The notes under the pieces: model-generated | What the model was told of the DNA's origin: nothing | Database searches by the model: none | The model's input: the letters and a program-made list of their open reading frames with translations, nothing else | Made by a program: the position numbers and the translations under genes | Source: Marinifilum sp. D737 | Lineage (GTDB): Bacteria; Bacteroidota; Bacteroidia; Bacteroidales; Marinifilaceae | DNA length: 37,883 nt | Reading direction: 5' to 3' | Assembly: GCF_026672275.1 (NCBI RefSeq) | Contig: NZ_JANQCD010000040.1 | Location: forward strand, 1 to 37,883 | Shown: one piece after another, positions 1 through 37,883 of the stretch | How positions within the stretch are numbered: position 1 is the stretch's first letter | How the letters are laid out: every line of letters starts with the position of its first letter

Positions 1-23
1 TTTTTATTCTTGTATTTTTTCCC

Positions 24-83
24 AGCCCTTCGTTCGCTTCTCTCACTACTGACTGGGCTACAAAGATCACGCACCGCTGGTGC
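24..83. repeat. REP-like palindromic intergenic element at window edge
   Basis: Two short hairpins lie side by side. AGCCC (24-28) pairs with GGGCT (55-59), and GCACC-GCT-GGTGC forms a compact palindrome at 71-83. The next bases (about 110-150) carry a stretch reading 'aatccgcgataat' and 'cgtgtaatctgtgtccc', which resembles degenerate dispersed intergenic repeats I associate with Bacteroidota genomes. There is no ORF here. The identification as a REP-type element is inference from structure only, and only one copy is visible. Confidence 0.35.
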
Positions 84-250
84 TTCATGTACAAAACGAT
101 ATTAAAAATCCGCGATAATCCTATTCAATTCGTGTAATCTGTGTCCCAATAAAAAACCGCATCACAAAAGTGACACGGCTTGATATATTATATACCTTTT
201 TATTGATACCCTCACTTAGAGTGAGAGCATCAAATTATTCGATATTTCTA

Positions 251-1696
251 CTAGAATTCCGCATTTTTTGGAGTTCTTGGGAAGGGAATTACGTCGCGGA
301 TGTTACCCATACCAGTAACAAACAACATCATTCTTTCGAAACCAAGACCAAAACCAGCATGAGTTGCAGATCCAAAACGACGAGTATCCAGGTACCAATC
401 CATTTCTTCAGCAGGAACATTCATTTCCTTCATTCTGGTTGTTAATTTCTCAAGATCTTCCTCACGTTGCGATCCACCAACAATTTCACCAATACCCGGG
501 AACAAGATATCCATTGCAGCAACAGTTTTTCCATCGTCGTTCTGCTTCATGTAAAATGCCTTGATATCCTTAGGATAATCGATCAGGATAACTGGTTTCT
601 TGAATTTCTTCTCAACCAAATATCTTTCGTGCTCCGATTGCAAGTCAGCTCCCCAACCTTCAATCAAATACTGGAATTTCTTCTTCTTGTTTGGTTTGGA
701 GTTGCGAAGAATATCGATAGCTTCGGTATAAGTCAAGCGAACAAAGTCGTTTTCCAATACAAACTTCAATTTCTCGATCAGCTCCATCTGACGATCTTCT
801 GCTTTCAAACCTTTTTCTTCTTCTTGCAGGCGCTTGCTCAAGAACTGAAGGTCTTCCATACAGTTGTCCAAAGCATATTTAATCATATACTTCAAGAATT
901 CCTCTGCCAAGTCCATGTTATCAACAATATCATAGAATGCCATTTCAGGCTCAATCATCCAGAACTCAGCCAGGTGACGAGTTGTGTTTGAGTTTTCGGC
1001 GCGGAAAGTAGGACCAAAAGTGTAAATCTCACCCAAAGCCATAGCTCCCAACTCACCTTCCAGCTGACCAGAAACGGTAAGATTGGTTTCTTTTCCGAAG
1101 AAATCTTCTTTATAGTTGATTGTTCCATCCTCGTTTAAAGGTGGATTTTTAGGATCTAAAGTTGATACTCTAAACATTTCACCAGCACCTTCGGCATCCG
1201 AACCTGTAATCAATGGTGTGTGCATGTAATAGAATCCTTTCTTGTTAAAGAACTCGTGAACAGCATAAGCCATAGCGTGACGAATACGGAATATTGCACT
1301 AAAAGTATTGGTACGGAAACGCAAGTGCGCCTTTTCTCTTAAGAACTCTAAAGAGTGTTTTTTAGGTTGTAGTGGATACTTTTCAGGATCGGCAACACCT
1401 AATACTTCGATATTTTTAGCAGCAATCTCAACAGATTGTCCACTACCTTGTGATTCAATAATTTCTCCATCAACCGAAATGGCTGCACCAGTTGTGATCT
1501 TTTTCAACAAGTCCTCATTAAAATTAGGAACATCAACAACTACCTGAAGATTTTGAATAGTAGAACCATCATTTAAAGCCACAAAATTAATTTGCTTATT
1601 ACCGCGCTTTGTTCTTACCCATCCTTTCACATTCACCGTACTGCCTGCTTCTGCAGAAGCCAACAGATCTTTGATCTTAATTCTTTTCTGTTCCAT
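251..1696 (-). CDS. asnS: Asparaginyl-tRNA synthetase
   Basis: Cytoplasmic class IIb aminoacyl-tRNA synthetase that charges tRNA(Asn) with asparagine using ATP. The 481 residues fit the family (about 465). An N-terminal OB-fold anticodon-binding domain (roughly residues 8-105, including '[22 protein letters not shown]') is followed by the class II catalytic core. Motif 2 is visible as '[21 protein letters not shown]' broken around residues 230-250, and motif 3 as '[15 protein letters not shown]' near the C-terminus, followed by '[11 protein letters not shown]'. The start at 1696 gives the usual '[12 protein letters not shown]' beginning, with a good -7 box about 150 bp upstream. It is transcribed alone, leftward, and its upstream neighbour is divergent. 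The Asn-type rather than Asp-type assignment rests on overall likeness to AsnS and the C-terminal motif. I see nothing broken. Confidence 0.97.
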
Positions 1697-1847
1697 TTTA
1701 AATAATCCTTAATGAGATGAATACAGCTACAAGCCTCAAGCCTTAAGCTGCAAGTAATTCTCAAATTCAATTGAGAACAACCTAGTTAAATCATTCTATT
1801 TGTGAACGATAATGCATCAAAAAATCACTTTGCGCAAAATCGAACTA

Positions 1848-1855
1848 CAAAAATA
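1848..1855 (-). promoter_or_regulatory. Putative -7 box of the asnS promoter
   Basis: On the minus strand this reads TATTTTTG, a perfect match to the Bacteroidota primary-sigma -7 consensus TAnnTTTG. It would put transcription start near 1841 and give a leader of about 145 nt. I do not see a convincing TTTG -33 element at about 19 bp spacing, so confidence is moderate. Confidence 0.4.
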
Positions 1856-2104
1856 TAAAAATTGATTGCAATACGGTTTACTATGTGCTAATTAATTGAA
1901 AAAAAGAGGAAATAGATTTATTATCTACATCACAAGCTCCACATGATTATATCTTCTAATACAAATTCACAAAACAAGAATTACAAATCAGGAAACATAT
2001 CATTTCCATACCTACTATAAATGGTTTGTTTGCATTAGATACCTTTCTTTTAAATAAAATAAGCCTACAAATGAAATAAAACTTACTTAGGCTTAATAAA
2101 TATC

Positions 2105-2162
2105 ACCATGGTCATAATATATTTTTACCCTTATCATTTTAATTTTTAACCATGGTCATAAT
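2105..2162. repeat. 14-bp direct repeat pair upstream of the HU-like gene
   Basis: ACCATGGTCATAAT occurs at 2105-2118 and again, identically, at 2149-2162, a centre-to-centre distance of 44 bp (about four helical turns). Each copy contains the palindrome ACCATGGT. The pair lies 60-117 bp before the HU-like start codon. The geometry fits a two-site operator or a small repeat scar. No regulator can be named from sequence. Confidence 0.5.
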
Positions 2163-2221
2163 TTAATAACTTAAGGTAATTTTAATAAAAACCTAAGTTC
2201 ATTTTAAAGAAAAAGTACTGT

Positions 2222-2618
2222 ATGAGTGTTGAATTCAAAGTTGTTAAGATAATTCCTCCTGGTAAAAAGGAAGAAGATTGTAAAGCTTATTATCCAAGAA
2301 TTACCAAAAGAGAAAAAAGGGATTTAAGAGATTTGGCCGAGGACATTTCCCAAATATCAACCTTTAGTACCATAGATGTAATTGGAGTTTTGGAAGCATT
2401 TACAATGCTTAATACCAAATTACTTAAAAGATAATTGTTCTGTTGAATTAGGTGATTTGGGTACATTCTCATTGCATATTAATGCTGAAGGATCAGAATC
2501 TCCTGAGAAAGTTAGCCGCCATAATGTTAAAGGGGTAAAGATGGCATTCCGGCCAAGTCCAAGAGTAAAGAAAGATTTGCAAACTACTACTTTCAAGAAA
2601 TTACCTACAAAAAAATAG
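2222..2618 (+). pseudogene. HU-like DNA-binding protein, interrupted by a +1 frameshift
   Basis: Member of the Bacteroidota HU/IHF-related nucleoid protein family (about 120-160 residues). Frame 1 reads from 2222 'MSVEFKVVKIIPPGKK' to 'VIGVLEAFTM' (residue 62, ending 2407), then runs into a stop at 2432-2434. The continuation is in another frame from 2409: 'LIPNYLKDNCSVELGDLGTFSL', then 'KMAFRPSPRVKKDL', with a stop at 2616-2618. Skipping a single base near c2408 restores a 131-residue protein in which VLEA-4 residues-IP and VELGDLG fall exactly where the family has them. Everything else is intact, so this is either a recent inactivation, a sequencing error or, less likely, programmed frameshifting. 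There is no slippery homopolymer at the junction. It is monocistronic, with a 14-bp direct repeat pair upstream. Confidence 0.75.
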
Positions 2619-2807
2619 CATACATCAACACATATATAATAAACCGTTTAGGAATCAAATAAATATTTTTTTCAAGATTTCTTAACACCTCGTAAATGAT
2701 TGATTTTCTGAAAACTTCGTATTAGAATGACAAAATAAGATATTTTGGCTTTATGATTTTTTATCAAGATTATTATCTTTAGATCTTGCATCAATCAAAG
2801 TAAATCA

Positions 2808-4466
2808 ATGATTCAAAACAAGTTAGTCAATTCCATTCAGGAAACGATTCAAAAAAACTGGGAACACCCAGCTTTTACAAACTACCAAAAAGACACCATT
2901 ACATTTCAGGAAGTAGCCCAACGAATTCAATGGATGCACTTTCTGTTTAAAGAGTTAGGAATAAAAAAAGGTGATAAAGTTGCAGTTATAGGTCGCAACC
3001 TAAACAACTGGGCAGTTACCTATTTGGGTGCCATTACTTATGGTGCTGTTATTGTTCCTATTCTGCCTGATTTTAACTCAAGTGATATCCACCATATTGT
3101 TACTCATTCGGAGTCGAAATTGCTTTTTGCCACCGAGAACATTTTCAATAAAATTGATGATGACAAAATGAAAAAGTTGATGGGGATCATTTCTCTTGGA
3201 GAATTTGAACCTCTTTGCTCTTCATGCGATAAACTAAATAAGGCAGTAGAAAAGGCAAATAAAAAATCGAAGGAAATCGCGCTAAGCAAAGATCATTTGA
3301 ACTTTGCCGATCCGAAAGAAGATGACATTGCCGTTCTTTCCTATACTTCAGGAACTTCGGGATTCTCGAAAGGTGTAATGTTGCCTTTTAAAAGTTTATA
3401 CTCAAACGTAAAAATTGGTTTTGATTATATTGATTTAAGACCACAAGATAAGGTAGTTTCATTTTTGCCATTGGCCCATGTATTCGGTTGTTTATTCGAA
3501 TTCTTAACCGAGTTCTGCTGTGGATGTCATGTGGTATTTTTATCGCGTGTTCCTACTCCACAAATCATTACCAAAGCTTTTCGGGATGTACAGCCAAAGC
3601 TGATTTGCCTGGTTCCCCTGATTATGGAGAAAATCTACAAAAAAAGAATTCTGCCAGTATTGGAAAGCCGCAGGGTAAAACTGATGCTTAAAATTCCATT
3701 GCTGGAAAAGAAAATCTATAAGAAAATAAGAAGCTCATTGATTGAAACCTTTGGAGGTAAATTTATTGAGGTAATTATTGGCGGTGCTGCTTTAAATAAA
3801 GAAGTTGAAGATTTTTTGAAGAAAATAGAATTTCCATTTACCGTTGGATATGGAATGACAGAATGTGGTCCGCTTATTAGTTACAGTCCTACACAAAAAT
3901 TCCGATCCCATTCATGTGGTGAGGTGGTGGATCGCATGCAGGTACGTATCGATTCGGAAGATCCGTATAAAGTGGTTGGCGAAATTCAGGTGAAAGGTGA
4001 TAATGTAATGAAAGGTTATTACAAAAATCCTGAAGCTACTGCCGAAGCCATGACCGAAGATGGTTGGTTACGCACCGGTGATTTGGGGGTTATTGATACC
4101 GATAATACAATATATATACGTGGTAGAAGTAAAAACATGCTTTTAGGACCATCGGGGCAGAACATTTACCCTGAAGAAATTGAAGCGGCTTTGAATAACA
4201 TGCCATTCGTTCAGGAATCGATAGTTACCGATGATAAAGATCACAAACTGATTGCTTTAATCTATCCGGATTATGAAGCTTGTGATGCCGAAGGATTGAA
4301 TAAAGATGAAATTCAACAAGCTTTAGATAAAGACAAGCAGATTATTAACAAGTCTTTACCAGCTTACATGAAGGTTTCGAGAATCATCCTGTTCCCTGAA
4401 GAATTTAAGAAAACTCCTAAGCGAAATATTAAACGATATTTGTATACAAATTTGTATCGCGAATAA
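2808..4466 (+). CDS. AMP-dependent synthetase/ligase, long-chain fatty acid-CoA ligase type
   Basis: ANL-superfamily adenylating enzyme that would activate a carboxylate (probably a fatty acid) with ATP and then form the CoA thioester; cytoplasmic or membrane-associated. 552 residues is the usual size. The phosphate-binding loop 'SYTSGTSGFSKG' lies at about 177-188. The adenine-binding motif 'GYGMTECGPL' is at about 347-356, 'GDLG' near 424 carries the ribose-contacting Asp, and the C-terminal 'KTPKRNIKRYL' carries the catalytic lysine. 'PLAHVFGCLFEFLTEF' resembles the region that lines the acyl tunnel of long-chain synthetases. The gene stands alone, converges on the next gene, and ends at a strong hairpin. 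Chain-length preference cannot be read from sequence. An acyl-ACP synthetase role is the main alternative. Confidence 0.9.
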   Translation: MIQNKLVNSIQETIQKNWEHPAFTNYQKDTITFQEVAQRIQWMHFLFKELGIKKGDKVAVIGRNLNNWAVTYLGAITYGAVIVPILPDFNSSDIHHIVTHSESKLLFATENIFNKIDDDKMKKLMGIISLGEFEPLCSSCDKLNKAVEKANKKSKEIALSKDHLNFADPKEDDIAVLSYTSGTSGFSKGVMLPFKSLYSNVKIGFDYIDLRPQDKVVSFLPLAHVFGCLFEFLTEFCCGCHVVFLSRVPTPQIITKAFRDVQPKLICLVPLIMEKIYKKRILPVLESRRVKLMLKIPLLEKKIYKKIRSSLIETFGGKFIEVIIGGAALNKEVEDFLKKIEFPFTVGYGMTECGPLISYSPTQKFRSHSCGEVVDRMQVRIDSEDPYKVVGEIQVKGDNVMKGYYKNPEATAEAMTEDGWLRTGDLGVIDTDNTIYIRGRSKNMLLGPSGQNIYPEEIEAALNNMPFVQESIVTDDKDHKLIALIYPDYEACDAEGLNKDEIQQALDKDKQIINKSLPAYMKVSRIILFPEEFKKTPKRNIKRYLYTNLYRE

Positions 4467-4472
4467 TAAAGA

Positions 4473-4503
4473 AAGCCGGTCTGTTTAGATCGGCTTATTT
4501 TTT
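4473..4503. terminator. Bidirectional terminator between convergent genes
   Basis: AAGCCGGTC (4473-4481), loop TGTTTA, GATCGGCTT (4488-4496), a 9-bp stem with one G-T wobble, followed on the plus strand by ATTTTTTTG. The right arm overlaps the last codons of the minus-strand gene ending at 4495, so the same hairpin can serve that gene too, where the trailing sequence is TTTCTTTA. Confidence 0.85.
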
Positions 4504-5352
4504 GAACAATCCCCTTTGCAATTTTGTACGATGATTTAATTTGAATACCAAATCAACTACAGGCATTAAGAACAATTGTGTTTTTGTGTCATTATTTAAA
4601 TAGTAAGTTTTGTATCCTGCCGATACTGAAAATCTACTGTCCCTATGCCAATGTATTTTTCCCTGACTCTCTATGGCATATTCTCCTCCAAAATCGATAT
4701 TGTAATAGTCGGCCGAAATTGAAAAGTTGAAATTCCTGTACACATTGCCTGCCAACTCTAAACCTGCAAAATATACCTTCTGATCATCGTAGTAAGAAGC
4801 CGATCGTTGATACAAGAAATAGTAATCCAACTTTGGAAAATTATCATCGCCAGCCTTCAAGGAAAAATCGAAACCAATGCGAGCTGTTAATACCAAATCG
4901 GGTATGCGAATAAAACAATCTTCAGGTTGTGGATTAAGTATTCGACTCAATATCAATTCATTTCTAAATGTGAATATATGCGGAACATCGGCAGTTTCGG
5001 GAATCTGATCCTTAAATCCTGAACTTTTTGCCCATTTTAATCCTAAAGTAGGATAATAGAAGGTATGCTGACTCGATAAAATGGTATTCTTTCCCAGCCA
5101 TTGGTGTTTGAATCCAATATTGGGTACCAATGGAAAAATTAACAATTCTGAATTCAATTCAGTCTTGGGATAATTACCATACCTGCTTTTTGCCAAAGCA
5201 CTTAAATGTATTTCACCCATGGGAACAACCTTCGCACCTCTATCGGTCCAGGAGCTGTAATAGTCAACTCTTTTTCCAGGAACGGGTGATTGAGCTTTTG
5301 ATACAATTACCCAGCAAAAACATATTACTGACAAACAAATTAACTTTCTCAT
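4495..5352 (-). CDS. Secreted beta-rich protein of unknown function, probable outer-membrane protein
   Basis: I do not recognise a family. The 285-residue product begins with a classical signal peptide (MRKLICLSVICFCWVIVSKAQ, about 21 residues, cleavage likely near AQ/S). The rest is rich in alternating aromatic/polar stretches such as 'FNFSISADYYNIDF', 'RFSVSAGYKTYYL' and 'LMPVVDLVFKLN', typical of transmembrane beta strands, so an outer-membrane beta-barrel of perhaps 10-12 strands is plausible. There is no enzymatic motif. It is transcribed alone, convergent with the acyl-CoA ligase and divergent from the TetR/efflux operon, and has no obvious functional link to either. Presence of a gene is very likely; location is moderately certain; role unknown. 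Confidence 0.75.
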   Translation of the reverse strand: MRKLICLSVICFCWVIVSKAQSPVPGKRVDYYSSWTDRGAKVVPMGEIHLSALAKSRYGNYPKTELNSELLIFPLVPNIGFKHQWLGKNTILSSQHTFYYPTLGLKWAKSSGFKDQIPETADVPHIFTFRNELILSRILNPQPEDCFIRIPDLVLTARIGFDFSLKAGDDNFPKLDYYFLYQRSASYYDDQKVYFAGLELAGNVYRNFNFSISADYYNIDFGGEYAIESQGKIHWHRDSRFSVSAGYKTYYLNNDTKTQLFLMPVVDLVFKLNHRTKLQRGLFKK

Positions 5353-5578
5353 TGATGATAGCTTTAAATAGTAAGCGTAAAATTCTGCATTTTATTATAA
5401 AAAGAGAGTGAATTTTAGACAAATGTTAAAACCGTATCAAAAATACCATTTACCGATAAAAATGAAATGGTTACCTAATTATGGCTTCATATGCATTTTT
5501 CTTAGTCTATTTTTAGCATACCAAATAAAGCCGAAGTGTTGAAATGCTGAATGTTAACAAAATTTAACAGAAACCACA

Positions 5579-5606
5579 GGAAACTTTAAGAACATTTTAA
5601 GTTTCC
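5579..5606. promoter_or_regulatory. Inverted-repeat operator candidate for the TetR-controlled efflux operon
   Basis: GGAAACTT (5579-5586) and AAGTTTCC (5599-5606) are perfect 8-bp inverted arms with a 12-bp AT-rich spacer. They lie 16 bp upstream of the -7 box at 5622-5629, so a dimeric repressor bound here would cover the -33 region. A second, weaker inverted repeat, TGTTAA/TTAACA, lies at 5552-5569. TetR genes commonly regulate themselves through such a site. Assignment to this TetR protein is inference from position. Confidence 0.55.
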
Positions 5607-5621
5607 ATAGTGTTATGTGAT

Positions 5622-5629
5622 TATCTTTG
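5622..5629 (+). promoter_or_regulatory. -7 box abutting the TetR start codon
   Basis: TATCTTTG matches TAnnTTTG perfectly and ends four bases before the ATG at 5634. Transcription would start at or just before the start codon, so the mRNA would be leaderless or nearly so. This also argues against the upstream ATG at 5610, which would lie inside the promoter. Confidence 0.6.
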
Positions 5630-5633
5630 TAAG

Positions 5634-6242
5634 ATGAAAAATCAGAGAACAGATATAATAGAAGTTTGTTGGGAGTTGTTCTTTCAATTTGGAATTAAAA
5701 GTGTAAGCATGGATGATATTGCCAATAAACTTGGCATCTCGAAAAAAACCATTTACCAACACTTTAAAAACAAATCCGATTTGGTTGAGCAAGCTTTGGA
5801 ATGGCAAATTAACCATCCGCGTTTTTCATTCCAATCAGAGGAAGTGAATCATCTTAATGCCATAGATCAATACATCGCATTTTACAAGTTCGTGATTTCA
5901 CAAATAGAGAATTCTTGTGATTCAATGAGATACGATTTGCGTAAATACTATCCAAAATTGTGGCATAAATTTCATCGTACCAATCTAAGTAGGTTTCAGA
6001 CTGAATTGGCACAGAATTTAGAACAAGGGATTAAAGAAGGCTTATTCAGGCCTGAAATTAATATTGAATGGATTAGCAAAACCATGGCACGATTTTATTT
6101 AAACATGGCCGAAACAGACAATGTGATATTGGAAAAAGAAGATATATCCAATATAGAATTTCACAAAGAATTGGGTATTTACCATTTACATGGCGTTTGT
6201 ACAAACAAAGGAATAGAATACTTTAAAAATAATTTTAAATAG
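5634..6242 (+). CDS. TetR/AcrR-family transcriptional regulator of the efflux operon
   Basis: Predicted one-component repressor of 202 residues, the usual TetR size. The N-terminal helix-turn-helix is clear: 'SVSMDDIANKLGISKKTIYQHFKNKSDLV' broken over roughly residues 23-51, the hallmark TetR DNA-binding region. The C-terminal helical part (about 60-202) is the variable ligand and dimer domain. I chose the ATG at 5634 over an in-frame ATG at 5610 because a perfect -7 box occupies 5622-5629 and the resulting start 'MKNQRTDIIEV' is typical of the family. It is the first gene of a four-gene operon: the TolC gene begins 10 bp after its stop. The inducing compound is unknown. Confidence 0.92.
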   Translation: MKNQRTDIIEVCWELFFQFGIKSVSMDDIANKLGISKKTIYQHFKNKSDLVEQALEWQINHPRFSFQSEEVNHLNAIDQYIAFYKFVISQIENSCDSMRYDLRKYYPKLWHKFHRTNLSRFQTELAQNLEQGIKEGLFRPEINIEWISKTMARFYLNMAETDNVILEKEDISNIEFHKELGIYHLHGVCTNKGIEYFKNNFK

Positions 6243-6252
6243 ATCAGAAATA

Positions 6253-7599
6253 ATGAAAAACATCCTACTATCATTTGTAGTGATTTTTCTTGTGTTCAGT
6301 TATCCCACACAAGCTCAAACTGAAGACAAAATTAATTTCACTCTTGCCGAGGCACAAGAATATGCTTTGGAAAACTCATATTCGGTAAAGGGGACTGATT
6401 ATGACCTGCAGGTAGCCAGAAAAAAGGTATGGGAAACCATTGCCGATGGATTGCCACAAGTAGATTTTTCTGCAGACTATAGCAATAATTTAGATGTAGC
6501 TGTGTCATTATTGCCAGCAGAGTTTTTTGGTGGTGAGCCTGGTAGTTACACACCAGTTAAATTTGGTCAGCAATATGGAAGTTCCGCTTCAATTAGTGTG
6601 AATCAGAAAATTTTTGATGGTTCGTATATTGTTGGAACCATGGCTGCTAAAGTTTTTGTACAGCTTTCAAAAAATCAGAAAGAGAAAACTGAAATTGAAA
6701 TTAAAGATGCAGTTGCTCAGGCTTATTATGCTGTTTTGGTCTCCCAAGACAATTACAAAACCGTAAAAGAGAATCTGTCCATAAATGAAAACTTACTAAA
6801 TGAAACCAAAGCTTATTGGGAAAATGGTTTTCGCGAAGAACTGGATGTAGATCAGATCAAATTGAATTTGAATCGAAACAAAACCCAATTGTCAGATGCA
6901 AAAAGAGCCATTTCTACTTCATTAACTGTTCTTAAATACACCATGGGAATGGATATTGAAAAGACAATCGAGTTAAGCAATAGTCTTGAAAAGCTGGTGG
7001 ATCCAATTCGATCAACAACCCCTGAAGTAAGCAGTTATGATTTTTCTTCTCATATTGATTACAGAATTTTAGAGACACAATTAAAATCACAAAAGCTGCT
7101 AATTCGAAATGAGCAAGCTCAGTACTTGCCAACCATATCAGCCTTTTACAATTATGGCAAAAACACAAGCACCGATTTCCGAAATGTATTTAAATCAGAG
7201 GTTCCTTGGTTTAAATCTTCGGTACTAGGATTACGTTTAAGTATGCCGATTTTTTCAGCTGGCAAAAGAAGATCAAAAGTAAAACAGCAAAGAATCGAAT
7301 ACATGAAGATTGAAAATAATATGGCCAGTACGGAACAAAACCTTAAAAAGGATTTGAGCCTATCATTTTCGAATTTACTTAATGCAAAGGAAACCTATGA
7401 AAATAACCTGGAAGCTGTAAACATCGCAAAAAGAATATACGACAAAACCATTATCAAATTTAACGAAGGGATTTCCACGAGTACGGAATTATCGGAAAAT
7501 GAAAAGCAATACCTGGATGCACATTCGAATTACATTAATTCAACTCTTGCATTGCTGAGTACCAAAATTGCTTTTGATAAAGCTCTCGGAAAATTATAA
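6253..7599 (+). CDS. TolC-family outer-membrane efflux channel
   Basis: Outer-membrane factor of a tripartite efflux pump, 448 residues. A signal peptide (about 21 residues, ending 'PTQAQ') is followed by the two structurally repeated OEP halves, rich in long amphipathic helices such as 'TLAEAQEYALENSYSVKG', 'ETKAYWENGFREELDVDQIKLN' and, in the second half, 'NIAKRIYDKTIIKFNEGIS'. The 'FNEGIS(T)STEL' motif near the C-terminus is characteristic of OEP proteins. It would form a trimeric channel bridging the outer membrane and periplasm for the RND pump encoded two genes downstream. Spacing is 10 bp to TetR and 31 bp to the next gene, so co-transcription is very likely. Confidence 0.95.
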   Translation: MKNILLSFVVIFLVFSYPTQAQTEDKINFTLAEAQEYALENSYSVKGTDYDLQVARKKVWETIADGLPQVDFSADYSNNLDVAVSLLPAEFFGGEPGSYTPVKFGQQYGSSASISVNQKIFDGSYIVGTMAAKVFVQLSKNQKEKTEIEIKDAVAQAYYAVLVSQDNYKTVKENLSINENLLNETKAYWENGFREELDVDQIKLNLNRNKTQLSDAKRAISTSLTVLKYTMGMDIEKTIELSNSLEKLVDPIRSTTPEVSSYDFSSHIDYRILETQLKSQKLLIRNEQAQYLPTISAFYNYGKNTSTDFRNVFKSEVPWFKSSVLGLRLSMPIFSAGKRRSKVKQQRIEYMKIENNMASTEQNLKKDLSLSFSNLLNAKETYENNLEAVNIAKRIYDKTIIKFNEGISTSTELSENEKQYLDAHSNYINSTLALLSTKIAFDKALGKL

Positions 7600-7630
7600 T
7601 TAAGAAACATCCTACAAAAACCATAAACAG

Positions 7631-8752
7631 ATGAAAAAAATATTAATTGTTGCAATTATTCCTCTACTATTTGCTTGTTCTGCCAAGGATACAGACAAAG
7701 AGTTGAGCAAGGAAGATCAATTGAAAAAATACAAATCGGAATTTGCTACTTTAAAAAAGAAAATCTCTGCACTCGAAAAAGAAATTAGGAGCGAAAGCAA
7801 TATCGATGAAGCAATAAGTGTAGCTGTTACAGAAATCACAAATTCTAAGTTTGAACATTTTATCCAGGTAACCGGTAATGTTGAAGCTGACAAGAATATC
7901 ACAATCACTCCTGAAGCCAATGGTAACATTATTTCTATTGATGTGGTTGAAGGACAAAAAGTAAGAAAGGGTGATGTAATTGGAAAATTAAATACTGCTC
8001 AAATTCAAAGAAATATTGATGAAGCAAAAACCAATTTAGCATTAGCAACTACTGTTTATCAACGTCAGGAAAGACTTTGGGAACAAAAAATAGGTTCCGA
8101 AATTGAATACCTAACAGCCAAATCAAACAAAGAATCGTTAGAAAGAAAAATTGAGGGATTGCAAGCTCAAAAAGACATGGCAATTATTACTGCTCCATTT
8201 AATGGTATTATCGATGAAATTCACCAAAAGAAAGGTGAGTTGGCAGGACCAAGCATTCCTTTTGCACAATTGGTAAATATTGATCAGGTATACGTTGAAG
8301 CTGATGTTGCCGAAACTTACCTGAACTACATTAAAGCTGGCGAGAAGGCCGAATTAGAATTTCCTGCTATCGACTTTCGCACCAGTGCATCGATTTATCG
8401 TACTTCAAATATTATTGATCCTGGAAACAGAAGTTTTAAAGTTCGTGTTAACCTGAACAATCCGGGACATAAAATTAAGCCAAACCTAATTTCAGTTCTT
8501 AAAATTAAAGATTACGAAATTGACAATGCCATTGTAGTTCCATCAATAATTGTAAAGAAAGATTTTGAAGGCAGCTATTTGTACGTGGCCAAAAAAGAGG
8601 GTAAGAAATTGGTTGCAAACAAAACTTACATCAAAATCTCGAAAACCTACAACAACCTTTCTTTAATTGAATCAGGAATTCAACTAGGTGATAAAATTAT
8701 TACTGAAGGATATTCGCAAGTTGTAAACGGAACACTAATTAGCACAAAGTAA
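7631..8752 (+). CDS. RND efflux periplasmic adaptor (membrane-fusion protein), lipoprotein
   Basis: 373-residue adaptor that links the inner-membrane pump to the TolC channel. The N-terminus 'MKKILIVAIIPLLFACS' is a lipoprotein signal with the lipidated cysteine at residue 16. Next comes a charged coiled-coil stretch (about 20-58), then the biotinyl-lipoyl-like hybrid ('EANGNIISIDVVEGQKVRKGDVIGKL'), a helical hairpin (about 125-180), the second lipoyl half ('ITAPFNGIIDEIHQKKGELAG') and a beta-barrel domain with 'VDIDQVYVEADVAE'-like sequence. The extra coiled coil before the lipoyl half is a small peculiarity. It lies 10 bp from the RND gene and is certainly part of the same operon. Confidence 0.95.
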   Translation: MKKILIVAIIPLLFACSAKDTDKELSKEDQLKKYKSEFATLKKKISALEKEIRSESNIDEAISVAVTEITNSKFEHFIQVTGNVEADKNITITPEANGNIISIDVVEGQKVRKGDVIGKLNTAQIQRNIDEAKTNLALATTVYQRQERLWEQKIGSEIEYLTAKSNKESLERKIEGLQAQKDMAIITAPFNGIIDEIHQKKGELAGPSIPFAQLVNIDQVYVEADVAETYLNYIKAGEKAELEFPAIDFRTSASIYRTSNIIDPGNRSFKVRVNLNNPGHKIKPNLISVLKIKDYEIDNAIVVPSIIVKKDFEGSYLYVAKKEGKKLVANKTYIKISKTYNNLSLIESGIQLGDKIITEGYSQVVNGTLISTK

Positions 8753-8762
8753 TTCGCAAAAA

Positions 8763-11700
8763 ATGGACAATATAAAAGATAATGCTTCTGCCGAACAAGT
8801 TCAGCGGGAGTTTAAACCCACATTTGGTGCGTTAAAGAATAAAAACTCCATTTTTATTCTGACTTTCATTCTGATTGCTTTTGGATGGTTCTCGTACCAA
8901 AGCATGCCAAGAGAGTATTTCCCTGAAGTTGTGATACCCAATATCATGATTACAACTCCCTATCCGGGAAACTCTCCTATCGATATTGAAAACCTGGTAA
9001 CCAGACCTATTGAGAAGGAATTAAAATCATTAAAGGGAGTTAAGAAATTAAGCTCGGCTTCCTACGAAGACATGAGTTTAATTGTGGTAGAGTTTAATAC
9101 TGATATTCCGGTAAAGCAAGCTCTGCAAGACACAAAAGACAAGGTTGACAAATCATTAAGTGAATTGCCTGATGATTTGGATACGGATCCAATTGTTGAA
9201 GATGTGGATTTTGCAGATTTTCCAATCCTAAACGTAAACCTTTCGGGTGATTTTGGCTTGGAAGATTTAAAAGAGTTTGCAGAAGAGTTACAAGATAAAT
9301 TTGAAGCACTTCCTGAAGTTTCAGAGGCAGATATCAAAGGTATTGACGAAAGAGAAATTAAAATTAATGCCGATTTGCATAAAATGGAAGCAAACGGTGT
9401 TACTTTCCACGATATCGAATTGGCCATAGGAGATGAAAACGTAACGGTTAGTGCTGGTACATTAATTACTGATAATACAAGAAGAAGTATACGTACAAGT
9501 GCCGACTATACCAGCATGAAACAAATTGAAAACACAATTGTTAAAGTTTCCAATGGTAGAGTAGTTTATCTGAAAGATGTTGCTGAAGTTGAAGATGGTT
9601 ATGAAGAACTTTCTTCCATTTCGAGATTAAATAGCCAACCTGTAGTTTCTTTATCGATTACTAAAAAATCTGGTGAAAACTTATTGGCTGCAACCGATGC
9701 CATTTATAAAATTATTGGTGAGGAAAAAGAAAATGGTTCGCTTCCGAGGGGATTAATCGTAACCGTAACCGATGATACCTCTGAAGATGTTCGCGGTCAG
9801 GTTGCCGATTTGGAGAACTCAATCATCATGGGGATGCTGCTGGTAATAGTCGTTCTTTATCTTTTCATGGGATTAAGAAATGCATTGTTCTCGGGTTTGG
9901 CAATTCCAATGTCAATGTTAATTTCCTTCATCATCCTAAACCAAATTGGTTACACGGTAAATCAAATGGTATTGTTCTCTTTGATTTTGGCATTGGGTAT
10001 GCTTGTTGATAATGCCATTGTGGTAGTCGAAAACGTATACCGACTGCATGAAGAAGGTTTATCGAAATTGGAAGCTACCAAAAAAGGTGTGAGTGAAATT
10101 GCTGGTCCTATTATTTCATCAACGGCAACTACCTTGGCTGCATTCTTCCCATTGCTTTTATGGGGTGGAATCATGGGTGAGTTTATGAAATACCTTCCAA
10201 TTACATTGATTATTGTATTGGCCTCTTCATTGTTTGTTGCATTGATTCTAAACCCGGTATTTACAGCAACTTTTGTAAAGCTAGATGATGTGAACAAAAA
10301 AATGAATAAAAAGAAATTCACTCTTATTGGAAGTTCATTTCTTGTTGTATCGCTGCCTTTCTATATCATGAAGATATTTGGTGTATTGGAAAGCTTCCTA
10401 ATTGCCAATCTTTTAATGCTCATCGGAATTATTGTATTATTCAACCTGCTTGCTTTAAAGCCATTTGCTCGCTGGTTTCAAACCAAATTGCTTGTAATAC
10501 TTGAAAATAGATACGAAAAAACCTTACGATTTGCATTAAAAGGAATCAGACCACTTTTGTTCTTTGTAGGTACATTTATTCTGATGATCGCTTCTATTGC
10601 TTTCTATTTTAGCACGAAACCTTTATTTGTTTTCTTCCCTGATAATGATCCAAAATCCATATATGTAACCATGGAGTTGCCATTGGGAACAGATATTCAC
10701 AAAACAAATGAGCTTACCAAACGTGTTGAGGTAATTGTGAATAAAACCATGGAACCATACGAGGATATAATCCGATCAAAATCAACCAATGTTGGTTCTG
10801 GTAAAGGAGGAATGTTTGAATCAAGTCGTGCAGCCAACAAATCATTAACAACAATTTCGTTTGTTGAATTTAAAGATCGTGGTGGCATTAGCACTTCTGA
10901 AGTTATGAAAGAACTGACTGCAAATTTTGAAGGTTTTGTGGGTGCTAAAATTTTCGTTGAAAAAGATGATCAGGGACCTCCTGTTGGTTACCCAATAAAT
11001 ATTGAGGTTTCAGGAGATGATTTCGAAAATTTATTAATTCAGGCAAATCGCGTTAAGCACTTGATTGATGATGATAGAATTCCTGGTGTTGAAGAGTTGA
11101 AGTTAGATTTGGATCAGGGTAAACCTGAAATGCTAATTAATATAGACCGCGACAAAGTCCGTCGTTTTGGTTTATCCACAAATCAAGTTGCTAGGGCATT
11201 GCGTAATTCACTTTACGGATTAGAGGTTTCTAAATTTAAAGATGGAGAAGACGAATATGACATCATGCTTCGATTGAATGACAAATACCGATATGATGTA
11301 CCTTCATTAATGAATCAAAAAATTAGTGTAATGAGTCCTATCAGTAATAAAATGGTTCAGGTTCCTATTTCGGCCATAGCAGATTACTCTTACGGATCAA
11401 CCTACGAAAGAATTAATCGTATTGAAAATACGCGTGTTGTTACCATTTATTCGAACGTAAAAGAGGGGTTTAATGCTAATATCATTAACACAAGAGTAAG
11501 AGAATTGTTGGCTGATTTCGAAATGCCAAAAGGTTATTCCTATAAACTTACCGGAGAACAAGAAGAGCAAGAGGAAACTCAGGCATTCCTAACCCAGGCA
11601 TTAATGATTGCTTTGGCTTTAATTACTTTAATTTTGGTTTCTCAGTTCAATTCTGCCATTAAGCCACTTATTATCATGATTACAGTACTATTTAGTACAA

Positions 11701-12200
11701 TTGGTGTTTTCTTAGGATTGGGTATTTTCCAAATGCCATTTGTTATTTTGATGACAGGAATTGGTATCATTTCACTTGCAGGAATCGTTGTTAACAATGG
11801 TATTGTTCTGGTGGATTATATTGATTTGTTAAGGAAGAGAAAGATTCAGGAAACCGATATGGCCGATAGAAAATATCTTAGTTCAGCAGAAGAGGTTGAT
11901 TGTATTGCACAAGCGGGTAAAACTCGTTTACGTCCGGTATTACTAACAGCCATTACTACGGTACTAGGTTTATTGCCACTTGCGGTGGGTATGAACTTCG
12001 ATTTTTTCTCTCTATTGAGTGAATTCAATCCACACCTTTCATTTGGTAGTGATAGTACTGCCTTTTGGGGACCAATGTCGTGGACGGTAATATTTGGACT
12101 CACCGTTGCAACTTTCCTAACGCTGATAATTGCACCTGTGATGTTCCGACTTTCTACACAAATTGAGCATCGTTTTTATGATTTTTTCTCAAAGAAATAA
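8763..12200 (+). CDS. RND-family efflux pump, inner-membrane transporter (HAE1/AcrB-like)
   Basis: 1145-residue proton-driven exporter with the RND plan: TM1 near residues 30-47, a large periplasmic porter domain, TM2-6, a second porter domain, TM8-12. The start 'PREYFPEVVIPNIMITTPYPGNSPIDIENLVTRPIE' is diagnostic. The TM4 proton-relay motif reads 'LGMLVDNAIVVVENV': D416 is kept, but the second Asp of the AcrB DD pair is N417. In TM10 the AcrB lysine region reads 'GIVVNNGIVLVDY', a combination I associate with a Bacteroidota RND branch. The loop at about 510-535 (VNKKMNKKKFTLIG) precedes two extra hydrophobic segments between the halves, which helps explain the length above AcrB (about 1050). 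Substrate (drug, detergent, lipid) cannot be read. Last gene of the operon. Confidence 0.95.
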   Translation: MDNIKDNASAEQVQREFKPTFGALKNKNSIFILTFILIAFGWFSYQSMPREYFPEVVIPNIMITTPYPGNSPIDIENLVTRPIEKELKSLKGVKKLSSASYEDMSLIVVEFNTDIPVKQALQDTKDKVDKSLSELPDDLDTDPIVEDVDFADFPILNVNLSGDFGLEDLKEFAEELQDKFEALPEVSEADIKGIDEREIKINADLHKMEANGVTFHDIELAIGDENVTVSAGTLITDNTRRSIRTSADYTSMKQIENTIVKVSNGRVVYLKDVAEVEDGYEELSSISRLNSQPVVSLSITKKSGENLLAATDAIYKIIGEEKENGSLPRGLIVTVTDDTSEDVRGQVADLENSIIMGMLLVIVVLYLFMGLRNALFSGLAIPMSMLISFIILNQIGYTVNQMVLFSLILALGMLVDNAIVVVENVYRLHEEGLSKLEATKKGVSEIAGPIISSTATTLAAFFPLLLWGGIMGEFMKYLPITLIIVLASSLFVALILNPVFTATFVKLDDVNKKMNKKKFTLIGSSFLVVSLPFYIMKIFGVLESFLIANLLMLIGIIVLFNLLALKPFARWFQTKLLVILENRYEKTLRFALKGIRPLLFFVGTFILMIASIAFYFSTKPLFVFFPDNDPKSIYVTMELPLGTDIHKTNELTKRVEVIVNKTMEPYEDIIRSKSTNVGSGKGGMFESSRAANKSLTTISFVEFKDRGGISTSEVMKELTANFEGFVGAKIFVEKDDQGPPVGYPINIEVSGDDFENLLIQANRVKHLIDDDRIPGVEELKLDLDQGKPEMLINIDRDKVRRFGLSTNQVARALRNSLYGLEVSKFKDGEDEYDIMLRLNDKYRYDVPSLMNQKISVMSPISNKMVQVPISAIADYSYGSTYERINRIENTRVVTIYSNVKEGFNANIINTRVRELLADFEMPKGYSYKLTGEQEEQEETQAFLTQALMIALALITLILVSQFNSAIKPLIIMITVLFSTIGVFLGLGIFQMPFVILMTGIGIISLAGIVVNNGIVLVDYIDLLRKRKIQETDMADRKYLSSAEEVDCIAQAGKTRLRPVLLTAITTVLGLLPLAVGMNFDFFSLLSEFNPHLSFGSDSTAFWGPMSWTVIFGLTVATFLTLIIAPVMFRLSTQIEHRFYDFFSKK

Positions 12201-12220
12201 GCATATACAACAATAATAGA

Positions 12221-12246
12221 AAAGCCGACTATTTGTCGGCTTTTTT
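12221..12246 (+). terminator. Terminator of the efflux operon
   Basis: AAAGCCGAC (12221-12229), loop TATTT, GTCGGCTTT (12235-12243), then TTTATTA. A 9-bp perfect stem with a T-tract 20 bp after the RND stop codon. Confidence 0.9.
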
Positions 12247-12583
12247 ATTATCCTAATAACGATGGTGTTTTCAGACATGCATCATATAAACAATATGTAT
12301 TTGTTGAAAAAAATATTTGTCTTATATCATTTGCATTTATTATCTTCATGTATCTTAAATTACAATTGATAACATGCTGATTTAATCAATTTTATCCAAT
12401 TATTTATTAAAAATTAAAATGATTTTTTCATCATTAAATATGCTTTGTTTATCCACAAAAATCGATGGTAAATAAAATGAACCAAACTGTTTTTGGGCAA
12501 AAACATAATAATTCGTAATTTTTTAAAAATGAGTTTGTTATTTCCAATCAACCAAATTAATCATATTCACTAAACCTTTAAAC
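12247..12583. other. Intergenic region before the one-TM protein gene
   Basis: AT-rich, with no small ORF I can support. It holds one perfect consensus DnaA-type 9-mer, TTATCCACA (12449-12457), and a perfect 7-bp inverted repeat GTTTTTG-GG-CAAAAAC (12489-12504) about 80 bp before the next start codon, which could be an operator. A single DnaA box is not evidence for an origin. Confidence 0.5.
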
Positions 12584-13177
12584 ATGGAAATCATCTCGGT
12601 AATACTGCAAATTTTAATCTTAGCTGCCCTTGCTTTCATCATTTCCTTTTTAATTCAGGAAAAGAGAAATTCTGCCGCAAATTCAAGTGTAGAAGAAGCT
12701 GAATCAGAAGTGAAAGAATCAACCACAAACTCGCTTCCTGCTTCCGATGAGAAGAGAGAAGAATTTCTTCGAATCAATGCTTTTTTTATGAAGATTTTGT
12801 GCGAGAAAAAGAGCAAGAGTAACTTTAAAAGGCTTCAGAAAGAGTTTTTGGAGCTTGGAACGCGACTGTACTATTTAGCTTCGGAACTAACCATTCGGAA
12901 GTTTTTAGAATTTAAATCTCTAAGTTCTTTTGTTGAAGGAACAGTACACGAACACAAGATTGCTTTGTTATGGTTTGCCGAGTTTAATGTTTTGCTCCGA
13001 AAAGATTTGGGATTGGAAACCTCTCCGGAACAAATAAAGGATTATCTAAACATCATTCTTACCTATTGGGACGAAGATGAAATGGAAAAACAGGAGTTGG
13101 ATGATTTAAAAGATCAACTGGCTGATTCCATAGACAATTACTTTAGTGTGTTCAATGTAGGGACATCTTTAAACTAA
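12584..13177 (+). CDS. Single-pass membrane-anchored helical protein, unknown function
   Basis: Not recognised. The 197 residues start with a hydrophobic segment (about 4-27, 'IISVILQILILAALAFIISFLI') followed by a positive QEKRN, so the N-terminus anchors the protein in the inner membrane with the rest probably cytoplasmic. After a Ser/Glu-rich linker (28-60) comes an alpha-helical domain (about 60-197), strongly charged, with 'FLRINAFFMKILCEKK', 'IALLWFAEFNVLLRKDLGLE' and a very acidic end 'YWDEDEMEKQELDDLKDQL'. No catalytic motif. It is transcribed alone, ends at a bidirectional terminator, and is convergent with the GH16-like gene. A real gene by length and codon pattern; its function is open. 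Confidence 0.75.
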   Translation: MEIISVILQILILAALAFIISFLIQEKRNSAANSSVEEAESEVKESTTNSLPASDEKREEFLRINAFFMKILCEKKSKSNFKRLQKEFLELGTRLYYLASELTIRKFLEFKSLSSFVEGTVHEHKIALLWFAEFNVLLRKDLGLETSPEQIKDYLNIILTYWDEDEMEKQELDDLKDQLADSIDNYFSVFNVGTSLN

Positions 13178-13203
13178 AAAAAGTGCCTTTCGGCACTTTT
13201 TTT
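13176..13203. terminator. Bidirectional terminator
   Basis: AAGTGCC (13181-13187), loop TTTC, GGCACTT (13192-13198), with A-run before and T-run after extending the pairing on both sides. It serves the plus gene ending at 13177 and the minus gene ending at 13211. Confidence 0.9.
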
Positions 13204-13210
13204 ATTGTAT

Positions 13211-14620
13211 TTATTTTCTTTGATAACATCGTATCCAATCAATCTCCATTTCAGCATTCAAATCATTTCTTGCTTCTTTTACTGCGAGGCTAAAGTTCAG
13301 ATACATTGGATCTTGAGGGATTCCTGATGTTTGAGTTTTTACAGGCACATCATTAATTTTCCACACCAATTCGTTTGCACTCCAATCAAGTGAATATATA
13401 AAATATCCTTTACTCAAATCAATTCCTTTTACTTTGAACTCACTCTTCTGCGGAGAATTTTCACTTCCCCAAAAATTGGCATTCATTATTTTTCCTCCAT
13501 TAAAGGTTTTAAAAATATCGATATGCGGTAAGCTTTTGTCTGCAACCATCCAGAATGAATTCTGAACCTGGGCAGGGTTTTTCACTTTAATCTTAGCTTC
13601 GAATCTTCCGAACTTTTGGCGAAATGAATTACCTGTATTAATAATGGCCGAAGTATAATCGAACTTTTTAGGCACAAACCCTAAATTTGGAGTCCAAACC
13701 AATCCTTCTTTTGTTTCTTTTTTTGCCAGCAGGCAAGCTGATGATCCTGAAATTTTAACATTTTCACCATCAGTAAATGTATGCAAGTCCGAATCTAATG
13801 AATATCCTTTATCCATTAATTTATCTCCCCAATAATAACGGGTAATCCATTTATTGGAGTCTAAATTTCCAGCATCGAATTCTTCCGAGAAAGTTAATTC
13901 CCATTTCTTAATTTCTTCAAATGGATTTTTGTCTTTTAACTTGAAATGCTTAACAAATTTCTCTGATGATTTTAAGCTATTGTACTCTTGAAGCTTCTTA
14001 AAATCCTCTGTTTTTTCGAATCGTTTTTTATCCAAAAGAAATGCTTTCTCTTCTTTAAATTCTTCCGAGCTTATTCTTTCCTCAAGTTGGTAATATTTCT
14101 GCAATTCGGATGATTTATCTACCACATTGTAGATTCTTAAGGCTTTGGACTTTTTAAACTTGAAGTACTCTTTTAATCTAGCAGAGCTTTTTAGTCTTTT
14201 GTATTCCGATATTTCATCAGCATTTTCCTTTTTATTCAGTTTTGATGATTTCATCAGCGCTTCCAATTCTTTAAAGCGCGCTAAATCGTCTGATTCTGCA
14301 ACCAAATTAAAAGTAGATAATTCTGACGAATCTTTTAATCGAAAATAGGTTTTAAACTTTTTGGATCGCTGATACTTTTTAAAAGCTCTCTCTTCCTGAT
14401 ACAGCTCACTCCTTTTAAAGGATTTGCTTTCTATCATTTTTTTATTTCTCTTGAATTCATCAGATAATACCAACAATTCAAGTTCATTAAACTGCTTTAA
14501 TTCATCCGATTTCGAGAACTGTTCAAATTCTTCAAAATCACTTCTAAGTTCATCTCTTTTTTTCTCGATAGCAACAGTATTTGATGCCTTACGAAGTTTT
14601 GATGCTAAAAAAAAGCCCAT
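13211..14620 (-). CDS. Three-repeat helical protein fused to a catalytically dead GH16-like (laminarinase-fold) domain
   Basis: 469 residues without signal peptide or TM, so probably cytoplasmic. Residues 26-230 consist of three tandem repeats of about 72, 60 and 73 residues (26-97, 98-157, 158-230), each very rich in Lys, Glu, Ser and Phe. Each opens as S-x-x-L-x-x-(F/Y)-N with a second S-x-x-L 12 residues later, and each closes as S-x-x-(F/L)-x-x-(Y/H)-F-x-(L/F)-K, e.g. 'KFKTYFRLKD', 'RLKEYFKFKK', 'KFVKHFKLKD'. Residues 240-469 have a GH16/concanavalin-like fold: 'WELTFSEEFDAGNLDSNKW', 'GRFEAKIKVKN', 'EMEIDWIRCYQ'. The catalytic E-x-D-x-x-E motif reads H366-I-D368-I-F-K371: both glutamates are gone, so hydrolysis is unlikely and glycan binding or a structural role is more plausible. 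It follows the TonB gene by 100 bp on the same strand. Confidence 0.8.
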   Translation of the reverse strand: MGFFLASKLRKASNTVAIEKKRDELRSDFEEFEQFSKSDELKQFNELELLVLSDEFKRNKKMIESKSFKRSELYQEERAFKKYQRSKKFKTYFRLKDSSELSTFNLVAESDDLARFKELEALMKSSKLNKKENADEISEYKRLKSSARLKEYFKFKKSKALRIYNVVDKSSELQKYYQLEERISSEEFKEEKAFLLDKKRFEKTEDFKKLQEYNSLKSSEKFVKHFKLKDKNPFEEIKKWELTFSEEFDAGNLDSNKWITRYYWGDKLMDKGYSLDSDLHTFTDGENVKISGSSACLLAKKETKEGLVWTPNLGFVPKKFDYTSAIINTGNSFRQKFGRFEAKIKVKNPAQVQNSFWMVADKSLPHIDIFKTFNGGKIMNANFWGSENSPQKSEFKVKGIDLSKGYFIYSLDWSANELVWKINDVPVKTQTSGIPQDPMYLNFSLAVKEARNDLNAEMEIDWIRCYQRK

Positions 14621-14720
14621 ATTTTTTAATTCTTTAGGATAAAAACGAATGCCAATTTAAATAATATCGGTAAATAATCATAATCCGAATTAGTATGAAT
14701 AGAAGAATGACAATTGTTTC

Positions 14721-15545
14721 TTACTGCTTTACAAAGTTATAGGTAATTGTCCCAATCTGAGTTTGTGGACTTGTATTACTTACATTGAATCTTGATCGAT
14801 TGGTTGCATCCAAAGCAGCCTCGAACAAACAATCGTCCTGAACACTGCATTGATCTTTTACTATTTTAGATTCAACCACTCTTCCACTACGGCTAACACC
14901 GATTTTTACAACAATTTTACCTTCGCCTTCGCACTTAAAAACCGGAATGGGTAAATAGATCTTATGACGTCCCTCAAGACTATAATAAACACTACTTGGA
15001 CCACTATATTCTATACTTTGCAATGAGTCCAAAACTCTTTGTTTTTCTCTGGCTTCAGCAATGCTTAAACTATCCTTTTTATATTCGTTTAAGCCATCCT
15101 TGCCTTCGGAAGTGTCATCGGATCCATACTCATCCAAATTCTTCTTAATCTCATCAATCATATCCTCCACCTTCTGTTTAGGATCGGAATTTGATTTTTT
15201 AACATTTTGGTTTACGGCAATTGATCGCAGAAGTTTGTCTACACTTTCGTTTATTTCAGATTTTTTTTCTTCGATCTCTTTCTTAATCTCTTCTTCTTTC
15301 TCTTCCAGAATTTGTTCGACTATTTCCTGCGGGATATCAATAAAAATTTCTGCCTCGAGAAACTCTCTCTTGGTGTGAAGTTTAAAGGAAAACAGAAGAA
15401 TTAAAAGAATCATGTGAAAGGCTAAAGTACCCATCACACCATATTTATTTCTCTTTAAGAATCCCTGAAATTCAGATACCACATAAGGAACAAATTCTTT
15501 GATTTGTTCAACCAATATTTTTCCTATTTCAGAAAGTGATTTCAT
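14721..15545 (-). CDS. TonB-family energy transducer
   Basis: 274-residue inner-membrane protein that would couple the proton-motive force (via ExbB/ExbD, not in this window) to TonB-dependent receptors. A cytoplasmic N-terminus of about 36 residues is longer than in E. coli TonB. It is followed by one TM (about 37-56, 'GVMGTLAFHMILLILLFSFKL'), a Glu/Lys-rich periplasmic coiled-coil-like spacer (about 65-165) in place of the Pro-rich TonB spacer, and a C-terminal TonB domain with 'GEGKIVVKIGVSRSGRVVESKIVKDQC' and 'ITYNFVKQ'. Two cysteines in that domain (CSVQDDC) could form a disulfide. A terminator separates it from the MORN-like gene upstream, so it probably has its own promoter. The GH16-like gene lies 100 bp downstream. 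Assignment to the large TonB superfamily is firm; the partner receptor is not known. Confidence 0.85.
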   Translation of the reverse strand: MKSLSEIGKILVEQIKEFVPYVVSEFQGFLKRNKYGVMGTLAFHMILLILLFSFKLHTKREFLEAEIFIDIPQEIVEQILEEKEEEIKKEIEEKKSEINESVDKLLRSIAVNQNVKKSNSDPKQKVEDMIDEIKKNLDEYGSDDTSEGKDGLNEYKKDSLSIAEAREKQRVLDSLQSIEYSGPSSVYYSLEGRHKIYLPIPVFKCEGEGKIVVKIGVSRSGRVVESKIVKDQCSVQDDCLFEAALDATNRSRFNVSNTSPQTQIGTITYNFVKQ

Positions 15546-15644
15546 ATTTCTTATATCCTAAATTCTTAAAGCTTCTGCAATATTAACGAATCTTATTCAA
15601 AATTATTAAGAAATAAACGGGACACCAAGCCTAATTACTCTAAA

Positions 15645-15680
15645 AAGAAGAAAGCCGCCTAATAAAATTAAGCGACTTTC
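15645..15680 (-). terminator. Terminator after the YwqK/MORN-like gene
   Basis: Plus-strand arms AAAGCCGCCTAA (15651-15662) and TTAAGCGACTTT (15668-15679) pair over 12 bp with two wobbles, loop TAAAA. Read on the minus strand, the stem is followed by a T-rich run (cttctttttag), about 30 bp after the stop at 15707. It separates this gene from the TonB gene. Confidence 0.8.
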
Positions 15681-15706
15681 AAAAAAACTTCTATCATCTT
15701 ATTTTA

Positions 15707-16174
15707 CTAAAACTTCCGTTCTTTAATTAAATTGCCTTCAGCATCCCAAATGAACCAAGTTCCGACCTTCTTGCCTTCGTAATACTCCATTTCATAGCGC
15801 TTTACGCCATTATCGTCCCAAATGTGCCACATGCCGTGCTTTTTATTCTTTTTGTAATTTGCTTCGGCAATTTTAACTGATTTATCATTCCAGGTAATCC
15901 AGGTTCCATCCATTAAACCTTTTACATAGGATCTGACTTCCTGAATTTTTTCATTTTCGAAGTAAAGAGTAATTTTCCCATTTCTCTTTCCTTCTTCAAT
16001 ATTCATTTCGATTCTTTTTACACCACTTTCATAAAATTCGGTATATGTTCCGGTGTATAAATCTCCATTTGTAGTGTAATATAATCCCTCTATCTCTTCA
16101 ATGCTTTGAGAAAAAGAGTGATTCGCAACCAGGCAAAACAGTATGCCAAAGATTACTCCAAGTCTTTTTATCAT
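15707..16174 (-). CDS. Secreted YwqK/MORN-like repeat protein
   Basis: 155 residues with a signal peptide (MIKRLGVIFGILFCLVANHSFSQ, about 23), so periplasmic or secreted. The mature part is built of MORN-2/YwqK-like repeats: 'YYTTNGDLYTGTYTEFYESGVKRIEMN', 'YFENEKIQEVRSYVKGLMDGTW', 'YKKNKKHGMWHIWDDNGVKRYEMEYYEGKKVGTWFIWDAEGN', with the typical G-x-W and Y-x-x-G-K turns at about 22-23 residue spacing. In databases such proteins are often called 'toxin-antitoxin system YwqK family antitoxin', a label I would not trust here. It lies 10 bp downstream of the carboxypeptidase-regulatory-like gene and probably shares its transcript. Molecular role unknown. Confidence 0.8.
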   Translation of the reverse strand: MIKRLGVIFGILFCLVANHSFSQSIEEIEGLYYTTNGDLYTGTYTEFYESGVKRIEMNIEEGKRNGKITLYFENEKIQEVRSYVKGLMDGTWITWNDKSVKIAEANYKKNKKHGMWHIWDDNGVKRYEMEYYEGKKVGTWFIWDAEGNLIKERKF

Positions 16175-16184
16175 TTACTCTTTA

Positions 16185-16556
16185 TTAGTCCTTTTTAAGT
16201 ACCAGGCGAATTACATTGTTCTTGCCGCTTACGTTTACTTCTTTCATTTTATTATCGGTGTATGAAATGTAGCTAGACAAAACATTGTATTTTCCAGGAA
16301 CTACATTGTCAATTTTAAAGTTACCGTCAAAATCGGTATACACAGTTTCTTTCGATCCTTCAAAACGGATAGCTACACCAACCAATGCTTCACCGGTTTG
16401 GTTATCCAAAACTACACCTGAAAGACTTGTTGTTTCAATGGCTGCCAATTCTGTTGCTTCTATTTCTTTGTCACCATTAGGTGTAACTACTTTGATTGCC
16501 TGACTTTCTAGTCCAACAACAAGTAATGCGATAAAAAGGAAAACAAGCTTTTTCAT
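16185..16556 (-). CDS. Free-standing secreted carboxypeptidase-regulatory-like (CarboxypepD_reg) domain protein
   Basis: 123 residues: a signal peptide (about 20, ending 'LESQA'), a short linker, then a single transthyretin-like/CarboxypepD_reg beta-sandwich from about 45 to 121 ('LSGVVLDNQTGEALVGVAIRFEGSKETVYTDFDGNFKIDNVVPGKYNVLSSYISY'). This domain normally forms the N-terminus of Bacteroidota TonB-dependent receptors; here it stands alone, with no plug or barrel and no frameshifted barrel remains downstream. It is first in a two-gene unit with the MORN-like gene. It might be a periplasmic interaction partner of TonB-type systems, but that is inference. Confidence 0.85.
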   Translation of the reverse strand: MKKLVFLFIALLVVGLESQAIKVVTPNGDKEIEATELAAIETTSLSGVVLDNQTGEALVGVAIRFEGSKETVYTDFDGNFKIDNVVPGKYNVLSSYISYTDNKMKEVNVSGKNNVIRLVLKKD

Positions 16557-16783
16557 TGTTTCTAAATTTTATGTTTTAGTAATAAATCCTCTAATTATTA
16601 TTCAAATTTCTTTCTCAATAATGAACTTAATTTGTTTATCTTTAATTGAAATCAAATTATATTTTTGATTTACTGATTAATAACACTACAAAAATAAGCT
16701 GGCATTTTTTAATCTTGATTAGAAGAAGCTTATCAAAACCTTAAGTGTTGGTTAACTTTTTATTGAGATAATATTACAAAAGG

Positions 16784-17494
16784 ATGATTTCTCAGTTAAA
16801 TAGCAGGATATCTGGAATATGGGGTGATTTTATTAATCTGTTTTATCCCAACATTTGTCAGTCGTGTGGTAATGTTTTATTTAAAAATGAGCATGCCATT
16901 TGCAGTCGTTGTTTGTATCAAATTCCTAAAACCGATTTTCACCTACAGAAAAATAATCCTGTTTCAATTCTTTTCTGGGGAAGAGTAAAAATAGAATATG
17001 CAAGTTCTTACTTTACATTTGCCAAAGGAAGTAAGTTTCAAAAACTAATTCACAAACTGAAATATCATCACAGAACTGATATTGGTATTGAACTTGGAAA
17101 ACAGCTTGCCCACCAATTAAAAAACTCAAAGTTTTTTGATGATATTGATCTCATTGTGCCGGTTCCATTACATCCAAAAAAACAGAAAATTCGTGGATAC
17201 AATCAAGCAGAAGTAATTGCCAAAGGAATGAGTGAAATTATGAAACTTGAGGTAAATATTTCAAATCTTTACCGTTCAGTTCATACCCAATCGCAAACCA
17301 GGAAATCTAAATTGGAGCGTTGGGAAAATGTTGATAATATATTTAAGCTTCATAAAACCAAGTTGTTTGAGGAAAAACATATTTTGTTGGTTGATGATGT
17401 TGTAACAACTGGTTCTACCCTGGAAGCATGTGCACAAGCAATTTTAGAAGCAAAAGGTAGCAAAGTAAGTATTGCTACCTTGGCATATGCTTAA
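16784..17494 (+). CDS. ComF-family phosphoribosyltransferase-like protein
   Basis: 236 residues, the usual ComF size. An N-terminal zinc-binding knuckle has C25-x2-C28 and C40-x2-C43 ('CQSCG', 'CSRC'). The C-terminal type I phosphoribosyltransferase domain carries the PRPP-binding loop 'HILLVDDVVTTGSTLEAC' around residues 199-216 and the family's 'RGYNQAEVIAKG' and 'RSVHTQSQTRKSKLERWENV' signatures. ComF proteins in naturally competent bacteria help bring in single-stranded DNA, but many non-competent bacteria keep the gene and the enzymatic activity is not established. Alone on the plus strand, divergent from the secreted-protein unit. Confidence 0.93.
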   Translation: MISQLNSRISGIWGDFINLFYPNICQSCGNVLFKNEHAICSRCLYQIPKTDFHLQKNNPVSILFWGRVKIEYASSYFTFAKGSKFQKLIHKLKYHHRTDIGIELGKQLAHQLKNSKFFDDIDLIVPVPLHPKKQKIRGYNQAEVIAKGMSEIMKLEVNISNLYRSVHTQSQTRKSKLERWENVDNIFKLHKTKLFEEKHILLVDDVVTTGSTLEACAQAILEAKGSKVSIATLAYA

Positions 17495-17713
17495 TTCAGA
17501 CCTAGCCTAATCTTATAATGATGTATGTTCGATTGAAACAATATCATATAAGTATCTGCTAGATTTACTAAAGCTTTTAGCTTTCAAATTACTGAATTGA
17601 CTTTTTAAAAGCCAACGGCTAAGTACTAAGAGCCAATAGCTTGACCCTTTACATCTATGTGATGAAAATAATAAGCAATAAGGGCATCTCATGTAGAACT
17701 GATATCAAATAGA

Positions 17714-18421
17714 TTAATTTCCTGCGTCAACAAATTTATAACCTACTCCTTTTACCGTTTGAATGTAATCATCTCCAATTTTCTCGCGAAGTTTTCTGAT
17801 GTGAACATCAATTGTTCTATCGCCAACAATGATTTTTTCACCCCAAATTGAAGAATAAATTTCATCGCGAGTAAAAACTTTTTGTGGACGAGATACCAAC
17901 AAAATCAACAATTCAAATTCTTTTCGTGGTAATGAGAATTCTTTTCCATCCTGGATAATTAAATATCTCTCACGATCAATTGAAATATTTCCAAAACTTA
18001 TTAATCCATTACTTGCATTTCCTCCTTCATCGGAAACTCTTCCCGATCTTTTTAGCAATGCTTTTACTCGGCTGATAAAAACTTTTGGTTTTATTGGTTT
18101 ATTAATATAGTCATCAGCTCCAGCTTCGAATCCAGCAATTTGAGAATAATCTTCTCCTCTAGCTGTTAGGAAAGAAATCAACACATCGGAAAACTCAGGA
18201 AGCGACCTTATTTTTTCACATGTTTCCATTCCATCCATTTCCGGCATCATCACATCCAAAATAATTAAATGTGGATGCAGTTTTTTTGCTTTTTCAATTG
18301 CCTCTCGACCATCTCCGGCAGTTGATACTTGAAATCCCTCTTTTTTAAGGTTATAACTTAGGAATTCCAGAATATCCGACTCATCGTCTACCAATAAAAT
18401 TTTGTAGTTACTACTTTCCAT
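17714..18421 (-). CDS. OmpR/PhoB-type response regulator
   Basis: 235-residue transcription factor: receiver domain (about 5-120) with phosphoacceptor D56 in 'HLIILDVMMPEMDG', acidic pocket 'VDDE' (11-14) and the conserved lysine in 'NKPIKP', then a winged-helix effector domain (about 135-232) with 'EFELLILLVSRPQKVFTRDEIYSSIWGE' and 'DRTIDVHIRKLREKIGDDYIQTVKGVGYKF'. It lies 24 bp downstream of the sensor kinase gene and is its evident partner. Overall the pair is closest to PhoR-PhoB. That match, together with the hexamer arrays upstream of the neighbouring TonB receptor, suggests phosphate control, but there are no pst or phoU genes in the window. Confidence 0.93.
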   Translation of the reverse strand: MESSNYKILLVDDESDILEFLSYNLKKEGFQVSTAGDGREAIEKAKKLHPHLIILDVMMPEMDGMETCEKIRSLPEFSDVLISFLTARGEDYSQIAGFEAGADDYINKPIKPKVFISRVKALLKRSGRVSDEGGNASNGLISFGNISIDRERYLIIQDGKEFSLPRKEFELLILLVSRPQKVFTRDEIYSSIWGEKIIVGDRTIDVHIRKLREKIGDDYIQTVKGVGYKFVDAGN

Positions 18422-18445
18422 TCGGTATTGGTTGTTTAGTTCTTA

Positions 18446-19483
18446 TTATTTTGATTTATCAAGTGAAAAAGTAAAACTAGTACCTTCGCCATAGGTACTA
18501 CTTACATTTATACTTTGATTGTGAGCATCAATAATATGCTTAACAATTGCAAGGCCTAAGCCCGATCCTCCCATATTTCGTGCTCTACTTTTATCTACTC
18601 GATAAAATCGTTCGAAAATACGAGGTAAATTATCCGATTCAATCCCGATACCATTGTCTCTTACTTCAATGAGCGCTTTATTATCCATACTCATCACTTC
18701 TATTGTAGTGGTACCTTTATCTTTTCCGTATTTTATCGAATTTACTATTAAATTGTTTAAAACCTGAAAGATTTCTTTCTTATCGGCGTAAACAAAATTT
18801 GGAGCATCAATGCGATGCTTAAACTGTAACTTTATTCCATTTTTCTTGGCTCGCATCTCCTGCATCTCCAGCACTTCATTTATTAGGTCACTAATATTAA
18901 ATCTTTCGTAAACAAGTTTAAGTTCTCCCGATTCCAATTTTGAGATGACCTCCAAATCTTTTACAATGGTGATCATCCTATTGATACTTTTTTCTGTTCT
19001 TTCAAGGTAATTCCTGTTAATGGATTTGTCTTCAAGCCCACCATCAAGTAATGTTAGTATATAACCTTGAATATTAAAAATTGGAGTTTTCAACTCGTGA
19101 GAAACATTGCCAATAAATTCTTTTCTAAATTTCTCCTGTTTCTTAAGCTGTGCTACCAATGATCCTCTTTGTTCACTCCATTCTCTAACTTCTTTTTCAG
19201 CTTCAACAAGTACATCCGTACTCTTCACTTTATCACTTAAATCTTTATCAATTATTTGAGTATCATGAATGGTTTTATACAATATTCGAACTTTAGAATA
19301 CAAAAATCGATTTACCAAAATCTTGCTAAGCTTGTAAATAATCCCTACTGATATAATGGCAAATAATATGATATAAGCAGGTTCGATTGGTAACCACAAG
19401 CCAATAGTACAAAAAATAAGCACAAGAGCTCCGGCTAAGAGACTTACAAATACACTAACCTTTGTTGAGGATATAATTTTCAT
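18446..19483 (-). CDS. PhoR-like sensor histidine kinase
   Basis: 345 residues with two membrane helices at about 8-30 and 35-55 and almost no periplasmic loop, a linker/coiled coil (60-120), HisKA with the phosphorylated histidine H129 in 'FIGNVSHELKTPIFNIQG', and a full HATPase_c domain: N-box 'QVLNNLIVNSIKYG', G1 'EVRDNGIGIE', F-box 'IFERFYRVDKSRARNMGGSGLGLAIVKHI'. The lack of a periplasmic sensor domain and the short size are as in many PhoR proteins that respond to the Pst/PhoU system. It is first in a two-gene operon with the response regulator. A -7 candidate (TAATTTTG on the minus strand, 19528-19535) lies about 45 bp before the start. Confidence 0.93.
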   Translation of the reverse strand: MKIISSTKVSVFVSLLAGALVLIFCTIGLWLPIEPAYIILFAIISVGIIYKLSKILVNRFLYSKVRILYKTIHDTQIIDKDLSDKVKSTDVLVEAEKEVREWSEQRGSLVAQLKKQEKFRKEFIGNVSHELKTPIFNIQGYILTLLDGGLEDKSINRNYLERTEKSINRMITIVKDLEVISKLESGELKLVYERFNISDLINEVLEMQEMRAKKNGIKLQFKHRIDAPNFVYADKKEIFQVLNNLIVNSIKYGKDKGTTTIEVMSMDNKALIEVRDNGIGIESDNLPRIFERFYRVDKSRARNMGGSGLGLAIVKHIIDAHNQSINVSSTYGEGTSFTFSLDKSK

Positions 19484-19527
19484 CTGTTTATAATTTTCTT
19501 TCCGCTATCAGGTAGAAGCCACATGAT

Positions 19528-19535
19528 CAAAATTA
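19528..19535 (-). promoter_or_regulatory. Putative -7 box of the kinase/regulator operon
   Basis: Minus-strand TAATTTTG matches TAnnTTTG. The start site would be near 19521, with a leader of about 38 nt. No clear -33 element, which is expected if the promoter is activator-dependent. Confidence 0.35.
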
Positions 19536-19906
19536 TCATTAGCGTTTGTGTTTAATAATTTTTTAATCATTCTCGTTTCATTTCTTTTCTAAACTCTCAT
19601 GAAAATACAGATTTCCAAGTAATTTATTGTTATCAATTAAGCGTATAAATCACACTTTTTAATATGCAGCAAATATTTAAATAAAAGTAGGATATTTTCT
19701 GAAATAGAAGTTAACTTTACGTTAATCTTATTGTATCTCAGAAGCTTAATTCTTAATTTTATCTTAACATTTCTTCAATAATTCTGTCATAACAATCCAC
19801 CAAAAGAGAATTGAAAAAAAATCAAAACACAATCCAATTTTTCACCAGGAATTATAAAATTGCCTTTGTGTAATATTTCCGTAACCTTTCCTTTACTAGT
19901 TTGTAA

Positions 19907-20032
19907 TTTACATCGTTTTACAATTGACTTACAGCTCATTTAAAAGGTAATTAAATAGCATAGTACATCCGTTTTAACTTTCTTTTCACACTCTATTTAC
20001 ATTTGACAAATGTCTTTAACCTCCTATTAACA
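19907..20032 (+). promoter_or_regulatory. Candidate PhoB/PhoP-type direct-repeat arrays upstream of the TonB receptor
   Basis: Hexamers on the plus strand: TTTACA 19907, TTTACA 19917, CTTACA 19928; TTAACT 19974, TTCACA 19985, TTTACA 19996; TTAACC 20016, TTAACA 20027. Within each group the spacing is 10, 11, then 11, 11, then 11 bp. The Bacillus PhoP box is TT(A/C/T)ACA repeated at about 11 bp, and E. coli PhoB also binds direct repeats at 11 bp. The last repeat ends 118 bp before the receptor start. Binding by the adjacent PhoB-like regulator is inference. Confidence 0.5.
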
Positions 20033-20149
20033 AAGCGAGCTTCTTTGATAATTTTTATTTAAAACCAGCTTATTATTCTGCTCATATATCATTCCTAACA
20101 TCGCAATGTGATTTGAAAGTAAAAATCGTATTGACTTATTAAGGAAAAA

Positions 20150-22876
20150 ATGACAAAACAAGTATTATTAGTTTTATTACTAACTCTTTCTACATTTGGT
20201 TTATATGCGCAAAAGGGAAGCATTACAGGAAATGTAAAGGATGGAAAAACCGGTGAGGCATTAATTGGAGCTTCGGTTTTCGTTGATGGAACTACTTTAG
20301 GAACAGTAACCGATTTCGATGGTAATTATACCATTCCTAATATCCCTGTTGGAACAGTAACCGTAAAATGTTCTTTTATTTCTTACGAAACCTCTTCAAA
20401 AGAAAATATCAACGTAAGCAAGGGAAATTCGCAAAGTGTTGATTTTGTATTAGGAGAATCAACCATTGCTCTTGAAGATGTTAAAGTAGTTGCCAAAGCA
20501 AACAGAGAATCAGAGGTAGTTCTTTTGATCGATCAGAAAAAATCTGTAGGCATCAAACAATCAATCGGTGCTCAGGAATTGGCTACTCAAGGTATATCAG
20601 ATGCATCTGCAGCTGCAACAAAAGTTAGCGGTGTTAGCAAACAAAACGATACAAAAGGGTTGAATGTTCGTGGATTGGGTGATCGTTACAATACAACTAC
20701 CCTAAATGGATTGCCTCTGCCATCTAACAATGCAGAGTTCAAAAATATCGATTTGGAGCTGTTCTCAACCGAGATCATTGAATTTATCGACATAGAAAAG
20801 GTTCCGGGGGCTCATTTGTATGGAGACTTTGCAGGTGCCAATGTAAATGTTGTATCAAAAATTCATAATGGAGATCCATTTTTGAAAATTGGTTTAAAAA
20901 CCGGCTACAACTCAAGTTTATCCGATGCTGACAAGTTTTATTTAGGTGATGGACCAGGCATGCTAGGTTTTGACAATTTCGATTATCAGAATAATTTGGA
21001 TGTTTATGACTTCGAAACCAACTGGAATCCTGAAGAAAAAACCGTTTATCCTTTTACAGATATTTCGGTTTCGGCAGGAAAAACATTCGAATTCGAGAAT
21101 TCTAAACTAAATACATTCGCAACAATTTCTTTTGATAATGAATATCAGTATAGCGATTTGTTGCAACGCCAGGTAAATGGTAGTGATTTCTTTCGAAGAG
21201 ATTTATCTGGAGAACAATACAAATACATGACCCAAACAACGGGAATGTTGAATGTAAATTACAATTGGAACTCCAACAACATTTATCTGAACTCAATGTT
21301 TCTGAATACTTCAGAGCAATCACTTAAAAACCTAAGAGGGTTTATTTTCGATTTGGCTGAAGAAGGTGGTTTTGTGAGAAGATCGGAATATGAACGCAAT
21401 ACAGTATTGGTCAACCAGATTTTAGGAGGGCACAAATTAAATCCTAAAATGAACTTGAAATGGGGTGTAGCTTACAACACGGTTAAAAACATTATTCCCG
21501 ATCGCCGACACAATACCATGGAAAATGGAACAGATAGCGAGAAGTTTTTTGCTACCAACGACCAGGCCAACAACAACCGCTATTTCCATGATTTGAAAGA
21601 GGATGATATTGCAGCGAACATTAGCTGGGATTATAAATTCGGAGAAGGTTTTGAAGATGTTGACTACAAAGGAAAACTTACTGTTGGCTACAATGGAAAA
21701 TTCAAAAATAGAAGTTTTGAATCAACTCAGTTCAACCATAAAATTATAACGAATCAACTTACCAATATCAACAATATCGATTCCTATTTTAACAATGAAA
21801 ATTTACAAAACGGGCTGTTCGATTTAAAGGTATTGTCAAGTAATTTTATCATTCTTTCAACCTACGACGGAGAACAAATTATTAATGCGGGTTTTGCAAA
21901 CTTAGAATATCATTTCAATTCAAGATTCGTTGCATTATTAGGCCTTCGTGCTGAAAATGTATATCAGGAAATTGAATACAATACCGTATTGGGAGAAGGA
22001 AAAGAGGATTTTACCGAATTTAAAGTGCTGCCCAGTTTGTCCTTGAAATACTCATTAAGTGCTAAGACCAATCTTCGATTTGCATCAGGTATCACATATA
22101 CTTTGCCTCAATTCAAAGAAACTGCCCCTTTTATTTTCGAGGGAATCACAGATGTATCTATAGGTAATCCTTATATCGAACCATCTACCAATTACAATGG
22201 CGAATTGAAATGGGAATACTTCCCAAAACCAAGTGAATTGTTATCGGTAGCAGTATTTGGAAAATACATCTCGAATCCAATAAACCGATTTGTAAGAGCA
22301 TCGGCCGGAAACGAATTCACATTTGGTAATACAGGCGATTGGGCCTATGTATATGGTCTTGAATTTGAAACTAAGAAAAACATCTGGACCAAGAGTGGCG
22401 AAAACTCTTCAAAAAAATTATATGCTTCATTCAACTTTACTGTTATGGATACCAAACAAGAGCTAGATGCAGAAAAGTTAAAGGAAGAAACGGAAGGCAG
22501 GTATACTGCCAACTTTAATAAAGAAGAAGAAGATTTACAAGGATCAGCATCTTTTATAGCCAACACCAATCTGAATTATAAATACTCTTGGAAAGATGGA
22601 CAAAATTCCATCACCTCTTCTTTGGTATACCGATACGAATCGGAAAGAATGTACCTAATTGGGTATTCAAGTTTAGGAAATCAAGTAGATGATGAGCTTC
22701 ACAATTTAGATTTTGTCTTAAAATCGAAATTCAACAATTGGGGATTAAGTTTCTTAGCAAAAAATCTTCTTGATCAAGACATTGAAAGATTTCAAAAAAA
22801 TGAAACTCAAGATTGGTTGGTTAAATCCTATAAAAAAGGAATCAAGTTCAGTTTAGGTTTATCCTACACTTTTTAA
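20150..22876 (+). CDS. TonB-dependent outer-membrane receptor with N-terminal CarboxypepD_reg domain
   Basis: 908-residue outer-membrane transporter. Signal peptide about 1-20 (ending 'LYAQ'); CarboxypepD_reg beta-sandwich about 24-105 ('ITGNVKDGKTGEALIGASVFVDGTTLGTVTDFDGNYTIPNIP'); plug domain about 120-230 ('GVSKQNDTKGLNVRGLGDRYNTTTLNGLPLP' and 'FIDIEKVPGAHLYGDFAGANVNVVSK'); then a 22-strand-type barrel ending in 'GIKFSLGLSYTF' with the expected C-terminal Phe. It is not a SusC of the long 1000-residue type, and no SusD follows. The next gene, 41 bp downstream, encodes a surface-type lipoprotein, so the two probably act together. The ligand is unknown; the neighbouring PhoR/PhoB-like pair and repeat arrays suggest a phosphorus source, which is inference. 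Confidence 0.93.
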   Translation: MTKQVLLVLLLTLSTFGLYAQKGSITGNVKDGKTGEALIGASVFVDGTTLGTVTDFDGNYTIPNIPVGTVTVKCSFISYETSSKENINVSKGNSQSVDFVLGESTIALEDVKVVAKANRESEVVLLIDQKKSVGIKQSIGAQELATQGISDASAAATKVSGVSKQNDTKGLNVRGLGDRYNTTTLNGLPLPSNNAEFKNIDLELFSTEIIEFIDIEKVPGAHLYGDFAGANVNVVSKIHNGDPFLKIGLKTGYNSSLSDADKFYLGDGPGMLGFDNFDYQNNLDVYDFETNWNPEEKTVYPFTDISVSAGKTFEFENSKLNTFATISFDNEYQYSDLLQRQVNGSDFFRRDLSGEQYKYMTQTTGMLNVNYNWNSNNIYLNSMFLNTSEQSLKNLRGFIFDLAEEGGFVRRSEYERNTVLVNQILGGHKLNPKMNLKWGVAYNTVKNIIPDRRHNTMENGTDSEKFFATNDQANNNRYFHDLKEDDIAANISWDYKFGEGFEDVDYKGKLTVGYNGKFKNRSFESTQFNHKIITNQLTNINNIDSYFNNENLQNGLFDLKVLSSNFIILSTYDGEQIINAGFANLEYHFNSRFVALLGLRAENVYQEIEYNTVLGEGKEDFTEFKVLPSLSLKYSLSAKTNLRFASGITYTLPQFKETAPFIFEGITDVSIGNPYIEPSTNYNGELKWEYFPKPSELLSVAVFGKYISNPINRFVRASAGNEFTFGNTGDWAYVYGLEFETKKNIWTKSGENSSKKLYASFNFTVMDTKQELDAEKLKEETEGRYTANFNKEEEDLQGSASFIANTNLNYKYSWKDGQNSITSSLVYRYESERMYLIGYSSLGNQVDDELHNLDFVLKSKFNNWGLSFLAKNLLDQDIERFQKNETQDWLVKSYKKGIKFSLGLSYTF

Positions 22877-22917
22877 ATAGTAAACAACTTCATTTTATAA
22901 TTTAATTTTTAAAAACG

Positions 22918-25170
22918 ATGAAAAAATTATTATTAGCAATGCTAGCTATATCTGTAATAACTTTCTCCAGTTGTTCAGATAGTGATGATCTAATTCCAAC
23001 TCCATATCCTACTCCGGATGGCAAGTTTGATCCAACCAATTTAAAAGGTGAGATTAAAGATGGTGAAGAATACAAAATGGATGCGAGTAAAACTTACAAG
23101 CTAACAGGAGCATTGGTAGTACAATCGGGTGGTAAATTAACAATTCCTGCAGGAACTAGAATTGAAGCTACTTCGCCTACTACTAACGATGCAGATGTTC
23201 GTTATATAGCTGTTGCTCAAGGTGGAAAAATTTATATCAATGGTTCTGCTACAGCTCCGGTTGTAATGACTGCCGATAAAAAAGAAGCAGAAGCCTGGGG
23301 TGGTTTAGTAGTGTGTGGTAAAGCTCCAACAAATAAAGCAGATGCAGGTAGTGCTGGTGCCGAAGTTTCTGGTTTATCATATGGAGGTAACGAAGTAAAT
23401 GATAATTCAGGTGTAATTGAATATTTACGTTTAGAATATACAGGTTACAAATACACAAATGAAAAAGAATTCAACGGTCTGTCTCTTTTTGGTGTTGGTG
23501 CTGGTACTATAGTAGACTACGTTGTTTCATACAAAGGTGGTGATGATGGTATCGAATTCTTTGGTGGATCTGTAAATGCATCTCACCTTGTTTCTGTTGA
23601 TAGTGGTGATGATGGAATTGACTTTGCTGATGGATGGTCGGGTACAGGTGAGCATTGGATTGCATTAAATTCTGCAAAATCAGGTATCGAAGGATCAAAC
23701 AATGGTGATAATGGTGCAGCTACACCAATGACTGATGCTACATTAAAAAACATTACCATATATGGTATGGGCGAAAAACCATTCTTCTTGAAAGAAGGTG
23801 CAGGTAAGCAAAACATCAACAATATTGTAGTTGGAGGCTTGGCAGCTGAAAAAACTCAGGCATTTTTCTACACTTCAGACGATGATACTGATGCTGCAGC
23901 AAGAATTAATGCGAGTGACATTGTGATCACAAATGTAAATTTTGTGGATATGAAGTCAGGCCAAACTAAAGCTGTTGATGGATTAACAGTTACAGAAAAT
24001 GTTGAAGCCATAGGCGCTGGTAATGGTATTAACAAACCAGATTGGATGCCAGATGCATTAAATACCATTGATGGTTCTACTACCGTATTTGGTGACCCTG
24101 TTGTTGCTGAAGTAGCTTTTGAAGGTGATATCACAACTGATATTACTTTAGATGCAAACAACAAATACAAATTAACTGGTGCTGTTGTTGTTAAAGATGG
24201 TGCTAGTTTAACCATTCCTGCCGGAACTGTTATTATTGCAACTGATGTAACTGCTGAAGATACCGATGTTCGCTACATTGCTGTTGCCCAAGGTGGACAA
24301 ATTTTTGTAAATGGTACTGCTGATAAACCTGTTGTTATGACAGCAGAAACTGAAGAAGCAGAATCGTGGGGAGGTTTAGTTCTTTGTGGTAAAGCTCCTA
24401 CAAACAAAGCAGATGCAGGTAGTGCTGGTGCCGAAGTTTCTGGTTTATCCTATGGTGGAGATGTAGCAGATGATAATTCAGGTAGTATTTCTTATCTACG
24501 TTTAGAGTACACAGGTTACAAGTATACAAACGAAAAAGAATTCAACGGCCTTTCTCTTTTCGGTGTTGGTTCAGGTACTAAAATCGAGTATATCGTTTCA
24601 TACAAAGGTGGTGATGATGGTATTGAATTCTTTGGCGGAACTGTAAATGCATCATATATCCTTTCATACGAAAGTGGCGACGATGGTATCGACTTTGCTG
24701 ATGGATGGTCGGGAACAGGTGAATACTGGATGGCTTTAAATTCTGCTAAATCAGGAATTGAAGGATCGAACAATGGTGATAACGGAGCAGCTACTCCTAT
24801 GACCAATGCTACTTTGAAAAAACTAACTGTTTATGGCATGGGTGAAAAACCATTCTTCTTAAAAGAAGGTGCGGGCAAGCAAAACATTGATGATATTGTA
24901 ATTGGTGGTTTAGCTGACAATAAGGCTCAGGCTTACTTTTATACTTCATCAAGCGATATCGATGCAGCAGCAAGAATTACTGCTGGCGACATTGTTATTA
25001 CCAATGCTAAGTTTATTGATATGGGAACTGGCAATACTGTAAAAGCAGTTGATGGTTTAACAATTACTGAAAACGAAAATGCAAGTGGTGCCGGTAATGG
25101 AAAAGGCAAGCCAAACTGGTTATCTGATGCTTTAAATACATCGTATAACGGAACAACAATTGTTCAATAA
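22918..25170 (+). CDS. Lipoprotein with two tandem right-handed beta-helix-like domains
   Basis: 750 residues. A lipoprotein signal peptide with C19 ('ITFSSC') is followed by an acidic/Pro linker, then two copies of a roughly 350-residue domain with an exact period of 357 residues (1071 bp). Both copies contain 'YKLTGA(L/V)VV', 'LTIPAGT', 'DVRYIAVAQGG', 'KAPTNKADAGSAGAEVSGLSYGG', 'GGDDGIEFFGG', 'DDGIDFADGWSGTGE' and 'GEKPFFLKEGAGKQNI'. Short regular G/D-rich turns and V/I strands suggest a parallel beta-helix; the DDGI(E/D)F turns could bind metal. At DNA level a 40-nt stretch at 23341 and 24412 is identical, so the duplication is recent or kept alike by conversion. Such proteins are sometimes misnamed 'multidrug transporter' in databases; there is no TM segment. 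It is paired with the TonB receptor and likely sits on the outer-membrane surface as a binding or enzyme partner. Confidence 0.85.
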   Translation: MKKLLLAMLAISVITFSSCSDSDDLIPTPYPTPDGKFDPTNLKGEIKDGEEYKMDASKTYKLTGALVVQSGGKLTIPAGTRIEATSPTTNDADVRYIAVAQGGKIYINGSATAPVVMTADKKEAEAWGGLVVCGKAPTNKADAGSAGAEVSGLSYGGNEVNDNSGVIEYLRLEYTGYKYTNEKEFNGLSLFGVGAGTIVDYVVSYKGGDDGIEFFGGSVNASHLVSVDSGDDGIDFADGWSGTGEHWIALNSAKSGIEGSNNGDNGAATPMTDATLKNITIYGMGEKPFFLKEGAGKQNINNIVVGGLAAEKTQAFFYTSDDDTDAAARINASDIVITNVNFVDMKSGQTKAVDGLTVTENVEAIGAGNGINKPDWMPDALNTIDGSTTVFGDPVVAEVAFEGDITTDITLDANNKYKLTGAVVVKDGASLTIPAGTVIIATDVTAEDTDVRYIAVAQGGQIFVNGTADKPVVMTAETEEAESWGGLVLCGKAPTNKADAGSAGAEVSGLSYGGDVADDNSGSISYLRLEYTGYKYTNEKEFNGLSLFGVGSGTKIEYIVSYKGGDDGIEFFGGTVNASYILSYESGDDGIDFADGWSGTGEYWMALNSAKSGIEGSNNGDNGAATPMTNATLKKLTVYGMGEKPFFLKEGAGKQNIDDIVIGGLADNKAQAYFYTSSSDIDAAARITAGDIVITNAKFIDMGTGNTVKAVDGLTITENENASGAGNGKGKPNWLSDALNTSYNGTTIVQ

Positions 25171-25215
25171 TTCCTATTTTTTTTGAATAATTCAGAAATC
25201 AATAATAATATAAAG

Positions 25216-25246
25216 AAAGCAGGCTCAAATGGGTCTGCTTTTTTAT
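25216..25246 (+). terminator. Terminator of the TonB-receptor/lipoprotein operon
   Basis: AAAGCAGGCTC (25216-25226), loop AAAT, GGGTCTGCTTT (25231-25241), an 11-bp stem with two G-T wobbles, then TTTTTA. Confidence 0.88.
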
Positions 25247-25333
25247 ACGATGTAATTAAACCATCCATTATTGTATGATTTTCCCATTTTACCAATGTTC
25301 TGGCTTACGAGGGGTAGTATGAAAATCCGAAAG

Positions 25334-25726
25334 CTATTTCTCAACTTCCATTTTTAATTCTTTCCAATAATCCAATCCATCCTCCAAAGAACAAACCTTA
25401 ATTTTATATTTTTTAAATAGCATTTTACCTGCAGCAATACTTCTCTCTCCATATTTACAGTAGAGTAAATAAGTCTTCCTCTCTCCCAACGAATCGATAA
25501 TCTGATACAATTTATCTGATGTTTCAGCTAAAATAGCTCCCTCAATATGTCCCTTTTTAAAATCCTTTTTTAATCGAACATCAATTACTACAGCTTGTGG
25601 GTTTAACTTGGCAACTCTTAAAAATTGTTTTGGACTTAATACCTGAACCGTATCAACTTGTGCAAATACATTCTGATTTACAATTAGCGTAAAAAATACG
25701 AACAGTGCTATTTTTAAATACTTCAT
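25334..25726 (-). CDS. Periplasmic single-domain rhodanese-like protein
   Basis: 130 residues: signal peptide about 1-22 (ending 'NVFA'), then one rhodanese domain. The active-site cysteine is present at C90 in 'LLYCKYGERSIAAG', so a persulfide-carrying activity is possible. 'VVIDVRLKKDFKKGHIEGAI' is the CH2A-like 'DVR...F..GHI.GA' signature. The loop C-K-Y-G-E-R-S differs from the classic C-R-x-G-x-R of sulfurtransferases by only one residue. Substrate (thiosulfate, polysulfide) unknown. It lies downstream of hemW on the same strand but 214 bp away, with 9-mer repeats between, so probably a separate unit. Confidence 0.9.
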   Translation of the reverse strand: MKYLKIALFVFFTLIVNQNVFAQVDTVQVLSPKQFLRVAKLNPQAVVIDVRLKKDFKKGHIEGAILAETSDKLYQIIDSLGERKTYLLYCKYGERSIAAGKMLFKKYKIKVCSLEDGLDYWKELKMEVEK

Positions 25727-25855
25727 ATTTTAAATTCTATGTGATTTTTAGTGGATGAGTTACTAAATAGAACTTAAAGTAAAAATGTATGGTATTACTC
25801 ATTTAAACTTCCATTTAATAAACTGATTAAAAACAAAAATATTATCGCACTAATA

Positions 25856-25891
25856 CTTTAAGTACTCCAAGTATTCTAAGTACTTTAGGCA
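25856..25891. repeat. Four imperfect tandem 9-mers
   Basis: CTTTAAGTA, CTCCAAGTA, TTCTAAGTA, CTTTAGGCA follow one another without gaps between the rhodanese and hemW genes. The consensus is CTYTAAGTA. This looks like a degenerate intergenic microrepeat. I can assign no function. Confidence 0.6.
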
Positions 25892-25940
25892 CTTCTTTAG
25901 AATTCCACATTAATTCATACAGCACCATATTATTTATTCG

Positions 25941-27077
25941 TTAATCTTCTTCTATGTAGAAAAAATCAGACATGATATCATTGGAAATAAACACACCTTC
26001 ATCGCTTAATATTAAAGCATTATTTTCTTTACGGATGTGTTTCGATTGGATATACTTTGCTGCCTTTTTTTCACAATGTCGATACAAATCATCTCCAAAC
26101 TGTTCTTTCACCAAACCCAAATCCAATCCCCAATAGGTTCGAAGCGAGGTAAGAATTAAATCATTAAATCGATCAAAGAAATTTAAATCTTCCTTCTCCG
26201 AAAATTCTCCTCCTTCTTGAACGGCTTTCATGTACTTATAATTGTGTGCAATGTTCCATTCTCTTTCCGTTAAGTTATAGGAATGAGCCGAAGGACCTAT
26301 TCCAAGATATTGTTTCTGCTTCCAATAACTCGAATTGTGTTTTGATATGTATCCATCTTTGCAAAAATTGGATATCTCGTAATGCGTAAAACCATTTTCG
26401 CGAGCCGAATCAATCAAGTATTTAAACTGATTAAAACTCTCCTCTTCTTCCAATTCAACCAACTGACCTTTCTCCAATTTTTTGGAAAAAACCGTATTCG
26501 GATCAAACATTAAATGATAAGAAGAGATGTGCTGAATATCTAAATCATAAACCAAATCAAGATTTTCTACCCATTTCTCCATACTTAAGCCAGGTACTCC
26601 ATAAATCTGGTCTACCGAGATATTATCAAAACCAAAATCCTGTGCTCTTTTTATGGTATCGTAAGCTTCCTTGCCAGTATGTCGGCGGTTCATTAATATC
26701 AAATCTTCATCGTGAAATGATTGTATTCCCACACTTAATCGATTCACCGAAGAATTTCGAAGTTGTTCGAGGTATTTCTTTTTTAAATCGTCAGGATTGG
26801 CTTCGAGAGTAATTTCAGCATCTGCATCAATGTTCCAGTATTTCGAACACTCATCAACTAGCATTTGTATTTGATCTGGTTGATATACTGAAGGTGTTCC
26901 TCCACCAAAATATATGGTCGAAACAGATTTTTGATCCAGATAATCCTTTCTTAATTCCAACTCCATCTTAAAGCATTCCAGCATATCATTGGTAGATTGC
27001 AACGAAATACTTTTGTGAAAAGCACAATAGTGACAAAGCTGTTTGCAAAAAGGGATATGAAAATAAATTCCTGACAT
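25941..27077 (-). CDS. hemW: HemW-like radical SAM protein (heme chaperone; formerly annotated oxygen-independent coproporphyrinogen III oxidase-like)
   Basis: 378 residues, the usual HemW length. The radical SAM cluster motif C11-x3-C15-x2-C18 ('PFCKQLCHYCAF') is at the very N-terminus, with 'YFGGGTPSVY' binding SAM and 'EANPDDL' and 'RLSVGIQSFHDEDL' following. 'KHNSSYWKQKQYLGIGPSAHSY' is the 'HN..YW' region shared with HemW. There is no N-terminal extension as in true HemN (which is about 450 residues with another cysteine arrangement), so I favour HemW, which binds heme and passes it to respiratory enzymes, over a decarboxylating oxidase. Transcribed alone, divergent from the DUF2807 gene. 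Confidence 0.93.
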   Translation of the reverse strand: MSGIYFHIPFCKQLCHYCAFHKSISLQSTNDMLECFKMELELRKDYLDQKSVSTIYFGGGTPSVYQPDQIQMLVDECSKYWNIDADAEITLEANPDDLKKKYLEQLRNSSVNRLSVGIQSFHDEDLILMNRRHTGKEAYDTIKRAQDFGFDNISVDQIYGVPGLSMEKWVENLDLVYDLDIQHISSYHLMFDPNTVFSKKLEKGQLVELEEEESFNQFKYLIDSARENGFTHYEISNFCKDGYISKHNSSYWKQKQYLGIGPSAHSYNLTEREWNIAHNYKYMKAVQEGGEFSEKEDLNFFDRFNDLILTSLRTYWGLDLGLVKEQFGDDLYRHCEKKAAKYIQSKHIRKENNALILSDEGVFISNDIMSDFFYIEED

Positions 27078-27351
27078 ATTGAATTAAATTTCTTGCAAGG
27101 TAGAAGCAATTCTTTTATTTTCCATGACAGATTTTAATTTCAGAGTGAATTTTAATTGAAATGCCGAAATATAATTCGTGAGACATTTGTAGTAAAAGGA
27201 ACAAATGACGCATACATTATTAATAATCGGTATAGATGAGCTTCTGTGTTTTATATTATACCTTAATGGTGCAAATTTTATTTTCATGCAACACTTTGCA
27301 ATGCACCAACGTCTTTAATACAGAGAACAAAAAACATAAACCCATTGAGCT

Positions 27352-28071
27352 ATGAAAGGATATAAAAAAATAATTTCGCCGATTTTAATTTTATTAATTA
27401 GTGTTGCCACTGCTTTACCAACTTTTGCCGATGGTATTAAAGGAAATGGTAATGTAAAATCGGAACAAAGAGAAGTTGGCAATTTTGAGACCATCAAGGT
27501 AAATGGAGCTTTTACAATCTACTTATCGCAAGATGATGATTACAGCTTAAAAGTTGTTGCCGACGAAAATTTATTGGATGTGATTACCAGTAAAATGAAA
27601 GGTGATGTTTTGTACATTACTACTGAAAAGAGCATATACAAATCGACAGAATTAAAACTTTATATTGGTTTTAAACATTTAAGCGAAATAAAAGCTAACG
27701 GTGCAATTTCTCTAAAATCTGATCAGGTTTTAAGGTTCGACGAATTAGAAATTGAAATTAATGGCGCATCATCTGCCGATTTAGAATTAACTGCAAACAG
27801 TTTAAGTATCGACAATAGTGGTGCATCAACCATAAAACTTGCTGGTAAATCAGAAGAAATTGACATTGATATTTCTGGTGCTGGTAGTGTAAATGCAATT
27901 AATATGAAAGCACTCAAAGGAACCATTGATATTAGCGGTGTTGGTAGCGGAAAAGTTCATGTATTGGAGGAGTTGAGAGTGAGTATCTCGGGAATTGGCT
28001 CAGTAAAATACAAAGGAGATCCTAAAGTAACCAGCGATATTTCATTCCTGGGAAGTTTAAAAAAATATTAG
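27352..28071 (+). CDS. Secreted head-GIN domain (DUF2807) protein
   Basis: 239 residues with a signal peptide (about 25, ending 'LPTFA'). The mature protein is a beta-solenoid of the DUF2807/'putative auto-transporter adhesin, head GIN' family. It opens with 'REVGNFETIKVNGAFTIYLSQDDDYSLKVVADENLLDVI', then shows repeated G-A/G-S turns ('EINGASSADLELTANSLSIDNSGASTIKLAGKSEEIDIDISGAGSVNAINMKALKGTIDISGVGSGKV' in segments), ending 'GIGSVKYKGDPKVTSDISFLGSLKKY'. Function unknown in general; the protein is periplasmic or cell-surface. Monocistronic, followed by a clear terminator. Confidence 0.9.
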   Translation: MKGYKKIISPILILLISVATALPTFADGIKGNGNVKSEQREVGNFETIKVNGAFTIYLSQDDDYSLKVVADENLLDVITSKMKGDVLYITTEKSIYKSTELKLYIGFKHLSEIKANGAISLKSDQVLRFDELEIEINGASSADLELTANSLSIDNSGASTIKLAGKSEEIDIDISGAGSVNAINMKALKGTIDISGVGSGKVHVLEELRVSISGIGSVKYKGDPKVTSDISFLGSLKKY

Positions 28072-28100
28072 ATCTAAGTATGATATCTATATAAATTAAA

Positions 28101-28127
28101 AAGCTCTGCATGTTTGCAGAGTTTTTT
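28101..28127 (+). terminator. Terminator after the DUF2807 gene
   Basis: AAGCTCTGCA (28101-28110), loop TGTT, TGCAGAGTTT (28115-28124), then TTTAAT. The inner 7-bp stem is perfect. It may also serve the minus gene ending at 28177. Confidence 0.85.
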
Positions 28128-28176
28128 AATTTATTTACATTGCAGAGGCGGCCATAATGCCGTCATTACTTTAAAA

Positions 28177-31100
28177 TTATTCTTTTTTGTAACCTATCAC
28201 AGCATTCGAAACCGCGCGAGGTTCTGGTGGAAGCGAAAAAATATTTCGTTCGTAATTCGAATTGTATGGTGATATATTTAAAGTTTCTCCATTTACAACC
28301 AATGTTGAACTTCCGCCTGGATCGAATCCCATGGCTTTAACGATGTTGTACTTTTCCAATATTCCCGCCATATCGAAATGTGTAGCTCCCACCGATTCAC
28401 GAATTCTGCCATTAATGGTTAGTACGTATAAATTACCTGTCTTATCAATTCCCACTGCAATTTTTGGACCTCTCATATCTGTAAAATCCAATCGGGCGGC
28501 TTGTGTTTTTATCGAATTCTGCTTTTTCCATCCTTCCACTTGCATATCGATACATTGCTTTCCTTTATTTAGCAACATTGGACCTGCTTCAACTGCATGT
28601 AAAATGCCCTCCAGACCATTCACCGTAATTTCAAGTTTGTCACCAACATTTGCAATTGCTGATTTGATCATTGAAAGAGGAATGCATAAAGTTAATCCAA
28701 CAGGAATTTGTTTTACTTCATTTGAATCGTAAATGATTTCTTTTACTGTATTTCCCGCCAATCGATATACAATACAATCTTTCGCTGGAATCATTTCTTC
28801 TTCGTACATCAAATCGAAGTATGCACATTTGTCTTCTTCAAATTCATTGTAATTTTTAGCTTCAAATTGCAACTCAACATCATTTGTTTTTATTCTAATG
28901 CCGCTTTTACAATTTACTCTTTCAATGTCAAGCTTACCTGATTGATAAATTAACAATGCCGGCTTATTAAAGAGAGGTGTACTTAAGCACTTTCCGTTTG
29001 AGATCAGTAATCCTAAAGGAGAACCAATATAGGATTCTGGCAAACCCAACTTACCAACCAACTCAGGATTCAATATATAACCACCATTCCACGCTATTTT
29101 TGCTTGGCATTTGTGATTTTTTTCAAACTCTTTTACAAAACTTGTTACCGTTTTTGTCTGCAATGAACTAACTGCAGTAAATTCCCAATTTTCGTTATCA
29201 TCTTGCACATTTGCCTTCGCCAAAATTCCATTCCATGGATATCCATCTTCATAAATTCCGGTTACATTAGAATATTCAACTTCCTTTTTTTGATTGTCGG
29301 CGTTTGAAATGTTTTCCAATACCAATTTTAATGTAGATCCCTTGGTTTGGGCATCTTGCTTTATCAATTGTAGTAATTCTTGTTCGCCTAACTTTTCGCT
29401 TAATTCGTTAAATAAATCAGAATGCAGTAAATCCGAAAAATCCTTAGCCGTTTGTACGGGAGTTGGATAAGCTAAAGTTGAACGAACTCCTGCGGGAACA
29501 AATTGAATGTATCCTGTATTGTTAGGTATTCCCATAATATTTGCTGCCAATTCGGTGGTTACTTTACCAATATGAAATCTATCCAGGTTTAATATATCTG
29601 TCATAAAAGCGGCATTTCTTCTATTCGATATTAAGTAGCCATTCTTATCCATTACTTTTCGTAATATCGATAAAGCCTTCTCTCCCATTTGAGGAATATG
29701 AATTCCTACAGTTAGAGAATCAATCGACACTACTTGCAGAATATTTTTATCATACAAAATTTTTAATTCCTGATCGAAACCACACTCAATAAATTCTCGA
29801 ATATCGCTGGCAGTTGTCCAATTGGTTAAAGCTTCTTCAGGAGCAAATACATATACCTTCTCAATGTTTTTTCCCTTTAACATTTCCTCGCTTATTGGGT
29901 CGTGCATATCCATTCCCAATCGACTTTTTATGGAATTCAGAACAAAATATTCAAGCTCATATTTCACATACTTGCCCGGAAAATAGGCCAACGGAATATT
30001 CTGTTTCATTTTCTTGAAAAGGAAACTTCTATCATCAATGGAAATCATTGAAGAAGAAGTTAATTGCGAAAGGGCTAAATTTATATCTATAAAAAACCTT
30101 GACGAACCACTCACTTTTCTTCCAATACCTGGAGGCAAATGTTTCGATTTAAGAAGATTTACCATACCTGATAATTCCTGATGTGTAAAATCATGAAACA
30201 GGTAGTAGTTTTTATTTCTGTGTCGATAGGTAAAAGAATGGTCGTGTCTTATTGAAATTTCACCATTCCGCACAGCAAAAAGGTTATCTATCGAATTGTA
30301 AAAGTTATGCACTTGATCCAAACCTAAATTATCTGAATCCGGATGGTCTTCAATCTGTCGTTTAGCAAAATAAAAGGTACCTCCCCTAATTTCCTGTTCC
30401 TCCATTCTAAACGAGCTCGGATCGATTAAGGATTTCAAATAAAGCATAAAACCTAACCTTCCATAACCTGGCAAATAGTGTCTGTTTTCGGTATTAACAA
30501 GAGCTTCTACATCATCATTAGTAAATTTTACTTTTGATTTGTAATATTTGTATAGCTCTCCAACTTCGTCTAAGTTTTTCTGATTTGATTGCAGCTGCAA
30601 ATAGAGTTTTTTTACAATTTCTTCTATACCCGAATTTAAAGAGTTGATGCTATACCTTTTATCAATTACTGCTTTATTATGACTTACACTTCGGTGATGA
30701 ATGTGAGGAAAGAATACCTTTTCTATGGTTTCATTCACATGCGAATCAAGTATGCTTCTGCCAGTAAACTCAATAACTTTTAATCTTTCCTTCTCAGGCA
30801 GATGTTCACCTATAACTTCTGCATAAACATTTTCGGGTTGGTATCTTCTGCAAAATATTGGTACACCTGCTGCTGCTGCTTCTAAAATAGGCAAACCTCT
30901 CCCCTCTGTTTTCGATGGCAATAATATCAAGGAAGAAATACTATATAATTCAGGAATACCAATAGGGTTTTCAAAATGATTCTTAAATCTTTTTTTATCC
31001 ATCTCACTAAACAAAAATCCCAAGTATACTCTTTTTCTAAATTCCGGATCAATACGTTCTAAAAGTTCTTGAAATCGTGTTAACAATTTTTGAAAATAAG

Positions 31101-32337
31101 GATATTGCCCTAAAGGAATTGGTCCGGTAATTAATATGGTAATTTTTAAATCCTCCGATTCTCTGATTTTCTCTTTTAAACTCTCAACTTGTAACATTTT
31201 ACCAACAAGATCGAATCCCAATTCAATCCTTTTTCTTGAAATCACCCTGGTTGGTTGCAAAAAAATAATATTCTCAGACAAGAATTTATGCATCGCCTTT
31301 GTTTTGTATCCAATGTAAATGGGTTCGGGATTTTTCTTGCTCACCAATTTGTATTCCAATACATCTTTTACCGAATAGCTAATCAACGCTTTTTTGTGAT
31401 ATCGACTCAGCATCTTCTCCATCTGGAAAAGAGATTCTATTCTTCTTCTCTTATCAATATTGTTGTATTCGGTAGTATCAACAGCCGTTCCAATTTCAGT
31501 AACATTTGCAGGATTGTGTCCTTTATAATGTATCAGATATTCGCTTTGCTTTTTGTTAATATTTACATTCATCCACGAACGAGATTCCCATGGATATAAC
31601 ACCTCCAATTGTGAAAAAAATTCACCAAGATGTGAGTTCAGGAAGAAGAAGTCACGAGGCCCTTTTTTCAATCCTTTTACCTCTTTGTTAATTTCAGAAT
31701 TCCCTCCTTCCCAATAAAAATCATGATTATTATTAATTACAGGAATACCCATGTATTCTGAAACCAAAACTGTAGCCAAAGCAGCGGCTACATTTCCCGG
31801 ATTTGAACACAAGTTTATAAGATATAACAAGCCAATATTATTATTATCTATATACGTAGCTAGCTTTTCACAAATGGAAAGAGTTTGATCCCAAAATTTT
31901 ACAATCAAAGCATTGTATTCCTTACTTCCACGTTCCAATTTGGTAAAGTAGAAATCTTTGTATAGTGTCCAATCATCAAATCCCTGCATTTCTTCAATGG
32001 CAAAGGTTTTGGTTCTTGAATCCATAATCTTAGAAGCCTCTGGATAAAATTTACCAGCGATATAATGTATTTTAATATCATCGCCAAAATTGTACCGGAA
32101 TGTTTTTGCATATTTCTCTACCTCGATACTAACACCATCAATAGAATAATAAAAGGTAGAAAAAGCAATCCCTTTTTTATTAATATTAGATTTAAACCTT
32201 TCAAAACTTTGATTAAACTCAACTACCGGAATTGATTTGTTTTCCTTAAAACGATCAATAAATAATCCTAAATCAAACCATGTGTTAATTTTTTCAGAAC
32301 ACAACATCTCCATCATTTCAGTAGCTTTCATAGTCAT
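28177..32337 (-). CDS. Giant fusion: GT-B glycosyltransferase, unknown middle region, phosphodiester-glycosidase (NAGPA)-like domain
   Basis: 1386 residues, no signal peptide, one uninterrupted frame. Residues about 1-600 look like a GT-B/GT4 glycosyltransferase: 'PVINNNHDFYWEGGN' in the acceptor half, and the donor-binding E-x7-E motif 'SKTEGRGLPILEAAAAGVPIFCRR' near 470-495. Residues about 620-1060 match nothing I recognise; they hold 'FYFAKRQIEDHPDSDNLGLDQVHNFY', 'IRHDHSFTYRHRNKNYYLFHDFTHQEL' and an apparently helical second half. Residues about 1075-1386 resemble the phosphodiester glycosidase (NAGPA) family: 'AWNGGY' near 1084, 'IAVGIDKTGNLYVLTINGRIRESVGATHFDMAGIL', 'MGFDPGGSSTLVVNGE' near 1336 (family usually D-G-G-G-S-S-T) and C-terminal 'RAVSNAVIGY'. 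Making and cutting a sugar or sugar-phosphate bond in one chain would be unusual. NAGPA proteins are normally exported, while this one is apparently cytoplasmic. It stands alone on its strand. Domain ends are approximate. Confidence 0.85.
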   Translation of the reverse strand: MTMKATEMMEMLCSEKINTWFDLGLFIDRFKENKSIPVVEFNQSFERFKSNINKKGIAFSTFYYSIDGVSIEVEKYAKTFRYNFGDDIKIHYIAGKFYPEASKIMDSRTKTFAIEEMQGFDDWTLYKDFYFTKLERGSKEYNALIVKFWDQTLSICEKLATYIDNNNIGLLYLINLCSNPGNVAAALATVLVSEYMGIPVINNNHDFYWEGGNSEINKEVKGLKKGPRDFFFLNSHLGEFFSQLEVLYPWESRSWMNVNINKKQSEYLIHYKGHNPANVTEIGTAVDTTEYNNIDKRRRIESLFQMEKMLSRYHKKALISYSVKDVLEYKLVSKKNPEPIYIGYKTKAMHKFLSENIIFLQPTRVISRKRIELGFDLVGKMLQVESLKEKIRESEDLKITILITGPIPLGQYPYFQKLLTRFQELLERIDPEFRKRVYLGFLFSEMDKKRFKNHFENPIGIPELYSISSLILLPSKTEGRGLPILEAAAAGVPIFCRRYQPENVYAEVIGEHLPEKERLKVIEFTGRSILDSHVNETIEKVFFPHIHHRSVSHNKAVIDKRYSINSLNSGIEEIVKKLYLQLQSNQKNLDEVGELYKYYKSKVKFTNDDVEALVNTENRHYLPGYGRLGFMLYLKSLIDPSSFRMEEQEIRGGTFYFAKRQIEDHPDSDNLGLDQVHNFYNSIDNLFAVRNGEISIRHDHSFTYRHRNKNYYLFHDFTHQELSGMVNLLKSKHLPPGIGRKVSGSSRFFIDINLALSQLTSSSMISIDDRSFLFKKMKQNIPLAYFPGKYVKYELEYFVLNSIKSRLGMDMHDPISEEMLKGKNIEKVYVFAPEEALTNWTTASDIREFIECGFDQELKILYDKNILQVVSIDSLTVGIHIPQMGEKALSILRKVMDKNGYLISNRRNAAFMTDILNLDRFHIGKVTTELAANIMGIPNNTGYIQFVPAGVRSTLAYPTPVQTAKDFSDLLHSDLFNELSEKLGEQELLQLIKQDAQTKGSTLKLVLENISNADNQKKEVEYSNVTGIYEDGYPWNGILAKANVQDDNENWEFTAVSSLQTKTVTSFVKEFEKNHKCQAKIAWNGGYILNPELVGKLGLPESYIGSPLGLLISNGKCLSTPLFNKPALLIYQSGKLDIERVNCKSGIRIKTNDVELQFEAKNYNEFEEDKCAYFDLMYEEEMIPAKDCIVYRLAGNTVKEIIYDSNEVKQIPVGLTLCIPLSMIKSAIANVGDKLEITVNGLEGILHAVEAGPMLLNKGKQCIDMQVEGWKKQNSIKTQAARLDFTDMRGPKIAVGIDKTGNLYVLTINGRIRESVGATHFDMAGILEKYNIVKAMGFDPGGSSTLVVNGETLNISPYNSNYERNIFSLPPEPRAVSNAVIGYKKE

Positions 32338-32442
32338 AACAGGCAGAATTCAGTTTAACAAAATTTCAAATAATATTCAAATTACGAAATTCTGGTAAAT
32401 TGGTCAATAGCATATTGATTCAAACATATTTATACTATGAAC

Positions 32443-32472
32443 TTGATAACTTAAAATAGCTTGCTAACTTTG
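32443..32472 (+). promoter_or_regulatory. Promoter of the VanZ-like gene
   Basis: CTTG/TTG at 32443-32445, 19 bp spacer, then TAACTTTG (32465-32472), a perfect TAnnTTTG -7 box. Predicted start near 32478, leader about 23 nt. One of the best complete promoters in the window. Confidence 0.6.
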
Positions 32473-32500
32473 AGCAACTATTATCGATATACATAAATTT

Positions 32501-32929
32501 ATGAAGAGAAAATTGTTCTGGCGAAATATTATTTGGGCAATAATTATATTTATTTTGTGCTCTATTCCAGGCAACGATTTACCAAAAACATCTGCCATTC
32601 ACATTCCACATTTCGACAAGCTTGTTCACTTTGGAATGTTCTTTATTATGGGAATTTTTTTAATGGCAGAATTAAGTTTTCAAACCAAGTTGAAAAAATC
32701 TCAAATATTACTGATAACAATAATTTTAGTTGCTGTTTATGGTGGTACAATAGAATATTTACAACAAAATTATTTCACCAATCGTAGTGGTGATTATATT
32801 GATTTAGCAGCTGATATTTTGGGAGGGATTATGGCAATTTTACTATATCCATGGATTAAAAAACAAAAGGACTTGCTGTTAAATCGCAAGCCCTTTAGTG
32901 AAATATCTTTTCTAAAGAAAATCTTATAG
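32501..32929 (+). CDS. VanZ-like family membrane protein
   Basis: 142 residues with four predicted membrane helices (about 9-23, 43-60, 72-88, 103-118). The VanZ signature 'FDKLVHFGMFFIMGIFLMAEL' follows the first loop, and 'YGGTIEYLQQNYFTNRSGDYIDLAADILGGIMAILLY' is the family's second conserved block (acidic E and D residues within or near the membrane). VanZ itself gives low teicoplanin resistance in enterococci; most homologues in Bacteroidota have no known role. The last 60 bp carry the terminator of the opposing Rrf2 gene, and the two coding ends overlap by 6 bp (32924-32929). Confidence 0.88.
   Translation: MKRKLFWRNIIWAIIIFILCSIPGNDLPKTSAIHIPHFDKLVHFGMFFIMGIFLMAELSFQTKLKKSQILLITIILVAVYGGTIEYLQQNYFTNRSGDYIDLAADILGGIMAILLYPWIKKQKDLLLNRKPFSEISFLKKIL
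32857..32896 (-). terminator. Terminator of the Rrf2 gene, embedded in the VanZ coding sequence
   Basis: AAAGG-A-CTTGC (32866-32876) pairs with GCAAG-C-CCTTT (32886-32896), with one A-C mismatch. On the minus strand the stem is followed by TTGTTTTTTAAT, a good T-tract, 28 bp after the Rrf2 stop codon. Confidence 0.7.
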
Positions 32930-33367
32930 AGTTATATACTCATTTGTATTTTCCATTTCGGTAATTAATTGACCAATTGTTTTTCCTTTAAACAGATCAT
33001 ATATCTGTTTTCTAATATGCCCAAACTGATTGTGAACAGGACAAGCTGCTTGTGCTTTATTATCGGATTTACATGGACGAATTCCAATTAAACAATTTTC
33101 AAACATATCCAATCCATCAACAATTTCCACAATATTCATCAGGGTTATTTCACTTGGATCTTTACCCATTCCAAATCCACCGTGAGGTCCTTTAGTTGAT
33201 GTAAGTAACTTTTGTCTTGCAAGGCTTTGTAAAATTTTACCCAAAAATGGTGTTGGAATTTCCAGCTCCTCTGATATCTTCTTTATTCCAATTTTTTTGC
33301 CTTCTTTTGCATTTATCGACAAATAAATTACTGAGCGAATTGCATATTTACAAGTATTCGATAACAT
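32924..33367 (-). CDS. Rrf2/IscR-family transcriptional regulator
   Basis: 147 residues. The N-terminal winged helix (about 1-70) is typical: 'MLSNTCKYAIRSVIYLSINA', 'IGIKKISEELEIPTPFLGKILQSLARQKLLTSTKGPHGGFGM'. Three cysteines in the C-terminal loop (C92, C99 and C109 in 'CLIGIRPC' and 'AACPVH') resemble the IscR/NsrR arrangement that holds an iron-sulfur cluster, so redox, nitric oxide or Fe-S sensing is plausible; the target genes are not evident. A perfect -7 box lies 44 bp before the start and a terminator lies inside the convergent VanZ gene. Family is firm; signal is inference. Confidence 0.92.
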   Translation of the reverse strand: MLSNTCKYAIRSVIYLSINAKEGKKIGIKKISEELEIPTPFLGKILQSLARQKLLTSTKGPHGGFGMGKDPSEITLMNIVEIVDGLDMFENCLIGIRPCKSDNKAQAACPVHNQFGHIRKQIYDLFKGKTIGQLITEMENTNEYITL

Positions 33368-33410
33368 CTTTAATTTTTATTTTTACTCCACATTTATCTA
33401 ACAATCAGGT

Positions 33411-33418
33411 CAAAGATA
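33411..33418 (-). promoter_or_regulatory. -7 box of the Rrf2 promoter
   Basis: Minus strand TATCTTTG, perfect TAnnTTTG. Start near 33405, leader about 38 nt. The -33 region is not well conserved. Confidence 0.5.
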
Positions 33419-33499
33419 ACAATAATTACAACTAATTAAGCATCTTTAATTCTTTAATTCCTTATTTATTATGATTCTTTTTATTAAAAAAGCCCCATA

Positions 33500-33937
33500 T
33501 TACAAAGGAATCTTATCAATTCGCTTCTGGTGTCTGCCACCTTCAAATTCAGTATTTAGAAAGATTTTTGCAATTTCTTTTACCTCTTCAAATGAAATAA
33601 ATCTAGCAGGAATACCACATACATTTGCATCATTATGCGATCTTGCCAAACCAGCAATTTCCGCAGTCCAACACAAAGCAGCACGAACTTTTTGGTGTTT
33701 GTTCGCTGTCATGGTAATACCATTTCCACTTCCACATAGAGTAAAGCCAAAATCAAACTCTCCTGCTTCAACTGCTGCAGCTAATGGATGAGCTGTATCA
33801 GGATAATCCATACTTTCTTCAGAGTTAGTACCGAAATCTTTTACTTCATATCCTTCTGCTTTCAAAATTTCAGCCAAATCATTTTTAAACTGAAATCCTG
33901 CATGATCAGCAGCCAATGCAATTCTTAGTTTTTTCAT
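33500..33937 (-). CDS. rpiB: Ribose 5-phosphate isomerase B
   Basis: 145 residues, full family length. RpiB interconverts ribose 5-phosphate and ribulose 5-phosphate in the non-oxidative pentose phosphate pathway (cytoplasm). Visible signatures: 'ALAADHAGFQFKNDL' with the D11-H12 pair, 'EVKDFGTNSEESMDYPD', the catalytic-base C68 in 'GFTLCGSGNGI', 'RAALCWTAEIAGLARSHNDANVCGIPARFI', and the phosphate-binding arginines near the C-terminus ('GGRHQKRIDKI'). Transcribed leftward alone; the large gene-free region lies upstream. Confidence 0.96.
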   Translation of the reverse strand: MKKLRIALAADHAGFQFKNDLAEILKAEGYEVKDFGTNSEESMDYPDTAHPLAAAVEAGEFDFGFTLCGSGNGITMTANKHQKVRAALCWTAEIAGLARSHNDANVCGIPARFISFEEVKEIAKIFLNTEFEGGRHQKRIDKIPL

Positions 33938-34689
33938 CTTATTAAAATTAGTAAAGACAGTGTTGCCTTTATGTGGTTTTTGTTCAAGTTAATTTTGGAG
34001 TACAAAACTAAGTAAATTATATGAGTTGTTTTCAAAATGACCAATTTTCCAAGCCTAAAATCAGGCATTTTGTCTAAAACTGCTTATCAAATGAATTGTT
34101 GAAACGTATCAATCTGAAATAAAATAGCTTAGCTATAACCTTTTCACTTATGAACAGATTTGTTCACATTCAGTTAACATACTGTTGATTTTTCCTTATT
34201 AAAAATTCCAAAGTATTTTTTGGAACTAACAAAATTGAAATTGTATAGAAAAATATTTCCCAGATACCAATTTTATTTTTTACCAGTGTTATCAAAGCTT
34301 TCAACCAGTTTTCAACAGGCTGTTAATATCCGCAAGAAACTAAATTATCAAAAAACATAGTTATCAACAGGAAGTTGATAAAGTATGTATTCTACTCTAA
34401 TTCAAACTCCCTGTATTAACAATCTATGTTAATATCCTGTTATTAGACTATTTTATGGCAGAAAAACAATAAAATTAGTGCTCTCTTACCAACATTATTA
34501 ACAGGATATAATAATCATCTTATTTTTTAGAAATTTTAAAAAAATTAATATTAATAATATGAGTGTTGATAATTGCAAAAAGGGATTAAATCAAGATTGA
34601 AATTCAACTGTGATTTGTTTGGGATGTTTACTTAATTATTTCAATGATTTTGTTATCTTGCAATCTATAGAAAATCCACACTGAAGAGA
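33938..34689. other. 752 bp gene-free AT-rich region with clustered TTATCAA and TGTTAATATCC motifs
   Basis: No ORF of note. I count six TTATCAA heptamers: plus strand 34084, 34289, 34345, 34361; reverse 34375-34381 and 34566-34572. Two extend to TTATCAACA (34361-34369; reverse 34564-34572), one base off the DnaA box TTATCCACA. TTATCAAC-N5-GTTGATAA forms an inverted repeat at 34361-34381. TGTTAATATCC is a direct repeat at 34321 and 34427, and TATCCTGTTA (34433) has its inverted copy TAACAGGATA at 34499. A very AT-rich stretch runs at 34520-34560. rpiB and the receiver gene diverge from it. Replication-origin-like or large regulatory region; see findings. Confidence 0.5.
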
Positions 34690-35073
34690 ATGAGTTGGGA
34701 AGCTAAAAATTATTCAATACTTCTTGTTGAAGACAACAAATTGAATCAAACGGTAGTTAAATTTACTTTAAAGCGATATGGTTATTTAATCGATGTTGCA
34801 AATAATGGTTTGGAAGCTGTTGATATGTATAAAGAGGGAAATTATGATTTTATTTTAATGGATGTAATGATGCCAGAAATGGACGGATTAGAAGCTACGA
34901 AAATCATAAGAGAAATTGAAAATGGGCAAGAACGTATTCCAATTATTGCTCTCACAGCCGATATAATGGTCGCTAACGAAGAAAAATGTATCGAGAATGG
35001 TATGGATGCTCACTTGTCAAAACCGTTCGATGTGGACCATTTATTTAAGGTTTTGACAAATCTAGGTTTGTAA
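34690..35073 (+). CDS. Stand-alone receiver (REC) domain response regulator
   Basis: 127 residues, a receiver domain with no output domain (CheY/Spo0F-like). Phosphoacceptor D58 in 'DFILMDVMMPEMDGLEATKIIRE', acidic pair E14-D15 in 'LLVEDNKLNQ', conserved T/A in 'IIALTADIM' and the lysine in 'HLSKPFD'. The closest resemblance is to the C-terminal receivers of hybrid histidine kinases ('VEDNKLNQ', 'ALTAD', 'GMDAHLSKPF'). The soluble histidine kinase at 36591-37454 resembles the kinase half of such hybrids, so the two may be a split phosphorelay flanking ruvB; that pairing is inference. 101 bp upstream of ruvB. Confidence 0.92.
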   Translation: MSWEAKNYSILLVEDNKLNQTVVKFTLKRYGYLIDVANNGLEAVDMYKEGNYDFILMDVMMPEMDGLEATKIIREIENGQERIPIIALTADIMVANEEKCIENGMDAHLSKPFDVDHLFKVLTNLGL

Positions 35074-35162
35074 TTCTCAATTCAAGGTATCTTTCACAAA
35101 TTTTTAACTAGCATTGTTTACTTTTGATTAAGGATTTCTACTGGAATTAAAGATTTTCAGAT

Positions 35163-35170
35163 TATTTTTG
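35163..35170 (+). promoter_or_regulatory. -7 box abutting the ruvB start codon
   Basis: TATTTTTG (perfect TAnnTTTG) ends four bases before the ATG at 35175, so the ruvB mRNA would be leaderless or nearly so, as for the TetR gene. It also supports the chosen start. Confidence 0.5.
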
Positions 35171-35174
35171 TCGC

Positions 35175-36197
35175 ATGGATGATAACCTGGACATACGAAG
35201 CCATAACTTTTCGGATAAAGAAAAAGAATTAGATAATAAACTAAGACCACTTCAGTTTTCAGATTTCCGTGGACAAAAGAAAATTGTTGAGAATCTAAAT
35301 GTATTTGTTGCAGCTGCAAAAATGCGTGAGGAAGCATTAGATCATGTTTTGCTTCATGGACCTCCCGGACTCGGAAAAACTACTTTATCAAATATTCTTG
35401 CCAACGAATTAGGAGTTGGATTAAAAGTTACTTCAGGACCGGTTCTCGATAAACCTGGTGATCTTGCAGGTTTGTTAACCAATTTGGAAGCAAATGATGT
35501 TCTTTTTATTGATGAGATTCATAGATTAAGTCCTATTGTAGAGGAGTATTTATACTCAGCAATGGAGGATTTTAAAATTGATATCATGATTGATAAAGGA
35601 CCAGCTGCAAGATCAATTCAACTGGAATTAAATCCTTTTACTTTAATTGGAGCAACAACTCGTTCCGGATTGTTAACTTCACCACTAAGAGCTCGATTTG
35701 GTATAAATTGTCATCTTGAATATTACGATCTGCCAATATTATCTAAAATAGTTGAGCGTAGTGCAAGTATTCTTGATGTTGAGATTACTCATGAAGCAGC
35801 TGGAGAAATTGCATCAAGAAGTAGAGGAACACCTCGTATTGTAAATGCTCTTTTGCGTAGAGTACGAGATTTTGCCCAGGTAAAAGGAAACGGATCCATT
35901 GATATAGAAATTACCAAATTTTCTCTTGAAGCCTTAAATATTGATAAGCATGGTTTAGATGAAATGGACAACAGGATTTTAAATACGCTAATTGATAAAT
36001 TTAGTGGAGGACCAGTTGGAATTTCTACCATTGCAACTGCAGTAGGCGAGGATAGCGGCACAATTGAGGAGGTATATGAACCATTTTTGATTAAAGAAGG
36101 ATTCATTAAACGTACTCCGCGAGGAAGAGAAGTTACTCCTTTAGCTTATTCACATCTCGGAAAAAACAATTTTAGTGATCCGGAATTACTTTTCTAG
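35175..36197 (+). CDS. ruvB: Holliday junction branch-migration ATPase RuvB
   Basis: 340 residues, standard for RuvB. A hexameric AAA+ motor, it drives branch migration with RuvA during recombination and fork repair. Walker A '[10 protein letters not shown]' at about 61-70, Walker B 'LFIDEIHRL' at about 109-117, sensor 1 '[20 protein letters not shown]' with the arginine finger region, sensor 2 '[17 protein letters not shown]', and the C-terminal winged helix '[41 protein letters not shown]' in segments. The next gene starts 12 bp after the stop. Confidence 0.98.
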
Positions 36198-36209
36198 AAA
36201 TACTTTAAA

Positions 36210-36539
36210 ATGAAACGATTTTTATCAATTCTTTATACGCTTGCAACGGTGTTAATTATTGTAGGCGCACTTTTTATTTTACAAGCTGAATCATATGGAG
36301 TAGCCATTTTGGCTTCGGGTGTTGGCTTAAATATAGTTTACAGAATATTTAATTTGAATACTGAAAGAATAAGTCAATTAAAATTTTCTGAACTTTTAAA
36401 AGGATTAGGAATTCTTTTAATGCTAGTTGCATGTATACTGATTTTTACAGATTTTGATCAAAAGTATAACATGATGATTTTTGCGGTTGTACTCGATGTT
36501 ATTATCAATTACAAAGAAATATCACTTAAAACAAAATAG
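36210..36539 (+). CDS. Small four-helix membrane protein, unknown function
   Basis: 109 residues, not recognised. Four hydrophobic segments at about 6-24, 27-46, 63-82 and 86-101, with short loops ('NLNTERISQLKFSE' between helices 2 and 3) and a basic C-terminal tail. Similar small proteins occur as unnamed neighbours in Bacteroidota. It lies 12 bp after ruvB, surely co-transcribed, and ends at a strong bidirectional terminator. No functional inference beyond membrane location. Confidence 0.8.
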   Translation: MKRFLSILYTLATVLIIVGALFILQAESYGVAILASGVGLNIVYRIFNLNTERISQLKFSELLKGLGILLMLVACILIFTDFDQKYNMMIFAVVLDVIINYKEISLKTK

Positions 36540-36540
36540 A

Positions 36541-36572
36541 AAAAGGAGCTTGTGACCAGCAAGCTCCTTTTA
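36541..36572. terminator. Bidirectional terminator between ruvB operon and histidine kinase
   Basis: AAAGGAGCTTG (36542-36552), loop TGACCAG, CAAGCTCCTTT (36560-36570), an 11-bp perfect stem that A/T pairs extend. It ends both the plus operon and the minus kinase gene (stop at 36591). Confidence 0.92.
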
Positions 36573-36590
36573 ACATCCCTAGTAATTTTC

Positions 36591-37454
36591 CTAAATAGCA
36601 ATATTCTTTCGAGTATTAGACGAAGAATATATTTCGTTAATATTTTGTTTCAATATAGCTTCAATTTTTTCTTTGAGTACAAGATTTGATTCTGAGAATT
36701 TAAATGGAATTGTGAAATAGAATATTGAACCATCTCCCAAATTTGAATCTATGTATAACTTGCCTCCAAGAAATTCAACCAATTCTTTGCTGATACTTAA
36801 TCCTAAACCGGCACCTGAATGTTCTCTGGTATATGAATTATCAACTTGGGTAAACTTCTTAAATATATTTGCTTGTTGCTGATCACTGATTCCTGGTCCA
36901 GTATCTTTCACATAGAAAAGAATATTGTGTCTGTCCTGAATTGCACAACCAAAATCAATTTCTCCTGAATTTGTAAATTTCAATGCATTATCAAGGAGAT
37001 AAGATAGTACTTTGGTTAGTTTTTTCTGATCAGTGAATATTTTATTATCACGTAAATCTTCGGTATAATTTAATACCAAATTTTTACCGCTCATGTTAAT
37101 CTTTTGCCCGTAGGCCGAATACAATGTAACCAGTAAATCATGTACTTCAATTTCTGATTCGTTGTATTCCAATGCACCGCTTTCTAATTGCGATAGTTCG
37201 AGGATTCTATTGAATAGATCCAGTAATTCTTTACTGCTCGATGACAGTATTTTTGTAAATTCATTTCGATCCTCTTTCGATAAAGAATCATCACGAAGAA
37301 GTTCTGATGCTCCTACAATAGCATTCATGGGCGTTCGAATTTCATGCGACATATTGGCTAGAAATGCATCTTTCAGCTTCTCGGTATTTTCGAGCTGAGC
37401 GCGCGCTTCTGCTAATTGTCGTTGCAATTCTTTATATGTAGGACGTTTCTCCAT
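36591..37454 (-). CDS. Soluble sensor histidine kinase (HisKA-HATPase), no membrane segment
   Basis: 287 residues with no TM, PAS or GAF domain. A short N-terminal coiled coil (about 5-30, 'YKELQRQLAEARAQLENTEKL') leads into HisKA with H37 in 'FLANMSHEIRTPMNAIVGASELL', then HATPase_c with N-box 'KVLSYLLDNALKFT', G1 'VKDTGPGISD' and G2 'GAGLGLSISKELVEFLGG'. The sequence type is that of the kinase core of hybrid kinases, but the gene ends without a receiver. A stand-alone receiver of the matching type lies at 34690. Two double-glycine peptide genes lie 114 bp upstream on the same strand with no terminator that I can see between, so co-transcription is possible. What it senses is unknown. Confidence 0.92.
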   Translation of the reverse strand: MEKRPTYKELQRQLAEARAQLENTEKLKDAFLANMSHEIRTPMNAIVGASELLRDDSLSKEDRNEFTKILSSSSKELLDLFNRILELSQLESGALEYNESEIEVHDLLVTLYSAYGQKINMSGKNLVLNYTEDLRDNKIFTDQKKLTKVLSYLLDNALKFTNSGEIDFGCAIQDRHNILFYVKDTGPGISDQQQANIFKKFTQVDNSYTREHSGAGLGLSISKELVEFLGGKLYIDSNLGDGSIFYFTIPFKFSESNLVLKEKIEAILKQNINEIYSSSNTRKNIAI

Positions 37455-37568
37455 TTAAATGAATTTGTCTATAATTTATTTACATTTCTTGATTATAGCC
37501 TACACTACAAAGCTCAATCAAATACATCTTTTAAAAATGCAATCATGAAAATATGGTATGGGAATTTG

Positions 37569-37661
37569 TTAGACTAGAATGTCTTCATTTATCGACTTAT
37601 CTTGGTAACCACCAAGTGTATTGTCTTGCTCCTGAATTGTTAATTCTTCAAAGGTGTTCAT
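37569..37661 (-). CDS. Double-glycine leader peptide 1 (core YQDKSINEDILV)
   Basis: A 30-residue ORF, too short for most gene callers. The leader 'MNTFEELTIQEQDNTLGG' (1-18) has the hydrophobic positions (F4, L7, I9, L16) and terminal GG of peptides cut by C39-peptidase ABC exporters; the core, residues 19-30, is YQDKSINEDILV. The strongest evidence is the second gene 60 bp upstream, with the same length, the same GG position and 11 of 12 core residues identical although the leaders differ. A -33/-7 candidate lies between the two genes. It may be a secreted signal, a bacteriocin-like peptide or the precursor of a modified peptide; S23 stands where the paralogue has Cys. The histidine kinase gene follows on the same strand. 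Confidence 0.75.
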   Translation of the reverse strand: MNTFEELTIQEQDNTLGGYQDKSINEDILV

Positions 37662-37683
37662 ATTGAATATGATAAGGAAAAAG

Positions 37684-37715
37684 TAAATATAAAAAATACG
37701 ATCTACTTATTCAAA
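37684..37715 (-). promoter_or_regulatory. Candidate promoter of peptide gene 1
   Basis: Minus strand: TTTG (37715-37712), 20-bp spacer, TATATTTA (37691-37684), one mismatch to TAnnTTTG. Start near 37678, leader about 17 nt. It would let peptide 1 and perhaps the kinase be expressed apart from peptide 2. Confidence 0.4.
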
Positions 37716-37721
37716 TTTTTC

Positions 37722-37814
37722 TTATACCAGGATATCTTCGTTAATACATTTGTCTTGGTATCCACCTTTAATAGTTTTTAAATCTTCAGTGTTTAATACT
37801 TCAAAATTTTTCAT
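37722..37814 (-). CDS. Double-glycine leader peptide 2 (core YQDKCINEDILV)
   Basis: A 30-residue ORF paralogous to the one at 37569-37661. The leader 'MKNFEVLNTEDLKTIKGG' (1-18) is a textbook ComC/bacteriocin-type leader (L-x-x-E-(D/E)-L-x-x-I-x-GG). The core is YQDKCINEDILV, with Cys at position 5 of the core instead of Ser. A single Cys could allow a disulfide dimer, a thioether or thiolactone, or redox switching. No ABC exporter, C39 peptidase or modifying enzyme is in the window; the upstream side is cut off at 37883, so more paralogues and the exporter may lie beyond. Reality of the gene is supported by the conserved paralogue; function is inference. Confidence 0.78.
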   Translation of the reverse strand: MKNFEVLNTEDLKTIKGGYQDKCINEDILV

Positions 37815-37883
37815 TGCTATTTTTATTTGGTCGTTAATAACTAGGAAAATACTTTTTGGAAAATTTGGATTACTATGGGTCGA

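Follow-up and report, generated by a model that had tools for sequence, protein, structure and literature searches.

Tandem double-glycine leader peptide genes and a divergent TPR-CHAT gene form a conserved partnership in Marinifilum sp. D737 and its relatives

Peptide pheromone systems of the ComABCDE/Blp type, in which the signal is made behind a double-glycine (GG) leader, belong to streptococci, and the RRNPP receptors (Rap, NprR) are cytoplasmic regulators of Gram-positives. Proteolytic switches acting on sigma factors form a second group of described systems: in type III-E CRISPR CASP a protease cleaves the inhibitor of a sigma factor (PMC10028731), and in the ECF54 group there is no anti-sigma factor and peptides go unmentioned in the relevant passage (PMC8999054). 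Here, we describe an array of very short GG-leader genes in Marinifilum sp. D737 that is conserved beside a TPR-CHAT gene, and discuss what the peptides may do. The leader signature is already known (TIGR01847); for the surrounding module, and for GG peptides together with TPR-CHAT or ECF proteins, no description was recognised in the open-access literature searched, which was mostly without subscription papers and bioRxiv.

The window, meaning the whole stretch of DNA that was analysed (37,883 nucleotides), makes up the whole of contig C65, one of 130 in a 5.08-Mb genome, and its end cuts through the array. Its relevant features are the following.

34690..35073, plus strand: stand-alone response-regulator receiver protein, syntenic in most family loci
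36591..37454, minus strand: soluble histidine kinase (HisKA + HATPase_c, no TM segment found), a conserved neighbour of the array
37569..37661, minus strand: GG-leader peptide gene, kinase-proximal copy with the odd leader, core YQDKSINEDILV, from the ORF list and copy comparison
37722..37814, minus strand: GG-leader peptide gene, array copy (copy B), core YQDKCINEDILV, leader above the TIGR01847 cut-off
37789..37881, no strand given: 93-bp exact repeat of the start of contig C35 (C35 3-95), at the assembly break inside the array

The two peptide ORFs encode MNTFEELTIQEQDNTLGGYQDKSINEDILV (37569-37661) and MKNFEVLNTEDLKTIKGGYQDKCINEDILV (37722-37814), each of 30 codons on the minus strand with GG at residues 17-18, and of the 11 core codons that specify the same residue in both, eight carry a synonymous change. 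Because window positions 37789-37881 are identical over 93 bp to C35 3-95, with one mismatched base flanking each side, we conclude that the assembly broke the array at this point. A third full copy is found on C35 at 104-196 (MKNFEVLNTEDLKNIKGGYQDKMINEDILV, core YQDKMINEDILV), and the start of C35 also carries the first codons of one copy, which is either copy B repeated or an additional, collapsed copy. The window ORFs are genuine genes, the terminal members of a tandem array that continues past the contig end and has at least three full copies in Marinifilum sp. D737, an extra collapsed copy in the gap not being excluded. With TIGR01847 the leaders of copy B and the C35 copy score 18.3 and 19.3 (cut-off 15.7), that of the odd copy is not above the cut-off, and leader scores with PF03047 (ComC) and PF10439 lie just under theirs.

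A first-pass annotation, made from sequence alone, had described a tandem pair of 30-codon minus-strand genes with GG at 17-18 and cores differing at one residue; position, strand, length, GG and the single core difference all held, and the arrangement is indeed tandem, but part of an array rather than a pair. Its proposal of selection on the core held as well, but the accompanying 'drift in the leader' was too simple, since the odd leader marks the kinase-proximal copy and recurs, differing from the neighbouring copy at six or more residues, in 11 of the 17 arrays compared. It did not recognise the core from known families and suggested an undescribed system; this needs the qualification that the leader taken alone matches TIGR01847.

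Arrays of this kind were found in all five genus genomes, and peptide profile matches in 19 of 56 family genomes (E<=0.01), with two to six copies per array where no contig end truncates it and a copy spacing of 153-169 bp in G001 and G004. Precursors in the family are 30-33 aa long and their cores 12-15 residues. One group of cores comprises YQDK(S/C/M)INEDILV, YQDR(M/S)INDDILV, YQDKSICDDILV, MSDKSILDDCLV and MTEKITVDDILV, further groups, Labilibaculum and Ancylomarina included, have 15-mers such as INEMTDVSTCEDCIV, ENEMNDVSICDDCLV and HNELTQKDIVEEAIV, and the net charge of the ten family cores examined is -2 to -5.

Selection was assessed by comparing the odd copy with its neighbouring copy, pooled over 11 genomes as raw proportions. 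The core is under strong purifying selection, with pN.074 and pS.846 (pN/pS about 0.09) against.366 and.556 in the leader (pN/pS 0.66; core vs leader changes, Fisher p=5e-14). The core of the odd copy is also nearest, by distance sum, to the other copies within its own genome, a sum attained by 2 out of 720 permutations within either of two six-member groups, and synonymous mismatch within vs between genomes is.55 vs.67 in one group and.40 vs.46 in the other. Since cores match within a genome while synonymous mismatch is almost the same within and between genomes, the copies retain one lineage-specific amino-acid sequence, as expected when all copies serve a single partner; gene conversion behind the matching cores is doubted on the same near-equality, though it remains conceivable to a limited extent. 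These genes thus form a widespread family of very short genes under clear selection, which standard gene calling may overlook.

The histidine kinase gene lies on the same strand as the array, 114 bp downstream, and the receiver protein encoded at 34690..35073 is a possible partner for it. Kinase, array and divergent TPR-CHAT gene follow one another on a single contig in 12 of 17 genomes compared; in G000 (the genome of the window), G032, G034, G049 and G050 a contig break falls inside the array and leaves kinase and CHAT on separate pieces. In most of the 17, CHAT is adjoined by an ECF sigma factor gene and the gene for a TPR protein with one TM segment, both being absent from the pieces examined of G049 and G050, with an ECF gene elsewhere in G049. 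The conserved order is ECF, TPR membrane protein, CHAT, array, kinase, and it is retained in G005, G006 and G009 (Ancylomarina-type cores), where the ruvB side is gone. Two separate observations concern a secreted-looking 750-aa protein with two near-identical halves (window 22918-25170) and locus L051 of G038, in which a stop interrupts the CHAT gene, the TPR membrane protein is matched as two pieces and the array is apparently intact.

How far the partnership reaches was examined by scanning the CHAT alignment against one genome per species (84,980 species), which gave 225 relatives, the best 80 being retained and yielding 79 loci, of which 63 were counted, each having no less than 400 bp of sequence upstream of CHAT, and 16 were dropped. 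A divergent GG-leader ORF lies upstream of TPR-CHAT in 51 of these 63 (15/16 family loci, L067-L084, and 36/47 outside the family), and none was found by the leader pattern upstream of the remaining 12. Controls gave 0/63 on the opposite strand, 0.2-0.6% in shuffled DNA and, at other places in the same loci, 0/394 windows in the family and 0.64% of 944 outside. As the leader pattern was composed after examples were known, it was re-applied unchanged to 40 regions from further CHAT matches, comprising seven repeats of known loci, one region that was too short and 32 new ones; a GG-ORF was present in 8 of the 32 and not in 24, with 0 on the opposite strand. By CHAT length, a GG-ORF accompanied 51/58 proteins of up to 1000 aa and 0/5 longer ones in the first set, and 4/5 and 4/27, respectively, in the second, where open-frame lengths were used. 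A clean subfamily split by length, clear in the first set, was thus not upheld in the second, and from both sets the partnership appears strongest in the shorter subfamily without being restricted to it. Array and CHAT are genuine gene partners, and the partnership extends to Prolixibacter, Sunxiuqinia, Mangrovibacterium and Gaoshiqia; at L090 a single gene run holds peptide, TPR protein, kinase, two LytTR proteins, PCAT and HlyD. Separately, G003 carries a distant TPR-CHAT relative (L045 3184-5375, G003:C461; ~26% identical over the matched part) that adjoins a GG-ORF with core DNDKNISEDGTVIEIQ, with a promoter-like site on the same contig, and this could be a second copy of the system.

The TPR-CHAT protein has a single TM segment by hydropathy scan, C-terminal and followed by a basic tail, and its N-terminus looks signal-like by eye but stays under the scan threshold. 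Its identity is clear: the Pfam CHAT match is 6.6e-58, the AlphaFold model of the M. flexuosum protein (pLDDT 82.7, pTM 0.73) has as its best Foldseek match the TPR-CHAT protein Csx29 over the full protein length (E 1.7e-15), and the catalytic His and Cys of the CHAT domain are invariant in 27/27 sequences. Profile matches of the TPR part include kinesin light chains, LGN/Pins and the peptide receptors NprR, RapJ and RapI, and among four Marinifilum genomes this part is the most variable stretch besides the C-terminal tail. Between G000 and G001, dS is 1.24 in the TPR part and 0.21 in the CHAT domain, and the comparison of G000 with G004 shows the opposite pattern (0.42 and 0.91), suggesting segment exchange within TPR-CHAT. 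Partial Mantel tests did not decide for covariation of the TPR part with the core, giving p=.11,.08 and.009 for core and TPR part given the CHAT domain, and p=.14,.30 and.0002 for core and CHAT domain given the TPR part. The TPR membrane protein has its TM segment at 91-113 and, in a model of moderate quality, three short N-terminal helices; we take it to be an anti-sigma factor from its place beside the ECF gene, an inference without fold-search support, since the search returned only TPR proteins (best E 1.4e-3) and no anti-sigma fold.

A promoter-like sequence, GGGTTACC-N14-GGAATAAAG, is shared by the array and the ECF operon, preceding both the first peptide gene and the ECF gene in 11/11 aligned family loci; Ancylomarina loci have GGGTTACT at both places. 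The whole 5.08-Mb genome of Marinifilum sp. D737 contains three such sites (reversed control 0), and a longer form of the pattern with up to three mismatches returns the same three, which lie upstream of the array, of the ECF operon and of the gene for a 982-aa C25 (gingipain-family) peptidase with a propeptide and a T9SS tail (site G000:C97 80292-80322; locus L221 2734-5682). C25-like proteins are also found behind the site in G032, G036, G039 and G040, profile tests having covered only the own C25 protein and the G000 tail. Across the family, when either C or T is allowed, the pattern occurs in 21/22 CHAT-positive genomes and in 2/34 others (G035 and G036; reversed control 0/56), the exception being G008, and locus L083, whose coordinates agree with G008, has the site with one base changed. 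In Marinifilum flexuosum DSM 21950 a single contig carries the array, TPR-CHAT, the ECF gene and two of the promoter-like sites.

Outside the family, a looser form, GG(G/T)TNAC(C/T)TTT-N9-13-GGAATWA, scanned in 61 non-family loci (L085-L145), gave 22 sites. Of these, 16 stand 44-111 bp upstream of a GG gene and are spread over 15 loci; L139 has one ahead of an ECF gene, L121 one ahead of a kinase gene, and the remaining four precede no marked gene. L139, with the sequence before both its GG gene and its ECF gene, is the only non-family locus where promoter sharing is clear. The form GGGTNACCTTTT-N10-GGAATWA has two extra sites in the genome of Marinifilum sp. D737, before a small regulator gene and a transporter-like gene, and matched 5/395 class-level and 18/393 order-level genomes. 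As a detector of GG peptides in class and order it failed: by the leader pattern, 1 of 27 order-level sites examined precedes a GG-ORF, the others preceding ECF, kinase or secreted-protein genes or nothing recognised, and a GG-ORF was likewise absent at six other loci examined, so that the looser form is not confined to GG genes. When the best stretch shared upstream of ECF and peptide genes was compared with 40 shuffles per locus, 14/43 loci exceeded all of them, 11 of these from the family, with L093 a stretch matched to itself, L124 not the promoter-like sequence and L139 the promoter-like sequence; in all 16 family loci compared, the best stretch was the promoter-like sequence. The sequence is best interpreted as the site used by this ECF clade, with the peptide array as the clade's conserved target here. 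The looser site at G000:C48 51209-51237, like that at L219 (G032), precedes a gene for a protein with multiple membrane segments, transporter-like and EamA-like in appearance.

A C39-ABC exporter (PCAT) is encoded on the adjoining contig C35 at 17484-19691, followed by HlyD, the pair occupying 17.5-21.1 kb and lying ~17 kb from the array. Some PCAT match (E<=1e-120) is present in 33/56 family genomes; counting as orthologues only those with at least 71% identity, a cut picked after the list was known, PCAT co-occurs with the module in 22/22 CHAT-positive vs 1/34 CHAT-negative family genomes (Fisher p=1e-14), the lone CHAT-negative genome being G035 (1180 contigs). The match in G002 spans 581/722 residues. 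In the family PCAT is near the array operon, not within it, and at some distant loci it falls inside the examined flank. That PCAT/HlyD exports the array peptides is an inference supported by this co-occurrence, GG cleavage and release not having been shown, and since a 70-aa GG-ORF with neighbours of its own adjoins PCAT on C35, the exporter may serve that peptide instead. Homologous GG-ORFs, further copies beyond the contig end and an exporter, which the first-pass annotation had recommended seeking, were thus found, and a modifying enzyme was not recognised among conserved neighbours (no dedicated search). None of its refuting conditions applied: related genomes do have homologous GG-ORFs, the core is under purifying selection and an exporter is present. 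The exported functional peptide that it proposed is supported overall, its export by co-occurrence only.

The surroundings of PCAT offer further observations. At L004 13517-14243 and 14308-19691 (G000:C35) there are a degenerate promoter-like site (at 13517), followed by a small HTH-like regulator gene and the 70-aa GG-ORF, and genes for an M28 peptidase and a C39-VKOR fusion, a set that looks like a second exported peptide; in G029 (L196) an exact promoter-like site precedes a similar regulator/GG-ORF pair. Two more GG-leader ORFs (50-54 aa) with Asp-rich cores lie near PCAT in L066 7037-7366 (G004:C8).

The whole explanation that we prefer, while judging it as likely to fail as to stand, is an acidic peptide that is exported as a signal, induces its own synthesis and is sensed through a TPR-CHAT/anti-sigma layer. 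The ECF sigma factor would read GGGTTACC-N14-GGAATAAAG before the peptide array and its own operon, an inference that rests on the shared sequence; the 30-33-aa precursors would be cut after GG and exported via PCAT/HlyD; and a receptor outside the cytoplasm would then recognise the released acidic peptide of 12-15 residues, the likeliest candidate being the TPR superhelix of TPR-CHAT, whose gene is divergent from the array. Peptide binding would activate the caspase-like CHAT domain, which may then cleave or displace the TPR membrane protein, the putative anti-sigma factor, freeing the ECF for positive feedback on the array and its own operon. Sensing by TPR-CHAT and its action on the TPR membrane protein are inferred by analogy with Csx29/Csx30/CASP-sigma. 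That the peptide induces its own synthesis is likewise inferred, and the promoter-like sequence common to array and ECF operon fits it; passage of the signal between cells is also an inference. The histidine kinase downstream of the array would form a second output branch, and in Marinifilum sp. D737 the T9SS-tailed gingipain-type (C25) peptidase gene, carrying the same promoter-like sequence, may be a further target. A bolder reading, which we consider slightly more apt to be wrong than right, is of a Bacteroidales peptide pheromone: a short, acidic, species-specific exported peptide would meet a membrane-anchored caspase-like TPR-CHAT receptor, and proteolytic release of the ECF would feed back on the array and could drive a secreted T9SS protease. 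If true, quorum sensing would here have a receptor of the caspase type.

Several alternatives must be weighed against this signalling model. The first, possible but considerably less likely, is that the peptides are an output, antimicrobial or otherwise active, made and exported in response to envelope or other stress sensed through TPR-CHAT/ECF. Class II bacteriocins typically have GG leaders and PCAT export, TIGR01847, named 'bacteriocin', matches two of the three leaders, and membership of an ECF regulon is equally compatible with output and signal. Against it, the family cores are merely 12-15 residues and acidic, no immunity gene was recognised within the conserved order, and multiple identical copies beside a kinase, plus the LytTR regulators of L090, fit signalling better; a single lineage-specific core also fits a single interaction partner, a role that an immunity or target protein could fill as well.

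A second alternative, about as unlikely as the first, holds that TPR-CHAT has in the peptide a private ligand or substrate in the periplasm, which reports on the cell's own export or the state of its envelope as feedback within one cell, and not an intercellular signal. The conserved partner has a C-terminal TM segment and an inferred periplasm-facing topology, unlike a classical surface receptor, and wherever a GG-ORF was found the peptide and CHAT genes are always adjacent or nearly so. However, export by a PCAT paired with HlyD normally crosses the whole envelope, and the cores vary between species and agree within a genome, which resembles strain specificity. A modified RiPP (lanthipeptide, rSAM) is not favoured: cores such as MTEKITVDDILV and HNELTQKDIVEEAIV lack Cys, TIGR04149 stays under its cut-off and, without a dedicated search, conserved neighbours include no recognised modifying enzyme. 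Finally, the idea that repetitive DNA has produced these open frames by chance, for which the 93-bp repeat at the contig end and the even copy spacing in two relatives could be cited, is all but excluded by the overwhelmingly synonymous differences between odd and ordinary cores, the presence of arrays in several genera and GG-ORFs of other sequence at the equivalent position in distant loci, the TPR-CHAT locus counts and pN/pS together ruling out a repeat artefact.

Returning to the signalling model, the module resembles several described systems in part. With ComABCDE/Blp it shares a short GG-leader precursor, PCAT with an accessory protein and a histidine kinase, and the L090 gene run, which also holds LytTR proteins, is a ComABCDE-like set; it differs in that the kinase beside the array has HisKA and HATPase_c only, without a membrane sensor, and so does not qualify as a membrane kinase receptor, and in its conserved TPR-CHAT and ECF/TPR membrane protein neighbours, Gram-negative host and tandem copies. 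Bacteroidetocin and other GG-leader RiPP clusters of Bacteroidales likewise combine a GG leader with PCAT (PMC10352776), but are bacteriocin or modified-peptide clusters, whereas the array cores are 12-15 aa and acidic, and their neighbours are TPR-CHAT, ECF and kinase, with no modifying enzyme recognised among those conserved. In ECF54, ECF and CHAT genes share one neighbourhood and proteolytic control has been proposed (PMC8999054). The TPR peptide-binding domains of RRNPP receptors are matched, by profile, by the TPR part of the CHAT protein, although the array-linked TPR-CHAT is a membrane-anchored protease.

The likeness to type III-E CRISPR CASP lies in the TPR-CHAT fold (Csx29) and a nearby ECF sigma factor. 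The differences are that no CRISPR genes were seen among the genes inspected, with no Cas7-11 or Csx30 noticed in the L004 ORFs (no dedicated search), that the array-linked TPR-CHAT has a TM segment and exported peptides replace the RNA-guided partner, and that the part of inhibitor would fall to a TPR membrane protein instead of Csx30. The TPR-CHAT switch described in CASP acts on an ECF-like sigma factor, and the module would join peptides to such a switch, giving a large family of bacterial caspase-like proteins one candidate ligand and offering sharp predictions in the form of a 12-residue peptide, one promoter and three strict genome sites.
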